Below, piece by piece: positions 1 through 64,000 of a stretch of 64,000 nucleotides of DNA. Made by a program: the position numbers and the translations under genes. Origin of the DNA: Rasiella rasia (GTDB lineage: Bacteria > Bacteroidota > Bacteroidia > Flavobacteriales > Flavobacteriaceae); NCBI RefSeq assembly GCF_011044175.1, contig NZ_CP049057.1:1007501-1071500 (forward strand). The letters are read 5' to 3'. The stretch's first letter is position 1, and each line of letters opens with the position of its first letter. The notes beneath the pieces were generated by a model. The model was not told the DNA's origin. It saw only the letters and a program-made list of their open reading frames with translations, and did no database searches.

Positions 1-157
1 ACAGAATGGTCTAGATATTACTACTGGAGCTTTTGAAGGCCTACATTCTAGAGTGGTATTGGTTTTAGATGAGAATAATACTATTCTTTATAGTGAACAG
101 GTGCCAGAAATTGGACAAGCACCCAACTACGAAAACGCATTAAATGCATTAAAATAA
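1..157 (+). CDS. tpx: Thiol peroxidase, C-terminal part (5' end outside window)
   Basis: About 51 C-terminal residues are visible, ending at a TAA that shares one base with the next ATG (TAATG). The segment with GLHSRVVLVLD followed by a VPEI motif and an ALNALK end is the typical C-terminus of Tpx, an atypical 2-Cys peroxiredoxin that reduces lipid and hydrogen peroxides with thioredoxin. The peroxidatic and resolving cysteines lie upstream of the window, so activity cannot be judged. The overlap with the next gene suggests co-transcription. Confidence 0.8.
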   Translation, partial: QNGLDITTGAFEGLHSRVVLVLDENNTILYSEQVPEIGQAPNYENALNALK

Positions 158-516
158 TGTGGAACACTTTTCTAGGCAAACGTCTTAAAGGCTTTAAATA
201 CGCAGCGAAAGGTGCCTATATGCTGGTGCGTCATGAAGCGAGTATACAGGTACAGTTTGTTATTTCATTAATTATGATTGGTGCTGGCTTTTACTTTGAA
301 ATTTCCGCAACAGAGTGGATGTTTCAGATGTTGGCTATTGGGTTAGTTCTTAGCGTTGAAGGCTTAAATACCGCTGCCGAAGAAATTGCAAATTTTGTTC
401 ACCCAGACTTCCATAATAAGATTGGTTATATTAAAGACGTTGCCGCGGGTGCTGTATTCTTTGCCGCTGGCATTGCCATAGTGGTAGGTTGTATTATTTA
501 TATTCCGAAGTTTTAA
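157..516 (+). CDS. dgkA: Diacylglycerol kinase family membrane protein
   Basis: A 119-residue protein with three hydrophobic segments. It carries the DgkA signature around residues 67-90: SVEGLNTAAEEIANF, then a conserved KDVAAGAV segment. The glutamates of the EGLNTAxE motif bind the metal-nucleotide in this family. DgkA proteins phosphorylate diacylglycerol or undecaprenol in the inner membrane; the sequence does not tell which lipid is used here. The length matches the family (about 120 residues). The start overlaps the tpx stop by one base, so translation is probably coupled. Confidence 0.9.
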   Translation: MWNTFLGKRLKGFKYAAKGAYMLVRHEASIQVQFVISLIMIGAGFYFEISATEWMFQMLAIGLVLSVEGLNTAAEEIANFVHPDFHNKIGYIKDVAAGAVFFAAGIAIVVGCIIYIPKF

Positions 517-517
517 T

Positions 518-982
518 ATGAAATGGATTTTACTTACCATATGCGCCCTTTCGCTTACTAGCTGTTCTTACCTTACTGAGTTTTATATTTACAATACTTC
601 GGAAGGTGAAATTCATATAACCTATACCACAAAACGAGTAACTAATCAGTATCCTTTTATTACAAACCCTGTTGTAAAAGATTTTCGAAGTTTTACACGC
701 GTAAAAGATCCTACCCAACCAAAAACAATTGCACTTTCTGCAGACTCTTTAACCATAAAGGTCACCTTACTTCCTAAACAGGCATTATATATTGGTGCAG
801 AAAGTAATTTTAACTTAAACAGTGCGTCTGATCGACATGATCTTGTTCAGAATTTAGAGTCACTACATATAGTAACTTCAACAGACAGCATCACATTAAC
901 CCCCGATGTCATTCTACCTTATTTTGAAGAGTTCGATTACGAACATGTTGGAATCATATTTCCGCTTAAAAAGGAGCAATAA
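518..982 (+). CDS. Small lipoprotein of unknown function
   Basis: 154 residues. The N-terminus is a lipoprotein signal peptide with a lipobox ending LTSC at residue 16, so the mature protein should be anchored in a membrane from the periplasmic side. The rest looks beta-rich (YIYNTSEGEIHITY, then TIKVTLLPKQALYIG) with no motif I recognise. It begins one base after the dgkA stop, so it probably belongs to the same transcript. Function unknown. Confidence 0.7.
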   Translation: MKWILLTICALSLTSCSYLTEFYIYNTSEGEIHITYTTKRVTNQYPFITNPVVKDFRSFTRVKDPTQPKTIALSADSLTIKVTLLPKQALYIGAESNFNLNSASDRHDLVQNLESLHIVTSTDSITLTPDVILPYFEEFDYEHVGIIFPLKKEQ

Positions 983-1037
983 GAGCCTTCAAAAACCCTA
1001 TTTTCACACATCTTTCTGAAACTACCCAAACGGGTAA

Positions 1038-1068
1038 TTGACACGCTAACACATTGGTTGTAAGTTTG
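1038..1068 (+). promoter_or_regulatory. Flavobacterial-type promoter for the VWA gene
   Basis: TTG at 1038-1040, a 20-base spacer, then TAAGTTTG at 1061-1068, matching the Bacteroidota primary sigma consensus TTG-N17-23-TAnnTTTG. The ATG at 1130 lies about 60 bases downstream. Confidence 0.6.
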
Positions 1069-1129
1069 TTTCCAATAAATTTATTGTTGTAAATTTAAAT
1101 TTAGCCACTAACTAATATATTATCGTATC

Positions 1130-2539
1130 ATGAAAAAATTACTTCTGATTCTTTGTCTGGTTTTTCTCGCTAATCTAGCGTTTGGACAAAACAAGCAAAA
1201 TCCTGAAACACCCTCGCCTATCATCTTTATTTATGATGCTAGTGGTTCTATGTGGGGACAAATGGAGGGCAAAACCAAAATGGAAATCGCTTCGACAGTA
1301 CTTTCTACTTCTATAAACGACTTTGCTGAAAATCAGCAAATTGGTTTAATTGCTTATGGCCATAGAAAAAAGGGGGATTGTCGCGATGTGGAAACATTAT
1401 TGCCAATGTCTAACACTTCTAAAAGTAAAGTAGCAACCGCTGTTAAAAATATTAAACCATTAGGAAAAACACCACTAGCCTATACGGCAGAAACGGTAAT
1501 TGGGCAGCTTAGAACTTCAAAACAAAAAGCGACCATTGTTTTAATAACAGATGGTATTGAGTCTTGCGATGGTGACATCTGTAAGGTAGTTTCCGCAGCA
1601 AAAAAAGAAGGAATCGATTTTAAACTACATATTGTAGGTTTCGGACTAAAGAAAGGCGAAACAGAACAACTTAAATGTGCCGCAAAGGCAGGCGATGGTA
1701 ACTATTACGACGCTGCAGATGCTAGCGGACTAGGAGATGCAATGACTTTAGTAGCGTCAGAAACTGTAGACAAGCCCGATGGAAATCACGGAGTGTATGC
1801 CACTATGAATGGAGAAGCTATTGATGCATATGTTAAGGCATATAAAGCAGGAACCGATAATGAAGCAGGCTACAAGCGAACTTATAGAGACACTGCCTTC
1901 GTCTTTCTCCCTCAAGAAACATACGATTTGGTGGTTAGACCTTTAGAAAACTCTAAAGTAAAGCCAATTACAATAAAAAATGTACAAACGTCTGATGACA
2001 AACTCACTTACACTATTGTAAGCTTTGATGGCGGAACACTTGCAGTCACCACGACAAATAATGGTGAAGGCTGGGATAGTACATTAAAAATAAAGGATGC
2101 AGATGGTAAGGTTGTAAACGGGGCTAGAACATATGGAAAAACTAAAGAAATTGAATTAAATGCTGGCACCTATAGCATCGATATTCAGGCATTAGTAATG
2201 AAAGGGCTTAACACCACAACTACCATAAAAGATCAGGTAATTGTTGGAGGGCAAACAACAAATGTGTCTTTTGACTTTGAAACCGGGCAAGCGAGTATTG
2301 CGGGAACTTACAATGGTGAGCAATATGATGTTGGTGTAAAGATTAAAGATGCGGCAACGGGCGAGATTGTTTATGGAGGTAGAACCTACAAGAAATTTAG
2401 AGATGTTATTCTAAATCCTGGTACATATAATGTTACATTAGTAGAGGTGGGCGTATACAATTCTTCTGCAAAAAGCGCTCAATTTACTATGGAAGTTAAA
2501 AAAGGAGAAACGGTAACTGTCTCAAAGGAAATTAAATAA
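1130..2539 (+). CDS. Secreted von Willebrand factor A domain protein with two tandem C-terminal beta repeats
   Basis: 469 residues. Residues 1-20 are a signal peptide ending FGQ. A VWA domain spans about 30-215 and has a complete MIDAS metal site: DASGS at 36-40, a threonine in KTPLAY near 113, and ITDG near 139-142. It should bind a divalent metal and a partner protein outside the cytoplasm. The C-terminus holds two copies of an 84-residue domain (about 301-384 and 386-469), each with a VKIKDA-type strand, a GxRTYxK motif and an NxGTY turn. The gene overlaps the next by one base and forms a small operon with the two unknowns downstream. The binding partner is not evident. Confidence 0.8.
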   Translation: MKKLLLILCLVFLANLAFGQNKQNPETPSPIIFIYDASGSMWGQMEGKTKMEIASTVLSTSINDFAENQQIGLIAYGHRKKGDCRDVETLLPMSNTSKSKVATAVKNIKPLGKTPLAYTAETVIGQLRTSKQKATIVLITDGIESCDGDICKVVSAAKKEGIDFKLHIVGFGLKKGETEQLKCAAKAGDGNYYDAADASGLGDAMTLVASETVDKPDGNHGVYATMNGEAIDAYVKAYKAGTDNEAGYKRTYRDTAFVFLPQETYDLVVRPLENSKVKPITIKNVQTSDDKLTYTIVSFDGGTLAVTTTNNGEGWDSTLKIKDADGKVVNGARTYGKTKEIELNAGTYSIDIQALVMKGLNTTTTIKDQVIVGGQTTNVSFDFETGQASIAGTYNGEQYDVGVKIKDAATGEIVYGGRTYKKFRDVILNPGTYNVTLVEVGVYNSSAKSAQFTMEVKKGETVTVSKEIK

Positions 2540-3183
2540 TGTGGAAACAATTAATTAAACGTGTAGGTATCACAAGCTTTGTGTTGTGCTTTGGAATACA
2601 AGTTATGCTAGCACAACAAAGTACATTAGGTGAAGGCTTTTTTACACCAAACACTAAAGATGTAGCAGTGCTTTACCTGTATGATACCCCTAATAGTAAA
2701 GCAGGATCCCAAGAACGGGCGATAGACAGCATAACTTTTACTAAGAGACACGGCAATTATGTAGATGGAATTGGGTATGCCCCAAAGGGTTTTGAACCTT
2801 TTAATGAAAAATTAGACTACGGAATCTTTATTATGAGAGTGAAGCGTTTAGGAGTTGATTATACTGAAATTGTAATTAACGAAAGTACGGGTACCACCGC
2901 ATATGTGCACACCTACAGCGGAAATTTTATGAGTTGGGGACAGTTTATGTTGAATTGTCACTCTGTAGAATTTATAGATAAAAACCAAAAAGTATATGAC
3001 CACCCAATGGTTAAATCGGCTGGGCGTATTATTACTCCTGCCTATTTTAAACCTCGCTACGTCATGGGCGATTGGATGGAAGTAGAAATTTTAGCAGACG
3101 ACTACAATACAGTAAAAGGAAAATGCTGGATACGATGGAAAAAAGATGGAAAACTGCTTATAAACTACAATCTATTCGCTTGA
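2539..3183 (+). CDS. Exported protein of unknown function, shares a C-terminal domain with the next gene
   Basis: 214 residues with a signal peptide (about 1-25, ending MLAQQ). No known motif. Its C-terminal 110 or so residues align with the end of the protein encoded at 3237-4217: both have YGIxxxxV near the domain start, a (V/I)(E/D)F(I/L) strand, and a shared ending WxxWKKxxKLLINY. The start codon overlaps the VWA stop (TAATG), which implies coupled translation. The product is probably periplasmic or secreted and functionally linked to the VWA protein. Confidence 0.65.
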   Translation: MWKQLIKRVGITSFVLCFGIQVMLAQQSTLGEGFFTPNTKDVAVLYLYDTPNSKAGSQERAIDSITFTKRHGNYVDGIGYAPKGFEPFNEKLDYGIFIMRVKRLGVDYTEIVINESTGTTAYVHTYSGNFMSWGQFMLNCHSVEFIDKNQKVYDHPMVKSAGRIITPAYFKPRYVMGDWMEVEILADDYNTVKGKCWIRWKKDGKLLINYNLFA

Positions 3184-3236
3184 TGAAATGTACGTCTAGA
3201 GGAAACAAATAATACAATGCCTAATTCCTGAAAATC

Positions 3237-4217
3237 ATGAAAAATTTCTTTAAGCCCGCTCGACTCGCATTTTACGTTTTAATGCTCTTCGTATTTTTTT
3301 TAATAGGTCTCTTTTTTGCTGGTTATATTGAAGCAGGCAAAAATCAGGGTCTGGCTGGAGGCGCCATAGTCTTAGGGTATGGAGTTATGTTTGGTGGTAT
3401 TGCTTTTGTTGCATCGTTTTTTATTGCTCATTTCCTAGAAATCTCTAAAATTAAGGTTATTAATTGGGTGCTCCTGGCAGTGCTCTTGGGTACTTGTGGG
3501 TATACATATTTTGAGTATAAAGATAAAAATGCGCGTCAAGAAGAGCGTAATAAGCCGTTTCAAAATAAAAACACCTCTCCTACTGAAGAGACAATACCTG
3601 TTTCGGCCAACTTACTTATGAAACTTGATACTCCATTAAGCAAACATGAACTTGGTTTAGGTTTTTATAAGCACAATTTTTACAAAGAACCTACCCTCTA
3701 TTTTTATGGAAACATAACGCATGGCAAAAGTGTAAATGAGCACACCCCTCAAGACAGTCTTGCCTTAGGACGGGATACATTTGGTGATTTTACACTACTT
3801 TCTGCCCCGCCTTGGCTCTTACCCGAATCTATGAATCAGCAATTTGGCATTGCTTATCTAAAAGTAATTGCAGTAGGTCGTGAGTTTGTTGTTGTTGAAG
3901 GCAATTCACAAAATGGGCAGAAAGTGCGCATCAAAAAACAAGGAGGCGAACTACTTTATTGGCCAGATTTTCTACTCTCAACAAATAGTATTGATTTTCT
4001 AAATGCACAAGCACAAGTCCCAAAAATTAAGCCCTTTCACGAAGCAAGTGATGTTAACACTGCTTTTGAGCATATGGCAATACTAGAAATACAAGGAGAA
4101 TGGGCTTTGGTTGAACTTAAGGACAAAGGGCTTCGCCAAGTAGACAAAGGTTATATACAATGGAAAAAAGGAGATAAACTCCTTATAAATTACATCCTGC
4201 CTAATATAGAATCATAA
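3237..4217 (+). CDS. Membrane protein of unknown function with the shared C-terminal domain
   Basis: 326 residues. Three hydrophobic segments lie in the first 100 residues (about 10-30, 42-65 and 75-92), followed by a soluble region. The last 115 or so residues resemble the C-terminus of the preceding protein, ending IQWKKGDKLLINY. The soluble domain presumably sits in the periplasm, though the topology is not certain. It begins 53 bases after the previous stop and is probably in the same operon. I do not recognise a family. Confidence 0.65.
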   Translation: MKNFFKPARLAFYVLMLFVFFLIGLFFAGYIEAGKNQGLAGGAIVLGYGVMFGGIAFVASFFIAHFLEISKIKVINWVLLAVLLGTCGYTYFEYKDKNARQEERNKPFQNKNTSPTEETIPVSANLLMKLDTPLSKHELGLGFYKHNFYKEPTLYFYGNITHGKSVNEHTPQDSLALGRDTFGDFTLLSAPPWLLPESMNQQFGIAYLKVIAVGREFVVVEGNSQNGQKVRIKKQGGELLYWPDFLLSTNSIDFLNAQAQVPKIKPFHEASDVNTAFEHMAILEIQGEWALVELKDKGLRQVDKGYIQWKKGDKLLINYILPNIES

Positions 4218-4268
4218 GCCATTAGCAGGGCAAATCGTTACAAAAGCATTTATAAAATTTTATTCGGT

Positions 4269-4295
4269 TTGTGCCGTTTGATATTTGTATTTTTG
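4269..4295 (+). promoter_or_regulatory. Likely promoter of ftsK
   Basis: TTG at 4269-4271, a 16-base spacer, and TATTTTTG at 4288-4295, fitting TAnnTTTG, 21 bases before the ATG at 4317. The spacer is one base shorter than usual. Confidence 0.45.
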
Positions 4296-4316
4296 TGAAT
4301 AGCGAACCCAACCTAG

Positions 4317-6707
4317 ATGGCGAAGAAGAAAACTTCAAAAACAAAAAAGACTAAAACTCCGCGTAAAAAGATGACATTTACGCTTTCTAAACAACACAAG
4401 ATTGTGCTAGGAAGCTTTTTAGCGCTAATGGGAGTGGCATTGCTTATTTCGTTTGCTTCTTACTTTTTTACGTGGCAGACCGATCAAAGCCAGGTAGGGA
4501 TTTTAGCGCGAGAGACTGAAACAGCAAACTGGCTAAATAAGTTTGGAAGTAATGTAGGGCATTTCTTTGTGTACCGCGGCTTCGGAATTGCATCATTTAT
4601 TTTTGCCTTTTTAATTACGCTCACAGGGGTGTATCTCTTTTTAGATTACGCAAAAAAACAACTGCTCAATTTTTGGTTTTGGGGGCTTTTAGTTATGATT
4701 TGGATTTCAGCGTTCTTCGGATTTTTTACTGAAACTTCCTCTCTATTAAGTGGTGTTATTGGGTATGAGTTAAACGACTTATCACAAGACTATCTCGGGC
4801 TTATTGGAACCATATTAATTATGGCGTTCTTAGCAATTGTGTATTTGGTACTTCGGTTAAAGCTTACACCCGAAATGGCGATTGCGGCTTTCAGAAAAAC
4901 AAAAAACGATATAAAAGAAGATTTTTCTACTTCAGAAAATATCAATCAGACAGATTACGAGAAAGAGGTTGTTGAAACGCTAGATGTAAAAACAACTCAA
5001 GTTTCCGAAGAAAAAACATCGAGCATTGAAATTGTAACCCCTCCCACCGAAACTATTGAAGAGCCGGTGCTTAAAACCGTTGTTCAAAAAGAAATAGCCT
5101 CGGAAGTAGATGTTGCTATGGAAGTAGAGACCACGGCAGAAGAAGAAACCGTAGAGGAAAACCTCAGCAAAAAGCTGGTTGAAGATTTCGGACAGTTTGA
5201 TCCTACGCTGGAGTTGAGCAACTTTAAGTTTCCTACCATAGAGCTTTTAAAAGATTATACTGCTGGAAAAGGGATTACCATAAACCAAGAAGAGTTAGAA
5301 GAAAATAAAAACCGTATTGTAGAAACCCTTCTAAATTATAAGATTGGCATTTCTAATATTAAGGCAACGGTTGGTCCTACAGTAACACTGTATGAAATTG
5401 TTCCAGAAGCGGGAATTAGAATTTCTAAGATTAAAAATTTGGAAGATGATATTGCCTTATCGCTTTCGGCACTAGGCATTAGAATTATTGCTCCTATCCC
5501 TGGTCGTGGTACTATTGGTATTGAGGTTCCTAATAAGAATCCGCGTATTGTTAGCATGCGTTCTGCAATTGCATCGCCAAAATTTCAGAATGCTGAAATG
5601 GAACTACCTCTCACCCTTGGTAAAACTATTAGCAACGAGACTTTTGTTGTAGATCTCGCTAAAATGCCGCACCTTTTAATGGCTGGAGCCACCGGACAAG
5701 GTAAATCTGTTGGACTAAATGCAATTCTCACATCGCTGCTTTACAAAAAGCATCCTGCAGAAGTAAAATTTGTGTTGGTAGACCCTAAAAAGGTGGAACT
5801 TACCCTGTTCAATAAAATTGAACGACACTACCTAGCAAAACTTCCAGATACTGAAGAAGCTATTATTACAGACACCAACAAAGTAATTAACACGCTTAAT
5901 TCGCTTTGTATTGAAATGGACGATCGCTACAACCTCCTTAAAGATGCGATGTGCCGAAATATTAAAGAATACAACACCAAATTTAAAAACCGAAAGTTAA
6001 ATCCGAACGACGGACACAAATTTCTGCCTTACATTGTTTTAGTAATAGATGAGTTTGCAGATTTAATCATGACGGCAGGTAAAGAAGTAGAAACGCCTAT
6101 CGCCAGGTTGGCACAATTGGCGCGTGCCATTGGTATTCATTTAATTGTAGCCACACAAAGACCTTCTGTAAATGTAATTACCGGTATAATTAAAGCTAAT
6201 TTCCCTGCGAGGATTGCCTTTAGAGTAACTAGCAAGATAGATTCTAGAACAATTTTAGATTCTGGTGGTGCCGATCAATTAATAGGGCGTGGAGATATGT
6301 TGTATACCCAAGGTAATGATTTAACCCGTATACAATGTGCTTTTGTAGACACCCCAGAAGTGGCAGATATCACAGACTATATTGGCAGTCAGAAAGCGTA
6401 TGCAAGTGCTCATTTGCTTCCAGAATACGTAGGAGAAGAAGGTGGCACAACAATTGATAATAACATTGAAGAACGTGATAAATTGTTTCGTGATGCTGCC
6501 GAAGTTTTGGTCATTGCACAGCAAGGATCGGCTTCGTTATTACAGCGAAAGTTGAAGCTTGGTTACAATAGAGCAGGACGAATTATAGACCAGTTGGAAG
6601 CAGCTGGGATTGTAGGCCCATTTGAAGGAAGTAAAGCAAGACAAGTACTCGTTCCAACAATAGATGCATTAAACCAACATTTAGAAAACGAACATGAAGA
6701 TCTTTAA
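4317..6707 (+). CDS. ftsK: DNA translocase FtsK/SpoIIIE
   Basis: 796 residues. A basic N-terminus is followed by about four membrane segments (to residue 180), an acidic linker (about 205-290), and the motor. Walker A is GATGQGKS at about 457-464, and Walker B (VLVIDEF) lies near residue 575. The C-terminal 60 or so residues form the winged-helix gamma domain that reads KOPS-type polar sequences (LQRKLKLGYNRAGRIIDQLE). The protein pumps DNA at the division septum to resolve chromosome dimers and clear the septum. The length is typical for Bacteroidota FtsK, which has a short linker. The lolA gene follows at once. Confidence 0.96.
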   Translation: MAKKKTSKTKKTKTPRKKMTFTLSKQHKIVLGSFLALMGVALLISFASYFFTWQTDQSQVGILARETETANWLNKFGSNVGHFFVYRGFGIASFIFAFLITLTGVYLFLDYAKKQLLNFWFWGLLVMIWISAFFGFFTETSSLLSGVIGYELNDLSQDYLGLIGTILIMAFLAIVYLVLRLKLTPEMAIAAFRKTKNDIKEDFSTSENINQTDYEKEVVETLDVKTTQVSEEKTSSIEIVTPPTETIEEPVLKTVVQKEIASEVDVAMEVETTAEEETVEENLSKKLVEDFGQFDPTLELSNFKFPTIELLKDYTAGKGITINQEELEENKNRIVETLLNYKIGISNIKATVGPTVTLYEIVPEAGIRISKIKNLEDDIALSLSALGIRIIAPIPGRGTIGIEVPNKNPRIVSMRSAIASPKFQNAEMELPLTLGKTISNETFVVDLAKMPHLLMAGATGQGKSVGLNAILTSLLYKKHPAEVKFVLVDPKKVELTLFNKIERHYLAKLPDTEEAIITDTNKVINTLNSLCIEMDDRYNLLKDAMCRNIKEYNTKFKNRKLNPNDGHKFLPYIVLVIDEFADLIMTAGKEVETPIARLAQLARAIGIHLIVATQRPSVNVITGIIKANFPARIAFRVTSKIDSRTILDSGGADQLIGRGDMLYTQGNDLTRIQCAFVDTPEVADITDYIGSQKAYASAHLLPEYVGEEGGTTIDNNIEERDKLFRDAAEVLVIAQQGSASLLQRKLKLGYNRAGRIIDQLEAAGIVGPFEGSKARQVLVPTIDALNQHLENEHEDL

Positions 6708-6708
6708 A

Positions 6709-7350
6709 ATGAAAAACTTAGTATTAATAGCATTTACGCTATTTGCCTTTTCTTTTGCGAATGCGCAAGACGCGAAGGGATTGTTGAAAGAAGTTTCGGC
6801 GAAAGCCAAAAGTTACGACAATATTGCAATCGATTTTAAGTACAATTTAAGTAACGCTAAAGAAGGAATTAACCAAGATACTCGAGGTGATGTTACTATT
6901 GTGGGTGATAAATATGTATTGCACATGTTAGGCACAACAACTATGTTTGATGGAGCAAAAATATATACTGTAGTTCCGGAAGACGAAGAGGTAACGATTT
7001 CAAATTACAACCCTGCAGAAGACAAACAGATTACACCAAGTAAAATGTTGACCTTCTACGAAAAAGGATATACCTATAAAATGGATGTAGTACAAAATGT
7101 AAAGGGACGTAAAATTCAGTTTGTAAAATTAATTCCAATAGACTCTAAAGCAGAGATTAAGGATATTTTATTAGGAGTAGATGCGCAAACAAAGCATATC
7201 TACAAATTGATACAGACAGATGCCAACGGTACTAAATACACGCTAACGGTAAATTCTTTTAAAACCAATCAGCCTGTAAGTAAAGGGATGTTTACCTTTG
7301 ATGAAGCCAAGTATAAAAAAGACGGCTATTACATCAATAAATTAGACTAA
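6709..7350 (+). CDS. lolA: LolA-like outer-membrane lipoprotein carrier
   Basis: 213 residues from this ATG, which follows the ftsK TAA directly. An alternative in-frame ATG at 6694 overlaps ftsK and only adds five residues. The signal peptide ends FANAQ. The mature part fits the LolA fold, with alternating strands such as GDVTIVGDKYVLHM and MFDGAKIYTVVPED. LolA binds lipoproteins in its hydrophobic cavity and shuttles them across the periplasm to the outer membrane. Its place beside a lipopolysaccharide-export permease gene fits an envelope-assembly operon. Sequence identity in this family is low, so the call rests on the pattern and the context. Confidence 0.85.
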   Translation: MKNLVLIAFTLFAFSFANAQDAKGLLKEVSAKAKSYDNIAIDFKYNLSNAKEGINQDTRGDVTIVGDKYVLHMLGTTTMFDGAKIYTVVPEDEEVTISNYNPAEDKQITPSKMLTFYEKGYTYKMDVVQNVKGRKIQFVKLIPIDSKAEIKDILLGVDAQTKHIYKLIQTDANGTKYTLTVNSFKTNQPVSKGMFTFDEAKYKKDGYYINKLD

Positions 7351-7357
7351 GCTTCTG

Positions 7358-8980
7358 GTGAAAATACTAGACCGGTACATATTGGTAACATATTTGAAGA
7401 CGTTTGCGAGCGTCTTCATTATTTTAATGTTCATTTTTGTACTACAAAGTATTTGGCTATACATTTCTGAATTAGCAGGAAAAGATTTGGATGTTTGGAT
7501 TGTTCTGAAATTTCTTTGGTTCTTCTCTCCTAAGCTTATTCCCATGGTGTTACCACTTACCATTTTGGTCACCTCATTGATGGTTTTTGGTAGTTTTGCC
7601 GAAAAATACGAGTTCGCTGCAATGAAGTCTACAGGTATCTCTTTACAGCGGGCCATGCGTAGTCTTATTTTTTTTATCGTCGGACTTGCAGCACTAGCTT
7701 TCTTCTTTTCAAACAACGTTATTCCCTATTCTGAATATAAATGGCAAAACCTAAGGCGTAACATCGCACAGTTAAGTCCGTCGATGGTGATAAGCGAAGG
7801 ACAATTTAGTCAAATTGGAGACGATTTCAATATTAAGGTAGACCGAAAACATGGAGATCGCGATCAATATTTAGAGGGTGTAACCATTCACAAGAAAAAT
7901 CCTAAGAGGCCAAATGGAAATTACATTGTCATGAAGGCAGACCAAGGAGAATTAATAGGTGAAGAAGATAGCAACACCCTAACGCTGCTGTTAGAACGTG
8001 TTAATTATTATGAAGACGTACAAGTAAAAGATATTAAGGAGCGGCAACGTTTACCATTTGCTAAAAGCTATTTAGACGAATATGCCATTAACTTAGATCT
8101 TACAAAGTTTAATAGCGTAGATGTAGATCAAGAAAATGACCTTAACAGTCATAATATGTACCAAGTTCATGAATTGGTTGATGTAATAGACACGCTTTCT
8201 AATGCCTATTCTGAAGACATTGTGGTTTTTTCTGACCAGATGTACTTTCGTACTGGATTGACAAAGTTTAACGATGAAAAAGTAGCAGACAGCGTAGCGG
8301 TAGAAAACCCGAAAGAAATACTAGACATTGTGCATCCAAACCGAAAGTTAGAGATTATTGGGCAAGCCCTAAATAATGTTAAACAGACCCAACAATCTAT
8401 TAGTGCAAAGAAGAATGAGTTTCAGATTAAAACCAAACGTCTTAATAAGCACGAAATAGCCTTGCATGATAAATTTGCATTGGCTATTGCCTGCATCATT
8501 TTATTCTTTGTAGGTGCTCCCTTAGGTGCTATTATTCGCAAAGGAGGAATGGGACTTCCAATGGTAATCGCAATCTTATTATTCTTAACGTATCATTTCA
8601 TCGGTATTTTTGCAAAGAACAGCGCAGAAGATGGTACGATGCACCCGTTTTATGCCACGTGGATTAGTACTGCCATAATGTTTCCGTTAAGTATATGGCT
8701 TACGTATCGAGCCACAACAGACCAAGGTGTTTTTGATTTCGATGCTTTCTTTCAACGTATTGCGAAGCTCTTCGGAAAAAAGGATACAGATGCAGCCATT
8801 GTAAATGGAGAACAAGCTATTTTACTCACACAGCAAGAGAAAGCGTTAGTGTTGTCTAGAAATGACAAGCAACTTATTGAAATCGTGAAAAACGCGAATA
8901 CTCAGGAAAATTCTCAAGAAGTCATTAAAGCCGCTAAAGAGCAACTTAAGATGAAAGGTTACGATTTAGAAAATCTATAG
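7358..8980 (+). CDS. LptF/LptG-type lipopolysaccharide export permease (YjgP/YjgQ family)
   Basis: 540 residues starting at GTG 7358, seven bases after the lolA stop. The N-terminus (MKILDRYILVTYLKTF) is the classic start of LptF/LptG. About six membrane segments are split three and three around a large periplasmic beta-jellyroll (about 115-330), where LPS passes. The GAPLGAIIRKGGMGLPM motif in the second membrane block is a family hallmark. These permeases work with the LptB ATPase to extract LPS from the inner membrane. A C-terminal cytoplasmic tail of about 80 residues makes it longer than the proteobacterial form. I cannot tell LptF from LptG. Confidence 0.9.
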   Translation: MKILDRYILVTYLKTFASVFIILMFIFVLQSIWLYISELAGKDLDVWIVLKFLWFFSPKLIPMVLPLTILVTSLMVFGSFAEKYEFAAMKSTGISLQRAMRSLIFFIVGLAALAFFFSNNVIPYSEYKWQNLRRNIAQLSPSMVISEGQFSQIGDDFNIKVDRKHGDRDQYLEGVTIHKKNPKRPNGNYIVMKADQGELIGEEDSNTLTLLLERVNYYEDVQVKDIKERQRLPFAKSYLDEYAINLDLTKFNSVDVDQENDLNSHNMYQVHELVDVIDTLSNAYSEDIVVFSDQMYFRTGLTKFNDEKVADSVAVENPKEILDIVHPNRKLEIIGQALNNVKQTQQSISAKKNEFQIKTKRLNKHEIALHDKFALAIACIILFFVGAPLGAIIRKGGMGLPMVIAILLFLTYHFIGIFAKNSAEDGTMHPFYATWISTAIMFPLSIWLTYRATTDQGVFDFDAFFQRIAKLFGKKDTDAAIVNGEQAILLTQQEKALVLSRNDKQLIEIVKNANTQENSQEVIKAAKEQLKMKGYDLENL

Positions 8981-9030
8981 TTTAATAGGTAACTTTACTA
9001 AAAACAAAAACGCTCCTGCTCCCAATTTCT

Positions 9031-9038
9031 TATCTTTG
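9031..9038 (+). promoter_or_regulatory. Promoter -7 element upstream of ribB
   Basis: TATCTTTG fits TAnnTTTG and sits 17 bases before the ATG at 9056. No clear TTG is seen at the -33 distance. The short leader leaves no room for an FMN riboswitch. Confidence 0.4.
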
Positions 9039-9055
9039 TAGTCTAATTTTGGAAC

Positions 9056-10204
9056 ATGATTACTACAGAAAACAATACCCAAATTCAACTAAATACCATT
9101 GAAGAAGCCATTGAAGACATTAAGCAAGGCAAGGTAATTATTGTAGTAGATGATGAAAATCGTGAAAATGAAGGTGACTTTTTGGCTGCCGCCGAATTAG
9201 TAACACCTGAGACTATAAACTTTATGGCCACCCATGGTCGCGGACTCATTTGCGCCCCCATTACCGAAACACACTGTAAAGAATTACAGTTAGAGATGAT
9301 GACCGGCAACAATACAGACCCTATGGAAACTGCCTTCACCATTTCTGTAGATCTTAAAGGACATGGAGTAACCACTGGGATTTCTGCTTCAGATCGCGCA
9401 AAAACGGTAAAGGCACTTATAGATCCTAATACCCAACCACACGATTTAAGTAAACCTGGGCATATTTTTCCACTAAAGGCGAAAGATGGCGGTGTTTTAA
9501 GAAGAACTGGACATACAGAGGCAGCTATTGATTTTGCAAGATTAGCTGGGCTAAAACCTGCAGGAGTTATTGTAGAGATCATGAATGAGGATGGTACTAT
9601 GGCACGATTACCACACTTGGTTAATGTTGCCAAACGATTCAATTTAAAGTTGGTATCTATTGAAGACTTAGTGGCTTACCGCATGGAACATGACTCATTG
9701 ATTGAGAAAAAGGAAGATTTCGAAATGAACACCAAGTTTGGAAGTTTCCGTTTACGTGCCTACAAACAAACCACCAATGATCAGGTACACATTGCATTAA
9801 CAAAAGGTTCATGGAAAGCAGATGATCCAGTAATGGTTCGTGTAAATTCTACCTTGGTAAATAATGATATTTTAGGGACACTTACCAACAATGCAGATAA
9901 AAAGCTAGATGATATGTTTCGCGCAATTTCAACAGAAGGAAAAGGCGCCATTGTATTTATTAATCAGCAGAGTCAGTCGTTTAACTTGCTTAATCGACTA
10001 AAAACGTTACGAGAAACTCAGAAAGAAAACGAAATTGTTAAAGCACCAAATATTGTGATGGACAGCAAAGATTTTGGAATAGGTGCGCAAATATTGCATG
10101 ATTTAGGTATTCATAAAATTAAATTACTTTCTAACAGTGAGCAAACAAAACGTGTTGGGATGATTGGCTATGGGTTGGAGATTACCGAGTATGTCGAATA
10201 TTAA
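9056..10204 (+). CDS. ribB: 3,4-dihydroxy-2-butanone 4-phosphate synthase fused to a degenerate GTP cyclohydrolase II domain
   Basis: 382 residues. Residues 1-205 form a complete RibB domain with the acidic DDENRENEGD loop (32-41) and the RRTGHTEAA segment (149-157). It makes the four-carbon precursor of riboflavin from ribulose 5-phosphate. Residues 225-382 have the fold of GTP cyclohydrolase II (start TKFGSFRLRAY), but the zinc ligands are gone. The positions that should read C-x10-C-x-C hold Leu267, Asn278 and Ala280, and the catalytic QEGRGIGL region reads STEGKGAIVF. The second half should not open GTP. This matches the RibBX-type architecture known from other bacteria; a separate RibA would be needed elsewhere in the genome. 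Confidence 0.92.
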   Translation: MITTENNTQIQLNTIEEAIEDIKQGKVIIVVDDENRENEGDFLAAAELVTPETINFMATHGRGLICAPITETHCKELQLEMMTGNNTDPMETAFTISVDLKGHGVTTGISASDRAKTVKALIDPNTQPHDLSKPGHIFPLKAKDGGVLRRTGHTEAAIDFARLAGLKPAGVIVEIMNEDGTMARLPHLVNVAKRFNLKLVSIEDLVAYRMEHDSLIEKKEDFEMNTKFGSFRLRAYKQTTNDQVHIALTKGSWKADDPVMVRVNSTLVNNDILGTLTNNADKKLDDMFRAISTEGKGAIVFINQQSQSFNLLNRLKTLRETQKENEIVKAPNIVMDSKDFGIGAQILHDLGIHKIKLLSNSEQTKRVGMIGYGLEITEYVEY

Positions 10205-10217
10205 TTCAATATTGAGC

Positions 10218-10367
10218 TTATATTCTTTTTTTTGTAAAATCTGAGTCCGGTCTACTATAGGGTTCAGACAAAAAAGTGTTAACGATGCCATTAAAATAAG
10301 CAGGGTTTTCATTTGGCGCAAAGTGAGTTTGGCCAGGCATAATACATCTTTGCGCAGTTCTTACTCC
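10218..10367 (-). pseudogene. C-terminal remnant of an alpha/beta-hydrolase
   Basis: On the minus strand, the frame after an in-frame TGA at 10368-10370 reads QRCIMPGQTHFAPNENPAYF and continues to a TAA at 10218. This is the usual end of an alpha/beta-hydrolase, where the catalytic histidine sits in a GxxHFAPxExPxxFN context. Nothing upstream supplies the nucleophile elbow, and the 3' end of the neighbouring gene occupies that space. I read it as the leftover tail of a deleted gene. A 40-residue expressed ORF starting at ATG 10340 is possible but less likely. Confidence 0.5.
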
Positions 10368-10672
10368 TCATCTCCTACTTCTTCTCTTGATGTAGAAATA
10401 AAACCGTGATTGGTGCGGTAATCTAGAAAATGACAATACAAAGGTTTTTCATATCGTAATGTCTGTATGATATTGATAAATTCTTGTTGATGGTAATTCA
10501 AAGTAACAAACCCTGTTCTTGCATTTATAGTAGGTTCAGGAATGGTCATACCATTTTCAAAAAACCGAATGATACCTCTTTGCATACGATTGTCAAACAT
10601 TTTAATAAAATGTGTGGTACCTCTATAATTTGACATGTGGGAAATTTCGTATTTCTTAATTTCAAAATCCAT
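10361..10672 (-). CDS. Small protein of unknown function, downstream of the repeat protein
   Basis: 103 residues, no signal peptide, no cysteine-rich or DNA-binding motif. It has a mixed alpha/beta look (YRGTTHFIKMFDNRMQRGIIRFFENG) and ends in an acidic tail. It starts four bases after the stop of the 949-residue protein, so the two are surely co-transcribed. Its 3' end runs into the hydrolase remnant. No family recognised. Confidence 0.6.
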   Translation of the reverse strand: MDFEIKKYEISHMSNYRGTTHFIKMFDNRMQRGIIRFFENGMTIPEPTINARTGFVTLNYHQQEFINIIQTLRYEKPLYCHFLDYRTNHGFISTSREEVGDEE

Positions 10673-10676
10673 AGTA

Positions 10677-13526
10677 TTAGTTTGATTTGTTCAGTTCTAA
10701 TTTTTTAATACGAGCATCGAGCAGATTGTATTCTTGAATTTCTGTTTTGAGCATTTCTATTTCACGATGTTGTTCTTTGACAGCATTAATTAACACTGGT
10801 ATTAGTTCGGTATAATTTACGCTCAAATAGCTTTCAGGTGTTTCAGAACCTTCAACCAATTCTGGTAATATTAAAGCAACCTCTTGCGCAATTAGCCCTA
10901 ATGATTTATTTTTTGTCTCTGCTCTATTCTTCCAATGGTACTTTTTAGGCTCTAATTGTAGTATTTCATTTAAGCCATATCCTAATGCTTCAATATCCTT
11001 TTTTAGCCTTCTATCGCTGGCATGCACAACAGCTCCCCCAACAGTTACATTTCCTCCTTCCACTTGAAGGTTTAGATTTGATATACCTCCATTATTTCTA
11101 GCCATGATTTCATTTTCGTCTATAACAATGTTCTGACCATTTAGATTACCTGTAGTAATGTAACCCCCACCGCCAATTGAGGCGTCTGTACCTCCTACAA
11201 CGTGTAGTTTCGTACTTGGTGCTATTACTCCTATTCCAACTCTATTGGTACTAGCATCCATTCTAAAGGTACCCCCGTCCATTTCAACATCTCCGTTATT
11301 ATCGGCTTGCAAAAATAAAGTGCTATTATTATTAGTTATTATTTCGTTACCATCTAAACGTAGGGTATTGTTAATTTCTAAGGCCCCAGAACCTGAAGTT
11401 CCAGAGGCGTCGGTTCCGTTTATTACTTCGGTGCGGCCATTTATATCGGTTGCTGCGTTCAGGCGTAAAAAATTGGTGTCAAATTCACCATAAATAAGGG
11501 CATTATTGGCGTCGGCGTTAGAATTTTCAATGTAGAGTTTGTTATTACCTGTTTCATTAAGACCCGATTCATTACCGATAAAAACATTAAAGCTCCCAAT
11601 TCCACTATTTCTACCAGCACTATACCCAATTGCTGTATTATTGGTTCCAGAATTGTCTCTAAGTACAAGACTTCCAATTGCAACATTACTTCCGCTATTT
11701 AAGTTTGAATACAACGCTTCAAACCCTATAGCAATGCTACCATCTCCACCAAAGCCGCTATACAATGCTGAGGGACCAATAGCTATATTAGAGTGTCCAG
11801 TAACATTCGAATATAGCGCATCACTCCCCAACGCAACATTACCAATACCACTTTCATTAGCACTCATGGCATAACTCCCCATAGCTACATTTGCAAACCC
11901 TGTGCTAGTGCTGTTCATGGCCCAATTACCTACCGCTGTATTTAAATATCCGTCGGTATTAGAAGTTAACGCATAAAAGCCAACGGCCGTGTTGCCTGAA
12001 CTCGTACTATTTGAGATTAAACTTCCACTCCCAACAGCTGTATTCTCTTCTCCAGTAGAATTATTAAAAAGTGCGCTATCACCAATCGCTGTATTGCCAT
12101 TAGCCGTATTACTTCGCAATGCTAAATTACCAACAGCTGTATTAGAACTTCCAGTGCTATTAAATCTTAAGGCGTCACTACCCAAAGCCGTGTTATTAGT
12201 TCCTGTTGTGTTCTGAAACAATGCCAAATAACCAACTGAACTGTTTCTAGTTCCTGTGGTGTTAAACTGCAGCGCAGATCTTCCAACTGCTACATTAAGT
12301 GACCCGGTAGTACTGGCAAACAGACTAAAGGTGCCGAGCGCCACATTACTGCTACCAGTTGTATTATTATATAATGATTGGTAACCACTAGCTACATTAT
12401 ATGTACCTACGGTATTGTTTAGCAATGAACCATTTCCATACGCCGCGTTAAAACTACCCGTAGTATTTAGAAGCATATTAGCACTACCCATCGCTACATT
12501 TTGTTCACCAGTTGTATTTGCATTTAAGGCTCTATTTCCAATAGCGATATTACCTGAACCCGTTGTATTAGTTTGTAATACATTGTATCCAATTGCCGTA
12601 TTTGAATTTCCAGTTGTATTTGCAACAAGTGCATTATGCCCTAAGGCGCTATTCCAATTCCCTGTTGTGTTGGCGTTTAGTGCGTAATAACCAATTGCGG
12701 TATTGCTTGCACCAGTTGTATTAGCAACAGACGAGAAACTCCCTAAAGCCGTATTACCATTTGCAACATTATTTTGTAGTGATTGGTAGCCAACAGCCGT
12801 ATTATAATCGCCAGTAACATTCAATAGCATGGCGTTATGTCCAATTGCCACATTACTAAACCCTTCTGTATTTGAATTAAGCGAAAGACCACCAACAGCA
12901 ACGTTGGCATACCCTGTAGTATTATTTTCCATACTTACGGTTCCTACTCCTACATTCTCAAAACCTGTAGTATTATTATTAAATGCCTGATAACCAATCC
13001 CAACATTTTGATTTCCTGTTGTATTACTTTGTAAAGCTTGATAACCTAATGCTACATTTAATTCACCACTTGTATTCGCTTCAAGTGCTTCAAAGCCAAT
13101 CCCCACATTTGCATTTGCACCACTATCATCACTATTTCCAGCATTTACACCAAGAAAAATAGAAGACCCATCGTTACTACCGTCGTCATCAGACTTACCA
13201 TCTACAAGTTCGTTAATCTTTTCAGCACCTGTGCCACTAACGCTCACCCAAGTTACCAAAGCGCTATCCCAATAATAAAATCCTTTAGATGGAGTTCCAT
13301 TACCTGTAACAAAGACCATCATTCCGTCTTGGTTTACAGTAGGTTGGGTAACAGGAAAGTTATCAATCCGTGGGATTAAAATTCCATCATTATTATTGGG
13401 AGTCGCCACATTGCTCGCGGTTATTTCAAGAGTTGCCTCAGGGTTAGTATTATTAATACCTACTTGCGCGAAAAGGTTTAGGGACAAAAAAAGAAAAAAT
13501 ACTGAGGTTATTATTAAATTTTTCAT
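10677..13526 (-). CDS. Exported repeat protein with a C-terminal S74 intramolecular-chaperone domain (tail-fibre-like)
   Basis: 949 residues. Residues 1-20 are a signal peptide, followed by AQVGINNTNPEATLEI, a start shared by many Flavobacteriaceae surface proteins. From about residue 139 to 660 there are about 31 units of roughly 17 residues, each centred on N-x-A-(I/V/L)-G and ending N-T-T-G. This suggests a beta-helical stalk like trimeric autotransporter heads or phage tail fibres. The end (about 833-930) is a peptidase S74 domain with the ASDRRLKKDI cleavage motif (Ser837, Asp838) and LGLIAQEV, then a coiled coil. S74 domains help trimers fold and then cut themselves off. The signal peptide and the lack of phage genes argue for a cell-surface fibre, not a prophage tail. 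Confidence 0.85.
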   Translation of the reverse strand: MKNLIITSVFFLFLSLNLFAQVGINNTNPEATLEITASNVATPNNNDGILIPRIDNFPVTQPTVNQDGMMVFVTGNGTPSKGFYYWDSALVTWVSVSGTGAEKINELVDGKSDDDGSNDGSSIFLGVNAGNSDDSGANANVGIGFEALEANTSGELNVALGYQALQSNTTGNQNVGIGYQAFNNNTTGFENVGVGTVSMENNTTGYANVAVGGLSLNSNTEGFSNVAIGHNAMLLNVTGDYNTAVGYQSLQNNVANGNTALGSFSSVANTTGASNTAIGYYALNANTTGNWNSALGHNALVANTTGNSNTAIGYNVLQTNTTGSGNIAIGNRALNANTTGEQNVAMGSANMLLNTTGSFNAAYGNGSLLNNTVGTYNVASGYQSLYNNTTGSSNVALGTFSLFASTTGSLNVAVGRSALQFNTTGTRNSSVGYLALFQNTTGTNNTALGSDALRFNSTGSSNTAVGNLALRSNTANGNTAIGDSALFNNSTGEENTAVGSGSLISNSTSSGNTAVGFYALTSNTDGYLNTAVGNWAMNSTSTGFANVAMGSYAMSANESGIGNVALGSDALYSNVTGHSNIAIGPSALYSGFGGDGSIAIGFEALYSNLNSGSNVAIGSLVLRDNSGTNNTAIGYSAGRNSGIGSFNVFIGNESGLNETGNNKLYIENSNADANNALIYGEFDTNFLRLNAATDINGRTEVINGTDASGTSGSGALEINNTLRLDGNEIITNNNSTLFLQADNNGDVEMDGGTFRMDASTNRVGIGVIAPSTKLHVVGGTDASIGGGGYITTGNLNGQNIVIDENEIMARNNGGISNLNLQVEGGNVTVGGAVVHASDRRLKKDIEALGYGLNEILQLEPKKYHWKNRAETKNKSLGLIAQEVALILPELVEGSETPESYLSVNYTELIPVLINAVKEQHREIEMLKTEIQEYNLLDARIKKLELNKSN
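11545..13112 (-). repeat. About 31 tandem coding repeats of about 51 bp
   Basis: Inside the 949-residue protein, units of about 17 codons repeat with drift. The best conserved block encodes N-(T/V)-A-(I/V)-G and N-T-T-G. Copies differ at most third positions, so they are old and not a recent slippage array. Two or three units lack a residue (for example NNVANGNTALG). Confidence 0.8.
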
Positions 13527-13541
13527 GGCTATTTTATGTTA

Positions 13542-13688
13542 TTATTGTTTTCTAAAATGGGTTGTATTAATCACCTTATTGTTATCAACTATTTTAAGTT
13601 GGTAGTTTCCTTGTTCCAAAAGATTTATATTTAAATAAATTTCTTTTGAATTTAGACCGTCAAGAATTGCTTCATATTTATTACTCAT
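13542..13688 (-). CDS. 48-residue ORF resembling the second half of a secretion sorting domain
   Basis: ATG at 13688, TAA at 13542, ending 15 bases before the start of the 949-residue protein on the same strand. It has an in-frame TAG two codons before the ATG, so it is not the end of a longer open gene. The residues LNINLLEQGNYQLKIVD followed by a FRKQ end resemble the last strands of a type 9 sorting tail (compare the end of the protein at 52249-53487: INVSSLRSGVYVVNF, then KKLIIK). The YPNP half is missing and there is no signal peptide. It could be a small co-transcribed gene or the tail of a lost one. Confidence 0.45.
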   Translation of the reverse strand: MSNKYEAILDGLNSKEIYLNINLLEQGNYQLKIVDNNKVINTTHFRKQ

Positions 13689-14046
13689 AAATAGCTACAG
13701 ATTATTCGATAAGGGTTTTAAAAGAAGTGACTAATTTTTCTTTAGTTTAAAAGTAACTTCCAAAAAACAGAAGTATTAACACGCTTGTAACAGATTCTGC
13801 CACTTATGTAACATCTGCCTATTTACAAGGCTTAAGAACGCAAAGAAGTAGTTATTGGTTTCGAAAATTAATCAGTACTATGTGCTTTGTTATATCGCGC
13901 TTATAACTGAAAATTTATTTGGATAACCGTATGTTATTGTAGTTGACAGTGTTGTACTGCATACAATTACCACTAACTATATAGTTACTTTTTGATAAAA
14001 TGAATGTCATTTATTTATCAAAATAATACTTTAGTCTATAGTCATT
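13689..14046. other. Intergenic region without a recognisable gene
   Basis: 358 bases between the histidine-kinase gene and the 48-residue ORF, both on the minus strand. It is AT-rich with many stops in every frame. It must hold the 3' end signal of the kinase gene and the promoter of the repeat-protein operon, but I find no clear TAnnTTTG on the minus strand. The only structure seen is the inverted repeat at 13990-14023. Confidence 0.5.
13990..14023. repeat. Inverted repeat 3' of the hybrid kinase gene
   Basis: TTTTGATAAA at 13990-13999 pairs with TTTATCAAAA at 14014-14023 across a 14-base loop that itself contains ATGA/TCAT. It lies 24 bases past the kinase stop on the minus strand. It may end that transcript, but there is no good U run and the stem is AT-rich, so it could equally be a protein-binding site. 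Confidence 0.35.
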
Positions 14047-17013
14047 TTAGTTTTGTACATACTCTGAAGGCAAGCATCCAAATGCGTCTTTAAAGCATTT
14101 GGTAAAATAAGAATGATTATTAAAGCCTACTTGATAGCAAACTTCAGAAACATTTACGTCACTTCCTTTTAGCAAAGAGGTAGCTAAAAGAAGTCGTTGA
14201 GAACGTACAAACTCAGACGCAGTTAAACCTGTAAGTGCTTTTATTTTTCTATGCATTTGCATTCTACTCATGTTAAGCAGCTTGCTAAACTCTTCAATAC
14301 TAAATTCTGAATCTGTAAGATGTACATCGAGTATTGCTTGCACTTTTTGAACAAATTTTTCATCAATTCTAGAAATAGAAATGTCTTTTGGCTTAAGCAC
14401 TACCTCTTGGCTATACCTATCTCGAAGTAGTTTTCTGGATAACACCAAATTCTTTACCCGGGTTTCCAAAAATTTGGTTTTAAAGGGTTTTAACACGTAA
14501 TCATCGGCACCCAAATCTAAGCCTTCGTATTGAGCATGTTCTTCTACTTTTGCGGTTAAGAGAATGATAGGAATATGCGAAGTACGTTCATCATTTTTGA
14601 GACGCTCACACAGCTCCAAACCATTAACTTCGGGCATCATGATATCTGAAATAATCATATCTGGAATAGATGCTAAGGCCAATTCAATTCCTTCTGCACC
14701 ATTTTCTGCCTCCATTACTTGGTACTCACGTTCAAAGGCAGTCTTAATAAATGTTCTAATATCTTCATTGTCTTCAACCACTAAAAGAATTGGAGCATCG
14801 GCATCTATTTGGAAAATTTGTTCTTCATTCTCGTACGTTAATTGCGATGGAGTTGCTTCTGTTAAAGAATCGGTCTTATTAGTTTCGTAAACGATGTCCT
14901 GGTCAGAAAATTGATGCTTCTTAATAGGCAATCTTATGTTAAACAAAACTGATTCATTGGTTGTATTTTCAACATGAATTGTTCCTTCATACAACGTAAC
15001 TAATTCTTTTACTAAAGCCAGGCCAACACCAACACCATCTGCACTATCATCGGCCTGATAAAATCTATTGAAAACTGCTTCAATATTCTTGGTTGTCATA
15101 ATTTCACCATCGTTTTCAATAACAATTTCAAGCATTTCATTTTTTACACTAGATGAAAATTTTATGTTTCCATACTTGGGCGTATACTTAAACGCATTTG
15201 TCAATAAGTTGACCACTATTTTTTCTATCGCATCTGCATCAAACCATGAATCTTTAATCTCTTCAATATCGACATGGTAATTTATGTCTCTTTTCTCTGC
15301 TTTATACTGAAAAGCTCCTGCTAAAGACTTCAAAAGCATGCTCACACTTCCTTCTTTTATTCGAAGTTTAAGATTCCCGGATTCTAATTTGGAAAGGTCT
15401 AATAATTGATCTACCAAATCTAATAATCGCTTAGAATTTCGTTGCACCATTTCTAGATCCTTTCGATCCTCATTAGCTAGTTTTGAGTTCTCTAACTGCT
15501 TTTCGATTGGGCCAGAAATTAACGTTAGTGGTGTTCTAAATTCATGAGAAATATTTGTAAAGAAATTAGATTTTATAGTATCAACTTCCTTTAATTTATC
15601 ATTTATTTTCTGTTTGTTTCGGTAGAGAAAGTAGAGTACCAATCCAGCTAAGAAGATTAATCCAATAATAGCAAACAGTAGATTTCTCTGATTTCTTTTT
15701 TGTTCTTCAACCAACTCATTCTGTGATTGTAGCAATTGAATTTCTTGCTTCTGTTGTGAGTTTTTATATTGGGCTTCAAGTTCTTTCGCCTTTTCAATAT
15801 TCTGCATTGCAACTAACGTATCGCTCGCTCTTTTGTGGATTTTGGCATATTTGTAAGCATTCTCAAAATCTCCTAGCTTCTCATAGTTTAAATATAGTTT
15901 TTCATACACTGGTTCTAAATTACTATAGTTCTCTAGTTCAAGCCCTAAAACTTCAGCCTCTAAGGCTAGTTCATTACTTTTAATATAATCACCATTCTCA
16001 TGGAGTATTTTCGACTGACCTAACAATGCTAAGAATAAGCCATAATCATAATTGTTTCTTTTATTTAAATCGATACTCGTCTGCCCCGCCGTAATCGCTT
16101 TTTCTATTTGGTTGTTTTTAAAGTAAACTTCACTAAGAAGCGTATAGCAAATTCCTTCGTTGATCGGAAACTTTTTATCTTGGTAATAAGCGATGCTTTC
16201 CAACAAATAATTTATAGCCTTGTTATAGTTTTTATCTTCGGCTTCTATATTGGCCAACTTTGTGATTATAAGTTTTTGCTTAAATTCATTTTTAGACGTA
16301 TTAAAAATGGTCAATGCCTTTTCTTGATAAGCTCTTGCCTCTTTTATATTGCCCAAAGTTGTGTATACATCGCCAATGTATGATAAGGTAGAACCACGTC
16401 TATCTCCATGAAAATTATTTGCCAGATAAATACTATCTGATTTTAACAAGAATGGTAACGCTTTTTCAGTTTGATTAAATCCGAGGCTGTACAATTCTCC
16501 TGTTTGACCATAGATATATGCCATTTCAAACCATAAATCCTCTTCTATGGCAATTTTAATAGCTTCTTGAACATATCCTAAGGCTTCATCATTCTTCCCT
16601 AATCGAACTATTTCTTGTCCTAATCGAGAATAATTATAAACGACTAATTTAGGATCACCCGTTTTTTTTGCATACGATAGTGCCGAAAGCAAGTTGCTCC
16701 TCAAAAATTTGTATTTGTCATGACTGAGCTCTGGAAACAACCCATAGTAACCTGCTTTTAATCTGTAGTAGTGGTAATTTGCGAGGGCAGATTCATTTTT
16801 ATCGGCATACTCTTTTAGTCTGCGGAAATACACAAGACAACTATCTTCATTATTCCGTTTGTAGTGTCGTAATAAAGAAGCATAGCTATTACTAATAATA
16901 CTATCATGAAGTTTTTCTTCAAACGTAATTTGTTTGAGAGAATCTATACCAATAGTCTCTTGTGCCAATAAAGGGGCAGAAAAAAAGATTAGAAAAAGTA
17001 AATATTTATTCAA
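14047..17013 (-). CDS. Hybrid sensor histidine kinase with TPR sensor, receiver and AraC-type DNA-binding domain
   Basis: 988 residues; TTG start at 17013, kept because a full signal peptide (MNKYLLFLIFF, ending LLAQ) begins there. Residues 30-415 are TPR helices, probably the periplasmic sensor. A coiled coil leads to a membrane helix at about 444-464. The HisKA motif SHEFRTP has His490; the ATPase domain has an N box near 602-606 and GVGVGLAL near 660-666. A receiver has Asp790 and Lys842, and a helix-turn-helix AraC domain ends the chain (about 895-985, LTASEFVRSQRL and GFNNHSYFTKCFK). One protein thus senses, phosphorylates itself and binds DNA. Such hybrids usually regulate nearby genes, so the exported operon at 17236-24004 or the surface-fibre operon are candidate targets. 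Confidence 0.92.
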   Translation of the reverse strand: MNKYLLFLIFFSAPLLAQETIGIDSLKQITFEEKLHDSIISNSYASLLRHYKRNNEDSCLVYFRRLKEYADKNESALANYHYYRLKAGYYGLFPELSHDKYKFLRSNLLSALSYAKKTGDPKLVVYNYSRLGQEIVRLGKNDEALGYVQEAIKIAIEEDLWFEMAYIYGQTGELYSLGFNQTEKALPFLLKSDSIYLANNFHGDRRGSTLSYIGDVYTTLGNIKEARAYQEKALTIFNTSKNEFKQKLIITKLANIEAEDKNYNKAINYLLESIAYYQDKKFPINEGICYTLLSEVYFKNNQIEKAITAGQTSIDLNKRNNYDYGLFLALLGQSKILHENGDYIKSNELALEAEVLGLELENYSNLEPVYEKLYLNYEKLGDFENAYKYAKIHKRASDTLVAMQNIEKAKELEAQYKNSQQKQEIQLLQSQNELVEEQKRNQRNLLFAIIGLIFLAGLVLYFLYRNKQKINDKLKEVDTIKSNFFTNISHEFRTPLTLISGPIEKQLENSKLANEDRKDLEMVQRNSKRLLDLVDQLLDLSKLESGNLKLRIKEGSVSMLLKSLAGAFQYKAEKRDINYHVDIEEIKDSWFDADAIEKIVVNLLTNAFKYTPKYGNIKFSSSVKNEMLEIVIENDGEIMTTKNIEAVFNRFYQADDSADGVGVGLALVKELVTLYEGTIHVENTTNESVLFNIRLPIKKHQFSDQDIVYETNKTDSLTEATPSQLTYENEEQIFQIDADAPILLVVEDNEDIRTFIKTAFEREYQVMEAENGAEGIELALASIPDMIISDIMMPEVNGLELCERLKNDERTSHIPIILLTAKVEEHAQYEGLDLGADDYVLKPFKTKFLETRVKNLVLSRKLLRDRYSQEVVLKPKDISISRIDEKFVQKVQAILDVHLTDSEFSIEEFSKLLNMSRMQMHRKIKALTGLTASEFVRSQRLLLATSLLKGSDVNVSEVCYQVGFNNHSYFTKCFKDAFGCLPSEYVQN

Positions 17014-17235
17014 TTGAGACTATTTAAAGTACCTAAAATTAGGCAATTAAATTGTAATTGAACGATTGGTTGGTAATTGGCAGCACAACTGCTTTTAACG
17101 TGTTTTTATGCTGAAATTTCTATACTCGGATTTATATGTATATCCACTAATCTATTGGGATAAAAAGGTGCCTGTAATGTAAATGAGCCGGTATTGGTTC
17201 GAGTAAATTGTACGATTGGTCATCTTGTATGAATA

Positions 17236-17844
17236 TTAAAGACGTATCAGTTTATTTAATTCTAAGGCTCCTATAGCCTCCCATAGCTCTTCATATGTTA
17301 GACCAGTGCTTTCTATGGTAATTCCGAAGCGCATATCATATAAAAATGAAACTCTGTAAAAGGCATCCTTTTGAACATATGTTTCTAATACTTTTAACCC
17401 ATTCTTCTCGTAGGTTTTTTCATATTTTGAAGGTTTAACATTATTCAACTCGAGCGTCTGTGCCATATAATGTGATTGAATTGCTAACAAACCATCTTTA
17501 CTAGCGCCATCGGCAATTTTTATTTCGAGCTTCTTATTTATATCCCCATTACTATATATAGCACCAGCCGTAGCGATATCACTTTGCGAACCTCTAATCT
17601 TCATAAATTCGGTTCTTCTAAAGGTATAGATACTTTTTGGCAACCAATCTTTTAACTGACTTTCGGTAGCAGGTTCTTGCGCTTTAAGGCGATCTCGAAA
17701 TGCATCTCCAGTAGTATTACTTTTTACGGTCTTTACGGTTTCTTCTATTATGGTTTTGTTCTTTTCAGCCTCAGTCTTGCAGGATACTAAAAAACTTGTA
17801 AAAAGTAGAAGAATAAAAATAGATCTAACGTTTGGTATACTCAT
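17236..17844 (-). CDS. Lipoprotein of unknown function, paralogue of the next upstream gene
   Basis: 202 residues. A signal peptide ends in the lipobox LVSC at residue 22. The mature part shares length and motifs with the product of 17848-18456: TESQLKDWLP, an IKIADGA strand, a YRVSFLYDMRFGI strand, and an LELNKL end. It is the last gene of the six-gene operon, three bases after its paralogue. No known family; probably a periplasmic-facing lipoprotein. Confidence 0.7.
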   Translation of the reverse strand: MSIPNVRSIFILLLFTSFLVSCKTEAEKNKTIIEETVKTVKSNTTGDAFRDRLKAQEPATESQLKDWLPKSIYTFRRTEFMKIRGSQSDIATAGAIYSNGDINKKLEIKIADGASKDGLLAIQSHYMAQTLELNNVKPSKYEKTYEKNGLKVLETYVQKDAFYRVSFLYDMRFGITIESTGLTYEELWEAIGALELNKLIRL

Positions 17845-17847
17845 GTT

Positions 17848-18456
17848 CTATAGATTTTTTAATTCGTTTAAATTCAACTCGGTAAAGATTAAGTCAAGGG
17901 CGTGTGGCTCAAGTTCGAAAGTCTCTATTTTAATCCCAAAACGTTCTCCGTAGAACATAGATAGACTATAGTAATTCCCGGTTTTTCTATAAGATTCTAC
18001 TACCCTAACGCCTTCTAGCACTCTTGTTTTTTTATAACGTTCTTCATCTTCGGTATCATAATCTGTTTTGCTATACATTTTGAAAGACCCTACACCGCCA
18101 GCCCCCTTTTCGCCAGCACCGTCAATTACCATAAATTTTATTCTTTTATTTCCAGTACTATAGGTTGCACTGCACGACCCAAGTCCAGGCATAAAGTTAA
18201 TCTGCGAAAATGAACGTGGCATATCTAGAAGAGTTTCTGGTAGCCACGATTGCCATTGCGATTCTGTTAAATAGTCTTTATCTCGCAATAGCTGAATGTT
18301 CTTTTCCTTCTTAGTTGTTTCGTCTGCAACCTTTTTTGAGTTATTTATCGTATGAGAGGCTTCTTCATTTTCTGACACCGTCTTTTTTACATCGTTTCTA
18401 CAAGAGATTAAAACAAATGTGAGTAACAATAGCGTTATGTATTTTAATAATTTCAT
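17848..18456 (-). CDS. Lipoprotein of unknown function, paralogue of the downstream gene
   Basis: 202 residues with the lipobox LISC (Cys19). Shares TESQWQSWLP, a VIDGAGEKG loop, a YSLSMFYGERFGI strand and an LNLNELKNL end with the neighbour downstream, so the pair came from a tandem duplication that has since diverged a good deal. Eighteen bases separate it from the upstream gene. Function unknown. Confidence 0.7.
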   Translation of the reverse strand: MKLLKYITLLLLTFVLISCRNDVKKTVSENEEASHTINNSKKVADETTKKEKNIQLLRDKDYLTESQWQSWLPETLLDMPRSFSQINFMPGLGSCSATYSTGNKRIKFMVIDGAGEKGAGGVGSFKMYSKTDYDTEDEERYKKTRVLEGVRVVESYRKTGNYYSLSMFYGERFGIKIETFELEPHALDLIFTELNLNELKNL

Positions 18457-18474
18457 GCTTTTGAATATGAGGGT

Positions 18475-19386
18475 TTAATTGCAAGGTAAATTTCTACGTA
18501 TAAAATCAATTTCATCAGCTCGCTTTAGCATGAATTCTGGTGATGTATAATATGTAAAATAGTCAACTACAGAAATGTAAAATTTAGCACGGTCTTCTTC
18601 CTTAGGTATATTTTCCGGATTAATGATGTATGCCATTGTTTTTATAGAAGAATATCTATTTCCAAATTTTATTTCTGCGTACAAATAATTTGAAAGTATG
18701 GTGTTTATCAGAACCAAATCCTCTGGTAATTCTTGAGCTTCTTGTGATGCTAGTCTTTCACTTATTTCAGTTATTTCTTGTAATGTTTTTTGCAATTCAC
18801 TCCACAATGCTGGTCCGTGTTCCATCTTATATTCAACATCTTTTGAGCTCATTTCTACAACCTCTTGGTGTAGGGCTTTAAGTTTGCTCTTTAAACGTTG
18901 TAATTTTTCATATAGATTTTCACCTCCCGAAGCGTTTCCGCCATTCATATTATGAACAAAAAATGGTCTTAAAAACTCAAGTATTTTTTTTCCATACATT
19001 ACTTTGTCAGAATTTAGTTCGTCTGGGCAATAAATAATTGTTCCGGCAGAGAGCGCGGCTAGAGATTGTGCTTCAATATATTCTTTCTTCTTTTTACATT
19101 CTTCTTCTTGTTCAAATTGATTTTGCAGCTCTGCTAATTGGCGTGCGTGTTCAGACATTATTGATAAACAATTTACCAGCATGGGTTTGTCGGCCATCTT
19201 ATTAATGCCTCCAAAAAAATCCTGCATACCTTGTTCCACTGCCTTTCTATCTGCTTTTTCTTTGGCATCTTCTGTGGCGTCACTACTTGCATTTTTTGCC
19301 GCATCAAAAACACTTCCCCCTATTTGGGCATTGGCTAAAATTGGCACTGTAAAGCATATAGTTAATAGTATATATAAATGTCTCAT
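18475..19386 (-). CDS. Exported helical protein of unknown function
   Basis: 303 residues with a signal peptide ending ANAQ (about 1-21). The mature N-terminus starts IGGSVFDAAKNASSDATEDA, an amphipathic stretch similar in style to the other exported proteins of this operon. The rest is mainly helical and charged, with coiled-coil potential near 85-110 and 160-215 (LQRLKSKLKALHQEVVEM). No catalytic motif. Likely periplasmic, co-expressed with the serine hydrolase upstream. Confidence 0.65.
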   Translation of the reverse strand: MRHLYILLTICFTVPILANAQIGGSVFDAAKNASSDATEDAKEKADRKAVEQGMQDFFGGINKMADKPMLVNCLSIMSEHARQLAELQNQFEQEEECKKKKEYIEAQSLAALSAGTIIYCPDELNSDKVMYGKKILEFLRPFFVHNMNGGNASGGENLYEKLQRLKSKLKALHQEVVEMSSKDVEYKMEHGPALWSELQKTLQEITEISERLASQEAQELPEDLVLINTILSNYLYAEIKFGNRYSSIKTMAYIINPENIPKEEDRAKFYISVVDYFTYYTSPEFMLKRADEIDFIRRNLPCN

Positions 19387-19418
19387 TGTTTTATAATTAA
19401 ATAATCGTTCGATTAAGT

Positions 19419-20228
19419 TTAATAATCAGCCTTATTAATGGTTAAAGGCTTTTCCTCTAGTTTTGTGCAAATCATATGCATGTTATCTCTTTTTCTTTTA
19501 TGTGAGGTATATTCCATTTCCATAATCATCGACTTTTCATCAAAAGGAATGGTAGCATTGTAGCCAGATTTGGGCATTTGTTCGATACTTGAAAAGACGC
19601 CTACAAAACTTACAGGTGCTTCATTGGTTATATAAAATTTACTTACCCCGTCTTCTTGTTCTATTTGGTAGCCCCGACAATTGTATCCTAAAATCGTTTT
19701 ATTAGGCAAAGGAGTAATCTTTCCAGTGTCTTGATTTGTATCATTTTTAGCCATTTCTTTCTGGGCAGCTGCATCAAAAGGCATACGCGTTTTCATGGCC
19801 ATTTTCTGTGACCCGTTATCCATGAAGGTCACCATGGCCTGATTCTCCATATCGTACACAATGACGCTGTTAGCATTTTTATCTGCTATAGCGTTCCCAA
19901 AATAGTTTGCATTAGGTTGAATGTAATACTGCATTGACATTTGATCTTTTTTAGTTGTCAATTGCATATCCATGACATATTGAAATTCATACGTATCTGG
20001 CAGACCTTCTAAACTTCCACCAAAAATGTTCATGATATTTTTTTCGGCGGCTTTTTTTTCTTCATCGGAACGTTCATCGTCAGTCTCGACCTCTGAACTC
20101 TCTTGGTTTTGTTCAGATTCTGTTGAATTAAGTATTTTATCTTTTATTTTTTTTAATAGTTGCGCTTCTACCGTGGGTATCGACATTAGCGCACATATTA
20201 GAAACGAGAGTAGATATTTAGTTTTCAT
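19419..20228 (-). CDS. Exported DUF4412-like protein
   Basis: 269 residues. The signal peptide ends TVEAQ, then LLKKIKDKIL and an acidic linker (about 35-60). From about 78 the pattern YEFQYVMDMQLTTKKDQMSMQYYI, followed by a YDMENQAMVTFMD segment and a LGYNCRGY strand, resembles DUF4412, a beta-rich periplasmic domain with a LolA-like look. That family call is from memory of the pattern. Operon member with 16 bases to the upstream gene and 32 to the downstream gene. Confidence 0.65.
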   Translation of the reverse strand: MKTKYLLSFLICALMSIPTVEAQLLKKIKDKILNSTESEQNQESSEVETDDERSDEEKKAAEKNIMNIFGGSLEGLPDTYEFQYVMDMQLTTKKDQMSMQYYIQPNANYFGNAIADKNANSVIVYDMENQAMVTFMDNGSQKMAMKTRMPFDAAAQKEMAKNDTNQDTGKITPLPNKTILGYNCRGYQIEQEDGVSKFYITNEAPVSFVGVFSSIEQMPKSGYNATIPFDEKSMIMEMEYTSHKRKRDNMHMICTKLEEKPLTINKADY

Positions 20229-20244
20229 AATTTCTTTATTTATT

Positions 20245-23200
20245 TTAATCTTCTGTTGGTTCTGTATAAGTTCTTTCCCAGTCTATTAGTTCATACCCAT
20301 TAAATTCATTTGTGGTATGTAGGTCCATAAAATTGCAAAAGCTCATAGTATAATCGTCCGTTTCATTAATACTCGTCTTTTGCGAAACCCCGCTTGTCTC
20401 CCAGATGCTTGCAACAGACCAATATTTACCTTCTCTATTATTGTTGTAATACGATTCTATATCTAAAATTTGACCGAAACTACTATAGGTTCCATTTTTT
20501 AAGTTCTCTCTAAAATCGGTTTGATTTTCGATTAAAAACTTATTAGGATTCCCAGCGGTAAATAAGCACAGAAAGTTTTGATGAGAATCTTTATTCACAG
20601 GAATTGCTTCAATATCGATAAGCCTCAAATTCTGAGCTTGTTTCTCATTAATTTTATCGACGATATCGAGCGTTGTGAATGAATGAAATAAAGTAGATTG
20701 GGGTGCATCTCTTTCAAAAAGTGCGTTTATTGTAAAATTATATACCCCATCATCTGCGTTCTCTGGTTTATCTCTCCCATAATTAACATCAACAATCTCA
20801 AGGCCTTGTTCTCTAAAACGAATTACTTCTCTGTCTATACCTGCCGGATACTTACCTGTTATTAGCACTTGTGTTTTATTGCCTTTTTTAAAGACCCCAT
20901 CATAAATTTCTTTATTATTTTCACCTGTATATGAAATATCAAAAGAGTCTAGATAATAGCCATAACTTTTTAGTGTATTCATTTCAATTTTAAACGACTC
21001 AAGATCGAGTCCGGTTCTAATTATTTGATCTTTACCTGTTCTTCGCCAAACCCCAACAAATTGATCATTCTTACTTTTCATACTATGATGACATTTGTTT
21101 AATGGTCTGGTATCTGAACCATAGAGGCCTACTCGCAAGTTCATATTATTCACTAAATTTCGTATGAGGCGTTCAAGATCTGCATGGCGAAGAGAGCTAA
21201 GAACCACGATACCTGTAGTATCGCTGGGAAAAAACTGCATATAAGATCTAGCGTAATTATTGGTACCGCCATGATACACACGCAGATTATCACCTGTACC
21301 CATCCTATTCACCCCTAAGCCATATCCCCGAGTAGTCATATCATCGAACATGTACATATTTTCTTTTTTCCAAAGCGCATTATCATCATACAAAAGTTCT
21401 CCTCTACTTAAAGCTCTCGCATAAGTGGCTAAATCGCAGATGGTCGATTCCCACCCACCAGCAGGTAAAACTTTGTTAAACGATCCTACGGGATGATTCC
21501 CTACAATCCCGTCATTAAAGATTTCGTAACCGTATTTATCTTCATTCGTAGTTTTTTGAAAGCTTTCTAAGCCAAGACGGTCTTTAATATGCTTCATAAT
21601 ATATGCCTCATATCCATTATTACTTTGTTTATCTATCATAGCTCCTGCTAATACAAAACCATACGAAGAATAGAGGTAATCTGTTCCAGGTTTAAAGTCT
21701 AATACCGATTTGTTAAACATTTCTGTAGCTCCTTGCGCATTAAATTGTCCATTAAGAAGGTCTTCATAACTGGTATTTCTAACAAAAGGAACTTTCTTCC
21801 TTTTATAAATTGTAGCCGTTGAATCATTCATTCCTTTTCCGTAGTGCTGAATACCGCTAGAGTTGTTTAATAGATGTTGTAAGGTTATTTCCCCCAATCG
21901 ATTGTCTGTTAATGTATTGCCGTCTTCATCTTCTACTTCTATACTTGATGGCCAATAGGGAAGCAACTTAGAAGGCTTATCACTTAATTTAAGTCGTGAG
22001 CCAATTTCAACCATTTGCATTGCTGCTACTGCTGTCACAGATTTCGAAATAGAAGCCCAGTGTAGTCTTGATTCTAGCGTGAGGGGTTTTCCAGGCCCCA
22101 TTTTGCCATAAGCCTTCATATGTATAATTGAATCTCCTTTAAAGACACAAACAATTGCCCCAGGTATATTTTGAAATAACATTTCTTGTTTAATGGTAGC
22201 GTCTGCGATAGGATGTATCACTTCTTCACAATCGAATGGGTTCTTTTCTTCCTCATTCGACGGAAGTGTTCCTCCGCTCGAATTTCCACCCGTGCCGTCA
22301 TTTCCTCCATTACCACCTGAGCCACTAGTCCCGTCATTTCCTCCAGAGCCATTGGTTTCATCGGTTCCTCCAGAGCTGCTATTACCTCCAGTAGAACCGT
22401 CATTTCCTGTTTCGTTACCAGTATCATTAGATCCTCCACTTGTTCCACCAGAACCACTTGGGTCACCGCTACTTCCTCCACCCCATACGGTGCCTCCAGG
22501 AGGAACATCCGTTTGGATAATTCTCTGTCCAGCAGGATTTGCTGGTGTTGCAATAGAATTTCTAGATTGATAGTAGGTTCCTACAGTGGTAGGATAAAAG
22601 TCGCTTGTATAAGGCCCCTTCCCTCTAATAGGAGTGTATGCTTCAATATTATTTTCCGGTACGTAAATTTGCGTAAGTGTACCTCGGTAACTCTTTAGAG
22701 AATATCGAATAAAAAATCCATTCGGATGTTTGGTCCAACGACCTTTGTTAAAACCGTGAAATATTGGTTCAACGCCGGCTCTCATAGCAACCTCCTCGTA
22801 TTCGGAGTATTCTGAAACACCTTGATAGTACTTTCTTCGAAGGTTATTCTCTGCCTCCATTATATAGCGAAGCGTTTCATTTTTCTTGGCTATATCTTTT
22901 ATTTCGTTTGTGGCATATGTTTCTAATGCCCCTTTACTTAATCGAGCAAGTTGATTTGGTGTAAGTAACTTTAGGGCTGTTACTTTAATCGGGCCTTTCA
23001 TTTTTTGAAAGTCTGTCTTTGCTATAATTGCCCATAACAGCAATTGAACTTCTTTTTGCGTGATATCAGGATCTTTCTGATATCCTTCTATAATTGCCGA
23101 AATTATATCAGCTTTAGGTCCTTTTAACTCCGCATAAAACCGACCATTTCCACTCTGTGGGGCGTACGTCCCTGCTTTTATACAAAACGAATTAAAATTT

Positions 23201-23481
23201 CCTTGGTAAAATCCTGGGGTCAAAAAAAATCCTTTTTCCCAAGTATAAGGCTGGTCGTGAATGTTTTTATACACAGCATCATTTCCGAAGTCATCTTCTA
23301 AATATTTTGTCTTATTCACATCTTTAAATGATGTGGTTACTGGATCCCTACTAAGCTTATCTAACGAAATAACACTTGTTGCCTTACCTATCGTTTTCTT
23401 AATTTTATCAAATATTTGCGCAGATGATGGACTGCAAATCGCTAATGCAAAGACTATAAATAATATTTTTTTAGTTTTCAT
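20245..23481 (-). CDS. Large exported serine hydrolase (beta-lactamase class C fold) with a Gly/Ser-rich linker and unknown flanking domains
   Basis: 1078 residues. Signal peptide 1-21 is followed by IFDKIKKTIGKA. An unknown N-terminal domain spans about 25-330, then comes an almost pure Gly/Ser/Asp/Asn/Thr linker (about 331-405). The hydrolase domain (about 420-780) has S477-I-S-K480 as nucleophile and general base, Y604-S-S as the second motif, and H737-G-G as the third. The C-terminal 290 residues contain segments like LESFKIEMNTLKSYGYYLDS that recall the repeat domain found behind some serine hydrolases (polyglycine-hydrolase type); this is tentative. The substrate could be a peptide, a peptidoglycan stem or an ester. 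It is the core enzyme of the six-gene operon. Confidence 0.8.
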   Translation of the reverse strand: MKTKKILFIVFALAICSPSSAQIFDKIKKTIGKATSVISLDKLSRDPVTTSFKDVNKTKYLEDDFGNDAVYKNIHDQPYTWEKGFFLTPGFYQGNFNSFCIKAGTYAPQSGNGRFYAELKGPKADIISAIIEGYQKDPDITQKEVQLLLWAIIAKTDFQKMKGPIKVTALKLLTPNQLARLSKGALETYATNEIKDIAKKNETLRYIMEAENNLRRKYYQGVSEYSEYEEVAMRAGVEPIFHGFNKGRWTKHPNGFFIRYSLKSYRGTLTQIYVPENNIEAYTPIRGKGPYTSDFYPTTVGTYYQSRNSIATPANPAGQRIIQTDVPPGGTVWGGGSSGDPSGSGGTSGGSNDTGNETGNDGSTGGNSSSGGTDETNGSGGNDGTSGSGGNGGNDGTGGNSSGGTLPSNEEEKNPFDCEEVIHPIADATIKQEMLFQNIPGAIVCVFKGDSIIHMKAYGKMGPGKPLTLESRLHWASISKSVTAVAAMQMVEIGSRLKLSDKPSKLLPYWPSSIEVEDEDGNTLTDNRLGEITLQHLLNNSSGIQHYGKGMNDSTATIYKRKKVPFVRNTSYEDLLNGQFNAQGATEMFNKSVLDFKPGTDYLYSSYGFVLAGAMIDKQSNNGYEAYIMKHIKDRLGLESFQKTTNEDKYGYEIFNDGIVGNHPVGSFNKVLPAGGWESTICDLATYARALSRGELLYDDNALWKKENMYMFDDMTTRGYGLGVNRMGTGDNLRVYHGGTNNYARSYMQFFPSDTTGIVVLSSLRHADLERLIRNLVNNMNLRVGLYGSDTRPLNKCHHSMKSKNDQFVGVWRRTGKDQIIRTGLDLESFKIEMNTLKSYGYYLDSFDISYTGENNKEIYDGVFKKGNKTQVLITGKYPAGIDREVIRFREQGLEIVDVNYGRDKPENADDGVYNFTINALFERDAPQSTLFHSFTTLDIVDKINEKQAQNLRLIDIEAIPVNKDSHQNFLCLFTAGNPNKFLIENQTDFRENLKNGTYSSFGQILDIESYYNNNREGKYWSVASIWETSGVSQKTSINETDDYTMSFCNFMDLHTTNEFNGYELIDWERTYTEPTED

Positions 23482-23491
23482 GATGTAGAGT

Positions 23492-24004
23492 TTAATAGCT
23501 GATTTTTACATTTCCTGAAATCGAAAAGTTTTTACCGTATTCCAAAATACCACTCCCTTCGCCTTCAAAAGTCATTTGTAATTCGTGCTCTGTTATCTTT
23601 GTGATATGTATGGTTCCTTTTCTAAAAATGATACGTTTATTGGTTCGTTTTACATCTCGGTCTTTATTTAAAAAACTAAGATCTACTTTAATTTTAGGAG
23701 CATTTACATCGGGAATAGCATACGTGGCCGATCCGCTACTTAAAATGGCTGTATTGTTTAAGTTGAAATTTAACTGCAACGGATTCCCATCCTCCCAAAG
23801 TGAAAATTGTAAGGTGTCTTTTTTGATAACTACAATTGGTGACTCCAAATTTTCCTGTGCAATCCTGAAAGTCTCATCTTCCATAGAAACCGAAACGGCA
23901 TAACCTATATTTGTTTCATTGACTAGAGTTACATTTGGGTTTTCTGAAACTTCCTTACACGAAAAGATGACCACTAAAACCAGAAACACGCCTATCATTT
24001 TCAT
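23492..24004 (-). CDS. Small lipoprotein of unknown function, first gene of the exported operon
   Basis: 170 residues; the lipobox is IFSC (Cys16). The mature part is beta-rich (IVVIKKDTLQFSLWEDGNPLQ, then GTIHITKITEHELQMTFEG) without known motifs. It ends 10 bases before the serine hydrolase gene and begins 263 bases from the divergent LytTR regulator gene, so it is the promoter-proximal gene of the operon. Confidence 0.65.
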   Translation of the reverse strand: MKMIGVFLVLVVIFSCKEVSENPNVTLVNETNIGYAVSVSMEDETFRIAQENLESPIVVIKKDTLQFSLWEDGNPLQLNFNLNNTAILSSGSATYAIPDVNAPKIKVDLSFLNKDRDVKRTNKRIIFRKGTIHITKITEHELQMTFEGEGSGILEYGKNFSISGNVKISY

Positions 24005-24220
24005 ATCTCAATTATTATTAAATTTCTCAATTTGTTACTTAAATCTAGCTAAACCAATTGGTGTCCAACGCTAGAAACATACAAGTAGTAGTAAATAATA
24101 TATGTGCAGTAGTAAATGAATTACAATTTGTATCTTGAAGGGTATATATTACTTTTTGTAACTTATACAGATAAATAGACAGACCGTACAAGCAATTATA
24201 CCATTAAAGTAAATTTGAAA

Positions 24221-24249
24221 TTGATACCTATATAATGTACCTATATTTG
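24221..24249 (+). promoter_or_regulatory. Promoter of the LytTR regulator gene
   Basis: TTG at 24221-24223, an 18-base spacer, then TATATTTG at 24242-24249, a full match to the flavobacterial consensus, 18 bases before the ATG at 24268. A second TAAATTTG lies at 24210-24217. The divergent region 24005-24267 must also contain the promoter of the exported operon, but I see no clear one on the minus strand. Confidence 0.6.
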
Positions 24250-24267
24250 AAATTAAAACGTATTTAG

Positions 24268-24720
24268 ATGATTAGGGCGATATTAGTTGATGACGAGTTG
24301 AGTGCTATTAAAAGTTTGCAATGGGAAATTGAGACCTTTTGCAAAGACGTAGAAATTTGTGATACGTTTACAAATCCCGAAGAAGCCATTTCTGCAATTA
24401 ACTATTTGAAACCTGACTGCGTTTTTTTAGATATTGAAATGCCCGAAATGGACGGATTTCAACTTATAAACCATTTAAGCTATAGAGATTTTGATCTCAT
24501 CATTACAACGGCGTTCGACAACTATGCCATTAAAGCTTTCAAAGAAAGCGCTGTAGATTACCTTCTAAAACCAATAGACTCAGACGACTTAATCAAGTCG
24601 GTTGAAAAGGTAATTGCAAATAAGAAAAAACTATCCTTAGGTACCGAGGTAAAAAAAATTCTAACAAATATTTCGAATGAACGGAAAAAACGACAAGGTC
24701 GCGATATCGGTTTCTGGTAA
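24268..24720 (+). CDS. Response regulator receiver domain, separated from its LytTR domain by an apparent frameshift
   Basis: The first 120 or so residues are a complete receiver: acidic pair Asp8-Asp9, phosphorylated Asp55 (FLDIEMPE), Thr80/81, and Lys101 in LLKPID. The frame then runs through a short linker (NISNERKKRQG) and stops. The matching LytTR DNA-binding domain is in the +1 frame starting inside this ORF. Removing one A from the six-A run at 24685-24690 joins both into one normal LytTR regulator of about 250 residues (linker NERKNDKVAISVSG). As written, this product lacks DNA-binding ability. The cause may be a sequencing error, a recent mutation or slippage. Confidence 0.8.
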   Translation: MIRAILVDDELSAIKSLQWEIETFCKDVEICDTFTNPEEAISAINYLKPDCVFLDIEMPEMDGFQLINHLSYRDFDLIITTAFDNYAIKAFKESAVDYLLKPIDSDDLIKSVEKVIANKKKLSLGTEVKKILTNISNERKKRQGRDIGFW

Positions 24721-25018
24721 AATTATTTATGTAAACCATAACGACATTGCATACTGCAACGCCAATGGTAATTACACTAATATTTACTTCGCGAATGGCA
24801 ATAAAGAATTAGTATCTAAAAAAATTAAAGAGGTTGAAAAAGGAATTGACAACAACAACTTTATACGCGTGCATAATTCTTACCTTGTGAATAAAAATCA
24901 AATAAAAGAATTTATAAAAAGTGATGGCACCTATCTGGTTTTACATTCCGGAAAGACCATACCCGTATCGCGCTCCAAAAAAGCTGCATTACTAGAGCTT
25001 TTGGGCAATCCGTTATAG
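24677..25018 (+). CDS. LytTR DNA-binding domain of the same split regulator
   Basis: 113 residues from an internal ATG that overlaps the receiver ORF by 44 bases. It has the LytTR pattern: KIIYVNHNDIAYCNANGNYTNI, a VSKKIKE helix, FIRVHNSYLVNKNQI, and a YLVLHSGKTIPVSRSKK end. LytTR domains bind direct repeats in promoters. The ATG may be a fortuitous internal methionine, because the linker residues read naturally through the A-run when one A is dropped. Separate translation by re-initiation cannot be excluded. Confidence 0.75.
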   Translation: MNGKNDKVAISVSGKIIYVNHNDIAYCNANGNYTNIYFANGNKELVSKKIKEVEKGIDNNNFIRVHNSYLVNKNQIKEFIKSDGTYLVLHSGKTIPVSRSKKAALLELLGNPL

Positions 25019-25105
25019 CAAAAGACATCAAAAATAGACGCGCTTTTAAATATACTAGAGAACCATGAACAAAACGGGATAAGCACATTTATCATTGGTG
25101 GTCTC

Positions 25106-26542
25106 TTGGTACTTTCAGTTTATCACTTTTTACTTTTTTTTCAGAACAAAGACAAAAGCTACCTATTCTATAGTAGTTATACATTTCTAATCTTTCTTCG
25201 CAATATTATCATCCCAGAAAATACATTTCTTCATGAAGTAAGCTTCTTTCAACCTTTTGTAGATTTTATATCATATATAAGTGTAAACCTAGAATGGACC
25301 TATAATACTGTTTATTTCATTTTTGCTTTTTCGTTTGTAAACTTAAAATCATATTCTTTAAAATGGTATCAGTTTGTATTTTGGGGAGTGGCTGTATTAT
25401 TTGTACTAAACATTTGTACCGAGTTTATCTATCAGTCTACTAAAAATTCTGAGCTCAATGATACCATGTATTATATAATGTCTGGTATCCTAACTGTTTT
25501 TGCCCTTATTTGTTACATCCCGTTGTTTAAGGCGAAAGGATTTCTGAAATATTACATCATTGTTGGTTCGTCTACCTTTTTACTTTTTTCAATACTTGCG
25601 CTACTAGAATCTATCTTTCATGTTATCTCAGACGCTCCAGATAAGAAGTTTTTTATTTTCATTTTTTATATCGGAGTGGTATTAGAGAATATGCTTTTTT
25701 CTTTAGGTCTTGGCCATAAACAGCGTGTTATTCTACAGGAAAAAAACAAAGCAGATCGCAAGCTCATCGCGCAGCTAAAAGAAAATGAAAGGCTTCGAGA
25801 AGACATACAAATTCAGCTGAAAAAAGATATTGAAATAATTAGTAAAACAGCAGAGCAAAATAAAATTGAGAAGCTAAAGTCTAAATACGACAAAGAATTA
25901 GCCGAATTAAAGTTGTCTTCTTTAAGAAACCAAATGAACCCTCATTTTATCTTTAATTCCTTAAACTCTATAAAGCTGTACATTATTAATAATGAAAAGG
26001 AAAATGCAGTCTATTACCTTAATAAATTTTCAAAACTCATTCGTAAAATTTTAGACACAACTAGTAAAAAAGTGGTGCTGTTTGCAAAAGAACTAGAAAC
26101 CTCTCAACTATATATAAGTATGGAAAACATACGTTTTCAAAATGAAATCGATTTTCAACTTACCGTAGAAAAATCGTTGCAAGTTGAAACGCTAAAATTA
26201 CCATCTCTTATTTTACAACCCTTTATTGAAAACGCAATTTGGCATGGCTTGTCTTCAAAAAAAGGCAAGAAGAAATTAACCATTAAAGCTGCACACGACC
26301 CAAAAGGCTATATTCACATAGAAATTGAAGATAACGGTATTGGCAGAAAAAAAGCGGCTGAAATAAAACGAAATAAATTGCACAAAAAGCAATCTATCGG
26401 ACTGCAACTAACGGAAGAACGCTTGTTACATTTTTCAAAAGAGTTCAAAAATCATTATAAAATCGAATTTGTAGATTTATATGACGACCAAACTCGGAAA
26501 GCACTTGGTACTTTAGTTATCTTAAAAATACCCACAAAATAG
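25106..26542 (+). CDS. LytS-type membrane histidine kinase (His_kinase family), start uncertain
   Basis: 478 residues from TTG 25106. Six or seven membrane segments fill about 1-200 (7TMR-DISM-like: VLSVYHFLLFFQNKDKSYLF), then a coiled coil (about 208-270) and the His_kinase domain with NQMNPHFIFNSLN and an ATPase region (LILQPFIENAIWHGL, DNGIGRKKA). It should sense an envelope signal and phosphorylate the LytTR regulator upstream. No in-frame ATG or GTG lies between the regulator stop and 25106. An ATG at 25065 would give MNKNGISTFIIGG and enter this frame if the four-A run at 25071-25074 had one more A, so this gene may also carry a one-base indel. Confidence 0.85.
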   Translation: MVLSVYHFLLFFQNKDKSYLFYSSYTFLIFLRNIIIPENTFLHEVSFFQPFVDFISYISVNLEWTYNTVYFIFAFSFVNLKSYSLKWYQFVFWGVAVLFVLNICTEFIYQSTKNSELNDTMYYIMSGILTVFALICYIPLFKAKGFLKYYIIVGSSTFLLFSILALLESIFHVISDAPDKKFFIFIFYIGVVLENMLFSLGLGHKQRVILQEKNKADRKLIAQLKENERLREDIQIQLKKDIEIISKTAEQNKIEKLKSKYDKELAELKLSSLRNQMNPHFIFNSLNSIKLYIINNEKENAVYYLNKFSKLIRKILDTTSKKVVLFAKELETSQLYISMENIRFQNEIDFQLTVEKSLQVETLKLPSLILQPFIENAIWHGLSSKKGKKKLTIKAAHDPKGYIHIEIEDNGIGRKKAAEIKRNKLHKKQSIGLQLTEERLLHFSKEFKNHYKIEFVDLYDDQTRKALGTLVILKIPTK

Positions 26543-26545
26543 GGC

Positions 26546-27739
26546 TTACAACACAGATAAAATTGCTTTTTTCATACACTCTGCACGATCTCGCACCTGT
26601 GACTCAGTCCAGCCAATTTTCACAAGACTAGATACGGTACGCCCCATCCATGCATCGCTTTTTGAGAAGTCTGTTGCGTTTAAGTCTTGCATTTGTGCTT
26701 TTACTTCGGAAGAAAGATTTCCTAAACTCTTAAGATTGCGAAGATGCTCCCAACCATTAATATAGTGCCAGTTATTTTTAAACCAATAAAAACATGCATC
26801 TACGCCATTTTCAGACAAGGCTTTATGTGCACTTTCAGCTAAATTTTCCGAAGGCAAAAAGAAATTTACAAAACTGTAATTCTCTTCACCGCCTTCTGGA
26901 ACTCTCCTAAACGTAACCCCATCTATTTGCGACAAGGTCTCTCTAATAATATGATAATTGCGTTCTTGAGTTTTTAATATTCCATCTAATTTATCTAATT
27001 GAGCCAAACCAACCGCAGCATTTAATTCTGAGATTCTAAAGTTATAACCCAAAAAAGGATGGGATTCTGCACCTCTATCGGTTCCAACATGATCGTGCCC
27101 GTGATCTTGGTAATGGTCTGAGTTTAGTTTGTATTTCTCAGAATTTGTAATGATTCCACCACCTTCTCCACAGGTTATTGTTTTTACATAATCGAAAGAG
27201 AAGCACCCTAGGTCTCCATAACTACCTAAAGGCTTGCCATCGTACATCCCGCCAATTGCCTGACAGGCATCTTCTAGCAGCAATAGGTTATGTTTTGTAC
27301 AAATTGCCTTTAACGCACCTAAGTCTGCCATAGATCCGCACATATGTACAGGCATAACACATTTTGTTTTAGGGGTAATAGCGGCTTCAACAGCAGCCGG
27401 GTCTAGCGTTAAAGTGTCGTCAATGTCGACTAAAATAGGAATCGCACCAAGCATCATGATACTTTCAAAACTCGCTACAAACGTAAAGGTAGGCATGATA
27501 ACCTCATCACCCGCTCCAATACCTGCCGCAGCAAGTGCTACTGTAAGTGCAGATGTACCGCTTGACACTAACTGACAGTAATTAGATTGCATGCGTTTTG
27601 CAAAAGCCGTTTCAAACTCTTTGGCTTTCCAATGGTTGTTTCGCATACCGTCAAAACCATAGCGCATTAATACTCCGGTTTCTAATACATCATTCACTTG
27701 TTTGCGCTCTTCGGCACCAAATACTTCAAATCCAGGCAT
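26546..27739 (-). CDS. kdnA: DegT/DnrJ-family PLP aminotransferase, KdnA-like (8-amino-8-deoxy-Kdo synthesis)
   Basis: 397 residues. The PLP lysine is Lys186 in FDYVKTITCGEGGG, and the ring-nitrogen aspartate is Asp157 in LLEDACQAIGG. Several stretches match what I recall of Shewanella KdnA: MPGFEVFGAEE at the start, VHMCGSMA, DHGHDHVGTDRGAESHP and a CFYWFKNNWHY segment. KdnA transaminates the C8 aldehyde made by KdnB to give Kdo8N, which replaces Kdo in the LPS core. No KdnB-type dehydrogenase lies nearby, so the gene stands alone here. A different amino-sugar role is possible. The stop lies three bases from the convergent kinase gene. Confidence 0.7.
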   Translation of the reverse strand: MPGFEVFGAEERKQVNDVLETGVLMRYGFDGMRNNHWKAKEFETAFAKRMQSNYCQLVSSGTSALTVALAAAGIGAGDEVIMPTFTFVASFESIMMLGAIPILVDIDDTLTLDPAAVEAAITPKTKCVMPVHMCGSMADLGALKAICTKHNLLLLEDACQAIGGMYDGKPLGSYGDLGCFSFDYVKTITCGEGGGIITNSEKYKLNSDHYQDHGHDHVGTDRGAESHPFLGYNFRISELNAAVGLAQLDKLDGILKTQERNYHIIRETLSQIDGVTFRRVPEGGEENYSFVNFFLPSENLAESAHKALSENGVDACFYWFKNNWHYINGWEHLRNLKSLGNLSSEVKAQMQDLNATDFSKSDAWMGRTVSSLVKIGWTESQVRDRAECMKKAILSVL

Positions 27740-27813
27740 ATGTTATCAAAATTCTATGTTACGAACTGTAAATTTTACAATAAATACTTGCTTACACTTC
27801 TTTAAGATACCCG

Positions 27814-27844
27814 CAAAGATAAAGGTTGCGCACAGCTTGTGCAA
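27814..27844 (-). promoter_or_regulatory. Promoter of the KdnA-like gene
   Basis: On the minus strand TTG (27844-27842), a 20-base spacer, then TATCTTTG (27821-27814), a full consensus match, about 75 bases before the ATG at 27739. Confidence 0.6.
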
Positions 27845-27885
27845 TAAGCAAGAAGTATTACGAAGGCTATTTTACTAGTAAGCAA

Positions 27886-28632
27886 TTAGTTTTTGGTACT
27901 TGTGCTCACTTGAACGTTCTCAGTTTCAATTTTTGAAAGAAGTTCTAACTCGTTATTCTCAAACATCTTGGCTAAACTAATTAATGGAATACCCAATCCC
28001 TTAGGTTTGTAATTTTTGTAGTCTACAAACCGAATACCGTTTACATTACGCGGATTATACGCCTCTCTAAATCGAATACCTCCTCCATTTACGGCATAAC
28101 TATACGCCAAATAATCTACTAAAAAGTGCTTTTTATGCACCCAATAAACAAACCGGTCTTCAAAGTCTGTACCGCCACCTTCTTCTAGAAATGTTACGCC
28201 AATCTCATAATACGGCTCTCCCTTTATAACGGTCTCGCCTAGCAACTCCTTTTGAGCGGCTGGAGCGTTTAAACCATACGGTAATTGTGCAAAATAATGC
28301 ACCGAATTAACACTTTCTGCGTATTTCTGTGCAGTACTATCAACCACGGCGATAAGCGAATCATTTATAAAACGCTGAAACCCTTCATTAGAGATAACAT
28401 CGCGAACTATACCTAGAGAGTCTGTAAATGTACGGTCCATATAAAACATACCTTTACTTCGGGAACTTTTATAGGCTATTCCTCTAAAATCGAAATCAAT
28501 AGTAACGGTATCACACTTTCCGTTGCATGATTGTTCTATGGCTTTGTTTATTATGGTGTCTGCAGAAAGTGCTTCCTTTTGCTGACAACTTGCCATCAGC
28601 AGCACTAAAAATATAATGGAAATAGGTTTCAT
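27886..28632 (-). CDS. DUF6503-like lipoprotein
   Basis: 248 residues from ATG 28632. A longer frame from 28650 exists, but it would overlap the promoter element at 28648-28655 and would put six residues ahead of a clean lipoprotein signal (MKPISIIFLVLLMASC, Cys16). The mature protein has the pattern TVTIDFDFRGIAYKSSRSKG, a KGEPYYEIGVTF strand, and an FVYWVHKKHFLVDYLAY segment, which I associate with DUF6503, a Bacteroidota family with a LolA-like beta-sheet. Function unknown. Confidence 0.7.
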   Translation of the reverse strand: MKPISIIFLVLLMASCQQKEALSADTIINKAIEQSCNGKCDTVTIDFDFRGIAYKSSRSKGMFYMDRTFTDSLGIVRDVISNEGFQRFINDSLIAVVDSTAQKYAESVNSVHYFAQLPYGLNAPAAQKELLGETVIKGEPYYEIGVTFLEEGGGTDFEDRFVYWVHKKHFLVDYLAYSYAVNGGGIRFREAYNPRNVNGIRFVDYKNYKPKGLGIPLISLAKMFENNELELLSKIETENVQVSTSTKN

Positions 28633-28647
28633 ACGTTGTAATTGTAA

Positions 28648-28655
28648 CAAATGTA
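28648..28655 (-). promoter_or_regulatory. Promoter -7 element of the DUF6503-like gene
   Basis: TACATTTG on the minus strand, 15 bases before the ATG at 28632. It supports the shorter start of that gene. No TTG at the -33 spacing. Confidence 0.4.
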
Positions 28656-28703
28656 ATCATTAGGTCACTTATAATAGGTAAACCTTTCAGAATACTCGAC
28701 ACA

Positions 28704-29672
28704 ATGAAAAATACGTTATTAACCATCTTTTTCTTACTCTGCGTTAGCTTATCTTTTTCGCAACAAGAGAAGAACACCGCAGCGCTGCAACAGTTTCAAG
28801 AATATTATAATGCTGGCGATAGCGATGCCATTTATAATATGTTAGGAGCGTCATTTCAAAAAAGTATTGGCCAGGAAAATATAAAGCAACTCATGTCGCG
28901 CTTTCAGAATAGCCTCGGAAACTTTATTTCATTTAAATTTTCAGAAGGACAAAAAGATGTAGATACCTTTTTAGGTACGTTCGAAAAAGGAGAACAAAAT
29001 ATAGCCATCACCGCTAAAGAAGATGGTAAAATTTACGGCTTTCTTTTTAAGCCCGTAGAAAATAACCGTCCACCAAAGTTTGAAAGAAATACCACCAAGT
29101 TAAGGCTGCCTTTTGAAGGTGATTGGTTTACCGTTTGGGGAGGTACAACTAAAATGCAAAATTATCATGTAACCGTAAAAGTGCAACAAGGGGCATTCGA
29201 TTTTTTAAAATTAGGGCCTAATAACAAGACATATGTAAGAAGTGGTACCAGAAATGAAGATTATTATGCTTTTGGGCAACCCCTTTACGCAGTCTGCGAT
29301 GCCGTTGTGAGTGACGTAATTACAGGCATAGAAGACAATAGGCCTACCATTATGAATCCTGGGCAACCATTGGGAAATAGTGTTACCTTGTTAACAGACA
29401 ACGGAGAATATATAGTGTATGCCCATCTCGAAAATGAAACCGTTGCGGTTAAAAAAGGAGATACCGTAAAAAAAGGGCAGTATTTGGGCAACTGCGGAAA
29501 TTCAGGAAATTCTAGCGAAGCACACCTGCATTTACACATTCAAGACGGGCCAGAAATGATGACCGCAATTGGCGCTCGTTGTTTCTTTGAAGAAGTTAAG
29601 GTTGGAGAAGAGATTAGAACAGATTATTCGCCAGTGCGATTAGATAAAATCTCTAGACCGAAAAAAGAGTAG
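28704..29672 (+). CDS. Exported M23 (LytM-type) metallopeptidase with an N-terminal DUF3887-like domain
   Basis: 322 residues; signal peptide 1-19 (LSFSQ). Residues 25-115 resemble the DUF3887 fold (FQEYYNAGDSDAIYNML). The peptidase domain (about 140-290) has zinc ligands in the NYHV (His155) and AFDF (Asp166) pattern, a YAHL histidine (241), and HLHLH (274-278). It should cut peptidoglycan cross-links or a related peptide in the periplasm. The first ligand pair differs from the common HxGxD spacing but follows a known M23 subgroup. It diverges from the lipoprotein gene upstream with a 71-base spacer. Confidence 0.85.
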   Translation: MKNTLLTIFFLLCVSLSFSQQEKNTAALQQFQEYYNAGDSDAIYNMLGASFQKSIGQENIKQLMSRFQNSLGNFISFKFSEGQKDVDTFLGTFEKGEQNIAITAKEDGKIYGFLFKPVENNRPPKFERNTTKLRLPFEGDWFTVWGGTTKMQNYHVTVKVQQGAFDFLKLGPNNKTYVRSGTRNEDYYAFGQPLYAVCDAVVSDVITGIEDNRPTIMNPGQPLGNSVTLLTDNGEYIVYAHLENETVAVKKGDTVKKGQYLGNCGNSGNSSEAHLHLHIQDGPEMMTAIGARCFFEEVKVGEEIRTDYSPVRLDKISRPKKE

Positions 29673-29760
29673 GATTTTGATAAAATTGTACTGTCAACGT
29701 TCTCGCCGTACTTTGTGCTACATACAGCTTTCCAACTTCGTTAATCGTAAATCAAAATTG

Positions 29761-29768
29761 TACCTTTG
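29761..29768 (+). promoter_or_regulatory. Promoter -7 element of smpB
   Basis: TACCTTTG six bases before the smpB ATG, implying an extremely short or absent leader. No TTG at proper distance. Confidence 0.35.
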
Positions 29769-29774
29769 TAGCCT

Positions 29775-30242
29775 ATGGCGCTTCAGAAAAACGTAAAAAT
29801 AAAAAATAAAAAGGCTAAGTTCGAGTATGAGCTTCTAGACACCTATACTGCTGGGATTGTCTTAGCTGGTACCGAAATTAAAGCAATTAGGGAAGGTAAA
29901 GCTTCTATTGCTGAAAGTTTCTGCGAGTTTAATGATCAAGGAGAGTTATTTGTAATAAATATGACTGTTCAAGAATACTCACATGCCACACATTTTAATC
30001 ACAACCCAAAAAGCGAACGTAAACTACTTTTAAATAGAAGTGAGCTAAAAAAGCTCGAGAAGGAAGTTAAAAATAGCGGACTCACAATTATCCCCTTAGT
30101 TTTATTTACCAATGATAAAGGCCTGGCGAAAATGGACATTTGCTTAGCTCGAGGAAAAAAGCAATTTGACAAGCGAGAATCTATTAAAGACCGAGACAAC
30201 AAACGAAATCTTAGTAGAATTAAAAAAGCGTTTAACAACTAA
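29775..30242 (+). CDS. smpB: SsrA-binding protein SmpB
   Basis: 155 residues, the usual length. The family pattern is clear: KAKFEYELLDTYTAGIVL, GTEIKAIREGKASI, and a basic C-terminal tail (KKQFDKRESIKDRDNKR). SmpB holds tmRNA on stalled ribosomes and mimics part of a tRNA during trans-translation. The ssrA gene itself is not recognised in this window. Confidence 0.97.
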   Translation: MALQKNVKIKNKKAKFEYELLDTYTAGIVLAGTEIKAIREGKASIAESFCEFNDQGELFVINMTVQEYSHATHFNHNPKSERKLLLNRSELKKLEKEVKNSGLTIIPLVLFTNDKGLAKMDICLARGKKQFDKRESIKDRDNKRNLSRIKKAFNN

Positions 30243-30311
30243 ATGGTTAAAGTTTTGTTAGCAAAGTAACATATTGTCTAACATTGACGTCTCTATACGT
30301 AAACCAACCCT

Positions 30312-32789
30312 ATGAATCGAATTTTACTCCTGCTCTTTTTTTTCTCTACCCTACTAACAAATGCCCAAATTGTTGGTAAAGTGACAGATGCCAAGGGTGA
30401 GCCCTTAGCATTTGTAAATATATATTTACAAGAAACATATACCGGTACGACCTCTAACGACGATGGTAACTTTGAATTGAATATTTCGGAAATTGGTGAA
30501 TACCAAATAGTATTTCAGTATTTAGGATTTAAAACTGTTACTAAGCGTATTACCGTTAACTCACTACCGTATATACTTAATTGTACCATGGAAGAAGAGT
30601 CTGTAAGTCTAGATACCGTAGTCATAGATGCTTCTGAAGATCCTGCGTACCGTATTATTCGAGAAACCATAGCACGACGCAAAATTAATCTTGATAAAAT
30701 TTCAGAATACAAAGCAGATTTCTATTCGCGTGGAGTCTGGCGAGTAGAAGACCTTCCAGAAAAAATCTTCGGACAAGAAGTGGGCGATTTAGATGGGCAA
30801 CTAGATTCTACTAGAACGGGTATTATTTACCTCTCTGAAACAATTAGCGAAATTGCTTATCAGAAACCAGACGATTTTAGAGAAAATATCATTGCTAGTA
30901 AAGTAAGTGGCAACGACAATGGATTCAGCTTTAATAGTGCTAGAGACGCTAACTTTTCGTTCTACGAAAACACAACAGACCTTAATGCAGCAATTGTCTC
31001 TCCTATTGCCGCAAGCGCGTTATCTTATTACAACTATAAACTAGACGGTGTTTTTTACGAAGGCACGAAGCTTATAAATAAAATTAAAGTGAGCCCTAAA
31101 CGGCCTAAAGATAGAGTTTGGGAAGGTTTTATTTACATTGTTGAAGACGACTGGCAGCTCTATGGCGTTGAGTTATCTACAACTGGCCAAGCTATACAGG
31201 TTCCTATGGTTACCAAACTTCTATTTAAACAGAACTTTAAATATGACCCAGAGAATGATTTCTGGATTAAACTTTCTCAAACTATAGATTTTGGATTTAG
31301 CTTCTTTGGCTTTAATGGAGACGGAAGGTTTATTGCCGTGTATAGCAATTACGATTTTACCCCTAAATTTAGCAGTAAAGAGTTTACCAATGAAGTACTC
31401 ACTTTTGAAGCTGAAGCCAATAAAAAGGATAGTTTATTCTGGAAAGGCACACGCCCAGTTCCGTTGACAGACGAAGAGCTAAATGACTACATCAAAAAAG
31501 ATAGTATTCAAGTGCTTCGGAAATCTGAGACTTATCTAGATTCGATAGACCAAAAAAACAATCGTTTTAAAATTCTAGACCCAATAACTGGATATAGCTA
31601 CGCAAATACGCATGACAAATGGCGCTTGAGCTATAATGGCCCCTTCCCAAAAATAAATTTTAATACCGTACAAGGTTGGAACGGAGGTGCAGGCCTCTCC
31701 TATTTCAGCTGGAAAGATGAAAATCAGACAAATTGGTTTGCTGCGAACTTAAATGCAACATACGGTATTGCAGAAGATAGAGTACGCTTTACTGGAAGCG
31801 TGGTTAAAAATTTTAACCGCACAAACAGGCTACGCATTGGTCTTTATGGAGGAAGCGCTGTGACGCAGTTTAATGCCGCTCAGCCTATTTCTGAATTAAT
31901 AAACACAGTTTCTACACTATTTTTTGAACGGAATTACATGAAAGTATATGAACTTAATTATGTTGGAGGAAGCTATAGTCAGGAATTATTTAATGGGCTG
32001 CGAATCGCGACTAACTTAAATTATGAAGAACGTGCTCCCCTTTTTAATAATACAGACTACGTTACAATACCAAATGACGATGTTTCTTATACTTCAAACA
32101 ACCCATTAGCTCCAAACGATTTTACTAATGTCGGTATTCTAGAGCATAGTATTTTTAAAAGTAGTATCACGGCCAACATCACTTTTGGACAAAAGTATAT
32201 GACCTATCCCGATGGTAAGTATAACCTCGGAAATGATAAATATCCTTCCCTTTCGTTACGTTTTGAAAATGGCTTAGGAAGTTCTATAGACGACTATAAT
32301 TTTAGTCAGATTAGCGCAAGATTAAGACAACGTATAACAACGGGTAATAAAGGAGAATTTTCATATAACCTAAAGGGAGGAACCTTCTTTAACGGCGACA
32401 ATATTAGCTTTGTAGATTATCAACATTTTAACGGTAATCAAACTCGCATTGGGACGTCTTCAAGATACACCAATGTGTTTAACTTATTGCCTTACTACGA
32501 TTTAAGCACCAATAAAAGTTACTTTGAAGGCCATTTAGAACATGACTTTAGAGGATGGATATTGGGGAAAATTCCTGGAATTAACCAGCTAAACTTTAAT
32601 TTAGTTGCTGGCGCGCATTTTTTAAGTATTGACGGCAAAAAGCCATACTCAGAGGTTTCTTTAGGGATTGACAACTTAGGCTGGGGCAAGTATCGCTTCT
32701 TACGCTTAGATTATGTGAAATCGTATTACAATGGTGGTAGCGACGGCGCGTTTATCTTCGGAATCAAGTTCTTAAACTTTCTAGACTAG
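30312..32789 (+). CDS. Outer-membrane DUF5686 / CarboxypepD_reg-like protein
   Basis: 825 residues. The signal peptide ends TNAQ (about 1-19). A CarboxypepD_reg-like beta-sandwich covers about 20-100 (IVGKVTDAKGEPLAFVNIYL, GTTSNDDGNFEL). A middle domain follows (RIIRETIARRKINLDKI), then a long run of amphipathic strands to the end (EFKYxF-style, final residues FIFGIKFLNFLD), as expected of a beta-barrel of the DUF5686 family. No TonB plug is present. A role in outer-membrane assembly or transport is plausible. The stop overlaps the convergent pcm gene by four bases. Confidence 0.82.
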   Translation: MNRILLLLFFFSTLLTNAQIVGKVTDAKGEPLAFVNIYLQETYTGTTSNDDGNFELNISEIGEYQIVFQYLGFKTVTKRITVNSLPYILNCTMEEESVSLDTVVIDASEDPAYRIIRETIARRKINLDKISEYKADFYSRGVWRVEDLPEKIFGQEVGDLDGQLDSTRTGIIYLSETISEIAYQKPDDFRENIIASKVSGNDNGFSFNSARDANFSFYENTTDLNAAIVSPIAASALSYYNYKLDGVFYEGTKLINKIKVSPKRPKDRVWEGFIYIVEDDWQLYGVELSTTGQAIQVPMVTKLLFKQNFKYDPENDFWIKLSQTIDFGFSFFGFNGDGRFIAVYSNYDFTPKFSSKEFTNEVLTFEAEANKKDSLFWKGTRPVPLTDEELNDYIKKDSIQVLRKSETYLDSIDQKNNRFKILDPITGYSYANTHDKWRLSYNGPFPKINFNTVQGWNGGAGLSYFSWKDENQTNWFAANLNATYGIAEDRVRFTGSVVKNFNRTNRLRIGLYGGSAVTQFNAAQPISELINTVSTLFFERNYMKVYELNYVGGSYSQELFNGLRIATNLNYEERAPLFNNTDYVTIPNDDVSYTSNNPLAPNDFTNVGILEHSIFKSSITANITFGQKYMTYPDGKYNLGNDKYPSLSLRFENGLGSSIDDYNFSQISARLRQRITTGNKGEFSYNLKGGTFFNGDNISFVDYQHFNGNQTRIGTSSRYTNVFNLLPYYDLSTNKSYFEGHLEHDFRGWILGKIPGINQLNFNLVAGAHFLSIDGKKPYSEVSLGIDNLGWGKYRFLRLDYVKSYYNGGSDGAFIFGIKFLNFLD

Positions 32790-33427
32790 TTTTTATCCTC
32801 TAGTAAAGGTACAAACCGAAATTCGCCAAACTCTTCTTTATCAAATCCGGTAGCCGAAGTTCTTGTAAACACCGTCATAATCTGAACATCATCACCCACA
32901 GGTATTACAAGCTTTGCTCCTACCTTTAATTGCGCCAACAATGCTTTTGGAACAAATGGAGCTCCTGCTGTTACAATTATTCCGTCATAGGGTGCCGCTT
33001 CTGGGTGCCCTTTATAACCATCACCAAAAATAAGTTTCTTTGGTCTGTAGCCTAATTTAGGGAGAAAGCGTTTAGTTTTTTTAAACAACTCGTTTTGGCG
33101 CTCTATAGAGTATACAGTAGCTCCCATCTCTAACAATACAGCCGTTTGGTACCCACTGCCGGTTCCAATTTCTAAAATAGTTGCTCCAGATGTAATATTT
33201 AGTAGCTCGGTCTGTCTTGCAACTGTATATGGTTGCGAAATAGTCTGATCTGCAGCAATCGGGAAGGCTTTATCTACATAGGCGTGGTCTAGAAACCCTG
33301 AATCCATAAATAAATGTCTAGGAATTGTATTAACCGCCGCAAGTACTTCAGTATTAGTGATGCCCTTTTTCTGAAGCGTTGCCACTAATTTTTTACGCAT
33401 TCCCTGATGTATAAATGTATCCTTCAT
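32786..33427 (-). CDS. pcm: Protein-L-isoaspartate O-methyltransferase
   Basis: 213 residues from ATG 33427; a GTG at 33433 is in frame but adds only two residues. It has the PIMT motifs: FPIAADQTISQPYTVARQTELL before the SAM site, and LEIGTGSGYQTAVL as motif I. The acceptor-side motifs (YDGIIVTAGAPFVP) follow. It repairs isoaspartyl damage in proteins with S-adenosylmethionine. Length and order match the family. Overlaps the 3' end of the DUF5686 gene. Confidence 0.94.
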   Translation of the reverse strand: MKDTFIHQGMRKKLVATLQKKGITNTEVLAAVNTIPRHLFMDSGFLDHAYVDKAFPIAADQTISQPYTVARQTELLNITSGATILEIGTGSGYQTAVLLEMGATVYSIERQNELFKKTKRFLPKLGYRPKKLIFGDGYKGHPEAAPYDGIIVTAGAPFVPKALLAQLKVGAKLVIPVGDDVQIMTVFTRTSATGFDKEEFGEFRFVPLLEDKN

Positions 33428-33548
33428 TGCCACAAATTACGGAAAGAATGTATGAAATTACAAGACTTCATTTTCATTTTATGAATGCTGGCACAACTTT
33501 GGCATTTGGTAAAATAGTAGGTATCTTTCAATCTTATTTATACAACAT

Positions 33549-35168
33549 ATGAAATACTTTTTTCTAGCTTTTTTTCTACTCAGTTTTAGCTTTGGGCAAT
33601 CGCAAAATTTTACGCGTGCAGACTCGCTTAGAGGTAGTATAACCCCAGAACGAGCATGGTGGGATGTTCAATATTATGCGTTAGATGTAAATGTAAACCC
33701 AGAAGAAAAGTTTATTGAAGGCACCAATACCATCACCTACACAGTACTGGAAAGCCAGAAAGTGATGCAAATAGATTTACAAGCGCCAATGAAACTTGAA
33801 AAAGTAGTACAAGATAACAAGGAGCTAGCTGGTGTTTCTGAAGGTGCTGCACATTTTATTCAACTTAAACAGAAACAGAAAAAAGGAAAGGAATACAAAA
33901 TCACGCTCTATTTTTCTGGAAAACCGAGAGCAGCTAGAAATGCACCGTGGGATGGTGGTTGGTCATGGAAAACAGACACCAATGGAAAGCATTTTATTGC
34001 TACCAGTAATCAAGGTATTGGTGCTAGTATATGGTGGCCCAATAAAGACCATGCCTACGACGAACCAGATAACGGTGCACGCATTGTAGCAACGGTTCCT
34101 AAAGGGTTAGTGGCGGTTGCCAATGGCCGTTTAAAACAAACCATGGAAGACCTAGATGCAAACACCTACGTTTGGGAAGTTGTAAATCCAATTAATAATT
34201 ACGGCATTAACATCAACATTGGAGACTACGTTAACTTTAATGAGAAGTTTGAAGGTCTTAACGGAATGCTCGATATGGATTATTGGGTGCTTCGAGATAA
34301 TTTAGAAAAGGCGAAATTTCAATTCGAGCAGGCCCCTAAGATGATTCGCGCTTTTGAGTATTGGTTTGGCCCGTATCCATTTTATGAAGACAGCTTTAAA
34401 TTAGTTGAAGTACCTTATCTAGGTATGGAACACCAAAGTAGTGTTACCTACGGAAATGGTTATAAAAATGGGTATCGCGGGCGTGACTTAAGTGACACGG
34501 GCTGGGGCTTGCAATTCGATTTTATTATTGTTCATGAAGGTGGACACGAATGGTTTGCAAACAACATTACTCATATAGATGTGGCAGACATGTGGATTCA
34601 TGAAGGCTTTACTGCGTATGCCGAAAGTTTATATCTCGACTATCATTTTGGTACCGATGCTGCAGGTGAATATACAATAGGTACCAGACGGATGATTCAA
34701 AACGACAAACCGCTAATTGGTGTGTATAATGTACAGAATGAAGGTAGTAGCGACATGTATTATAAAGGCGCTAATATTTTACATACTTTGCGTCAATGGG
34801 TTAATGACGATAAAAAGTGGCGTAGCATTTTAAAAGGACTCAATGCAGAGTTTTATCATAAAACAGTGACGTCTAAGCAGGTAGAGAATTATATCGCCCA
34901 GAAAGCCAATCTCGATTTAACAGCCTTTTGGCAGCAGTACCTGCGCACTATTCAAATTCCAAAACTTGAATACAAGCTAGACGACGCAACGTTGACGTAT
35001 CGTTATGTAGAAAGTGTAAACGGATTTAACATGCCAGTTATCATGCTTATAGATGGTAAAGAAGAATGGATTACTCCCACTACAGAATGGCAAAGCAAAA
35101 CATTTTCGAACATGATTCAAGAAGCAAAATTAAAAACAGACTTCTTTATCAAATCGGTTCAGTTATAA
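33549..35168 (+). CDS. Exported M1-family zinc metallopeptidase (short form)
   Basis: 539 residues with a signal peptide (1-18, FGQSQ). The zinc site is H329-E-G-G-H333 with Glu352 nineteen residues on (WIHEGF), the M1 arrangement. The substrate-binding GxMEN motif reads GMEHQ (near 292-296), a variant of this short Bacteroidota group. The protein stops soon after a C-terminal helical region, so it is much shorter than aminopeptidase N (about 850 residues). It probably trims peptides in the periplasm or outside the cell. Confidence 0.92.
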   Translation: MKYFFLAFFLLSFSFGQSQNFTRADSLRGSITPERAWWDVQYYALDVNVNPEEKFIEGTNTITYTVLESQKVMQIDLQAPMKLEKVVQDNKELAGVSEGAAHFIQLKQKQKKGKEYKITLYFSGKPRAARNAPWDGGWSWKTDTNGKHFIATSNQGIGASIWWPNKDHAYDEPDNGARIVATVPKGLVAVANGRLKQTMEDLDANTYVWEVVNPINNYGININIGDYVNFNEKFEGLNGMLDMDYWVLRDNLEKAKFQFEQAPKMIRAFEYWFGPYPFYEDSFKLVEVPYLGMEHQSSVTYGNGYKNGYRGRDLSDTGWGLQFDFIIVHEGGHEWFANNITHIDVADMWIHEGFTAYAESLYLDYHFGTDAAGEYTIGTRRMIQNDKPLIGVYNVQNEGSSDMYYKGANILHTLRQWVNDDKKWRSILKGLNAEFYHKTVTSKQVENYIAQKANLDLTAFWQQYLRTIQIPKLEYKLDDATLTYRYVESVNGFNMPVIMLIDGKEEWITPTTEWQSKTFSNMIQEAKLKTDFFIKSVQL

Positions 35169-35230
35169 TCGCACACACTATTCTTTTGTAATTTTTGTAT
35201 CTTGATTGCAACTCAAAACCTCACGCATAG

Positions 35231-35764
35231 ATGTATTCTAAACTTACCGTCTTATGGTGCTGTTTCGCCTTTTTTATGACTGCGGAAATTTCCGCGGAAG
35301 CGATATCACCACCCCCCTGTACATTAGATTTTATAGTATCAAAAGGGAAGCAAAAAAAGCTGTTTCCGAAAATCATGATAGACCGAAAGGTGTTTTTTGG
35401 AATGAAACAAGACAAATTTCTCGCCAAAAACCCGGCAGTGACACCTACAGATTCAGGCTTTGATTTTAGACGAACTTATACTGAAAAAATCCAGACGGGA
35501 CCTGTAGTAGAAATAATTTATTACTTTACCACAACCGAAAATGCTGTTTTATACGAGTTTATTATAAAGTATCGAGACATGCAATCTGTACAAGCCACAG
35601 CTACGCAGCTTCTTGGTATCCCAAACCACAAGAACACAGAATGGCGCATCTCAAATAAAGAAATTAAAGAAGATTTTAATATTGGCGTTTGGACTTTTGG
35701 GCATAAAATTGTGTATGCAGCAACACTTGAAGGATGCGAGTGGGAAAAAGGATTTGAATCGTAG
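35231..35764 (+). CDS. Exported protein of unknown function
   Basis: 177 residues with a probable signal peptide (about 1-22, hydrophobic CCFAFFMTAEISA). The mature part is mixed alpha/beta with two cysteines (CTLDFIV and EGCEW) that could form a disulphide. No known motif. Encoded 62 bases after the M1 peptidase gene; may or may not be co-transcribed. Confidence 0.55.
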   Translation: MYSKLTVLWCCFAFFMTAEISAEAISPPPCTLDFIVSKGKQKKLFPKIMIDRKVFFGMKQDKFLAKNPAVTPTDSGFDFRRTYTEKIQTGPVVEIIYYFTTTENAVLYEFIIKYRDMQSVQATATQLLGIPNHKNTEWRISNKEIKEDFNIGVWTFGHKIVYAATLEGCEWEKGFES

Positions 35765-35919
35765 GTAGTACAATAAGATACAGAACAGCGCGCCAACATA
35801 CTCTGAATGAATATTGTTGATACAATTTCAGGCTTCAAAATAGGCCGAAACCAAAAACAACGCAATGTGCATTTATTTCGAGCAACTAATATTTTAGTAA
35901 TTCTTTCTATTTTTAAGCA

Positions 35920-36492
35920 ATGAGCGAAAAACCTCAATTATATTTTCCGCGAGATGTGGAATGGCGTGAGTGGTTAGATCAAAACCATATGAACTATCCA
36001 CAAGGGGTGCTTCTTATTTTCTATAAATTAGAGACTAACGTACCTACCATGCGCTGGGAAGAAGCTGTAAAAGTTGCACTGTGCTACGGTTGGATTGATA
36101 GTACCGTTAAAAGCTTAGGCGGCGGTAAACGCCACCAATACTTCTGCCCCAGAAACCCTAAAAGTACTTGGAGTAAATTGAACAAAAGCTACATCGAACA
36201 ATTAGACAAAGAGGCTCTTATACATGAAAGCGGTTGGCGTATGATACATCTCGCAAAAGAATCTGGCACTTGGTCTACTATGGACGATGTTGAAAATTTA
36301 GTAATTCCGGCAGATTTGCAATTAGCTTTCAACACAAATAAAATTGCTTATAAAAATTATCAGAATTTTAGTCCTGGATATCGTAAAGGTTATCTAAGTT
36401 GGCTACACAGTGGAAAAAGGCAAGCAACAAGAGACAAGCGTATCGCTGAAATAATAGCTTTATGTGAGGCTAACGTAAAATCGAGAATGTAG
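35920..36492 (+). CDS. YdeI/OmpD-associated family protein
   Basis: 190 residues. The pattern W-x-x-W-L-D near the start, RWEEAVKVALCYGWIDS, and the end segment SPGYRKGYLSWLHSGKRQATRDKRI are typical for the YdeI/OmpD-associated (bacteriocin-protection) family. It is cytoplasmic, with no export signal. The C-terminal Lys/Arg-rich helix pair is the DUF-type domain of the family. The biochemical role is not established. It ends one base from the convergent thioredoxin-like gene. Confidence 0.8.
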   Translation: MSEKPQLYFPRDVEWREWLDQNHMNYPQGVLLIFYKLETNVPTMRWEEAVKVALCYGWIDSTVKSLGGGKRHQYFCPRNPKSTWSKLNKSYIEQLDKEALIHESGWRMIHLAKESGTWSTMDDVENLVIPADLQLAFNTNKIAYKNYQNFSPGYRKGYLSWLHSGKRQATRDKRIAEIIALCEANVKSRM

Positions 36493-36493
36493 T

Positions 36494-37057
36494 TTATTCT
36501 TCTAGTAGGGCATCTAATGTTTTATGTACAGCTGTGCTATTCCAATCTGCTGCTCCCTTCTTATTCATCACTATATTCCCTTTTTTGGAAATCACATACG
36601 TAGTGGGGAAACTACTTGTAGTTAAAGCTTCAGGAAATTTTGCTTGAGTTGTAAATACTGGAAAAGTATAGCCTTTTTTAGTCATAAAACGTTGAATTGT
36701 CTCAGGGTTTTCTAAGGATACAAAATAGAAATCTACCGTATCTTGGTATGTATCGTACAGCAACTGCATGGAAGGCATCTCTGCCACACAGGGCGGACAC
36801 CATGTTGCCCATACATTAACCACCACTACATTACCTTCAGAAACTTCAAAATTAGTAGCTACACCATTAAGGTCTGTCACCCTCCAATTATAATTTTGGA
36901 GTGTGGTTTGTTCCTCTAGTTCAATTTCAGAAGGGCTAAAAGCAATAAGTCTATTAAAAAACACCTTAATTGGCATACCTGTCTGTGGAATAAACAACAG
37001 TGCTAAAATCACCAAAATGACTAAGGTCGAACGATTTTTTTTTAAGAAGTTAATCAT
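36494..37057 (-). CDS. TlpA/ResA-like membrane-anchored thioredoxin
   Basis: 187 residues: an N-terminal anchor helix at about 11-30, then a thioredoxin fold with the active site C87-P-P-C90 (WATWCPPCVAEMP) and the cis-proline segment FPTTYVI. Such proteins reduce disulphides in the periplasm, for example during cytochrome c maturation. No cytochrome maturation genes are adjacent. A TATATTTG box lies at 37062-37069 on the minus strand, only four bases before the ATG. Confidence 0.88.
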   Translation of the reverse strand: MINFLKKNRSTLVILVILALLFIPQTGMPIKVFFNRLIAFSPSEIELEEQTTLQNYNWRVTDLNGVATNFEVSEGNVVVVNVWATWCPPCVAEMPSMQLLYDTYQDTVDFYFVSLENPETIQRFMTKKGYTFPVFTTQAKFPEALTTSSFPTTYVISKKGNIVMNKKGAADWNSTAVHKTLDALLEE

Positions 37058-37245
37058 ATTGCAAATATACCATGAAATCTAATTGTTTTTCTGTTTAACA
37101 CATCAAACGATATAAGGAATGTATGGAATCTAAAACGCGACTCTATGAATTTATAGCCGCCTGCAACAAATTGGCAACGTAGTATAAAAAACAAACTTTT
37201 TATCGATTAAATACATATTTATTCGCTGTAATACATTTTTTATTT

Positions 37246-37253
37246 TATATTTG
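37246..37253 (+). promoter_or_regulatory. Promoter -7 element of the C1q-like gene
   Basis: TATATTTG 35 bases before the ATG at 37289. No TTG at the -33 distance. Confidence 0.45.
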
Positions 37254-37288
37254 TAGGAAATCTCCCCGATTAACTTAAATTCATTAAT

Positions 37289-37951
37289 ATGAAAACGACA
37301 CTATTTGTAATGTTAGTTGGGTCTTGCATGTTTGCTCAAGTTGGTATTGGAACAACCTCACCAATTGCTACTTTAGACATTAACGGAACGATTAACATAC
37401 GTACCATTCCGCACGCTTCAAATCTTGACATCACAAAAGATGTAGTCTTAACAAGTGAAAACGGCTTAGTTAGTAGTATGACGGCATCAGAAATTGTAGA
37501 TAAAGCAATTCCTACTGCCGTGAAAGGATCATTCTCAGTAGCCACTCCAATAACAATATCTTTACTCTCTGGGTCTGATATTATTCCGTTCGATAGTGAA
37601 GATTTTGATACTATGAATGAATTTGACACTACCACACACGAATTTACAGTCCAGCGCGACGGAATTTATGAGATTACGGTGCAAATTGGAATGGACGCTA
37701 CCATAGGGGCAGCTACTAATTTGGGTGTTCGAATCTTAAAAAACGGCACGGTTGTACACAAGCATAGTCATGCTAATGTTAATGTAATAGGTATTAATGT
37801 GACTTCCCCCATTAGAAAGTTAGACACATTACTTTCGTTAAACACCAACGATGTTATAACTTTTGAAATAGAAGGTGATATAGCCTTGGGCTCTATAGAT
37901 CTCACAGGAGATAGTTTAACAAGCTACTTCACAATTCAACAAATAAAATAA
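37289..37951 (+). CDS. Secreted protein with a C1q/TNF-like jelly-roll C-terminus
   Basis: 220 residues. The signal peptide ends MFAQ, then VGIGTTSPIATLDINGTINIR, the same opening as in the 949-residue repeat protein. The C-terminal half (about 80-220) has the jelly-roll pattern of C1q-like domains: FTVQRDGIYEITVQIGM, then VRILKNGTVVHKHSH, and a closing YFTIQQI strand. C1q-like domains form trimers. Probably a surface or secreted ligand-binding protein; the ligand is unknown. A strong terminator follows. Confidence 0.72.
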   Translation: MKTTLFVMLVGSCMFAQVGIGTTSPIATLDINGTINIRTIPHASNLDITKDVVLTSENGLVSSMTASEIVDKAIPTAVKGSFSVATPITISLLSGSDIIPFDSEDFDTMNEFDTTTHEFTVQRDGIYEITVQIGMDATIGAATNLGVRILKNGTVVHKHSHANVNVIGINVTSPIRKLDTLLSLNTNDVITFEIEGDIALGSIDLTGDSLTSYFTIQQIK

Positions 37952-37970
37952 AAGATACTGTTTCTCATAA

Positions 37971-38002
37971 AAAAAGACCTTAACGAAAATTAAGGTCTTT
38001 TT
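37971..38002. terminator. Bidirectional intrinsic terminator
   Basis: AAAAAGACCTTAA (37971-37983), loop CGAAAA, and the exact complement TTAAGGTCTTTTT (37990-38002), with a T run on the plus side and an A run before the stem. It lies between the convergent C1q-like and aconitase genes and can stop both. Confidence 0.85.
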
Positions 38003-38026
38003 TTTATTTAGTTAATTGATACGATA

Positions 38027-40297
38027 CTACTTGTTTTGTTTTTTAATCAAATTTAAGGCCGAACCTTCTCTGTACCAATCTATTTGCGCTTCGTTATACG
38101 TATGATTTGCCACAATGGTATCGGTACTACCATCTGCATGTGTAACTTCTATAGTGAGTGGTTTGTCTGGAGCAAATTCTGAAATATCAACAAAATTAAA
38201 TGTATCATCCTCCTGAATTTTATCGTAATCTGCTTCGTTCGCAAATGTTAAACCTAACATACCTTGCTTCTTCAAGTTTGTTTCATGAATACGAGCAAAA
38301 CTCTTTACCAATACTGCAGCAACACCTAAATGTCGCGGCTCCATAGCTGCGTGTTCTCTAGAAGATCCTTCACCGTAATTATGATCTCCAACCACAATAC
38401 TATAAATACCATTTTTCTTGTATTCACGTTGCGTGTCTGGCACACCTCCATAATCACCATCTAACTGATTTTTTACAAAGTTGGTTTTCATGTTAAATGC
38501 GTTTACCGCACCAATAAGGCAGTTGTTTGAAATGTTATCTAAGTGACCTCTATAGCGTAACCACGGTCCTGCCATAGAAATATGATCTGTAGTACATTTT
38601 CCGAAGGCTTTAATCAATAATTTCACATTGCTTAAATCTTCATCCTTGATAGGCTCAAACGGTGTTAAAAGCTGTAGACGTTCACTATCTGAAGCAACCT
38701 TCACTTCTACCCCACTACCATCTTCCATTGGTGCCACATAGCCATTTTCTTCTACTGCAAATCCTTTAGGTGGTAATTCCCAACCTGTTGGCTCATCAAA
38801 ACGTACCTCCTCACCATTTTCGTTAATAAGTACGTCGGTCATCGGATTAAAATCTAATCGGCCAGCGAAGGCAATAGCTGCGGTAAGTTCTGGAGATGCC
38901 ACAAACGCATGCGTGTTGGGGTTTCCATCGGCTCTTTTCGCAAAGTTTCGGTTAAATGAATGTACAATACTGTTTTTAGGCGCATTTTTTGGATCTTCAT
39001 AACGTGCCCATTGCCCAATACATGGTCCGCAGGCATTTGTAAATATCTTCGCTCCTAAATCTTCAAAAATTCCTAAGATTCCGTCGCGCTCTGCCGTGTA
39101 GCGTACTTGTTCAGACCCAGGATTAATACCTAGCTCCGATTTTATTTTAAGTCCTTTATCAATTCCTTGTTGGGCAATAGAAGAAGCGCGCGATAAATCT
39201 TCATAAGAAGAGTTTGTACACGAGCCAATTAAGCCCCACTCTACTTGTAAAGGCCACTCGTTCTTAGTCGCCTTTTCTGTCATATCTGTACCTACTTCGG
39301 TAGAAAGGTCTGGTGTAAAAGGTCCATTTAATAAAGGCCCTAATTCAGATAAGTTAATTTCAATTACTTGGTCAAAATACTGCTCCGGATTAGCATATAC
39401 TTCTGGGTCTGCTGTTAAGTATTCTTTTACTTTGTTGGCAGCATCTGCAACATCTGCTCTCTCGGTAGCGCGTAAGTAACGCTCCATAGATTCATCATAT
39501 CCAAAGGTAGATGTAGTTGCTCCAATTTCTGCTCCCATGTTACAGATAGTTCCTTTCCCTGTACATGACATAGCGGTAGCTCCAGGTCCAAAATACTCAA
39601 CAATGGCACCTGTACCACCTTTAGCGGTTAATATTTCAGCAACCTTTAATATTACATCTTTAGGTGCTGTCCACCCGCTTAGTTTACCTGTTAAGCGTAC
39701 TCCAATTAGCTTCGGAAATTTTAGCTCCCATGCCATTCCTGCCATCACATCTACAGCATCTGCCCCACCAACACCAATAGCTACCATTCCTAGTCCACCG
39801 GCATTTACCGTATGCGAATCTGTACCTATCATCATTCCTCCAGGAAATGCATAATTCTCTAATACCACTTGGTGGATAATTCCAGCGCCTGGTGCCCAAA
39901 AGCCAATTCCGTATTTATTTGAAACCGATTCTAAGAAATTAAATACTTCACTACTAGTTTCATTAGCATGTTTTAAATCTGCCTTGGCCCCTTGCTTTGC
40001 CTGGATTAAGTGATCACAATGCACAGTTGTTGGTACTGCAACATTCTTTTTACCAGCTTGCATAAATTGCAGTAATGCCATTTGAGCAGTAGCGTCTTGA
40101 CAAGCGATACGATCGGGTGCAAAATCTACATAATCTTTACCTCTAGTAAACGCCTTAGTGGGCATACCATCCCAAAGATGATTGTATAGTATTTTTTCTG
40201 AAAGTGTAAGAGGTTTTCCAACAACATCACGAGCTTTATCTACACGTTCTGCCATTTGGGCGTACACTTTTTTTATCATATCAATATCGAATGCCAT
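38027..40297 (-). CDS. acn: Aconitate hydratase
   Basis: 756 residues, the length of the mitochondrial-type aconitase common in Bacteroidota. The 4Fe-4S cysteines are in [10 protein letters not shown] and ACGPCIGQW. Substrate motifs include [22 protein letters not shown] and, in the swivelling domain, [15 protein letters not shown]. It interconverts citrate and isocitrate in the TCA cycle. Monocistronic: a terminator lies beyond its stop and its own promoter element lies upstream. Confidence 0.97.
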
Positions 40298-40362
40298 AGT
40301 TTTCTGTTTTTTTGGTTTGTGCTATTCTTCTTCTTCCCTAACTAGGTTTTTTAGAATGCATA

Positions 40363-40370
40363 CAAAAGTA
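40363..40370 (-). promoter_or_regulatory. Promoter -7 element of aconitase
   Basis: TACTTTTG on the minus strand, 66 bases before the ATG at 40297. The remaining intergenic sequence to 40568 is very AT-rich and shows no gene. Confidence 0.45.
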
Positions 40371-40568
40371 AGAAAAAACGATATTATTTAAAAATGCTTA
40401 ATAAAAAACGAATTTAAGTGCATATAATTCATTAAATGATAAATTTTGATGCGTATAATTGAGTAAAAATCATTTTTTGCTTACAAAAATTGAGAATTTA
40501 AAAAGTGATGAAAAGGAAATATGTGGGTTAAAAGTCGCGAAATTTGCTCAAAAGCGACAAAGTTGAAT

Positions 40569-40766
40569 TTACTCACGAGACATTTTAACCAACTTTACAA
40601 TTGCAAGTATAATTGCTACCAGCTGAAAAACGGATGCAACTATTAGCAAAGTGGCTCCGCTAAAACTACCCCAGCCCCAATGTAGAACTTTAAAAAGTGC
40701 GCCCACAATGTAAAACGCAATTCCTAAAAGAAACAAGATGATGGGTACGATGAACTTTTTAAACAT
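40569..40766 (-). CDS. Small two-helix membrane protein (GldL N-terminus-like)
   Basis: 65 residues with two membrane helices (about 6-28 and 36-58) joined by a short loop with LFKVLHWGWGSFSG. The FKVLHWxG motif also occurs at the N-terminus of the gliding protein GldL and its small relatives, which may only reflect a shared helix-hairpin type. The start codon overlaps the MoxR gene stop by one base, so the two are translated together. Function unknown. Confidence 0.65.
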   Translation of the reverse strand: MFKKFIVPIILFLLGIAFYIVGALFKVLHWGWGSFSGATLLIVASVFQLVAIILAIVKLVKMSRE

Positions 40767-41719
40767 TAAAATAAGCTCCTAATAATTTCTTCTATAGAAA
40801 GCCCTTCTGCCTCAGCCTTATAGTTTTTAATAAGACGGTGGCGCAATATTCCTATTGCAACTTTTTGTACATCTTCTATATCTGGTGAGAACTTACCATG
40901 TAAGGCAGCATTTGCCTTAGCTCCTAAAATTAAATTTTGTGATGCTCTCGGGCCAGCACCCCAGTCTATATAGTTTTTTACAATCTCTGGTGCTCCTTGA
41001 CTTTTAGGTCTAGTCTTACCTACCAGCGTAACAGCGTATTCAACCACATTATCTGCCACAGGAATTTTCCGAATAAGTTGTTGAAAATCTATGATTTCCT
41101 GTGCAGAGAACAACGCATTAACCGATTGTGTTGTGCCACCCGTTGTAGTTTTCACGACTTCAACCTCTTCGGCAAATGTTGGGTAATCTAAATTAATAGC
41201 AACCATAAAACGGTCTAACTGCGCTTCTGGGAGTGGGTAGGTTCCTTCTTGCTCTATCGGGTTTTGAGTAGCCAATACGAAATATGGCAAATCTAATTTG
41301 TAATGATGTCCTGCCACAGTTACCGCGCGCTCTTGCATTGCTTCTAACAACGCTGCTTGCGTTTTTGGTGGTGTACGGTTAATTTCATCTGCCAAAATAA
41401 TATTTGCGAAAATTGGGCCCTTAATAAACTTAAACGTTCTGTTTTCGTCTAGAATTTCAGAACCAAGAATATCGCTAGGCATTAAATCTGGCGTAAATTG
41501 TATTCTTTTAAATTGAAGTCCGAGTGCTTCTGCGACTGTATTAACAAGTAATGTTTTTGCCAAACCAGGCACACCAATTAGTAGGGCATGTCCTCCAGAA
41601 AAGATAGATAGCAATACCTGCTCTACCACTTCATCTTGACCAACAATTACTTTTTTTATCTCTTGCCGTAAGGCATTATATTTTTTAACCAGTTGCTCTA
41701 CAGCCGCTACGTCTCCCAT
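40766..41719 (-). CDS. MoxR-family AAA+ ATPase
   Basis: 317 residues. Walker A is GVPGLAKT (49-56), Walker B is in the IILADEINRTPPKTQAAL region, and sensor motifs follow (LATQNPIEQEGTYPLPEAQLDRF). MoxR ATPases act as chaperones for metal or cofactor insertion, often beside VWA-domain proteins. Here the partner is not adjacent. The gene lies nine bases downstream of the SurA-like gene, so it may be linked to outer-membrane protein folding. Confidence 0.93.
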   Translation of the reverse strand: MGDVAAVEQLVKKYNALRQEIKKVIVGQDEVVEQVLLSIFSGGHALLIGVPGLAKTLLVNTVAEALGLQFKRIQFTPDLMPSDILGSEILDENRTFKFIKGPIFANIILADEINRTPPKTQAALLEAMQERAVTVAGHHYKLDLPYFVLATQNPIEQEGTYPLPEAQLDRFMVAINLDYPTFAEEVEVVKTTTGGTTQSVNALFSAQEIIDFQQLIRKIPVADNVVEYAVTLVGKTRPKSQGAPEIVKNYIDWGAGPRASQNLILGAKANAALHGKFSPDIEDVQKVAIGILRHRLIKNYKAEAEGLSIEEIIRSLF

Positions 41720-41728
41720 AGTATTTTG

Positions 41729-43150
41729 TTAGTTAGAAGTTTTTATCCAGTCGCTTGAAAACTCACATTCTTGGTAGTCTTCATTCACGCTCACATACGT
41801 TTCTTTAATTTGTTTGTTTTGCCAAGCTTCTATAGCCCGAATTTTTTTCTCTTTAAGCGCAAGCTCCTTAATACGTTCGTAATCGGTAGCGTATTCTGCG
41901 GGGTGCTCTTCGTTACGTCTATTCACCGTATATATTTTGTAGGTAGCCTTTCCTGTACGATCTCGCTCAGTAAATATTTTAGAAACTTCACCAGGTTTAA
42001 GGTTGTATACCTTAGCACTTAATTCTGGATCCATTTTGGTAAGATCGAACCAGGTATCGTAGGTTACTGGATTCACCAAAATTCCTCCATTATTTCGTGT
42101 TTCTTTTTCTTCCGAATACAATCTAGCTGCTTCAGCAAAAGTTACAACACTGTCTAATATACCAGTACGAACTTTTTCCATTTTCTCCTTTGCGGCATCG
42201 ATACTAGATTGTGGAACGTCTGGGTAAATTAAGATATGACGAACATCAATTTCCTGACCTCTAATTTTATCAACTTTCAGAATATGGAAACCGAAAATAG
42301 TTTCAAAGGGTTCGCTAATTTCACCTTCTAGCAGTGAAAATGCTTGGTCTTTAAATTCTTTCACGTATTGAGAATTACGCTTCACCCCTTCAATTAGGCC
42401 ACCACGCGTTTTAGAACCATCTTCAGAATACAGTCCAGCTTTGGTAGCAAAACTAATTCCGTTATTTAGAATATCTTCACGCATTTGGTTAAGACGATCT
42501 ATTGCTTCTTGTTTAGCTTCTTTCGTAATTTGTGGTTCTGCAACAATTTGAGCTACTTCTACCTCAGCACTAAATACCGGACGCTCATCTTCTGGAATGG
42601 CAAAGAAAAACTCGCGAATCTCTTCAGGAGTGATTTCGACATTCTCAACAACTTTAGCCTGCATTCTACCCGATAACTTTAGATTTTTTCGAGCGGTAAA
42701 AAGTTCACTTCGTAGTTCTGGCAAAGAGTTTTTACGGTAAAATTTCAGTAATTTTTCTTCACTACCAATTTCGGAGGTCATAATTTGTAACAATTGGTCT
42801 ACCTCCGGATTTATTTCAGAATCTACAACCACAATACTATCTTGTACTGCCTGATGTAGGTATAATTTATCTTCCATAAGTTTACCTAAAAGTTGGCAAC
42901 GAGTAATATCTTCAATAGATATTCCTTGCTGCTGAAATTCTAGATATCCCTTATCTATATCGCTATCTAAAACTACATAGTCGCCTACAACGGCAGCAAC
43001 ACCTTCTGCTTTATACCTTTTAAAAGGCGGCTTAACTGTATCTTTTTGTACCGTTGGAGTTTCTACATTCTCTACTACAAGACTCTCTTGTGCTTGAACA
43101 AGAGTCATCGTAAAAACAGCCAGCAGTGCCAACATATTATTCCTCTTCAT
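41729..43150 (-). CDS. SurA-like periplasmic peptidyl-prolyl isomerase
   Basis: 473 residues from ATG 43150, where a proper signal peptide begins (MKRNNMLALLAVF, ending QAQ). A longer frame from 43180 lies mostly inside the upstream gene. A SurA N-terminal helical domain precedes two parvulin-type domains: the first at about 165-270 (GGLIEGVKRNSQYVKEF, FGFHILKVD) and the second at about 275-390 (VRHILIYPDVPQ, NGGILVNP). It is a chaperone for outer-membrane proteins. The gene overlaps the upstream lipoprotein gene by 14 bases and is the third of three PPIase-type genes. Confidence 0.9.
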   Translation of the reverse strand: MKRNNMLALLAVFTMTLVQAQESLVVENVETPTVQKDTVKPPFKRYKAEGVAAVVGDYVVLDSDIDKGYLEFQQQGISIEDITRCQLLGKLMEDKLYLHQAVQDSIVVVDSEINPEVDQLLQIMTSEIGSEEKLLKFYRKNSLPELRSELFTARKNLKLSGRMQAKVVENVEITPEEIREFFFAIPEDERPVFSAEVEVAQIVAEPQITKEAKQEAIDRLNQMREDILNNGISFATKAGLYSEDGSKTRGGLIEGVKRNSQYVKEFKDQAFSLLEGEISEPFETIFGFHILKVDKIRGQEIDVRHILIYPDVPQSSIDAAKEKMEKVRTGILDSVVTFAEAARLYSEEKETRNNGGILVNPVTYDTWFDLTKMDPELSAKVYNLKPGEVSKIFTERDRTGKATYKIYTVNRRNEEHPAEYATDYERIKELALKEKKIRAIEAWQNKQIKETYVSVNEDYQECEFSSDWIKTSN

Positions 43151-43991
43151 ATATTTCAAAATTGTTATTTTTAAGTGCATCTGTTGTTATATCTTTTTCT
43201 AACTTTTTAATAAGTTCTAACTTTCGCTTATTAAGTATTACCTGTTTAATAATAGGCTCTACGTGAGACAAGGGCGCGATATCATTGGGGTTAAGCCTGT
43301 CTTCAATTTTCACCAAATATACTCCTATTGAATCTTGTATACGGAGAAAATTAGATTTTTTTAACTTTTGGTTTTCAACCGTTTGCAATGCCGGTATGGC
43401 TTCGAATAAATTCTTACGCTTTACCCAAGTAGAATCGTTAAAATTGTGATTTTTATATTGAATACTTTCTGTAGCTAAATTCTCCCTGTCGTCTTCAGAA
43501 AATGACGCTAACCTAGCAGCTGTCTTATCTAGGTTTGCAAACCCTTCATTTACCTCAATGTAGCGTACTTTAAACAAGACATCATTAAGTTTAAAGTTTT
43601 CTTTATTTTCATCGTAATACGTCTGTAGCTCTAATAGAGACACAGTGCTGTCTAGCGTTCTATTTACAATGGTATTTTTATAAGCTTCTGTATATAAATC
43701 TTGTTTATAGTCGTTAATGAGTTTATTATAAGCTTCTTGTTTGTTTTCTGAAATGTTAATAATTGCCTGATCCATAAGCAATTGTTGCGTTGCCCAGCGA
43801 TTGATATAATTATTTACAATGATAGTACTATCTTCTGCCGATGTTTTTTCTGAAATGAGCGCAGCTATGTCTTCCTTATACAAGTAGCTATTGTTTACTC
43901 TAGCCACCGGAATTTGCGTTTCTGTAGTTTTAAAGTAGTCGCAACTAACAAACAGAAGTACTACTCCACATATGGAAATAATCTTACTCAT
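43137..43991 (-). CDS. PPIase-related lipoprotein lacking a clear parvulin domain
   Basis: 284 residues; lipobox LFVSC (Cys16). The N-terminal half resembles the SurA/PpiC N-domain (VARVNNSYLYKEDIAAL), and the middle has the LQTYYDENKENFKLNDVLFKVRYI pattern that normally leads into a parvulin domain. The GG-x-(L/I) and FGxH motifs of active parvulins are not visible, so it is probably a chaperone without isomerase activity. It overlaps the upstream PPIase gene by one base and the downstream SurA-like gene by 14. Confidence 0.8.
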   Translation of the reverse strand: MSKIISICGVVLLFVSCDYFKTTETQIPVARVNNSYLYKEDIAALISEKTSAEDSTIIVNNYINRWATQQLLMDQAIINISENKQEAYNKLINDYKQDLYTEAYKNTIVNRTLDSTVSLLELQTYYDENKENFKLNDVLFKVRYIEVNEGFANLDKTAARLASFSEDDRENLATESIQYKNHNFNDSTWVKRKNLFEAIPALQTVENQKLKKSNFLRIQDSIGVYLVKIEDRLNPNDIAPLSHVEPIIKQVILNKRKLELIKKLEKDITTDALKNNNFEIYEEE

Positions 43992-45955
43992 TAATTATTT
44001 AATTCCTTCTTAAGTTTATTAAGGATCTCCTTATTTACGTCTATCTTGTATTTACTGCGAAGTTCTGTCATTAATTCCTCCTCTAATTTTTGTTGGTATT
44101 GTGTCATTACTCTACCACGCACGTCATCAAATTCTTTTGTTGTTTCAGGAATTACTTCTAAGACCTTTACAATAGTATAACGACTTTCTTCCTGAAACGT
44201 TTCAGAAACTCCCATTTTCATCTTAAAATTCTTTGGAAGTTCTTTTGCTCCTTCTTCAAATTTACCTTCACTAATAATAACATTAATCGCTTCATCGGTA
44301 TTTAGCGCACTTTTAATGGCGTCTCCAGATTTTCCTTTCCCCAATAGCTGTTTTGCTTTTTTAGCGTAGCTCTTTTCATTGGTATTTACAATTACAGCAT
44401 CAACACGCTTTCCCCATTTGTACTGGTCCTTATTCGCTTCGTAAAACTGTTGTGCTCCAATGGTATCCTTTTTTGCTTTGTTCCAAACATTAGTTTGCAT
44501 TAAATCGAAAATTAGTAAGCCATCTCGATACTCAGTTATAACGCCCGCATACTCCGGATCTTCATCTTCTAATCTATCTTTGTAATATTGCTTTATCGTT
44601 TCTGTCTCAAACTGATTGTACCAATACACAATGGCATCGCCTAGACTTCCAAAATTACGCTTGGTTTTTCTTTGCATGTTACCAATGTACTTGGCAAACT
44701 GAGCTCTGTACACTTGTCTATCGCCTATGGTAAATAATAACGTATTATCTGTCTCTGGTATTGGAACGTATTTCCATCTTCTTTTAAGCACGTCATCATT
44801 TAAGTAGGTTTTAAAGTACTCTAAGAAAGGAGCTCCTCTTTCAAAACCATACTTTTTCATGATATCGTTGGTTACTTCGGCCGTTACTATTTTAGCACGC
44901 GCACCATTTTGTACACGCTTCTCCATCGTTTCTTTTTCTTCTTCAAACGAAGAAATAGTATGAATTTTATCTAGTCGCACTATGTGCCAACCTACCATGC
45001 TCTTAAAAGGCTTGGTTACTTCTCCTACCTTTTCTATACCAAATGCTATAGAGTCAAACTTTTTAGCCTTAATCTCTCCTTTTCCGAAGGGACGTAACAT
45101 ACCTCCATTGGTAGATGAACCTGTATCTTCAGAATATTGTTTTGCAAGATCTTCAAACGTTTGACCTTGCTGTAGTAATTGATAAATATTGTTTATACGC
45201 TCCTCAGGATCGAACGTACGTGCGTCGTCTGCTCTATCTGAAATCATAATGTGAGAGATTGTTCTCTGTGGAGCACGTTCTCTCCTATCGTGTACTTTTA
45301 TGATATGGTACCCAAAACGAGTACGTACAATTTCTGAAACACTTCCTACCGGTGTATTATACGCTACAGTTTCAAACGGATAGACTAAAGAAAATACCGA
45401 AAAGTAATTTAAATTCCCTCCTGTTTTATCTGCATTAGGTTCTTCTGAGGTTTCTTTTGCCAGCGCTTCAAAATTTTCGCCATTTAGCGCTCGATCTCTA
45501 ATCTTACTAGCCTTTTGGTAAGCTTTTAAAGTATCAGCCGGACTGTCTGCATAAGAACTTTTAATTAAAATATGTGATGCTTTAATTTCTTCCTTTCCAC
45601 GCTCGTATGCCTCTTTTGCAAGATCTGTTGTTGCATTATCTTCATATATATAATAACGTGATAATTGCTCTTGGTACTTTTCAAACTCTTTAATATAGCC
45701 CGGTTTTTTGTCTAACTCTTGTGCGTAGGCTTCTTGAACTTTTAACTTATAATCTATAAACAAATCTAGATATCCTTCAACGGTTTTCTGACGTTCATCT
45801 TGAACCAACTCAAGGTTTTTTTGGTACACCCTTTTAAACTCAGATGCGTAGACTGGGTTTCCATCTAATGTAAGCAGCACATCACTCTTTTCTTGTGCTG
45901 TTGCCGCCATAGTTGTAATAAACAACATAATGATGAAGGTAATTGATCTATTCAT
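43991..45955 (-). CDS. Periplasmic peptidyl-prolyl isomerase with two parvulin domains
   Basis: 654 residues from ATG 45955, where the signal peptide begins (MNRSITFIIMLF, ending TAQ). The in-frame extension to 46030 has no export features. Two adjacent rotamase domains lie at about 120-225 (IKASHILIKS, GGNLNYFSVF, FGYHIIKVHD) and 230-335 (ISHIMISD, NGGMLRPFGKGE, VGWHIVRLD). A long C-terminal region (about 340-654) repeats the SurA-like helical motifs. It leads the three-gene envelope-chaperone operon. Confidence 0.9.
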   Translation of the reverse strand: MNRSITFIIMLFITTMAATAQEKSDVLLTLDGNPVYASEFKRVYQKNLELVQDERQKTVEGYLDLFIDYKLKVQEAYAQELDKKPGYIKEFEKYQEQLSRYYIYEDNATTDLAKEAYERGKEEIKASHILIKSSYADSPADTLKAYQKASKIRDRALNGENFEALAKETSEEPNADKTGGNLNYFSVFSLVYPFETVAYNTPVGSVSEIVRTRFGYHIIKVHDRRERAPQRTISHIMISDRADDARTFDPEERINNIYQLLQQGQTFEDLAKQYSEDTGSSTNGGMLRPFGKGEIKAKKFDSIAFGIEKVGEVTKPFKSMVGWHIVRLDKIHTISSFEEEKETMEKRVQNGARAKIVTAEVTNDIMKKYGFERGAPFLEYFKTYLNDDVLKRRWKYVPIPETDNTLLFTIGDRQVYRAQFAKYIGNMQRKTKRNFGSLGDAIVYWYNQFETETIKQYYKDRLEDEDPEYAGVITEYRDGLLIFDLMQTNVWNKAKKDTIGAQQFYEANKDQYKWGKRVDAVIVNTNEKSYAKKAKQLLGKGKSGDAIKSALNTDEAINVIISEGKFEEGAKELPKNFKMKMGVSETFQEESRYTIVKVLEVIPETTKEFDDVRGRVMTQYQQKLEEELMTELRSKYKIDVNKEILNKLKKELNN

Positions 45956-45984
45956 AGTGATTCGAGGTTTTTCTGAAATGTCTG

Positions 45985-45992
45985 CAAAAATA
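45985..45992 (-). promoter_or_regulatory. Promoter -7 element of the PPIase operon
   Basis: TATTTTTG on the minus strand, 30 bases before the ATG at 45955, which supports that start. No clear TTG at the -33 distance. Confidence 0.4.
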
Positions 45993-46109
45993 ACAAAATA
46001 TAGCTGTTTGAGGAGCCATTTGAGAACCATTTTTTCTGCGGAAATAGCCTACTATTCCAGCATTCTTAAAATTATTAAATATGTATCTTGTACCTACAAA
46101 TTGTATACC

Positions 46110-46562
46110 ATGAAGTACACCACAGAAATTATTATTAATAAACCACGTGCTGAAGTAATCGAAAAATTAGATAATCCTGAAAACATGAAGCATTGGCAAC
46201 GCGGATTTACAGGCTACAACCAATTAAATGGAACTTCAGGCGAAGCGGGTTCTCAAATGGAAATGCATTACAAAACAGGAAAAAGAGAAATGACACTAAC
46301 TGAAACAATTGTAAAAAACAACTTCCCTGCAGAGTTTCATGCTACCTATGACGCTAAGGGAGTTCATAACATACAAAAGAATTTCTTTGAAGCTATTGAT
46401 GAAAATACAACGAAATGGCGAAGTGAATGTGAATTTCAATTTCAAGGATTTGGAATGAAACTCATGGGTTTTCTAATGCCCGGAGCCTTCAAGAAACAGT
46501 CTAAGAAATATTTAGACGATTTTAAAAATTTTGTCGAAAATGGAACTTCAGTAGCAAATTAA
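46110..46562 (+). CDS. SRPBCC-family (START-like) protein
   Basis: 150 residues from ATG 46110. The frame is open further upstream, but that part overlaps the divergent PPIase gene and has no protein-like character. The pattern MKYTTEIIINKPRAEVIEKLDNPENMKHWQ at the start, then strands and a long C-terminal helix (KKQSKKYLDDFKNFVEN), is typical for the SRPBCC helix-grip fold that binds hydrophobic ligands. No ligand can be named. It is followed four bases later by a small gene. Confidence 0.8.
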   Translation: MKYTTEIIINKPRAEVIEKLDNPENMKHWQRGFTGYNQLNGTSGEAGSQMEMHYKTGKREMTLTETIVKNNFPAEFHATYDAKGVHNIQKNFFEAIDENTTKWRSECEFQFQGFGMKLMGFLMPGAFKKQSKKYLDDFKNFVENGTSVAN

Positions 46563-46566
46563 CAGC

Positions 46567-46806
46567 ATGAAAAGGATTAAACTCATTTGGGATTTTAGAG
46601 GCCCAAACGCCAAGCCAATTGCCGAACATCACGCAATACATCTTCAAGAATTTGCGATTTCCGAAGCACTTCAACATACCATTTGTAAAACGGAAGAAAT
46701 TTCAGAAATGCATCATATTGCATATCTAGTGGTAGAAGAAAAACACATGAATGATCTTAGAGAACGGCTAAAACCCAACCGCGGACAACACTACATTGAA
46801 AATTAA
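46567..46806 (+). CDS. Small protein of unknown function
   Basis: 79 residues, soluble, rich in histidine (EHHAIHLQEF, MHHIAYL). It has the ferredoxin-like alpha/beta order of small regulatory proteins but no known motif. It starts four bases after the SRPBCC gene and is probably co-transcribed. Its stop lies three bases from the convergent guaB. Confidence 0.65.
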   Translation: MKRIKLIWDFRGPNAKPIAEHHAIHLQEFAISEALQHTICKTEEISEMHHIAYLVVEEKHMNDLRERLKPNRGQHYIEN

Positions 46807-46809
46807 GTC

Positions 46810-48282
46810 TTATCGCGAATAATTAGGCGCTTCTTTTGTAATCGTTACATCATGCGGGTGACTTTCATGAATACCAGAAGCTGTAATTTTCACAAACTTT
46901 CCAGTTTCTTTGAGAGTATCAATGTCTTTGCTTCCGCAGTACCCCATACCAGCTCTTAAACCTCCAATAAATTGCGTCATACTTTCTAGCAACTCACCTT
47001 TATATGGCACACGACCAACAATACCTTCAGGGACTAATTTTTTAATATCATCTTCTACATCTTGAAAGTAGCGGTCTTTAGAACCTTTTTTCATGGCCTC
47101 AACAGATCCCATACCACGATAGCTTTTAAACTTTCGTCCTTCGTAAATAATTGTTTCACCTGGAGACTCTTTGGTTCCCGCAAGTAACGAACCTAGCATT
47201 ACACAGTCTGCTCCTGCTGCAATGGCTTTAGGTATATCGCCTGTGTATCTAATTCCGCCATCTGCAATTACTGGAACACCTGTACCTTTAATGGCTGCTG
47301 CCACCTCTAGTACTGCCGAAAATTGTGGAAATCCTACACCAGCAACTACTCGAGTGGTACAAATAGACCCTGGGCCAATACCTACTTTAACGGCATCTGC
47401 TCCTGCATCTACTAAGTATTGAGCGGCCTCGGGTGTGGCAATATTACCAACCACAACATCAAGCTCAGGAAATTTTTTCTTTACTTCTTTTAATACAGAT
47501 ACCACACCTTTGGTATGGCCGTGAGCTGTATCAATAATTACTGCATCTACTTGTGCATGTACCAATGCTTCTGCTCGCTCTACAGCATCTGCGGTAACAC
47601 CAAGCGCGGCAGCCACACGTAATCTACCGTAATTATCTTTATTAGCTATAGGTTTTTGAGTAAGTTTTGTTATGTCTCTAAAAGTAATTAGGCCTAATAG
47701 CGTACCATCGTCTTCTACTACTGGTAATTTTTCAATTTTGTTTTGCTGAAGAATTATCTCTGCTTCCTTTAGTGAAGTTCCCTCTGCTACTGTAACTAGA
47801 TTTTCTGAAGTCATAATATCGCTAAGCTTGCGATCGTAGTTTTTCTCAAATCTAAGGTCTCGATTGGTTACAATACCTATTAGTTTACCAGCATCATCTA
47901 CTATTGGTATTCCGCCAATACTGTATTCGCGCATTGTTTTTTGCGCATCACCAACATTGTTATCTCTTTTAAGCGTAACAGGGTCTTGAATCATTCCACT
48001 TTCAGCACGCTTTACTTTACGAACCTCGGCAGCCTGTTGCTTTATCGTCATATTTTTATGCAATACCCCAATACCTCCTTCTCGAGCGATTGCAATTGCC
48101 ATTGCACTCTCTGTTACCGTATCCATGGCGGCAGAAACAATTGGAACATTAAGTGTAATGTTTCGAGAAAATTTGGTTTTAATAGAAACTTCCCTTGGTA
48201 ATATTTCGGAAAAGGCAGGTACTAATAGTACGTCATCGTATGTTAAACCTTCGCCTAAAATTTTGTTTTCGTGTGCAGTCAT
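46810..48282 (-). CDS. guaB: Inosine-5'-monophosphate dehydrogenase
   Basis: 490 residues, standard length. Two CBS domains lie at about 95-205 inside the TIM barrel. The catalytic cysteine is Cys308 in [12 protein letters not shown], and the flap has [12 protein letters not shown]. It oxidises IMP to XMP with NAD, the committed step to GMP. Monocistronic with its own promoter element upstream. Confidence 0.98.
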
Positions 48283-48335
48283 CGCAATTAAATTAACTTC
48301 CGAAGTACCGGAAAGGGTTACTGTTTAATTGCATG

Positions 48336-48343
48336 CAAAGATA
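48336..48343 (-). promoter_or_regulatory. Promoter -7 element of guaB
   Basis: TATCTTTG on the minus strand, 54 bases before the guaB ATG at 48282. The spacing to the nearest TTG is short (14). Confidence 0.45.
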
Positions 48344-48585
48344 GTGCTTAAATATGACAAAATAACTTCTTTCTCATAAGATTGCCAATTACAGCAAATT
48401 AGCACAAAAAATTATTGTAACGCACTCACAATAATTAAACAAAAAACAGCCATTTTCTTCCTTGCTTTTTTGTGCGTAATTTTTAATTAAAAATACAATC
48501 TGTCAAGAGGTCATTTTTTTTCGATGAAGTCGTAATTTAGAATTGAATCCTTAAATACCTATTTATCAATATTTTACATCATTTT

Positions 48586-48662
48586 TTATTTAGAATAGGT
48601 CTTAATTAATGGTTTCTGAAGTGTTTATCGTTATTTAGAATAAATAAAAATAACTAATTTTG
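48586..48662 (+). promoter_or_regulatory. Promoter of the haem operon with a palindrome and a direct repeat
   Basis: TAATTTTG at 48655-48662 fits TAnnTTTG, 22 bases before the ATG at 48685. Where the -33 TTG should be lies a perfect palindrome, TTATTT-AGAAT-AAATAA (48631-48647). Twelve of its bases (TTATTTAGAATA) also occur at 48586-48597, 45 bases upstream, on the same strand. This is a good candidate for an operator of a Fur-like or other metal-responsive regulator. The rest of the 402-base intergenic region (48283-48684) is AT-rich and holds no gene that I can see apart from the guaB promoter. Confidence 0.5.
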
Positions 48663-48684
48663 TGCTCTCAAAACAATGGAATAG

Positions 48685-50814
48685 ATGCGCATAGTTTTAT
48701 TAAATATTTTTCTCTTCACAACCACGGTTATTTTTGCCCAAGTAACACAGAAAAGTGACTCTATTCTACCTGAAAAATTGGAAGAAGTGATTGTGACAGG
48801 ACAAATTAATCCGCAGTCCGTTTCAAAATCTGTCGTAGAAATAAAAGTAATTTCTAGAAAAGATATAGAGCGTCAAGCAGGAAATACACTTGCTGACGTG
48901 TTGAACACCACGCTCAACCTTACTATTACGCCTAATACCTCTACTGGTAAAAGTGGTGTTAGTCTTTTTGGGTTAGATAGTCAATACTTTAAGGTGTTAA
49001 TAGATAATATTCCCATAATTAACGAAGAAGGGGTTGGAAACAATACCGATTTAACGCTCATTAATCTAGATGATATTGAACGGATTGAAATTGTGGAAGG
49101 TGCTATGGGTGTACAATATGGTTCTAATGCCGTTTCAGGAATCATTAATATTATTACAAAAAAGTCCTCACGCAATGATTGGGATATCACTGCGTACGTT
49201 CAAGAAGAAACCGTAGGCAGTGAGTACGAATGGTTTGACAAAGGCCGTCATATCCAGTCATTGAAGGTGGGGCACAATTTCTCGGAAAATTTCTATGCAA
49301 ATGCGGTATATACCCGAAACGACTTTGCTGGATTTTTTAACGATCGCCAAGGAGAAAATTACGATGTAAATGATGGGTTACGTGGTCATGAATGGTTGCC
49401 CAAACTACAGCAGAATACAAAAGCGCTTCTTGCCTACAAAAAAGAAAACTTCAACCTTTTTTATCGTTTCGATTATTTGAACGAGCGCATCGAGCGTTAT
49501 AATGAAACGGTAGACCTTAATGAAAATGCGGCTACTGCCACGACTAATCCTTCGGCATTAGACGAAATTTACACCAATAATCGTTTGTATCATCATGTAA
49601 ATGGTACAGGAACTATCTTCAAGAAAATAGCGTATAATGTCTCCGTTTCTTATCAAGAACAAACAAAAGACTTAGAGCGCTACACCTACCGAATTAGAAG
49701 TGGGCAACAAGAAAATATTGAAGAAGGCGAATACCAAAGTCGTAGTGCCTTTTTCTCACGAGGAACTTTCAGCAATATTATAAACACCTCCAAAGTAAAT
49801 TTACAATTAGGCTATGAGCTTACCAATGAAAAGGGCTCGGGATCGTCGCTGGCAATAGTTATTGGACCAGAAAGTAATGAAGTAACTCAAAAATTAAATA
49901 ACTACGACTTTTTTGCTGCGTCTGAACTGCAACTTACCAGTCGTTTCTCGCTTAGACCCGGTTTTAGGGCCTCTTTTAGCAATTTGTTTGAGGCACAATA
50001 TATAGGTTCTTTAAGCGCCAAACAGACCTTAGGTGACAGCTGGGAGCTTCGGGCGATATTAGGATCTGCTAACCGTACACCAAATTATAATGAGCTGTAC
50101 ACGTTTTTTGTAGATGTTAACCACAACGTGCAAGGTAATCCAGCATTAAAACCAGAAAAAGGATACTCTGCCTTTCTACATATAAAGAAGAGAAGCACAT
50201 TAGCGAATAGCGCTATACGCTTAAAAAATAAGTTAAGTTTTAACTATTTAGGGTTACAAGACAGAATTGAATTGATCGTCGTAAATCAAAGCCCGTTAGC
50301 TTTTCAATACAATAACATCGATAGATTTAGAGCGGTTGGAGTGTTTTCTGAAAATGAAATTTTCTACAAGAATTTTAAAGGTCAGTTAGGTGCTTCAGTA
50401 CAGGGAGTTTCAAAAGTATTAGATAGTAATACGCAAAGTAATGATGACTTTCTTTTTAACCTTCAGCTTAATTCAAATCTAGCATATACCGCACCAAAGT
50501 GGAATACAACATTTTCGGTGTTCTTTAAGCATATTGGCAAGCAACAGCAATTTGTTGAAAAAACAAATGCCGAGGGCAATCAAGAATTTGTACAAGGAGA
50601 AACGGAAGCCTACAGTTGGATAGATGCTACGATTAACAAATCATTTTTTGACGGTGCTTTTATTACCACAGTGGGGGCGAGAAACCTTTTTGATGTAACT
50701 CAAGTAAATACAACAGCTTTTGAAGGTGGTGCACACAACGGCCCACCAACACAAATTTCATTGGGTTACGGACGCTCCTACTTTTTAAAATTAACCTATA
50801 ACCTATCATTATAG
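48685..50814 (+). CDS. TonB-dependent outer-membrane receptor, HmuR-like
   Basis: 709 residues. The signal peptide ends IFAQ. Near residue 30 there is a TonB-box-like KLEEVIVTGQ, followed by the plug domain (about 45-160: RKDIERQAGNTLADVLN, IERIEIVEGAMGVQYGSNAVSGIINIIT). The barrel runs to the C-terminus with the usual last aromatic strand (YFLKLTYNLSL). The two HmuY-like genes directly behind it, with only two bases to the first, point to haem as substrate. The FRAP/NPNL haem-receptor motifs and their histidine are not clearly seen, so the ligand is inferred from context. Confidence 0.88.
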   Translation: MRIVLLNIFLFTTTVIFAQVTQKSDSILPEKLEEVIVTGQINPQSVSKSVVEIKVISRKDIERQAGNTLADVLNTTLNLTITPNTSTGKSGVSLFGLDSQYFKVLIDNIPIINEEGVGNNTDLTLINLDDIERIEIVEGAMGVQYGSNAVSGIINIITKKSSRNDWDITAYVQEETVGSEYEWFDKGRHIQSLKVGHNFSENFYANAVYTRNDFAGFFNDRQGENYDVNDGLRGHEWLPKLQQNTKALLAYKKENFNLFYRFDYLNERIERYNETVDLNENAATATTNPSALDEIYTNNRLYHHVNGTGTIFKKIAYNVSVSYQEQTKDLERYTYRIRSGQQENIEEGEYQSRSAFFSRGTFSNIINTSKVNLQLGYELTNEKGSGSSLAIVIGPESNEVTQKLNNYDFFAASELQLTSRFSLRPGFRASFSNLFEAQYIGSLSAKQTLGDSWELRAILGSANRTPNYNELYTFFVDVNHNVQGNPALKPEKGYSAFLHIKKRSTLANSAIRLKNKLSFNYLGLQDRIELIVVNQSPLAFQYNNIDRFRAVGVFSENEIFYKNFKGQLGASVQGVSKVLDSNTQSNDDFLFNLQLNSNLAYTAPKWNTTFSVFFKHIGKQQQFVEKTNAEGNQEFVQGETEAYSWIDATINKSFFDGAFITTVGARNLFDVTQVNTTAFEGGAHNGPPTQISLGYGRSYFLKLTYNLSL

Positions 50815-50816
50815 TC

Positions 50817-52232
50817 ATGAAAATATTGAAAAAATATAGCACTATTATTCTATTTATAGCAATTGCCACGTTAGTTAGCTCATGTAGTGAAGACGATAGT
50901 TCTGCGCTAACAAGTGACCCGTTTGTTGTAGCTTTTCAAAATTTGTCTGCTAACTTAGGCGAGATTGAAGCAAGTCAAAAGATTAATTTGGTATACTCAG
51001 AAACTACTACCCAACCAGGTAGTGTTACACTTTCATTAGCCCCTACTAATGCGGTATATGGTGAAGATTTTACCACCAATCCGCCTGCTGAAGGAAATAC
51101 CCTCACACTTCCGCTCGCGCAAAACGAAAACGGCACTAGTTTTAGTTTTATAAAACTTACTGAAGTATTTGACGAAACAGTTGAAATTAATTTTAGCATA
51201 ACTTCTATAGACTATCCTAACGCTCAAGTACAGGGAAACACTTCCTTTTTGTTGAATAGTTCAGCATCACTGGGTCGCGGATTTATTCCTACCGTAGGCG
51301 GTCCCAACCAACCCAACCAGGTGTACATAGATTTAAGTACTGAAGAACAAACAGCTATTAAAAGAGATGCGTGGGATTTAGGATTTTATGGAGGTTTAGA
51401 TTTCCGTGTAGGGATTAATGGTTCAATTTATATGGCTGCTGCTGCTTTAGAAACTTCAGATATCGATGCTGTAACAGAAGCCAGCGTTGCAGAGCTTCAA
51501 AGTCAAGTTGCGGTAGGTACATTCGATCCTGCCAATGAAATTTACATCGATAACCCAAATGGTGATATAAAGAAAACTGCCATCGCATCAATTAGTGAGA
51601 CAGACAGTGAAAATCAAGTCTATTTAATTAATCTTGGCTATTCTGTTGGAACTGAGAGTCCTGCCCCTGGGGCTGTTGCTGTTGCTGGCGAAGCAAGAGG
51701 ATGGAAGAAAATTCGCGTCTTACGTCAAGCTGATGGATATCTGTTGCAGTATGCTAACCTGAACGATACAACACATCAAGAAGTTTTTATTCCAAAAAAT
51801 GCGGCTTACAATTTTACCTTCTTCAGTTTTGACACAAACACTACAGTAGCTGTAGAGCCAGCGTTTGAAAATTGGGATATCAACTTTACCGTTTTCACGA
51901 ATGTCTTAGATGGAGCAGGGTCTTATGGCTTTAGCGATGGGGTGTTACATAATCGCAAAGGCGGCGTTACTGTTTACTCGGTAGACACAGCGAATATCGC
52001 CTACGACGATTTCCAAATGAGTGACGTAATCAGCTCAAATTTTAATGAAGACCAACGAACAATTGGAAGCTCTTGGAGAGATGTAATTAATGACGACAAA
52101 ACCCTAATAGACAATATCTTTTACATTATAAAAGGTACCAATGGAACAATCTATAAACTAAAATTTACCGCCTTACTTAGTGACAGTGGAGAGCGCGGTT
52201 TTCCAGAATTCAAATACAACTTATTACAATAA
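50817..52232 (+). CDS. HmuY-like haem-binding lipoprotein
   Basis: 471 residues; lipobox LVSSC (Cys23) followed by SEDDSS, an acidic start that often marks surface-exposed Bacteroidota lipoproteins. Residues 30-145 look like an immunoglobulin-type or Calx-beta-like sandwich. Residues 155-470 carry the HmuY pattern: a WDLGFYGG strand, an EPAFENWDINFTVFT strand, and a GVLHN loop shared with the next protein. HmuY takes haem from host or environmental haemoproteins and hands it to the TonB receptor. The haem ligands are unknown; the histidine in GVLHN is a candidate. Tightly coupled to the receptor gene. Confidence 0.78.
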   Translation: MKILKKYSTIILFIAIATLVSSCSEDDSSALTSDPFVVAFQNLSANLGEIEASQKINLVYSETTTQPGSVTLSLAPTNAVYGEDFTTNPPAEGNTLTLPLAQNENGTSFSFIKLTEVFDETVEINFSITSIDYPNAQVQGNTSFLLNSSASLGRGFIPTVGGPNQPNQVYIDLSTEEQTAIKRDAWDLGFYGGLDFRVGINGSIYMAAAALETSDIDAVTEASVAELQSQVAVGTFDPANEIYIDNPNGDIKKTAIASISETDSENQVYLINLGYSVGTESPAPGAVAVAGEARGWKKIRVLRQADGYLLQYANLNDTTHQEVFIPKNAAYNFTFFSFDTNTTVAVEPAFENWDINFTVFTNVLDGAGSYGFSDGVLHNRKGGVTVYSVDTANIAYDDFQMSDVISSNFNEDQRTIGSSWRDVINDDKTLIDNIFYIIKGTNGTIYKLKFTALLSDSGERGFPEFKYNLLQ

Positions 52233-52248
52233 AAACAAACTATACAAA

Positions 52249-53487
52249 ATGAAAAAAATTATACTATCGGCCGTAGCATTGGCCACAACATTATTCGGTA
52301 CTGCTCAAGAAACAGTAAATATCTCTATGAGCGAAGGATACTCAGATCAAGTATATTTTAAACTTGAAGATCAATCTATAAATACATTTGAAGCCTCTAG
52401 CTGGGATATTGCTTTTTTACGAATTGATCCTCAAAATATTGGTATTCGAGTTAACGACGGAGCAGGCATACAGGTTTTTGAAGCTGCTAATGACCCAGCA
52501 GAATTTGACAATATAGCTATTGCAAATGAAGGTGATTGGACACCTCTATACAATGACGATACTAATTGGGACAACGGAGCCTTTATGCAAGGTTCTGCTA
52601 CGTTTGGATGGGGAGAATACAACCCAGCAACACATCATGTAGAGGGAACTATAGTTTTTGTTCTTAAATACGCAGATGGCACTTACGTGAAGTTTATTAA
52701 CGAAGATTATTTTGGAGCCTATACTTTTAAATATGCTACTTGGAATGGTACTGATTGGGTAGGTGAAACAACCAAAGTTGTTGAAAACGCAAGCAACCCA
52801 GACAATAGATATAACTACTATTCATTCACAAATAATGAAGAGGTTATTGCAGAGCCAGCATTAGACAATTGGGATTTTGTATTTACTAAATATACTACGT
52901 ACCTAGATCCCCCTGCAGCGTATTATAATGTAACTGGTGTGTTACACAATCCGAATGTAACGGTTGCTGAAAATGAAGAAACTTCAGGAGCTGGAGATCC
53001 AGATGACCAAGTGTATCTTGAAGAAATCAATACTATTGGGTACGACTGGAAAGCATTTAATGGCACCGGATACGACGTAAATAGTGACATGGCGTATTAT
53101 GTTAAAACTACTTCAAACACAGTTTACAGAATGGTTTTTACTGAATTTAATGGTACTGCAACAGGGGACATAGCATTCGATTTTGAAGATGTTTCTGAGC
53201 AATTAGGTTTCGAAACTATTTCTGAAGGCATCTCTTTTGGTATGTATCCAAATCCATCAACAAACGGCGAAGTAACCTTAGTATATGATATTTCAACAGG
53301 AAATTCAGAAAAGAATACTGTTGAAATTTATGCGATGAATGGAACGCGTGTTTTCTCTGAAGAAGTAACAAGTCAAGATGGTTTCTACAACAAAACAATA
53401 AATGTTTCTTCACTTCGAAGTGGCGTGTATGTTGTAAACTTCATTTCAGGAGGCAGCAGTATTTCTAAAAAGTTAATTATAAAATAA
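52249..53487 (+). CDS. Secreted HmuY-like protein with a T9SS type A sorting tail
   Basis: 412 residues from ATG 52249; an earlier in-frame ATG lies inside the previous gene. The signal peptide ends GTAQE. Residues 25-335 carry HmuY-like features: SSWDIAFLRID, EPALDNWDFVFTKYT, TGVLHNPNV, and a YRMVFTEF strand. The last 75 or so residues form a type 9 sorting domain (GMYPNPS, SGVYVVNF, KKLIIK end), so the protein should pass the outer membrane through T9SS. It is a second haemophore-like protein that may be released or surface-bound by another route than the lipoprotein before it. Confidence 0.8.
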   Translation: MKKIILSAVALATTLFGTAQETVNISMSEGYSDQVYFKLEDQSINTFEASSWDIAFLRIDPQNIGIRVNDGAGIQVFEAANDPAEFDNIAIANEGDWTPLYNDDTNWDNGAFMQGSATFGWGEYNPATHHVEGTIVFVLKYADGTYVKFINEDYFGAYTFKYATWNGTDWVGETTKVVENASNPDNRYNYYSFTNNEEVIAEPALDNWDFVFTKYTTYLDPPAAYYNVTGVLHNPNVTVAENEETSGAGDPDDQVYLEEINTIGYDWKAFNGTGYDVNSDMAYYVKTTSNTVYRMVFTEFNGTATGDIAFDFEDVSEQLGFETISEGISFGMYPNPSTNGEVTLVYDISTGNSEKNTVEIYAMNGTRVFSEEVTSQDGFYNKTINVSSLRSGVYVVNFISGGSSISKKLIIK

Positions 53488-53494
53488 CAGACTA

Positions 53495-54397
53495 ATGAAA
53501 AAATTATTTCTATCGGTAGTTGTATTGGGACTTGCTATTTCAGCATCGGCCCAAAACAAACAAAAGCAAGATGCAGAAGCCATAAAAAAAATGTGTGGAT
53601 GTTATGAAGTTACCTTCAATTTTGCTGAAACTTTCAATTACAGTACTGATTCCTTATACAAGCCTTCTAAAACGAAAGTTGACAAAGGTTTAGAATGGGC
53701 ACAGCTTGTAACAGATGAAGATGATAAAATTCAAATCCAACACATCTTGCAAGTTGGAAATCCTGCCAAACCAATGATTATTAAGCATTGGCGCCAAGAT
53801 TGGTTATTTGAAAATACAGATTTGTATACCTATAATGCAGATAATAAGTGGACCTATGTTAAGAAGTCAAAGAACGATGTAAAAGGACAATGGACACAAA
53901 AAGTATATCAGGTAGATGACAGTCCGCGTTATGAAGGTACATCTTCTTGGGTACACGTAGACGGTAAAAGTTATTGGGAAAATACAACCCCTGCTCCACT
54001 CCCAAGACGTGAGTACACAAAACGGAGTGACTATAATCTCACCATGCGTGGCAACCGACAAGAAATTACAGATTTTGGATGGGTACACGACCAAGACAAT
54101 TCAAAAATTGTACGTGAGTCTGGAAAAGAAGATGTTATCCTTGCCAAGGAAAAAGGCTATAACACCTACGTAAAAGTAGACGACAGTAGATGTGCTGCTT
54201 CAATGAAATGGTGGAAAGACAACGAAGAAAAATGGGCATTTGTACGCACTAAATGGGACGAAGTTTACGGGCGTAACAAAGACCTTGTATTAGAAGAAAA
54301 AGTAGATAACAAAGTACTATACAAATATCTTTTTGATGAAGAATACACGCAAAAAGACGAGGTGAATACCGTTATTGAATCTTTCGTGAAAAAATAA
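53495..54397 (+). CDS. Exported DUF6607-like protein
   Basis: 300 residues. The signal peptide ends SASAQ. The mature protein starts with a charged helix and a double-cysteine motif MCGCYEVTFNFAETF (near 32-46), then a Trp-rich body (HWRQDWLFEN, TKWDEVYGRNKDLVLEE). This matches the family I recall as DUF6607. The function is unknown; its place in the haem operon suggests a role in periplasmic haem or iron handling. It starts seven bases after the HmuY-like gene. Confidence 0.75.
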   Translation: MKKLFLSVVVLGLAISASAQNKQKQDAEAIKKMCGCYEVTFNFAETFNYSTDSLYKPSKTKVDKGLEWAQLVTDEDDKIQIQHILQVGNPAKPMIIKHWRQDWLFENTDLYTYNADNKWTYVKKSKNDVKGQWTQKVYQVDDSPRYEGTSSWVHVDGKSYWENTTPAPLPRREYTKRSDYNLTMRGNRQEITDFGWVHDQDNSKIVRESGKEDVILAKEKGYNTYVKVDDSRCAASMKWWKDNEEKWAFVRTKWDEVYGRNKDLVLEEKVDNKVLYKYLFDEEYTQKDEVNTVIESFVKK

Positions 54398-54401
54398 AAC
54401 G

Positions 54402-55904
54402 ATGAAAATATCAAAAATAGTTGCAGCTGTAATTGTGCTGTTAAGTGTTAATGTTGCAGGAACCGCTCAAGAAGAAAATATTCTTCTTGAGCGATCCTTT
54501 TGGAAAGGAAATCCGAATTTACAAACAGTACAACAGAAAATTTCCGAAGGAGCAAACGCCACAGCACTCAATGCTAACGCCTTTGATGCGGTAGTTTATG
54601 CATTATTAGAGAAAGCTGAAGACGATGTCGTCAAGCATCTCTTGTCGCTACCCGGAAACCCTGTAAATAAAAAAACACACGATAGCCGAATTTATTTACA
54701 CTGGGCGGCTTATGCTGGACAAACAAACGTAGTAAAGCACCTATTAGAACAAGGTTCGTCTGTAACAGCATTAGATAGCCATGGGTATACACCACTCGCC
54801 TTTGCTGCCAATGCAGGACAAAAAGATAGCGCTATCTACGAAGCATTTGAGAAATACGGTGTAAACCTTACAGAAGAGAAAACAGAACAAGGTGCTAACC
54901 TAATGCTGTTAGTAGCTCCTGCACTATCTAACAAAGAGGAGCTAAACTATTTTATTAATAAAGGTTTCGATGTATCGAGTACAGATAATGACGGTAATGG
55001 TATTTTTAACTATGCAGTTAAAAAAGGAAATATTGATTTTCTAAAACTACTTGTAGCAGAAGGGGTTGATTACAAAACGGTGAATAAACAAAACGGAAAT
55101 GCATTTCTCTTTGCGACGCAAGGTGGTCGTGGGTATAGCAATCCGTTAGCCGTTTACGAGTATTTAAAAAGCTTGGGGTTAGAGCCCAATGTTGTTACAA
55201 AGCAAGGATACACACCTTTACATAGGTTAGCATTTGGTACTACAGACACTGCTATTTTTAACTTTTTTATCAATGCTGGTGCCGATGTTAATCAGAAGGA
55301 CGCAGATGGTGCAACACCTTTCCTGAATGCTGCTTCGCGTAATAAATTAGAAATAGTACAGTTACTGTCTAAGCATACCAAAAACTTCAACGAAGCGAAC
55401 AATAACGGTCAAACTGCATTGATGCTCGCTGTACAAAGAAATACACCAAATGTGGTTTCCTTTCTTTTGAAAAAAGGTGGCAATGCGCAAGTAGAAGACG
55501 CTCAAGGCAACTCCATAGCTTCTTATTTGGTAACATCATTTAATGAAAAGAACTCCGCAGCTTTTGATACAAAGCTAGCGTTGCTACAGCAACAAGGGGT
55601 AAATTTAAGTAAGACACAGTCTGAAGGCAATAACCTATATCATTTAGCGGCCAAAATAAACAGCCTAGAATTATTTAAGCGCCTGGCAACCTTTAAAATT
55701 GATATTAATGCCAAAAACGATGAAGGTCTTACTCCATTACACCTAGCGGCTATGAAAGCCGACGATGACAAGGTAATGAAATACCTTATCTCTCAAGGCG
55801 CCGATGCTACTATTACAACAGATTTTGAGGAAACTGTTTATGATTTAGCAACAGAGAATGAGCAATTACAGAAAAAGAAAACATCTTTAAACTTTTTGAA
55901 ATAA
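54402..55904 (+). CDS. Exported ankyrin-repeat protein
   Basis: 500 residues. The signal peptide ends GTAQE. From about residue 60 to the end there are roughly ten ankyrin repeats; the clearest are LHWAAYAGQTNVVKHLLEQG, DGATPFLNAASRNKLEIVQL and LTPLHLAAMKADDDKVMKYL. Ankyrin stacks bind partner proteins, so this may hold components of the haem system together in the periplasm. It starts four bases after the DUF6607-like gene. A periplasmic ankyrin protein in such an operon is uncommon but has precedent in peroxide-protection proteins. Confidence 0.85.
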   Translation: MKISKIVAAVIVLLSVNVAGTAQEENILLERSFWKGNPNLQTVQQKISEGANATALNANAFDAVVYALLEKAEDDVVKHLLSLPGNPVNKKTHDSRIYLHWAAYAGQTNVVKHLLEQGSSVTALDSHGYTPLAFAANAGQKDSAIYEAFEKYGVNLTEEKTEQGANLMLLVAPALSNKEELNYFINKGFDVSSTDNDGNGIFNYAVKKGNIDFLKLLVAEGVDYKTVNKQNGNAFLFATQGGRGYSNPLAVYEYLKSLGLEPNVVTKQGYTPLHRLAFGTTDTAIFNFFINAGADVNQKDADGATPFLNAASRNKLEIVQLLSKHTKNFNEANNNGQTALMLAVQRNTPNVVSFLLKKGGNAQVEDAQGNSIASYLVTSFNEKNSAAFDTKLALLQQQGVNLSKTQSEGNNLYHLAAKINSLELFKRLATFKIDINAKNDEGLTPLHLAAMKADDDKVMKYLISQGADATITTDFEETVYDLATENEQLQKKKTSLNFLK

Positions 55905-55905
55905 T

Positions 55906-56391
55906 ATGAAGAGCTTATATAAAATAATCCCAGCACTTATGGTTGCTGGATTCTTGTTAACCGCATTTACAACTACAAATTCGAAGGCTGTAAAATGTAT
56001 GATACAGATGACTAACTACACTGGTGAGGGTGCGTATGTGGTAGTTTCTCTACTTAATCCGGAAGGTGAATATGAAGAAACTCTTTATGTGCAAGGAAAA
56101 GATAGCGAGTGGTATAGCGAAATTTCAGAATGGTGGAAATTTTACGGTAAACGCCGTCCAAATATCGATGCTATTTCTGGTGAAACCATTAGTGGTGGTG
56201 AACGTACCGTTACTATCTTAAAAATACCAGAAAATAAGATTGATAAGGGATATACGTTACGTTTTGAGACATCTGTAGAAGATCAAAACTATTACACAGA
56301 CGACTTACAGTTTCCGCTTACTACTGAAAATTTAAAAAGCAAAAAAGAAGGAAAAGGCTGGATACGATATGTTCGGTTACTTGCTAATTAA
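55906..56391 (+). CDS. Exported DUF2271-like protein
   Basis: 161 residues. The signal peptide is about 1-25 (FLLTAFTTTNSKA). The beta-rich body has VKCMIQMTNYTGEGAYVVVS, an EWWKFYGKRRPNIDAISGETI segment and a final RYVRL strand, as in DUF2271. These small periplasmic proteins often lie beside PepSY membrane proteins, and do so here, ten bases before one. A role as partner of the PepSY reductase is inferred from the context only. Confidence 0.78.
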   Translation: MKSLYKIIPALMVAGFLLTAFTTTNSKAVKCMIQMTNYTGEGAYVVVSLLNPEGEYEETLYVQGKDSEWYSEISEWWKFYGKRRPNIDAISGETISGGERTVTILKIPENKIDKGYTLRFETSVEDQNYYTDDLQFPLTTENLKSKKEGKGWIRYVRLLAN

Positions 56392-56400
56392 TCTAGGAAC

Positions 56401-58590
56401 ATGACTATTTCTATCTGGCGATATAGTCATCTACTATTGGCTATCGTAGCCTCTTTATTTTTAATTGTTGCCTCCCTAACGGGAGTTATTTTGGCTATAG
56501 AGCCTATCTCTAATCAGGCAAAGGGGCACGATGTGGTACAGCTTGATGAAGTGTCTTTAGCTACTACAGTTACGGCCCTTACCAATAATTTTGATGAAGT
56601 ATTCTCACTAGAAGTTACCCCCGCTAATTTTGTTAAAGCGTCGGTGTTGACAAAAGATTTTGAGACTAAAGACCTGTACATTAATGCGAGTACTGGTGAA
56701 ACTTTAGCCGAGGTTGCCGAGAGACCTTCTATTTATAGTTTTGCCACCAACTTGCACCGCTCTCTTTTTTTAAAGAGCATTGGGAGGTTTTTTGTTGGGT
56801 TAGTTTCACTATTGCTAGTTCTCATTACATGTTCAGGAATTGTTCTGTTAGTAAAAAGACAAGGTGGAATTAAACGCTTTTTCTCAAAGGTTCAGAAAGA
56901 TTATTTCGAAATGCGCTTTCATGTGGTTTTAAGTCGGTGGTTGTTTATCCCAATTATCATTGTGGCTGCGACGGGTGTTTTTCTTTCTGCTGAAAAGTTT
57001 AATTTGTTGCCAGATACCGCACTTCAGTTTGAAGAACAGCCAAAAAATAGTGCGGCCATAGCGTATGCAACGCACACAGAAATTCCACTCTTTCAAAAAA
57101 CGAAACTTTCCGAAGTACGTTCTGTAACATTTCCTTTTTCTAAAGAACCCGAAGAGTACTTCCAAATTGCTCTCAAAGACAAAGAAATTAAGGTGCATCA
57201 ACACACGGGAGCTATTATTAGTAGTGCCTCTTACCCTTTTGTGGTGCTCACCTCGAGATTAAGTTTTGCCTTGCACACTGGGGAAGGCAGCATCTTGTGG
57301 TCCATTATTTTATGTATTGCTAGCGCCTCTATATTATTTTTTATGTATTCGGGCTTTGTTATGACTTTAAAGCGCATTAGAAAAACAAAACCGAGTACTA
57401 CCATGACAGATAAAGATGCATGCGAATATATTATTCTAGTTGGTTCAGAAACAGGAACGACCTACGGCTTTGCTCAGCAATTCTGCGATGCATTAACTCT
57501 AGCTGGTAAATCGGTTTTTATTACAGAGCTTAATTCGTATACTGTTTTTAAAAATGCCACACACATATTCGTGTTTACTGCTACCTATGGTGAAGGAGAG
57601 GCAACAACCAATGCGCGAAAATTTGAGTCAATTTTTCCTACCATTCAACAACCAAACCCTATTAAATATACAGTGGTTGGTTTTGGCTCTTTAGAATACC
57701 CAGACTATTGTCAGTTTGCAATTAAAGTTGATGGTCTCTTGCAAGGTCAAGAAGGATTTTCACCACTCTTACCCCTCTATAAAATTAATAATGCCAGTGA
57801 AGTTGCATTTAGAGATTGGGTAAAAAACTGGAGTATTGCAACTACCACACCTGTACAGCTAAAAGTTTCAGAATCGAAAAAGAAAAGGCTTTCATTTAAA
57901 GATTTTGAGGTCATTGAACGAACCTCAACCAATCTAGACGAAACCTTTTTACTTAAACTAAAACCGCTTAAAAGAACAACGTTCTCTTCTGGAGATTTAC
58001 TTGCTATCCTTCCTGAAAATAGTGAAGCGGCACGACAGTATTCTATTGCAAAAGTAGACAAGGCAGTATTGCTGAGTATTAAAAAACATGAAAAGGGGCA
58101 GGTATCGCCCTATTTGTACAGTCTAGAAAAAGGAGAATTGCTTCGAGCAGCGATAACTGTAAATCGCCGATTTCATCTTAGAAAAAAAACACCCGCTATA
58201 TTAATTGGTAATGGCACTGGAATTGCCCCTTTTTTAGGAATGATTCAAGAAAACAGAACAAGCGAAATCAATTTATTTTGGGGCGGACGTACAATGGCCT
58301 CTTCAAATATATATTCTTCAATTATTTCGAAGGAACTTTCAGCAAATAAGAACTTAAAAGTTCATGCTTGTTATTCGCGTGAAGGAAAAAAGCAATATGT
58401 TCAAGACCTTATTGCGGTGAATAAAGAATTGTTATTAGCCACTATAGAAAAGCAAGGAGTGTTAATGATTTGCGGCTCTTTAGCCATGCAAAATGATGTA
58501 TTAAACACTTTAGATGTGTTACTAAAATCGTCTAAATATAGCTTAGACGAGTTACAACATAGAGAACAACTATTTATGGATTGCTACTAG
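56401..58590 (+). CDS. PepSY membrane protein fused to a flavodoxin and a CPR-type FAD/NAD(P)H reductase
   Basis: 729 residues. The N-terminal PepSY_TM region (about 1-335) has four membrane helices with periplasmic PepSY loops and conserved histidines (RYSHLLLA, FALHTGEGS). A flavodoxin domain (about 346-475) has SETGTTYGFAQQF for FMN and ATYGEGEA. The reductase part (about 490-729) has RQYSIA for FAD, GNGTGIAPFLG for NAD(P)H, a CGSLAMQ segment, and a FMDCY end. The protein can carry electrons from cytoplasmic NAD(P)H through FAD and FMN to the membrane. In this operon the likely acceptor is haem iron or ferric iron in the periplasm. Confidence 0.9.
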   Translation: MTISIWRYSHLLLAIVASLFLIVASLTGVILAIEPISNQAKGHDVVQLDEVSLATTVTALTNNFDEVFSLEVTPANFVKASVLTKDFETKDLYINASTGETLAEVAERPSIYSFATNLHRSLFLKSIGRFFVGLVSLLLVLITCSGIVLLVKRQGGIKRFFSKVQKDYFEMRFHVVLSRWLFIPIIIVAATGVFLSAEKFNLLPDTALQFEEQPKNSAAIAYATHTEIPLFQKTKLSEVRSVTFPFSKEPEEYFQIALKDKEIKVHQHTGAIISSASYPFVVLTSRLSFALHTGEGSILWSIILCIASASILFFMYSGFVMTLKRIRKTKPSTTMTDKDACEYIILVGSETGTTYGFAQQFCDALTLAGKSVFITELNSYTVFKNATHIFVFTATYGEGEATTNARKFESIFPTIQQPNPIKYTVVGFGSLEYPDYCQFAIKVDGLLQGQEGFSPLLPLYKINNASEVAFRDWVKNWSIATTTPVQLKVSESKKKRLSFKDFEVIERTSTNLDETFLLKLKPLKRTTFSSGDLLAILPENSEAARQYSIAKVDKAVLLSIKKHEKGQVSPYLYSLEKGELLRAAITVNRRFHLRKKTPAILIGNGTGIAPFLGMIQENRTSEINLFWGGRTMASSNIYSSIISKELSANKNLKVHACYSREGKKQYVQDLIAVNKELLLATIEKQGVLMICGSLAMQNDVLNTLDVLLKSSKYSLDELQHREQLFMDCY

Positions 58591-58597
58591 TAAAATC

Positions 58598-59077
58598 TTA
58601 ATCGGTATGAGAAACTTCAAGTTTTTCTCTATACTTAAGTCTTGTTAAGCCTGCCCATTGTAATAGCAATTCAGTATCCTCTGGAGAAAGATTTCCGTGA
58701 AGCCATGTATACGAATCTAACGGCATCTCACCTTCTTCAACCATTTCGATTAGCTCTTCTAACTTATGGTCTTTTTTCTTAGCAGAATACGTATTCCATT
58801 CTGAAACGTTAAAATGCCCTTTACCGTGCTCAATATGCTCATCTAACCACAACGAAAACGGCGCAATTTCAGAATACCAAGGGTATTGTGTTTGGTTACT
58901 ATGACAATCGTAACAGTTTGATTTTAAAATTTCTGCAACGGCCAAACTTGGTTTTGTTTCATTTTCAAAGGGGATTACACTTTCATAACCTCCGTTATTT
59001 TTTTCGGGACGAATAAACTGAATAATCACCAATGCAATTAGGGCCAGTACTAAAATGATTTTGATTATTTTTTTCAT
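58598..59077 (-). CDS. Membrane-anchored haem-binding domain protein (CxxCH)
   Basis: 159 residues: an N-terminal anchor (about 5-22), then the Haem_bd pattern with the cytochrome c motif C-Y-D-C-H near 55-59 (LKSNCYDCHSNQTQYPWYSEIAP) and a SPEDTELLLQWA end. It covalently binds one haem in the periplasm. The gene is convergent with the haem-operon reductase (stop to stop seven bases), so it is not part of that transcript. Its start lies two bases after the 5'-nucleotidase-family gene, so it is transcribed with that gene. Confidence 0.88.
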   Translation of the reverse strand: MKKIIKIILVLALIALVIIQFIRPEKNNGGYESVIPFENETKPSLAVAEILKSNCYDCHSNQTQYPWYSEIAPFSLWLDEHIEHGKGHFNVSEWNTYSAKKKDHKLEELIEMVEEGEMPLDSYTWLHGNLSPEDTELLLQWAGLTRLKYREKLEVSHTD

Positions 59078-59079
59078 AC

Positions 59080-60708
59080 CTATTTCTTTAAAGATTTTAA
59101 ATATAAGATTACCGCTTTTCTAATGTCATAAGCTACTTCGCTTTCGGTGGGTTCATGAATTTCAACTATTCCTTCGTTCTCTGGAGTTAAAAAAGGAATA
59201 TCGAAGCCTTTTAATAAGAAGTCACTCGTCGCAACCGTATAGGTATTTGTGTCTTCAATAGGATTTCCTTTAAACAGCCACGGACCATTGTCTGTTGCCT
59301 TTGTAACATACATTCTATGTAAATAAGCTCCGGTTCCGGCTTGAGATTGGCCATAATCTAACACTTTTTTAAGTAGAGAACCTTTCAACTTTACCTTTAC
59401 AACACTACCGCCAAAGGGTAATACTCTAAAGATATCTACACTTGTTACATCGTTGTTCAACATATCATCGAGACGAAACGAACCTCCATTCACAAAAACT
59501 AAGTCTATTTCATCTGGATATGCGGCCGCCATTCCTTTAGTCACAATCTGCCCTAAGTTGGTTTGGGTGCTTCGATTTGCCTTATCGGTACCATCTAAGG
59601 GCACATTAGCACTATAAATAACCTCACTCGGGTTAGCAATAACCTCTCTAATCTTTTCATCTAAAATAGCGCTCCATTTATCTACAACCTTTGCCACGCT
59701 AGGGCTGGATGCAACCATATCTGTAATTGGCATGAGGTGAGAGTCTATCACAAGCTTTTTAGTCTTAAGATTGTACACAAATTTGTGGATATATGCAGTT
59801 TTAGCATTTGCATCTGCTTTTGCTATTATTGCATTATCTACAGGTACTAACATTGCATCGTGCTCATGTCCCCCCATTATAAATTGTAACTCAGGAAGTG
59901 ATTTAGCCAAGGCAATATCCTGTAATACGTCTACGTGGGTTAGACCAAAGATAAGGTCAGATTTTTTGGCCTTAAGCGTCACAAATGCTGTTTTAGCCTC
60001 TAATAGGTAATCACTGTAGTATACATAATCCTGAGGGTTAGAGTCTAGCGTAACGCTTAAAATCCCTACAGAAGCCGCAACCGTATCTGCTCGCTTTATC
60101 TGAAATTGGAACACTTCAGGCACTCTAGTAGTATCGGCACCTTTTATTATCTGAAAGCTGCGAGGCCCTTCTTCTGTGTTTTGAAATACATTAGCAGACG
60201 TCCATGCAAATTCAGATTCATTTAAGCGTTTTTGAAGATCTTCTTCGCTAAGGTCAAATTCATGGTTTCCGAAGGTAGCAAGATCAAACTTCATAGCGTT
60301 CATGACTTCAATCATATGCCTACCGCGAACCCTTTCACCATTCACCTTTACCGTACCTAACAACGACGGATTTAAAAAATCGCCTGCCATCACAAGAAAG
60401 GTGTTGGCATTTTCATTTCGCAACGAGTCTACTACATTCGCCACACGTGCTAGTCCGCCAAATTTACCTCCGCTTAAAGGTGCAATTTCATACACATCGT
60501 TTAACTGTACGATGGTAAATTCAACCTCATCTGCGTTTGTAGCTGCGACTTCCTTTGTTGTTTTACAACCGCTAAACACCAACATGGTTAAAAGCAGTCC
60601 TACAACAAACAAGGTCTGTTTACTCTTCTTAAAAGAATTTTTCTTGGTTGTATGTGCAATATTTTCTTCCAAATTAATGGTACGTTGTAAAAATTTTGGT
60701 TGCTTCAT
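59080..60708 (-). CDS. UshA/5'-nucleotidase-family metallophosphoesterase lipoprotein, start uncertain
   Basis: About 542 residues from ATG 60708. A hydrophobic segment with lipobox VFSGC lies some 45 residues in, an odd place for a signal peptide, so translation may begin closer to it; TTG 60672, just past the HMG-CoA lyase stop, is one option. The phosphoesterase domain (about 65-320) has QLNDVYEI, MAGDFLNP, FGNHEFDL and GGHEHD. The first motif carries Tyr where many relatives have His, as also seen in other family members. The C-terminal 5'-nucleotidase domain (about 355-540) has an FVNGGSFR motif. It should release phosphate from nucleotides outside the cytoplasm. Confidence 0.87.
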   Translation of the reverse strand: MKQPKFLQRTINLEENIAHTTKKNSFKKSKQTLFVVGLLLTMLVFSGCKTTKEVAATNADEVEFTIVQLNDVYEIAPLSGGKFGGLARVANVVDSLRNENANTFLVMAGDFLNPSLLGTVKVNGERVRGRHMIEVMNAMKFDLATFGNHEFDLSEEDLQKRLNESEFAWTSANVFQNTEEGPRSFQIIKGADTTRVPEVFQFQIKRADTVAASVGILSVTLDSNPQDYVYYSDYLLEAKTAFVTLKAKKSDLIFGLTHVDVLQDIALAKSLPELQFIMGGHEHDAMLVPVDNAIIAKADANAKTAYIHKFVYNLKTKKLVIDSHLMPITDMVASSPSVAKVVDKWSAILDEKIREVIANPSEVIYSANVPLDGTDKANRSTQTNLGQIVTKGMAAAYPDEIDLVFVNGGSFRLDDMLNNDVTSVDIFRVLPFGGSVVKVKLKGSLLKKVLDYGQSQAGTGAYLHRMYVTKATDNGPWLFKGNPIEDTNTYTVATSDFLLKGFDIPFLTPENEGIVEIHEPTESEVAYDIRKAVILYLKSLKK

Positions 60709-61537
60709 TGTGTGCACTTTCAAAAGACATTGTGTTTATATTCGTTGTTACCTTTTCTGCAGTAAAAAAGCTAAGCATCTTTTCTGTAGGCATATTACCT
60801 GTTAGTTCATCTTTGGCCATAGGGCATCCACCAAAACCTTGAATAGCGCCGTCAAACCTCCTGCAGCCCGCTTCATATGCTGCCTGAATCTTTTCATGCC
60901 ATGCCGTTGGCGTTGTATGTAAATGTGCTCCAAATTCAATAGATGGATATTTCAGAATAAGTTCAGAGAATAAGTACGTTATAATATCGGGTGTAGAAGT
61001 TCCTACGGTATCGCTTAACGATAATATAGAAACGCCCATATTTGCAAGACGCTCTGCCCATTCACCAACAATTTCAACATTCCAAGGATCGCCATACGGG
61101 TTTCCAAAACCCATAGACAAGTACGTAACTACTTCTTTATTTGCAGCATTGGCTAGTTCTAAAATTTCTTTTAACACCTCTATAGACTGGGCGATTGTTT
61201 TATGCGTATTACGCATTTGAAAATTCTCTGAAATAGAGAAAGGATATCCCAAATATTGAATTTCGGGATGTGTCACAGCAGCCTCTGCTCCTCTTACGTT
61301 TGCAACAATTGCTAGCAATTTACTAGTGGTTGTAGACAAGTCTAATTGTGCAAGCACCTCAGCGGTATCCTGCATTTGCGGAATAGCCTTTGGAGACACA
61401 AAGCTCCCAAAATCTATGGTGTCAAATCCGCATCGCAATAACGACTGTATATACTGAACTTTTTTCTCGGTAGGAATCCAGTCTTTAATACCTTGCATGG
61501 CGTCTCTAGGACATTCTATAATTTTCACTTCTCCCAT
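60674..61537 (-). CDS. Hydroxymethylglutaryl-CoA lyase
   Basis: 287 residues from ATG 61537; a TTG at 61546 would lie inside the promoter element. A TIM barrel of the HMGL family, with an ECPRDAMQG motif at the start (usually GPRDGLQ), a FGAHLHTTP segment with metal-binding histidines, and the catalytic cysteine in GFGGCPMAKDELTGNMPTE. It splits HMG-CoA into acetoacetate and acetyl-CoA, the last step of leucine breakdown. The other leucine genes are not here. Confidence 0.92.
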   Translation of the reverse strand: MGEVKIIECPRDAMQGIKDWIPTEKKVQYIQSLLRCGFDTIDFGSFVSPKAIPQMQDTAEVLAQLDLSTTTSKLLAIVANVRGAEAAVTHPEIQYLGYPFSISENFQMRNTHKTIAQSIEVLKEILELANAANKEVVTYLSMGFGNPYGDPWNVEIVGEWAERLANMGVSILSLSDTVGTSTPDIITYLFSELILKYPSIEFGAHLHTTPTAWHEKIQAAYEAGCRRFDGAIQGFGGCPMAKDELTGNMPTEKMLSFFTAEKVTTNINTMSFESAHNEATKIFTTYH

Positions 61538-61543
61538 TACTTT

Positions 61544-61551
61544 CAAAGATA
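61544..61551 (-). promoter_or_regulatory. Promoter -7 element of the HMG-CoA lyase gene
   Basis: TATCTTTG on the minus strand, six bases before the ATG at 61537, implying a very short leader. It supports the ATG over the upstream TTG. Confidence 0.4.
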
Positions 61552-61640
61552 CTATTTGATGTACGATTTACGAAGTGCGGCATGTAAATTTTACGAGTGC
61601 CATAAACCGTACTAACCGACTAAGTTTCTAATCTGAAAAT

Positions 61641-62258
61641 TTACGGAATTAAGATATACACAGCAATTCCAACAAAAACTAAAATTTGCATCCATTTTAG
61701 AACAAGCCCTACTCTACTATTGGCTTTTAAATAGTTTGAAATAAACCCTGCTAACAAAGCAATGCTACTAAAAACTATAAATGAGACAACCATAAAGACC
61801 CCTCCTAAAACAAAGAACTGCAGAATTGTATTAGACTCGGGGTTCCATAGAAACGCTGGGAAAAAAGCGATAAAAAATAACATCACTTTCGGGTTCACTA
61901 AATTCATAATGACTCCAATCTTAAAATAAGCCCAAGCCGATTTTTTTTGTGTGGTATTCTCTGTAAATGAAATTGTTGCTGGAGCTCTAAACACCTTGTA
62001 AGCTAAGTATAGTAAGTACGCCGCGCCAACACATTTAATTCCGTAAAACACAAATTCTGAAGCTGTAATAAGCGCAGAAATTCCGAAGGCCAATAATGCG
62101 GTATGTACAATGCAACCGCTTATGAGTCCTGCAGTGGTTGCGATACCACTTTTACTTCCGTGTGCTAACGACTGTGTGAGTACATAAATATTATCAGGCC
62201 CTGGCGAGAGTGCCAAGACAATGGTAGCGAGAGAAAAAGATAGTAATACCTCTATCAT
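61641..62258 (-). CDS. LysE/RhtB-family exporter
   Basis: 205 residues, about six membrane helices. The family signature is SPGPDNIYVLTQSLAHGSKSGI near residues 18-39, and a second is NLVNPKVMLFFIAFFP. These proteins export amino acids or related small molecules. The substrate cannot be read from the sequence. It starts six bases after pyrD and is co-transcribed with it. Confidence 0.92.
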   Translation of the reverse strand: MIEVLLSFSLATIVLALSPGPDNIYVLTQSLAHGSKSGIATTAGLISGCIVHTALLAFGISALITASEFVFYGIKCVGAAYLLYLAYKVFRAPATISFTENTTQKKSAWAYFKIGVIMNLVNPKVMLFFIAFFPAFLWNPESNTILQFFVLGGVFMVVSFIVFSSIALLAGFISNYLKANSRVGLVLKWMQILVFVGIAVYILIP

Positions 62259-62264
62259 TGGCTC

Positions 62265-63296
62265 TTATCCTGAAAGAATTGCTTTATTGATTCTTTTAAT
62301 GAGGGCAGGACCTTCATAAATAAAGCCGGTGTACAATTGTACCAAACTAGCTCCTGCTTCAATTTTTTCTAGTGCGTCTTTTGCAGAATGAATACCTCCC
62401 ACTCCAATAATAGGAAATGCTCGATTGCTATGTTCTGCTAAAAATCGAACAACTTCTGTAGCTCTCTTAGTTAGTGGCTTTCCGCTTAAACCGCCCATTT
62501 CTTTTTGATTAGCAGCTGTTAAACCGTCTCGAGCAATTGTGGTGTTTGTTGCTATAACGCCATCTATTTTTGTATCTGCAACAATGTCTATAATATCTAG
62601 TAACTGTTCATTAGACAAGTCGGGAGCAATTTTCAATAAAATTGGTTTACGTCCCTCTTTGGTGCTATTCTTATCTTGTAAAGTGTTTAAAAGTTCTGTG
62701 AGTGGCTTCTTATCTTGTAATTCTCGCAAATTGGGAGTATTAGGCGAGCTTACATTCACAACAAAATAATCTACATAGTCAAACAAGGCTTCAAAGCAAA
62801 TCACATAATCGTTAACCGCCTCATTATTGGGTGTGATTTTGTTTTTACCAATGTTACCACCTACCAAAACATGTCCGCGTTCTCCGGGCTTCGGGTTTTG
62901 CTTTAATCGTTCTACTGCTGCTTCTACTCCCCCGTTGTTAAAACCCATTCTATTTACAATGGCGCTATCTTCTTTAAGTCGAAACAGGCGTTTTTTTGGG
63001 TTTCCGTCTTGAGGTTTGGGTGTAACTGTTCCAATTTCAATAAAGCCAAATCCGAAATTAGATAATTCTTTGTATAACTTAGCATCTTTGTCGAATCCAG
63101 CTGCCAAGCCTACGGGGTTAGAAAATTTCAACCCAAACAACTCACGCTCTAAGCGTTTATCTTCCTTTTTATAAATGCTGCGGAAAATTCCTCCGAAACC
63201 AATCTTGTGAAAAAATCGCACCATCTTAAAGGTGAAATGATGTACATTTTCAGGATCTGAAGTAAATAGCAACGGACGAAGAATTGTTTTGTACAT
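62265..63296 (-). CDS. pyrD: Dihydroorotate dehydrogenase (quinone), class 2
   Basis: 343 residues. The N-terminal membrane-associating helices ([21 protein letters not shown]) mark the quinone-dependent class 2. FMN and substrate motifs include [16 protein letters not shown], a [16 protein letters not shown] segment with the catalytic serine, and [23 protein letters not shown] split over the phosphate site. It makes orotate in pyrimidine synthesis and feeds electrons to the quinone pool. Confidence 0.97.
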
Positions 63297-63313
63297 AGTT
63301 GAAATTTGTTCTG

Positions 63314-63321
63314 CAAAAATA
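63314..63321 (-). promoter_or_regulatory. Promoter -7 element of pyrD
   Basis: TATTTTTG on the minus strand, 17 bases before the ATG at 63296. No TTG at the -33 distance. Confidence 0.4.
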
Positions 63322-63383
63322 GTACTAAAACGGCTAAAAATGTTGGCGTTATTCCGTTAATTTGTATAGTAATTTAATACACC

Positions 63384-64000
63384 ATGATAGACAAACAACA
63401 CCTCATCAACAGATTTATAAGCTACGTTACAGTAGATACCGAAAGCGATCCAGAAAGCAACACTACACCAAGTACAGAGAAACAATGGAACCTAGCCAAT
63501 GCTCTTGTGGCCGAGTTAAAGCAAATTGGGTTACAGGATGTTACCATAGATGAAAATGCCTATATCATGGCGACGTTACCATCTAACATTGAAGGAGACG
63601 CACCTGTAATTGGGTTTATTTCTCATTTCGATACCACACCAGATTTTACAGGAGCAAATGTAAATCCGCAAATCATTGAAAACTACGATGGTGGTACAAT
63701 TGTGTTAAATGAAGAACAAAACATTCTGCTATCTCCTAAAGATTTTGACGATTTGCTATTATATAAAGGGCAAACACTCATCACCACAGATGGGACAACA
63801 CTTTTAGGGGCGGATGATAAAGCTGGTATTGCTGAAATTATCTCGGCAATGGAATATCTTGTGCAACACCCAGAAATAAAACATGGAAAAATTAGGGTTG
63901 GTTTTACACCCGATGAAGAGATTGGAAGAGGAGCTCATAAATTTGATGTGCAAGCCTTTGGCGCCGATTGGGCGTACACCATGGACGGTAGTCAAATTGG
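63384..64000 (+). CDS. pepT: Peptidase T, N-terminal part (3' end outside window)
   Basis: About 205 residues are visible from ATG 63384. M20-family zinc motifs are present: [10 protein letters not shown] (first zinc histidine and aspartate), [12 protein letters not shown] (bridging aspartate) and [15 protein letters not shown] (catalytic Glu). The start [14 protein letters not shown] is typical for PepT, a tripeptide aminopeptidase. The frame is open to the end of the window. Confidence 0.93.

Follow-up and report, generated by a model that had tools for sequence, protein, structure and literature searches.

Several described systems share parts with the locus considered here. The haem system of Riemerella anatipestifer comprises rhuH and, divergent from it, rhuR-rhuA (PMC11967795). 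RhuH, whose structure has been solved and whose function has been tested, leaves the cell by way of outer membrane vesicles; it is reported to bind haem and to extract haem from haemoglobin, a function conserved in three homologues (PMC11967795). Under iron limitation in strain CH-1, a second study reports increased expression of B739_1415-1417 (RhuH-RhuR-RhuA) and also of B739_0173-0177, annotated as a TBDR, a hypothetical protein, an ankyrin protein, a 'predicted periplasmic protein' and a 'nitric oxide synthase' (PMC5429918). The hfpR-hfpY locus of Flavobacterium psychrophilum, which is induced by iron starvation, likewise pairs a TonB receptor with HmuY, in a receptor-DoxX-HmuY operon whose neighbours lie on other transcripts (PMC9331221), and Porphyromonas hmuYRSTUV also contains HmuY and a receptor. 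Electron-transfer genes have already been remarked near a related haem locus (Zhu et al. 2022). On the reductase side, the DUF2271 family carries covalent FMN as a flavinylation substrate, and in PepSY-like flavinylation clusters, for which a link to iron and TonB receptors has been proposed, it lies beside a PepSY_TM protein with an NAD-binding domain (PMC8238504). The siderophore reductases FoxB, HiuB (PMC13001220) and XusC (so described in PMC13142918) likewise are PepSY membrane proteins with a TonB receptor as neighbour.

The window analysed here is a stretch of 64,000 nucleotides from Rasiella rasia, in which seven plus-strand ORFs span 48685-58590 behind a candidate promoter:

48631..48653, no strand assigned: Fur-box-like operator TTATTTAGAATAAATAAAAATAA, a 23-mer in the operon promoter
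48655..48662, plus strand: Bacteroidota-type -7 element TAnnTTTG (TAATTTTG), a sequence match only
48685..50814, plus strand: TonB-dependent receptor in the HmuR/RhuR position (Pfam TonB plug, E 3.8e-21)
50817..52232, plus strand: HmuY-like protein, probable lipoprotein with Cys23 (Pfam HmuY, E 8.4e-27)
52249..53487, plus strand: HmuY-like protein with a type IX secretion tail (HmuY, E 1.3e-7; Por_Secre_tail, E 4.1e-14)
53495..54397, plus strand: DUF6607 protein, RhuH-family haemophore, predicted ligand His98 (DUF6607, E 4.7e-100)
54402..55904, plus strand: exported ankyrin-repeat protein (Ank_2, E 6e-48, five stretches)
55906..56391, plus strand: exported protein of the DUF2271 family, putative carrier of FMN, with the site DAISGETISGG (DUF2271, E 1.3e-38)
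56401..58590, plus strand: PepSY_TM-flavodoxin-NAD(P)H reductase of the inner membrane (three Pfam domains: PepSY_TM, PF03929, E 6.6e-36; flavodoxin, E 1e-15; NAD_binding_1, E 9.9e-8)

Calculated from starts and stops, with the second HmuY gene set to begin at ATG 52249, the intergenic gaps are 2, 16, 7, 4, 1 and 9 bases. The seven genes and their domains given in a preliminary description of this DNA are confirmed by the ORF list and Pfam, and its range of gaps (2 to 16) becomes 1 to 16. The seven genes run in one direction here, unlike in Riemerella, where the genes whose names recall the reductase module sit at another place in the genome instead of in the same operon. Compared with the PepSY-like flavinylation clusters, the operon lacks ApbE (frequent there, not obligatory) and a DUF4198 Pfam match, adds ankyrin, HmuY and RhuH, and has SGET in place of [ST]GA[ST]. 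Compared with the 382-residue FoxB chain, the PepSY protein has 729 residues, an extra cytosolic flavodoxin-NAD(P)H half and haem-type neighbours. The genome also lacks the CobN-type HmuS of Porphyromonas. The parts are of known kinds and their interpretation is largely known; it is their joining, common in one family, that is of interest. With moderate confidence, we regard the locus as an operon for haem acquisition under Fur control, to which a module supplying electrons across the membrane has been joined. Directly observed are the gene content, linkage, fold matches, the operator-like site and ligand and cofactor-site residues conserved in relatives.

The operon is probably iron-controlled, judging from its promoter. 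The 23-mer occurs at three places in the genome at no more than one mismatch, namely in the operon promoter, ahead of feoA, and in the interval separating hemA from an AraC-hemH pair; the reversed pattern occurs nowhere; its presence at feoA indicates a role in iron supply. Among 92 divergent receptor/DUF6607 intergenics of 42-579 bases, taken from 97 loci with a divergent receptor, the core TTATTTAGA is present in 82 (mononucleotide shuffles: mean 1.3, maximum 6). We take TAnnTTTG to be the consensus of the Bacteroidota -7 element. PMC5609570 refers to the -7/-33 type of promoter, and its results give the Riemerella Fur box as ATTTAGAATTATTCTAAAT; bases 3-11 of the operator equal the left half of this box, and the right half fits less well. 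Published Fur boxes disagree, since the abstract of the same paper and PMC7976709 give GATAATGATAATCATTATC, which does not resemble the operon site, whereas ATTTAGAATTATTCTAAAT and the ATTTAGAATTATCCTAAAT of PMC10986502 do. Fur would bind at the operator-like site, and an iron response of the operon is suggested by this site together with the published relatives. The interval 48200-58700 contains no RNA element at the Rfam gathering score, and a consensus promoter scan gave no excess (33 against a shuffle mean of 31.4); neither these sites nor the terminator-like ones (14 against a mean of 7.5) were used in the interpretation.

For the receptor, only the plug and no barrel model was matched in Pfam, and the protein does not reach the curated cut-off of any of the NCBIfam receptor models listed, the best of which is the vitamin B12 receptor; the haem-receptor model TIGR01785 gives 63 bits against a cut-off of 317. 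His480 lies between NRTP and GNPALKPE stretches, surroundings that we presume to represent a haem-ligand motif. In 69 adjacent receptors this column holds His in 30 and Tyr in 39, and simple FRAP-like and NPxL-like patterns occur in 27 and 19, respectively. Haem is a candidate ligand of the window receptor. Directly behind the nearest receptor, a protein is encoded in 70 of 80 relatives' loci, and all 69 that were scanned match Pfam HmuY, L097 having been left out of the alignment, as another ORF at that locus carried the receptor label. Cys occupies the Cys23 position in 69/69 aligned HmuY proteins, and a crude lipobox pattern fits just 16/35. A PDB search with the first HmuY protein (50817..52232) returned no match. 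The two HmuY genes, the Fur-box-like operator and the conserved linkage described below support the earlier designation as an iron/haem operon.

The DUF6607 protein, which the preliminary description considered a haem binder of uncharacterised family, is assigned by sequence and fold to the RhuH haemophores. It matches RhuH (PDB 8xjc) with a phmmer E of 2.6e-86 over residues 10-299, which excludes an unknown family, and its predicted model superimposes on 8xjc with TM scores of 0.83/0.89 at 46% identity in the structural alignment; the structures ranked next for this model match much less well (7sfp at E 1e-4, nitrobindin entries starting at E 1.5e-3). The modelled ligand and propionate contacts of RhuH (axial H96, R143, Y144, R170, R183 and Q198) correspond to H98, R145, Y146, R172, R185 and Q200 in the window, and all six are invariant in the aligned relatives. 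One of the alignments made comprises the window and 9 of 21 loci, with minus-strand loci left out. The haem-binding part of the earlier claim is thereby supported by the match, these contacts and the tested function of RhuH (PMC11967795), whereas 'uncharacterised' no longer applies. Haem binding by the window protein is predicted, with His98 as the predicted ligand. DUF6607, still of unknown function in Pfam, is hereby tied with DUF2271 and an exported ankyrin protein to one pathway.

Linkage of these genes in relatives, which had been anticipated, is borne out and rules out chance adjacency of the seven genes. DUF6607 is followed by the trio of ankyrin, DUF2271 and PepSY genes, downstream on the same strand, in 65 of 80 named loci; these were found by DUF6607 alone and rank highest by score among 584 confirmed stretches, which biases the sample towards close relatives. 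A TonB receptor lies within 7 kb in 74 of the 80. HmuY lies within 7 kb in 73/80 of these loci, in 35/45 Flavobacteriaceae loci and in 12/15 loci outside the family, counted with profiles lacking the T9SS tail because a profile with it could catch any T9SS protein. The 45 loci were chosen by hand from 132 positive genomes in descending order of score; they are not a random sample and partly overlap the 80. Usually the DUF6607-trio unit is divergent from receptor-HmuY; the colinear order receptor-HmuY-DUF6607-trio is found in 8 of 125 loci when both Flavobacteriaceae samples are taken together, five of them with two HmuY genes like the window. The trio is absent from 15/15 DUF6607-HmuY-receptor loci outside Flavobacteriaceae, showing that the haem locus exists without it.

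The membrane enzyme of the operon appears built for outward electron movement, as had been proposed, since it combines a PepSY membrane half with a diflavin cytosolic half. It has four hydrophobic TM-like segments, and His10, His119, His174 and His292 are kept in 65/65 aligned proteins, window included; these are putative counterparts of the two bis-His haem sites of the FoxB fold. FoxB (7abw) is the best VIA match of the membrane half, with Z 10.5 over 298 residues (next entry 7.2), a value below the Z of about 13 under which the aligner's note warns that helical folds may share just a common arrangement. Foldseek gave no match for this half at E <= 0.001, and hmmsearch against FoxB was weak (E 0.0054). 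The protein is probably part of a ferric reductase module and would bind haems and pass electrons outwards to iron. The DUF2271 protein, for which a PDB search returned no match, may carry FMN. Most relatives read DAITGAT[IV]SGG, and the [ST]GA[ST] site occurs in 50/68, 13/22 and 17/19 distinct proteins in three sets, of which the first two share members. The window site is SGET, with a Glu at a position where 15/68 relatives also have it. The genome encodes one ApbE, at C1:2949687, outside the operon. The ankyrin protein, with an N-terminal signal-like sequence judged by eye, probably serves the reductase module as an adaptor in the periplasm.

In the favoured reading, the HmuY lipoprotein, the T9SS-secreted HmuY and the RhuH-type haemophore would catch haem at the outer membrane or beyond it, and the TonB receptor would import either the haem or just the iron into the periplasm. 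The PepSY protein would take electrons from NAD(P)H, hand them on via FAD and FMN in the cytosolic half to two haems with His ligands in the membrane half, and release them to the periplasm, where DUF2271, flavinylated by the sole ApbE, would carry them to receptor-delivered ferric iron. FeoB, present once in the genome, would then import Fe(II). In many Flavobacteriaceae, a single locus combines proteins of the haem-catching kind with what looks like a full route for electrons into the periplasm.

A possible, though less probable, account is a generic ferric-reductase module under the same promoter, which would reduce any periplasmic ferric complex (siderophore, citrate, or iron freed from haem elsewhere), the haem genes being merely co-regulated. 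Around DUF2271 genes not adjacent to DUF6607 in other Flavobacteriaceae, 8 of 20 regions have the trio after another receptor type and an exported protein of about 450 residues, without DUF6607 or HmuY, so the module need not act on haem; in a ninth region, PepSY is missing by profile. The 450-residue protein had no Pfam match (3 of 9 scanned) and no PDB match (profile of 5), and might, as a conjecture, be XusB-like. PepSY proteins elsewhere serve siderophores (HiuB, PMC13001220; XusC, PMC13142918), and in the window genome the PepSY_TM gene of the operon is accompanied by no more than one partial match elsewhere, so other receptors may depend on it as well. The strong haemophore linkage speaks against a purely generic role: among 149 genomes searched, 48 were DUF2271-positive, and 30 of these have DUF6607 within 7 kb. 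Moreover, the DUF6607-trio unit is co-operonic with the receptor in the window and, in most loci, divergent across the receptor's intergenic. Linkage to haem genes together with the trio behind another receptor points to a haem front end and a portable, probably iron-reducing module, as in the favoured reading.

It is rather unlikely, although worth stating, that iron is taken from haem itself in the periplasm by electrons, without a cytoplasmic haem oxygenase or HmuS. Electrons would pass from NAD(P)H through the diflavin half, the two PepSY haems and the DUF2271 FMN to haem on RhuH or ankyrin, yielding Fe(II) for FeoB. This idea draws on the likeness of the cytosolic half to cytochrome P450 reductase, the natural electron donor of haem oxygenase, and on a genome-wide search limited to PF01126 haem oxygenase, HemS and CobN (PF02514), which gave no match. 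It bears on the means by which Bacteroidota with no known haem oxygenase or HmuS release iron from haem. In the portion of the FeoAB paper used here, no link to haem was found.

A gene with a PF14376 haem-binding domain abuts the end of the operon. Its presence would fit a role of the module in protecting against haem-driven oxidative damage, or delivery of haem by the ankyrin protein and flavoprotein to an exported cytochrome, and the Campylobacter ankyrin protein Cj1386 is reportedly tied to haem traffic to catalase. Such upkeep of haem is improbable here, since the Fur-like operator common to feoA suggests iron supply and just 3/80 DUF6607 loci gave a match to a profile built up from the PF14376 gene. 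Least probable of all is the model of the preliminary description, in which DUF6607 and DUF2271 hold haem, the ankyrin protein acts as their scaffold and PepSY reduces the haem iron: DUF6607 is indeed of a haemophore family and PepSY a fitting electron source, but DUF2271 was dropped as a haem binder after motif comparison, its family being a flavinylation substrate (PMC8238504) with the site kept in most relatives, and the vesicle export of RhuH seen in Riemerella (PMC11967795) makes a periplasmic ankyrin scaffold doubtful. At one locus outside Flavobacteriaceae (L149), an ORF upstream of DUF6607 scores weakly with the PepSY profile, at 54 bits against about 1000.

The seven plus-strand genes spanning 48685-58590, with intergenic gaps of 2, 16, 7, 4, 1 and 9 bases, constitute a real and conserved operon, and the domain assignments made for all of them in the preliminary description were each upheld by Pfam. 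The genes encode, in order, a TonB receptor, two HmuY-type proteins, a DUF6607 protein, an ankyrin protein, a DUF2271 protein and a PepSY-flavodoxin-NAD(P)H reductase; the last three are referred to here as the electron module. In the host genome, a single contig of 3.39 Mb, an IMP dehydrogenase gene lies upstream on the opposite strand, and the following gene lies downstream:

58598-59077, minus strand, gene with a PF14376 haem-binding domain (by Pfam), convergent with the operon's last gene and 7 bases away from it

A profile built from this neighboring gene matched in just 3 of 80 DUF6607 loci.

The linkage of these genes, proposed from the window, is borne out in relatives. In the best 80 of 584 confirmed loci from a contig scan with a DUF6607 alignment, the complete electron module follows DUF6607 on the same strand in 65 (six more carry part of it), a TonB receptor lies within 7 kb in 74, being divergent from DUF6607 in 65, and HmuY lies within 7 kb in 73 (profiles without the T9SS tail). 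The protein behind the receptor was found in 70 cases, and all 69 scanned are HmuY by Pfam. A second Flavobacteriaceae sample, 45 hand-picked from 132 DUF6607-positive genomes, gave the full module in 20, the receptor in 36 and HmuY in 35. The two samples together contain 85 full loci, whose gaps have medians of 4, 6 and 11 bases; the colinear order of the window occurs in 8/125 loci. Counting against the overall reading are loci with neither receptor nor HmuY nearby (3/80 and 7/45 with the first profiles, one of the seven being short-flanked) and the absence of DUF6607 from both other genomes of the window's genus in the 397-genome family sample. The closest DUF6607 proteins found are from Flavobacteriaceae (UBA1903 bacterium, 84%; Leeuwenhoekiella palythoae, 80%), records of the same or very near genomes possibly being excluded.

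DUF6607 is present in 132/397 family genomes and 21/295 class genomes. In all 15 positive genomes of the class sample outside Flavobacteriaceae, the receptor is retained in 13 and HmuY in 12, and the module accompanies DUF6607 in none; therefore, HmuY, receptor and DUF6607 look like a wider core, to which the electron module would have been joined within Flavobacteriaceae. In the non-Flavobacteriaceae loci L143-L154, a frequent arrangement has DUF6607 close to a TonB receptor with HmuY behind it, a further HmuY-labelled protein upstream and no module; the HmuY label may take in other T9SS-tailed proteins. In relatives, a gene of about 118 codons often follows PepSY (e.g., L075:15093-15455), and an ORF of 90-140 aa lies within 250 bases in 24 of the 65 full loci. 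Three of these ORFs were checked, and all three belong to DUF6686 (PF20391). With a profile built from all 24, 35 ORFs were matched across the 80 loci and none in the window.

By sequence and predicted structure, the window DUF6607 protein is assigned to the family of RhuH, a haemophore of Riemerella anatipestifer. PDB 8xjc ("haemophore") was matched at E 2.7e-111 with the profile and 2.6e-86 with the window protein, and an AlphaFold2 model (mean pLDDT 83) gave TM 0.83/0.89 to 8xjc, the next structural matches, nitrobindins among these, being much weaker. RhuH is reported to bind haem with a Kd of 3.4e-11 M through His96 and to be exported in outer membrane vesicles, its homologues occurring chiefly in Weeksellaceae and Flavobacteriaceae (PMC11967795). 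Window His98 aligns with His96 and is invariant in both DUF6607 alignments. In the receptor (48685-50814), residue 480 falls in a putative haem-ligand column, where 30 of the 69 adjacent receptors carry His and all the remaining 39 carry Tyr. The operon's parts are mostly known and, as far as could be seen, their combination is new; no description of a RhuH-ankyrin-DUF2271-PepSY operon (judged by titles, abstract starts and term counts, among the papers listed) and no mention of the name DUF6607 were found in the open-licence literature searched. Zhu et al. 2022 had already remarked on electron-transfer genes close to a related haem locus, in Flavobacterium psychrophilum (PMC9331221).

The operon is probably iron-controlled. 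The core TTATTTAGA occurs in 82 of 92 divergent receptor/DUF6607 intergenics versus 1.3 expected and a maximum of 6 in mononucleotide shuffles, and forms part of a 23-base imperfect palindrome. This operator resembles the Riemerella Fur box in the results of PMC5609570 and in PMC10986502; a differing sequence is given in the abstract of PMC5609570 and in PMC7976709. A Fur box also lies between rhuH and rhuR-rhuA (PMC11967795). Allowing one mismatch, the 23-mer pattern occurs at three places genome-wide, and a reversed control pattern at none:

48631-48653, Fur-box-like operator, immediately before the TAATTTTG element and 31 bases ahead of the receptor start
G000:C1:2113442-2113464 (L256, own genome), copy with one mismatch directly ahead of feoA-feoB (names by Pfam)
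G000:C1:2336748-2336770 (L255, own genome), copy in the stretch separating hemA from an AraC-type gene, behind which hemH lies (names by Pfam)

The last copy suggests that haem synthesis genes may share iron control with the operon.

The genome encodes FeoB and FecCD permeases (one strong match and two weak), and PF01126 haem oxygenase, HemS and CobN found no match in it; the electron module is thus a candidate for iron release from haem. PepSY/DUF2271 clusters have been proposed for iron reduction, and a DUF2271 protein carries covalent flavin at [S/T]GA[S/T] (PMC8238504). Among distinct DUF2271 proteins of three sets, the first two overlapping, this motif is present in 50/68, 13/22 and 17/19; E replaces A in 15/68, 8/22 and 0/19, S stands there in 3/68, and 0/68, 1/22 and 2/19 fit no form. 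The window site is SGET, with the final Thr retained. The single ApbE, a lipoprotein by eye, lies 1.9 Mb along the contig from the operon.

The PepSY membrane half contains four hydrophobic segments and four histidines kept in 65/65 PepSY sequences. Its top VIA match is the siderophore reductase FoxB (7abw; 298 aligned residues at Z 10.5 and rmsd 9.1, the runner-up reaching Z 7.2), a Z within the range (<13) where caution applies for helical folds; the FoxB profile match is weak (E 0.0054), and Foldseek gave no match at E <= 0.001. The cytosolic half is similar to cytochrome P450 reductase, with CysJ likeness below cut-off. XusABC (PMC13142918) and HiuABC (PMC13001220) are tested siderophore systems with PepSY proteins; the PepSY gene in the window differs from both in sitting beside haem-type genes.

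DUF2271 was above cut-off in 48/149 family genomes, 36 of which also contain DUF6607, 30 within 7 kb. The complete module is present in 15 of all 20 above-cut-off DUF2271 places not adjoining DUF6607. Nine of the 20 share the order TonB receptor, 424-463-aa protein, ankyrin and DUF2271, with PepSY next in eight by profile:

L234, L238, L239, L241, L242, L244, L247 (without PepSY by profile), L248, L250

The exported protein of about 450 aa gave no Pfam match (three scanned) and no PDB match. One receptor scanned there (804 aa) contains a carboxypeptidase-regulatory-like domain absent from the window receptor. At L249, HmuY-receptor genes diverge from the module and DUF6607 is absent. In Riemerella, B739_0173-0177 are annotated as TBDR, hypothetical, ankyrin, predicted periplasmic protein and "nitric oxide synthase", all induced under low iron (PMC5429918), and Fur binds the B739_0173 promoter (PMC7976709). 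Judging from gene names and order, B739_0173-0177 would represent the same module.
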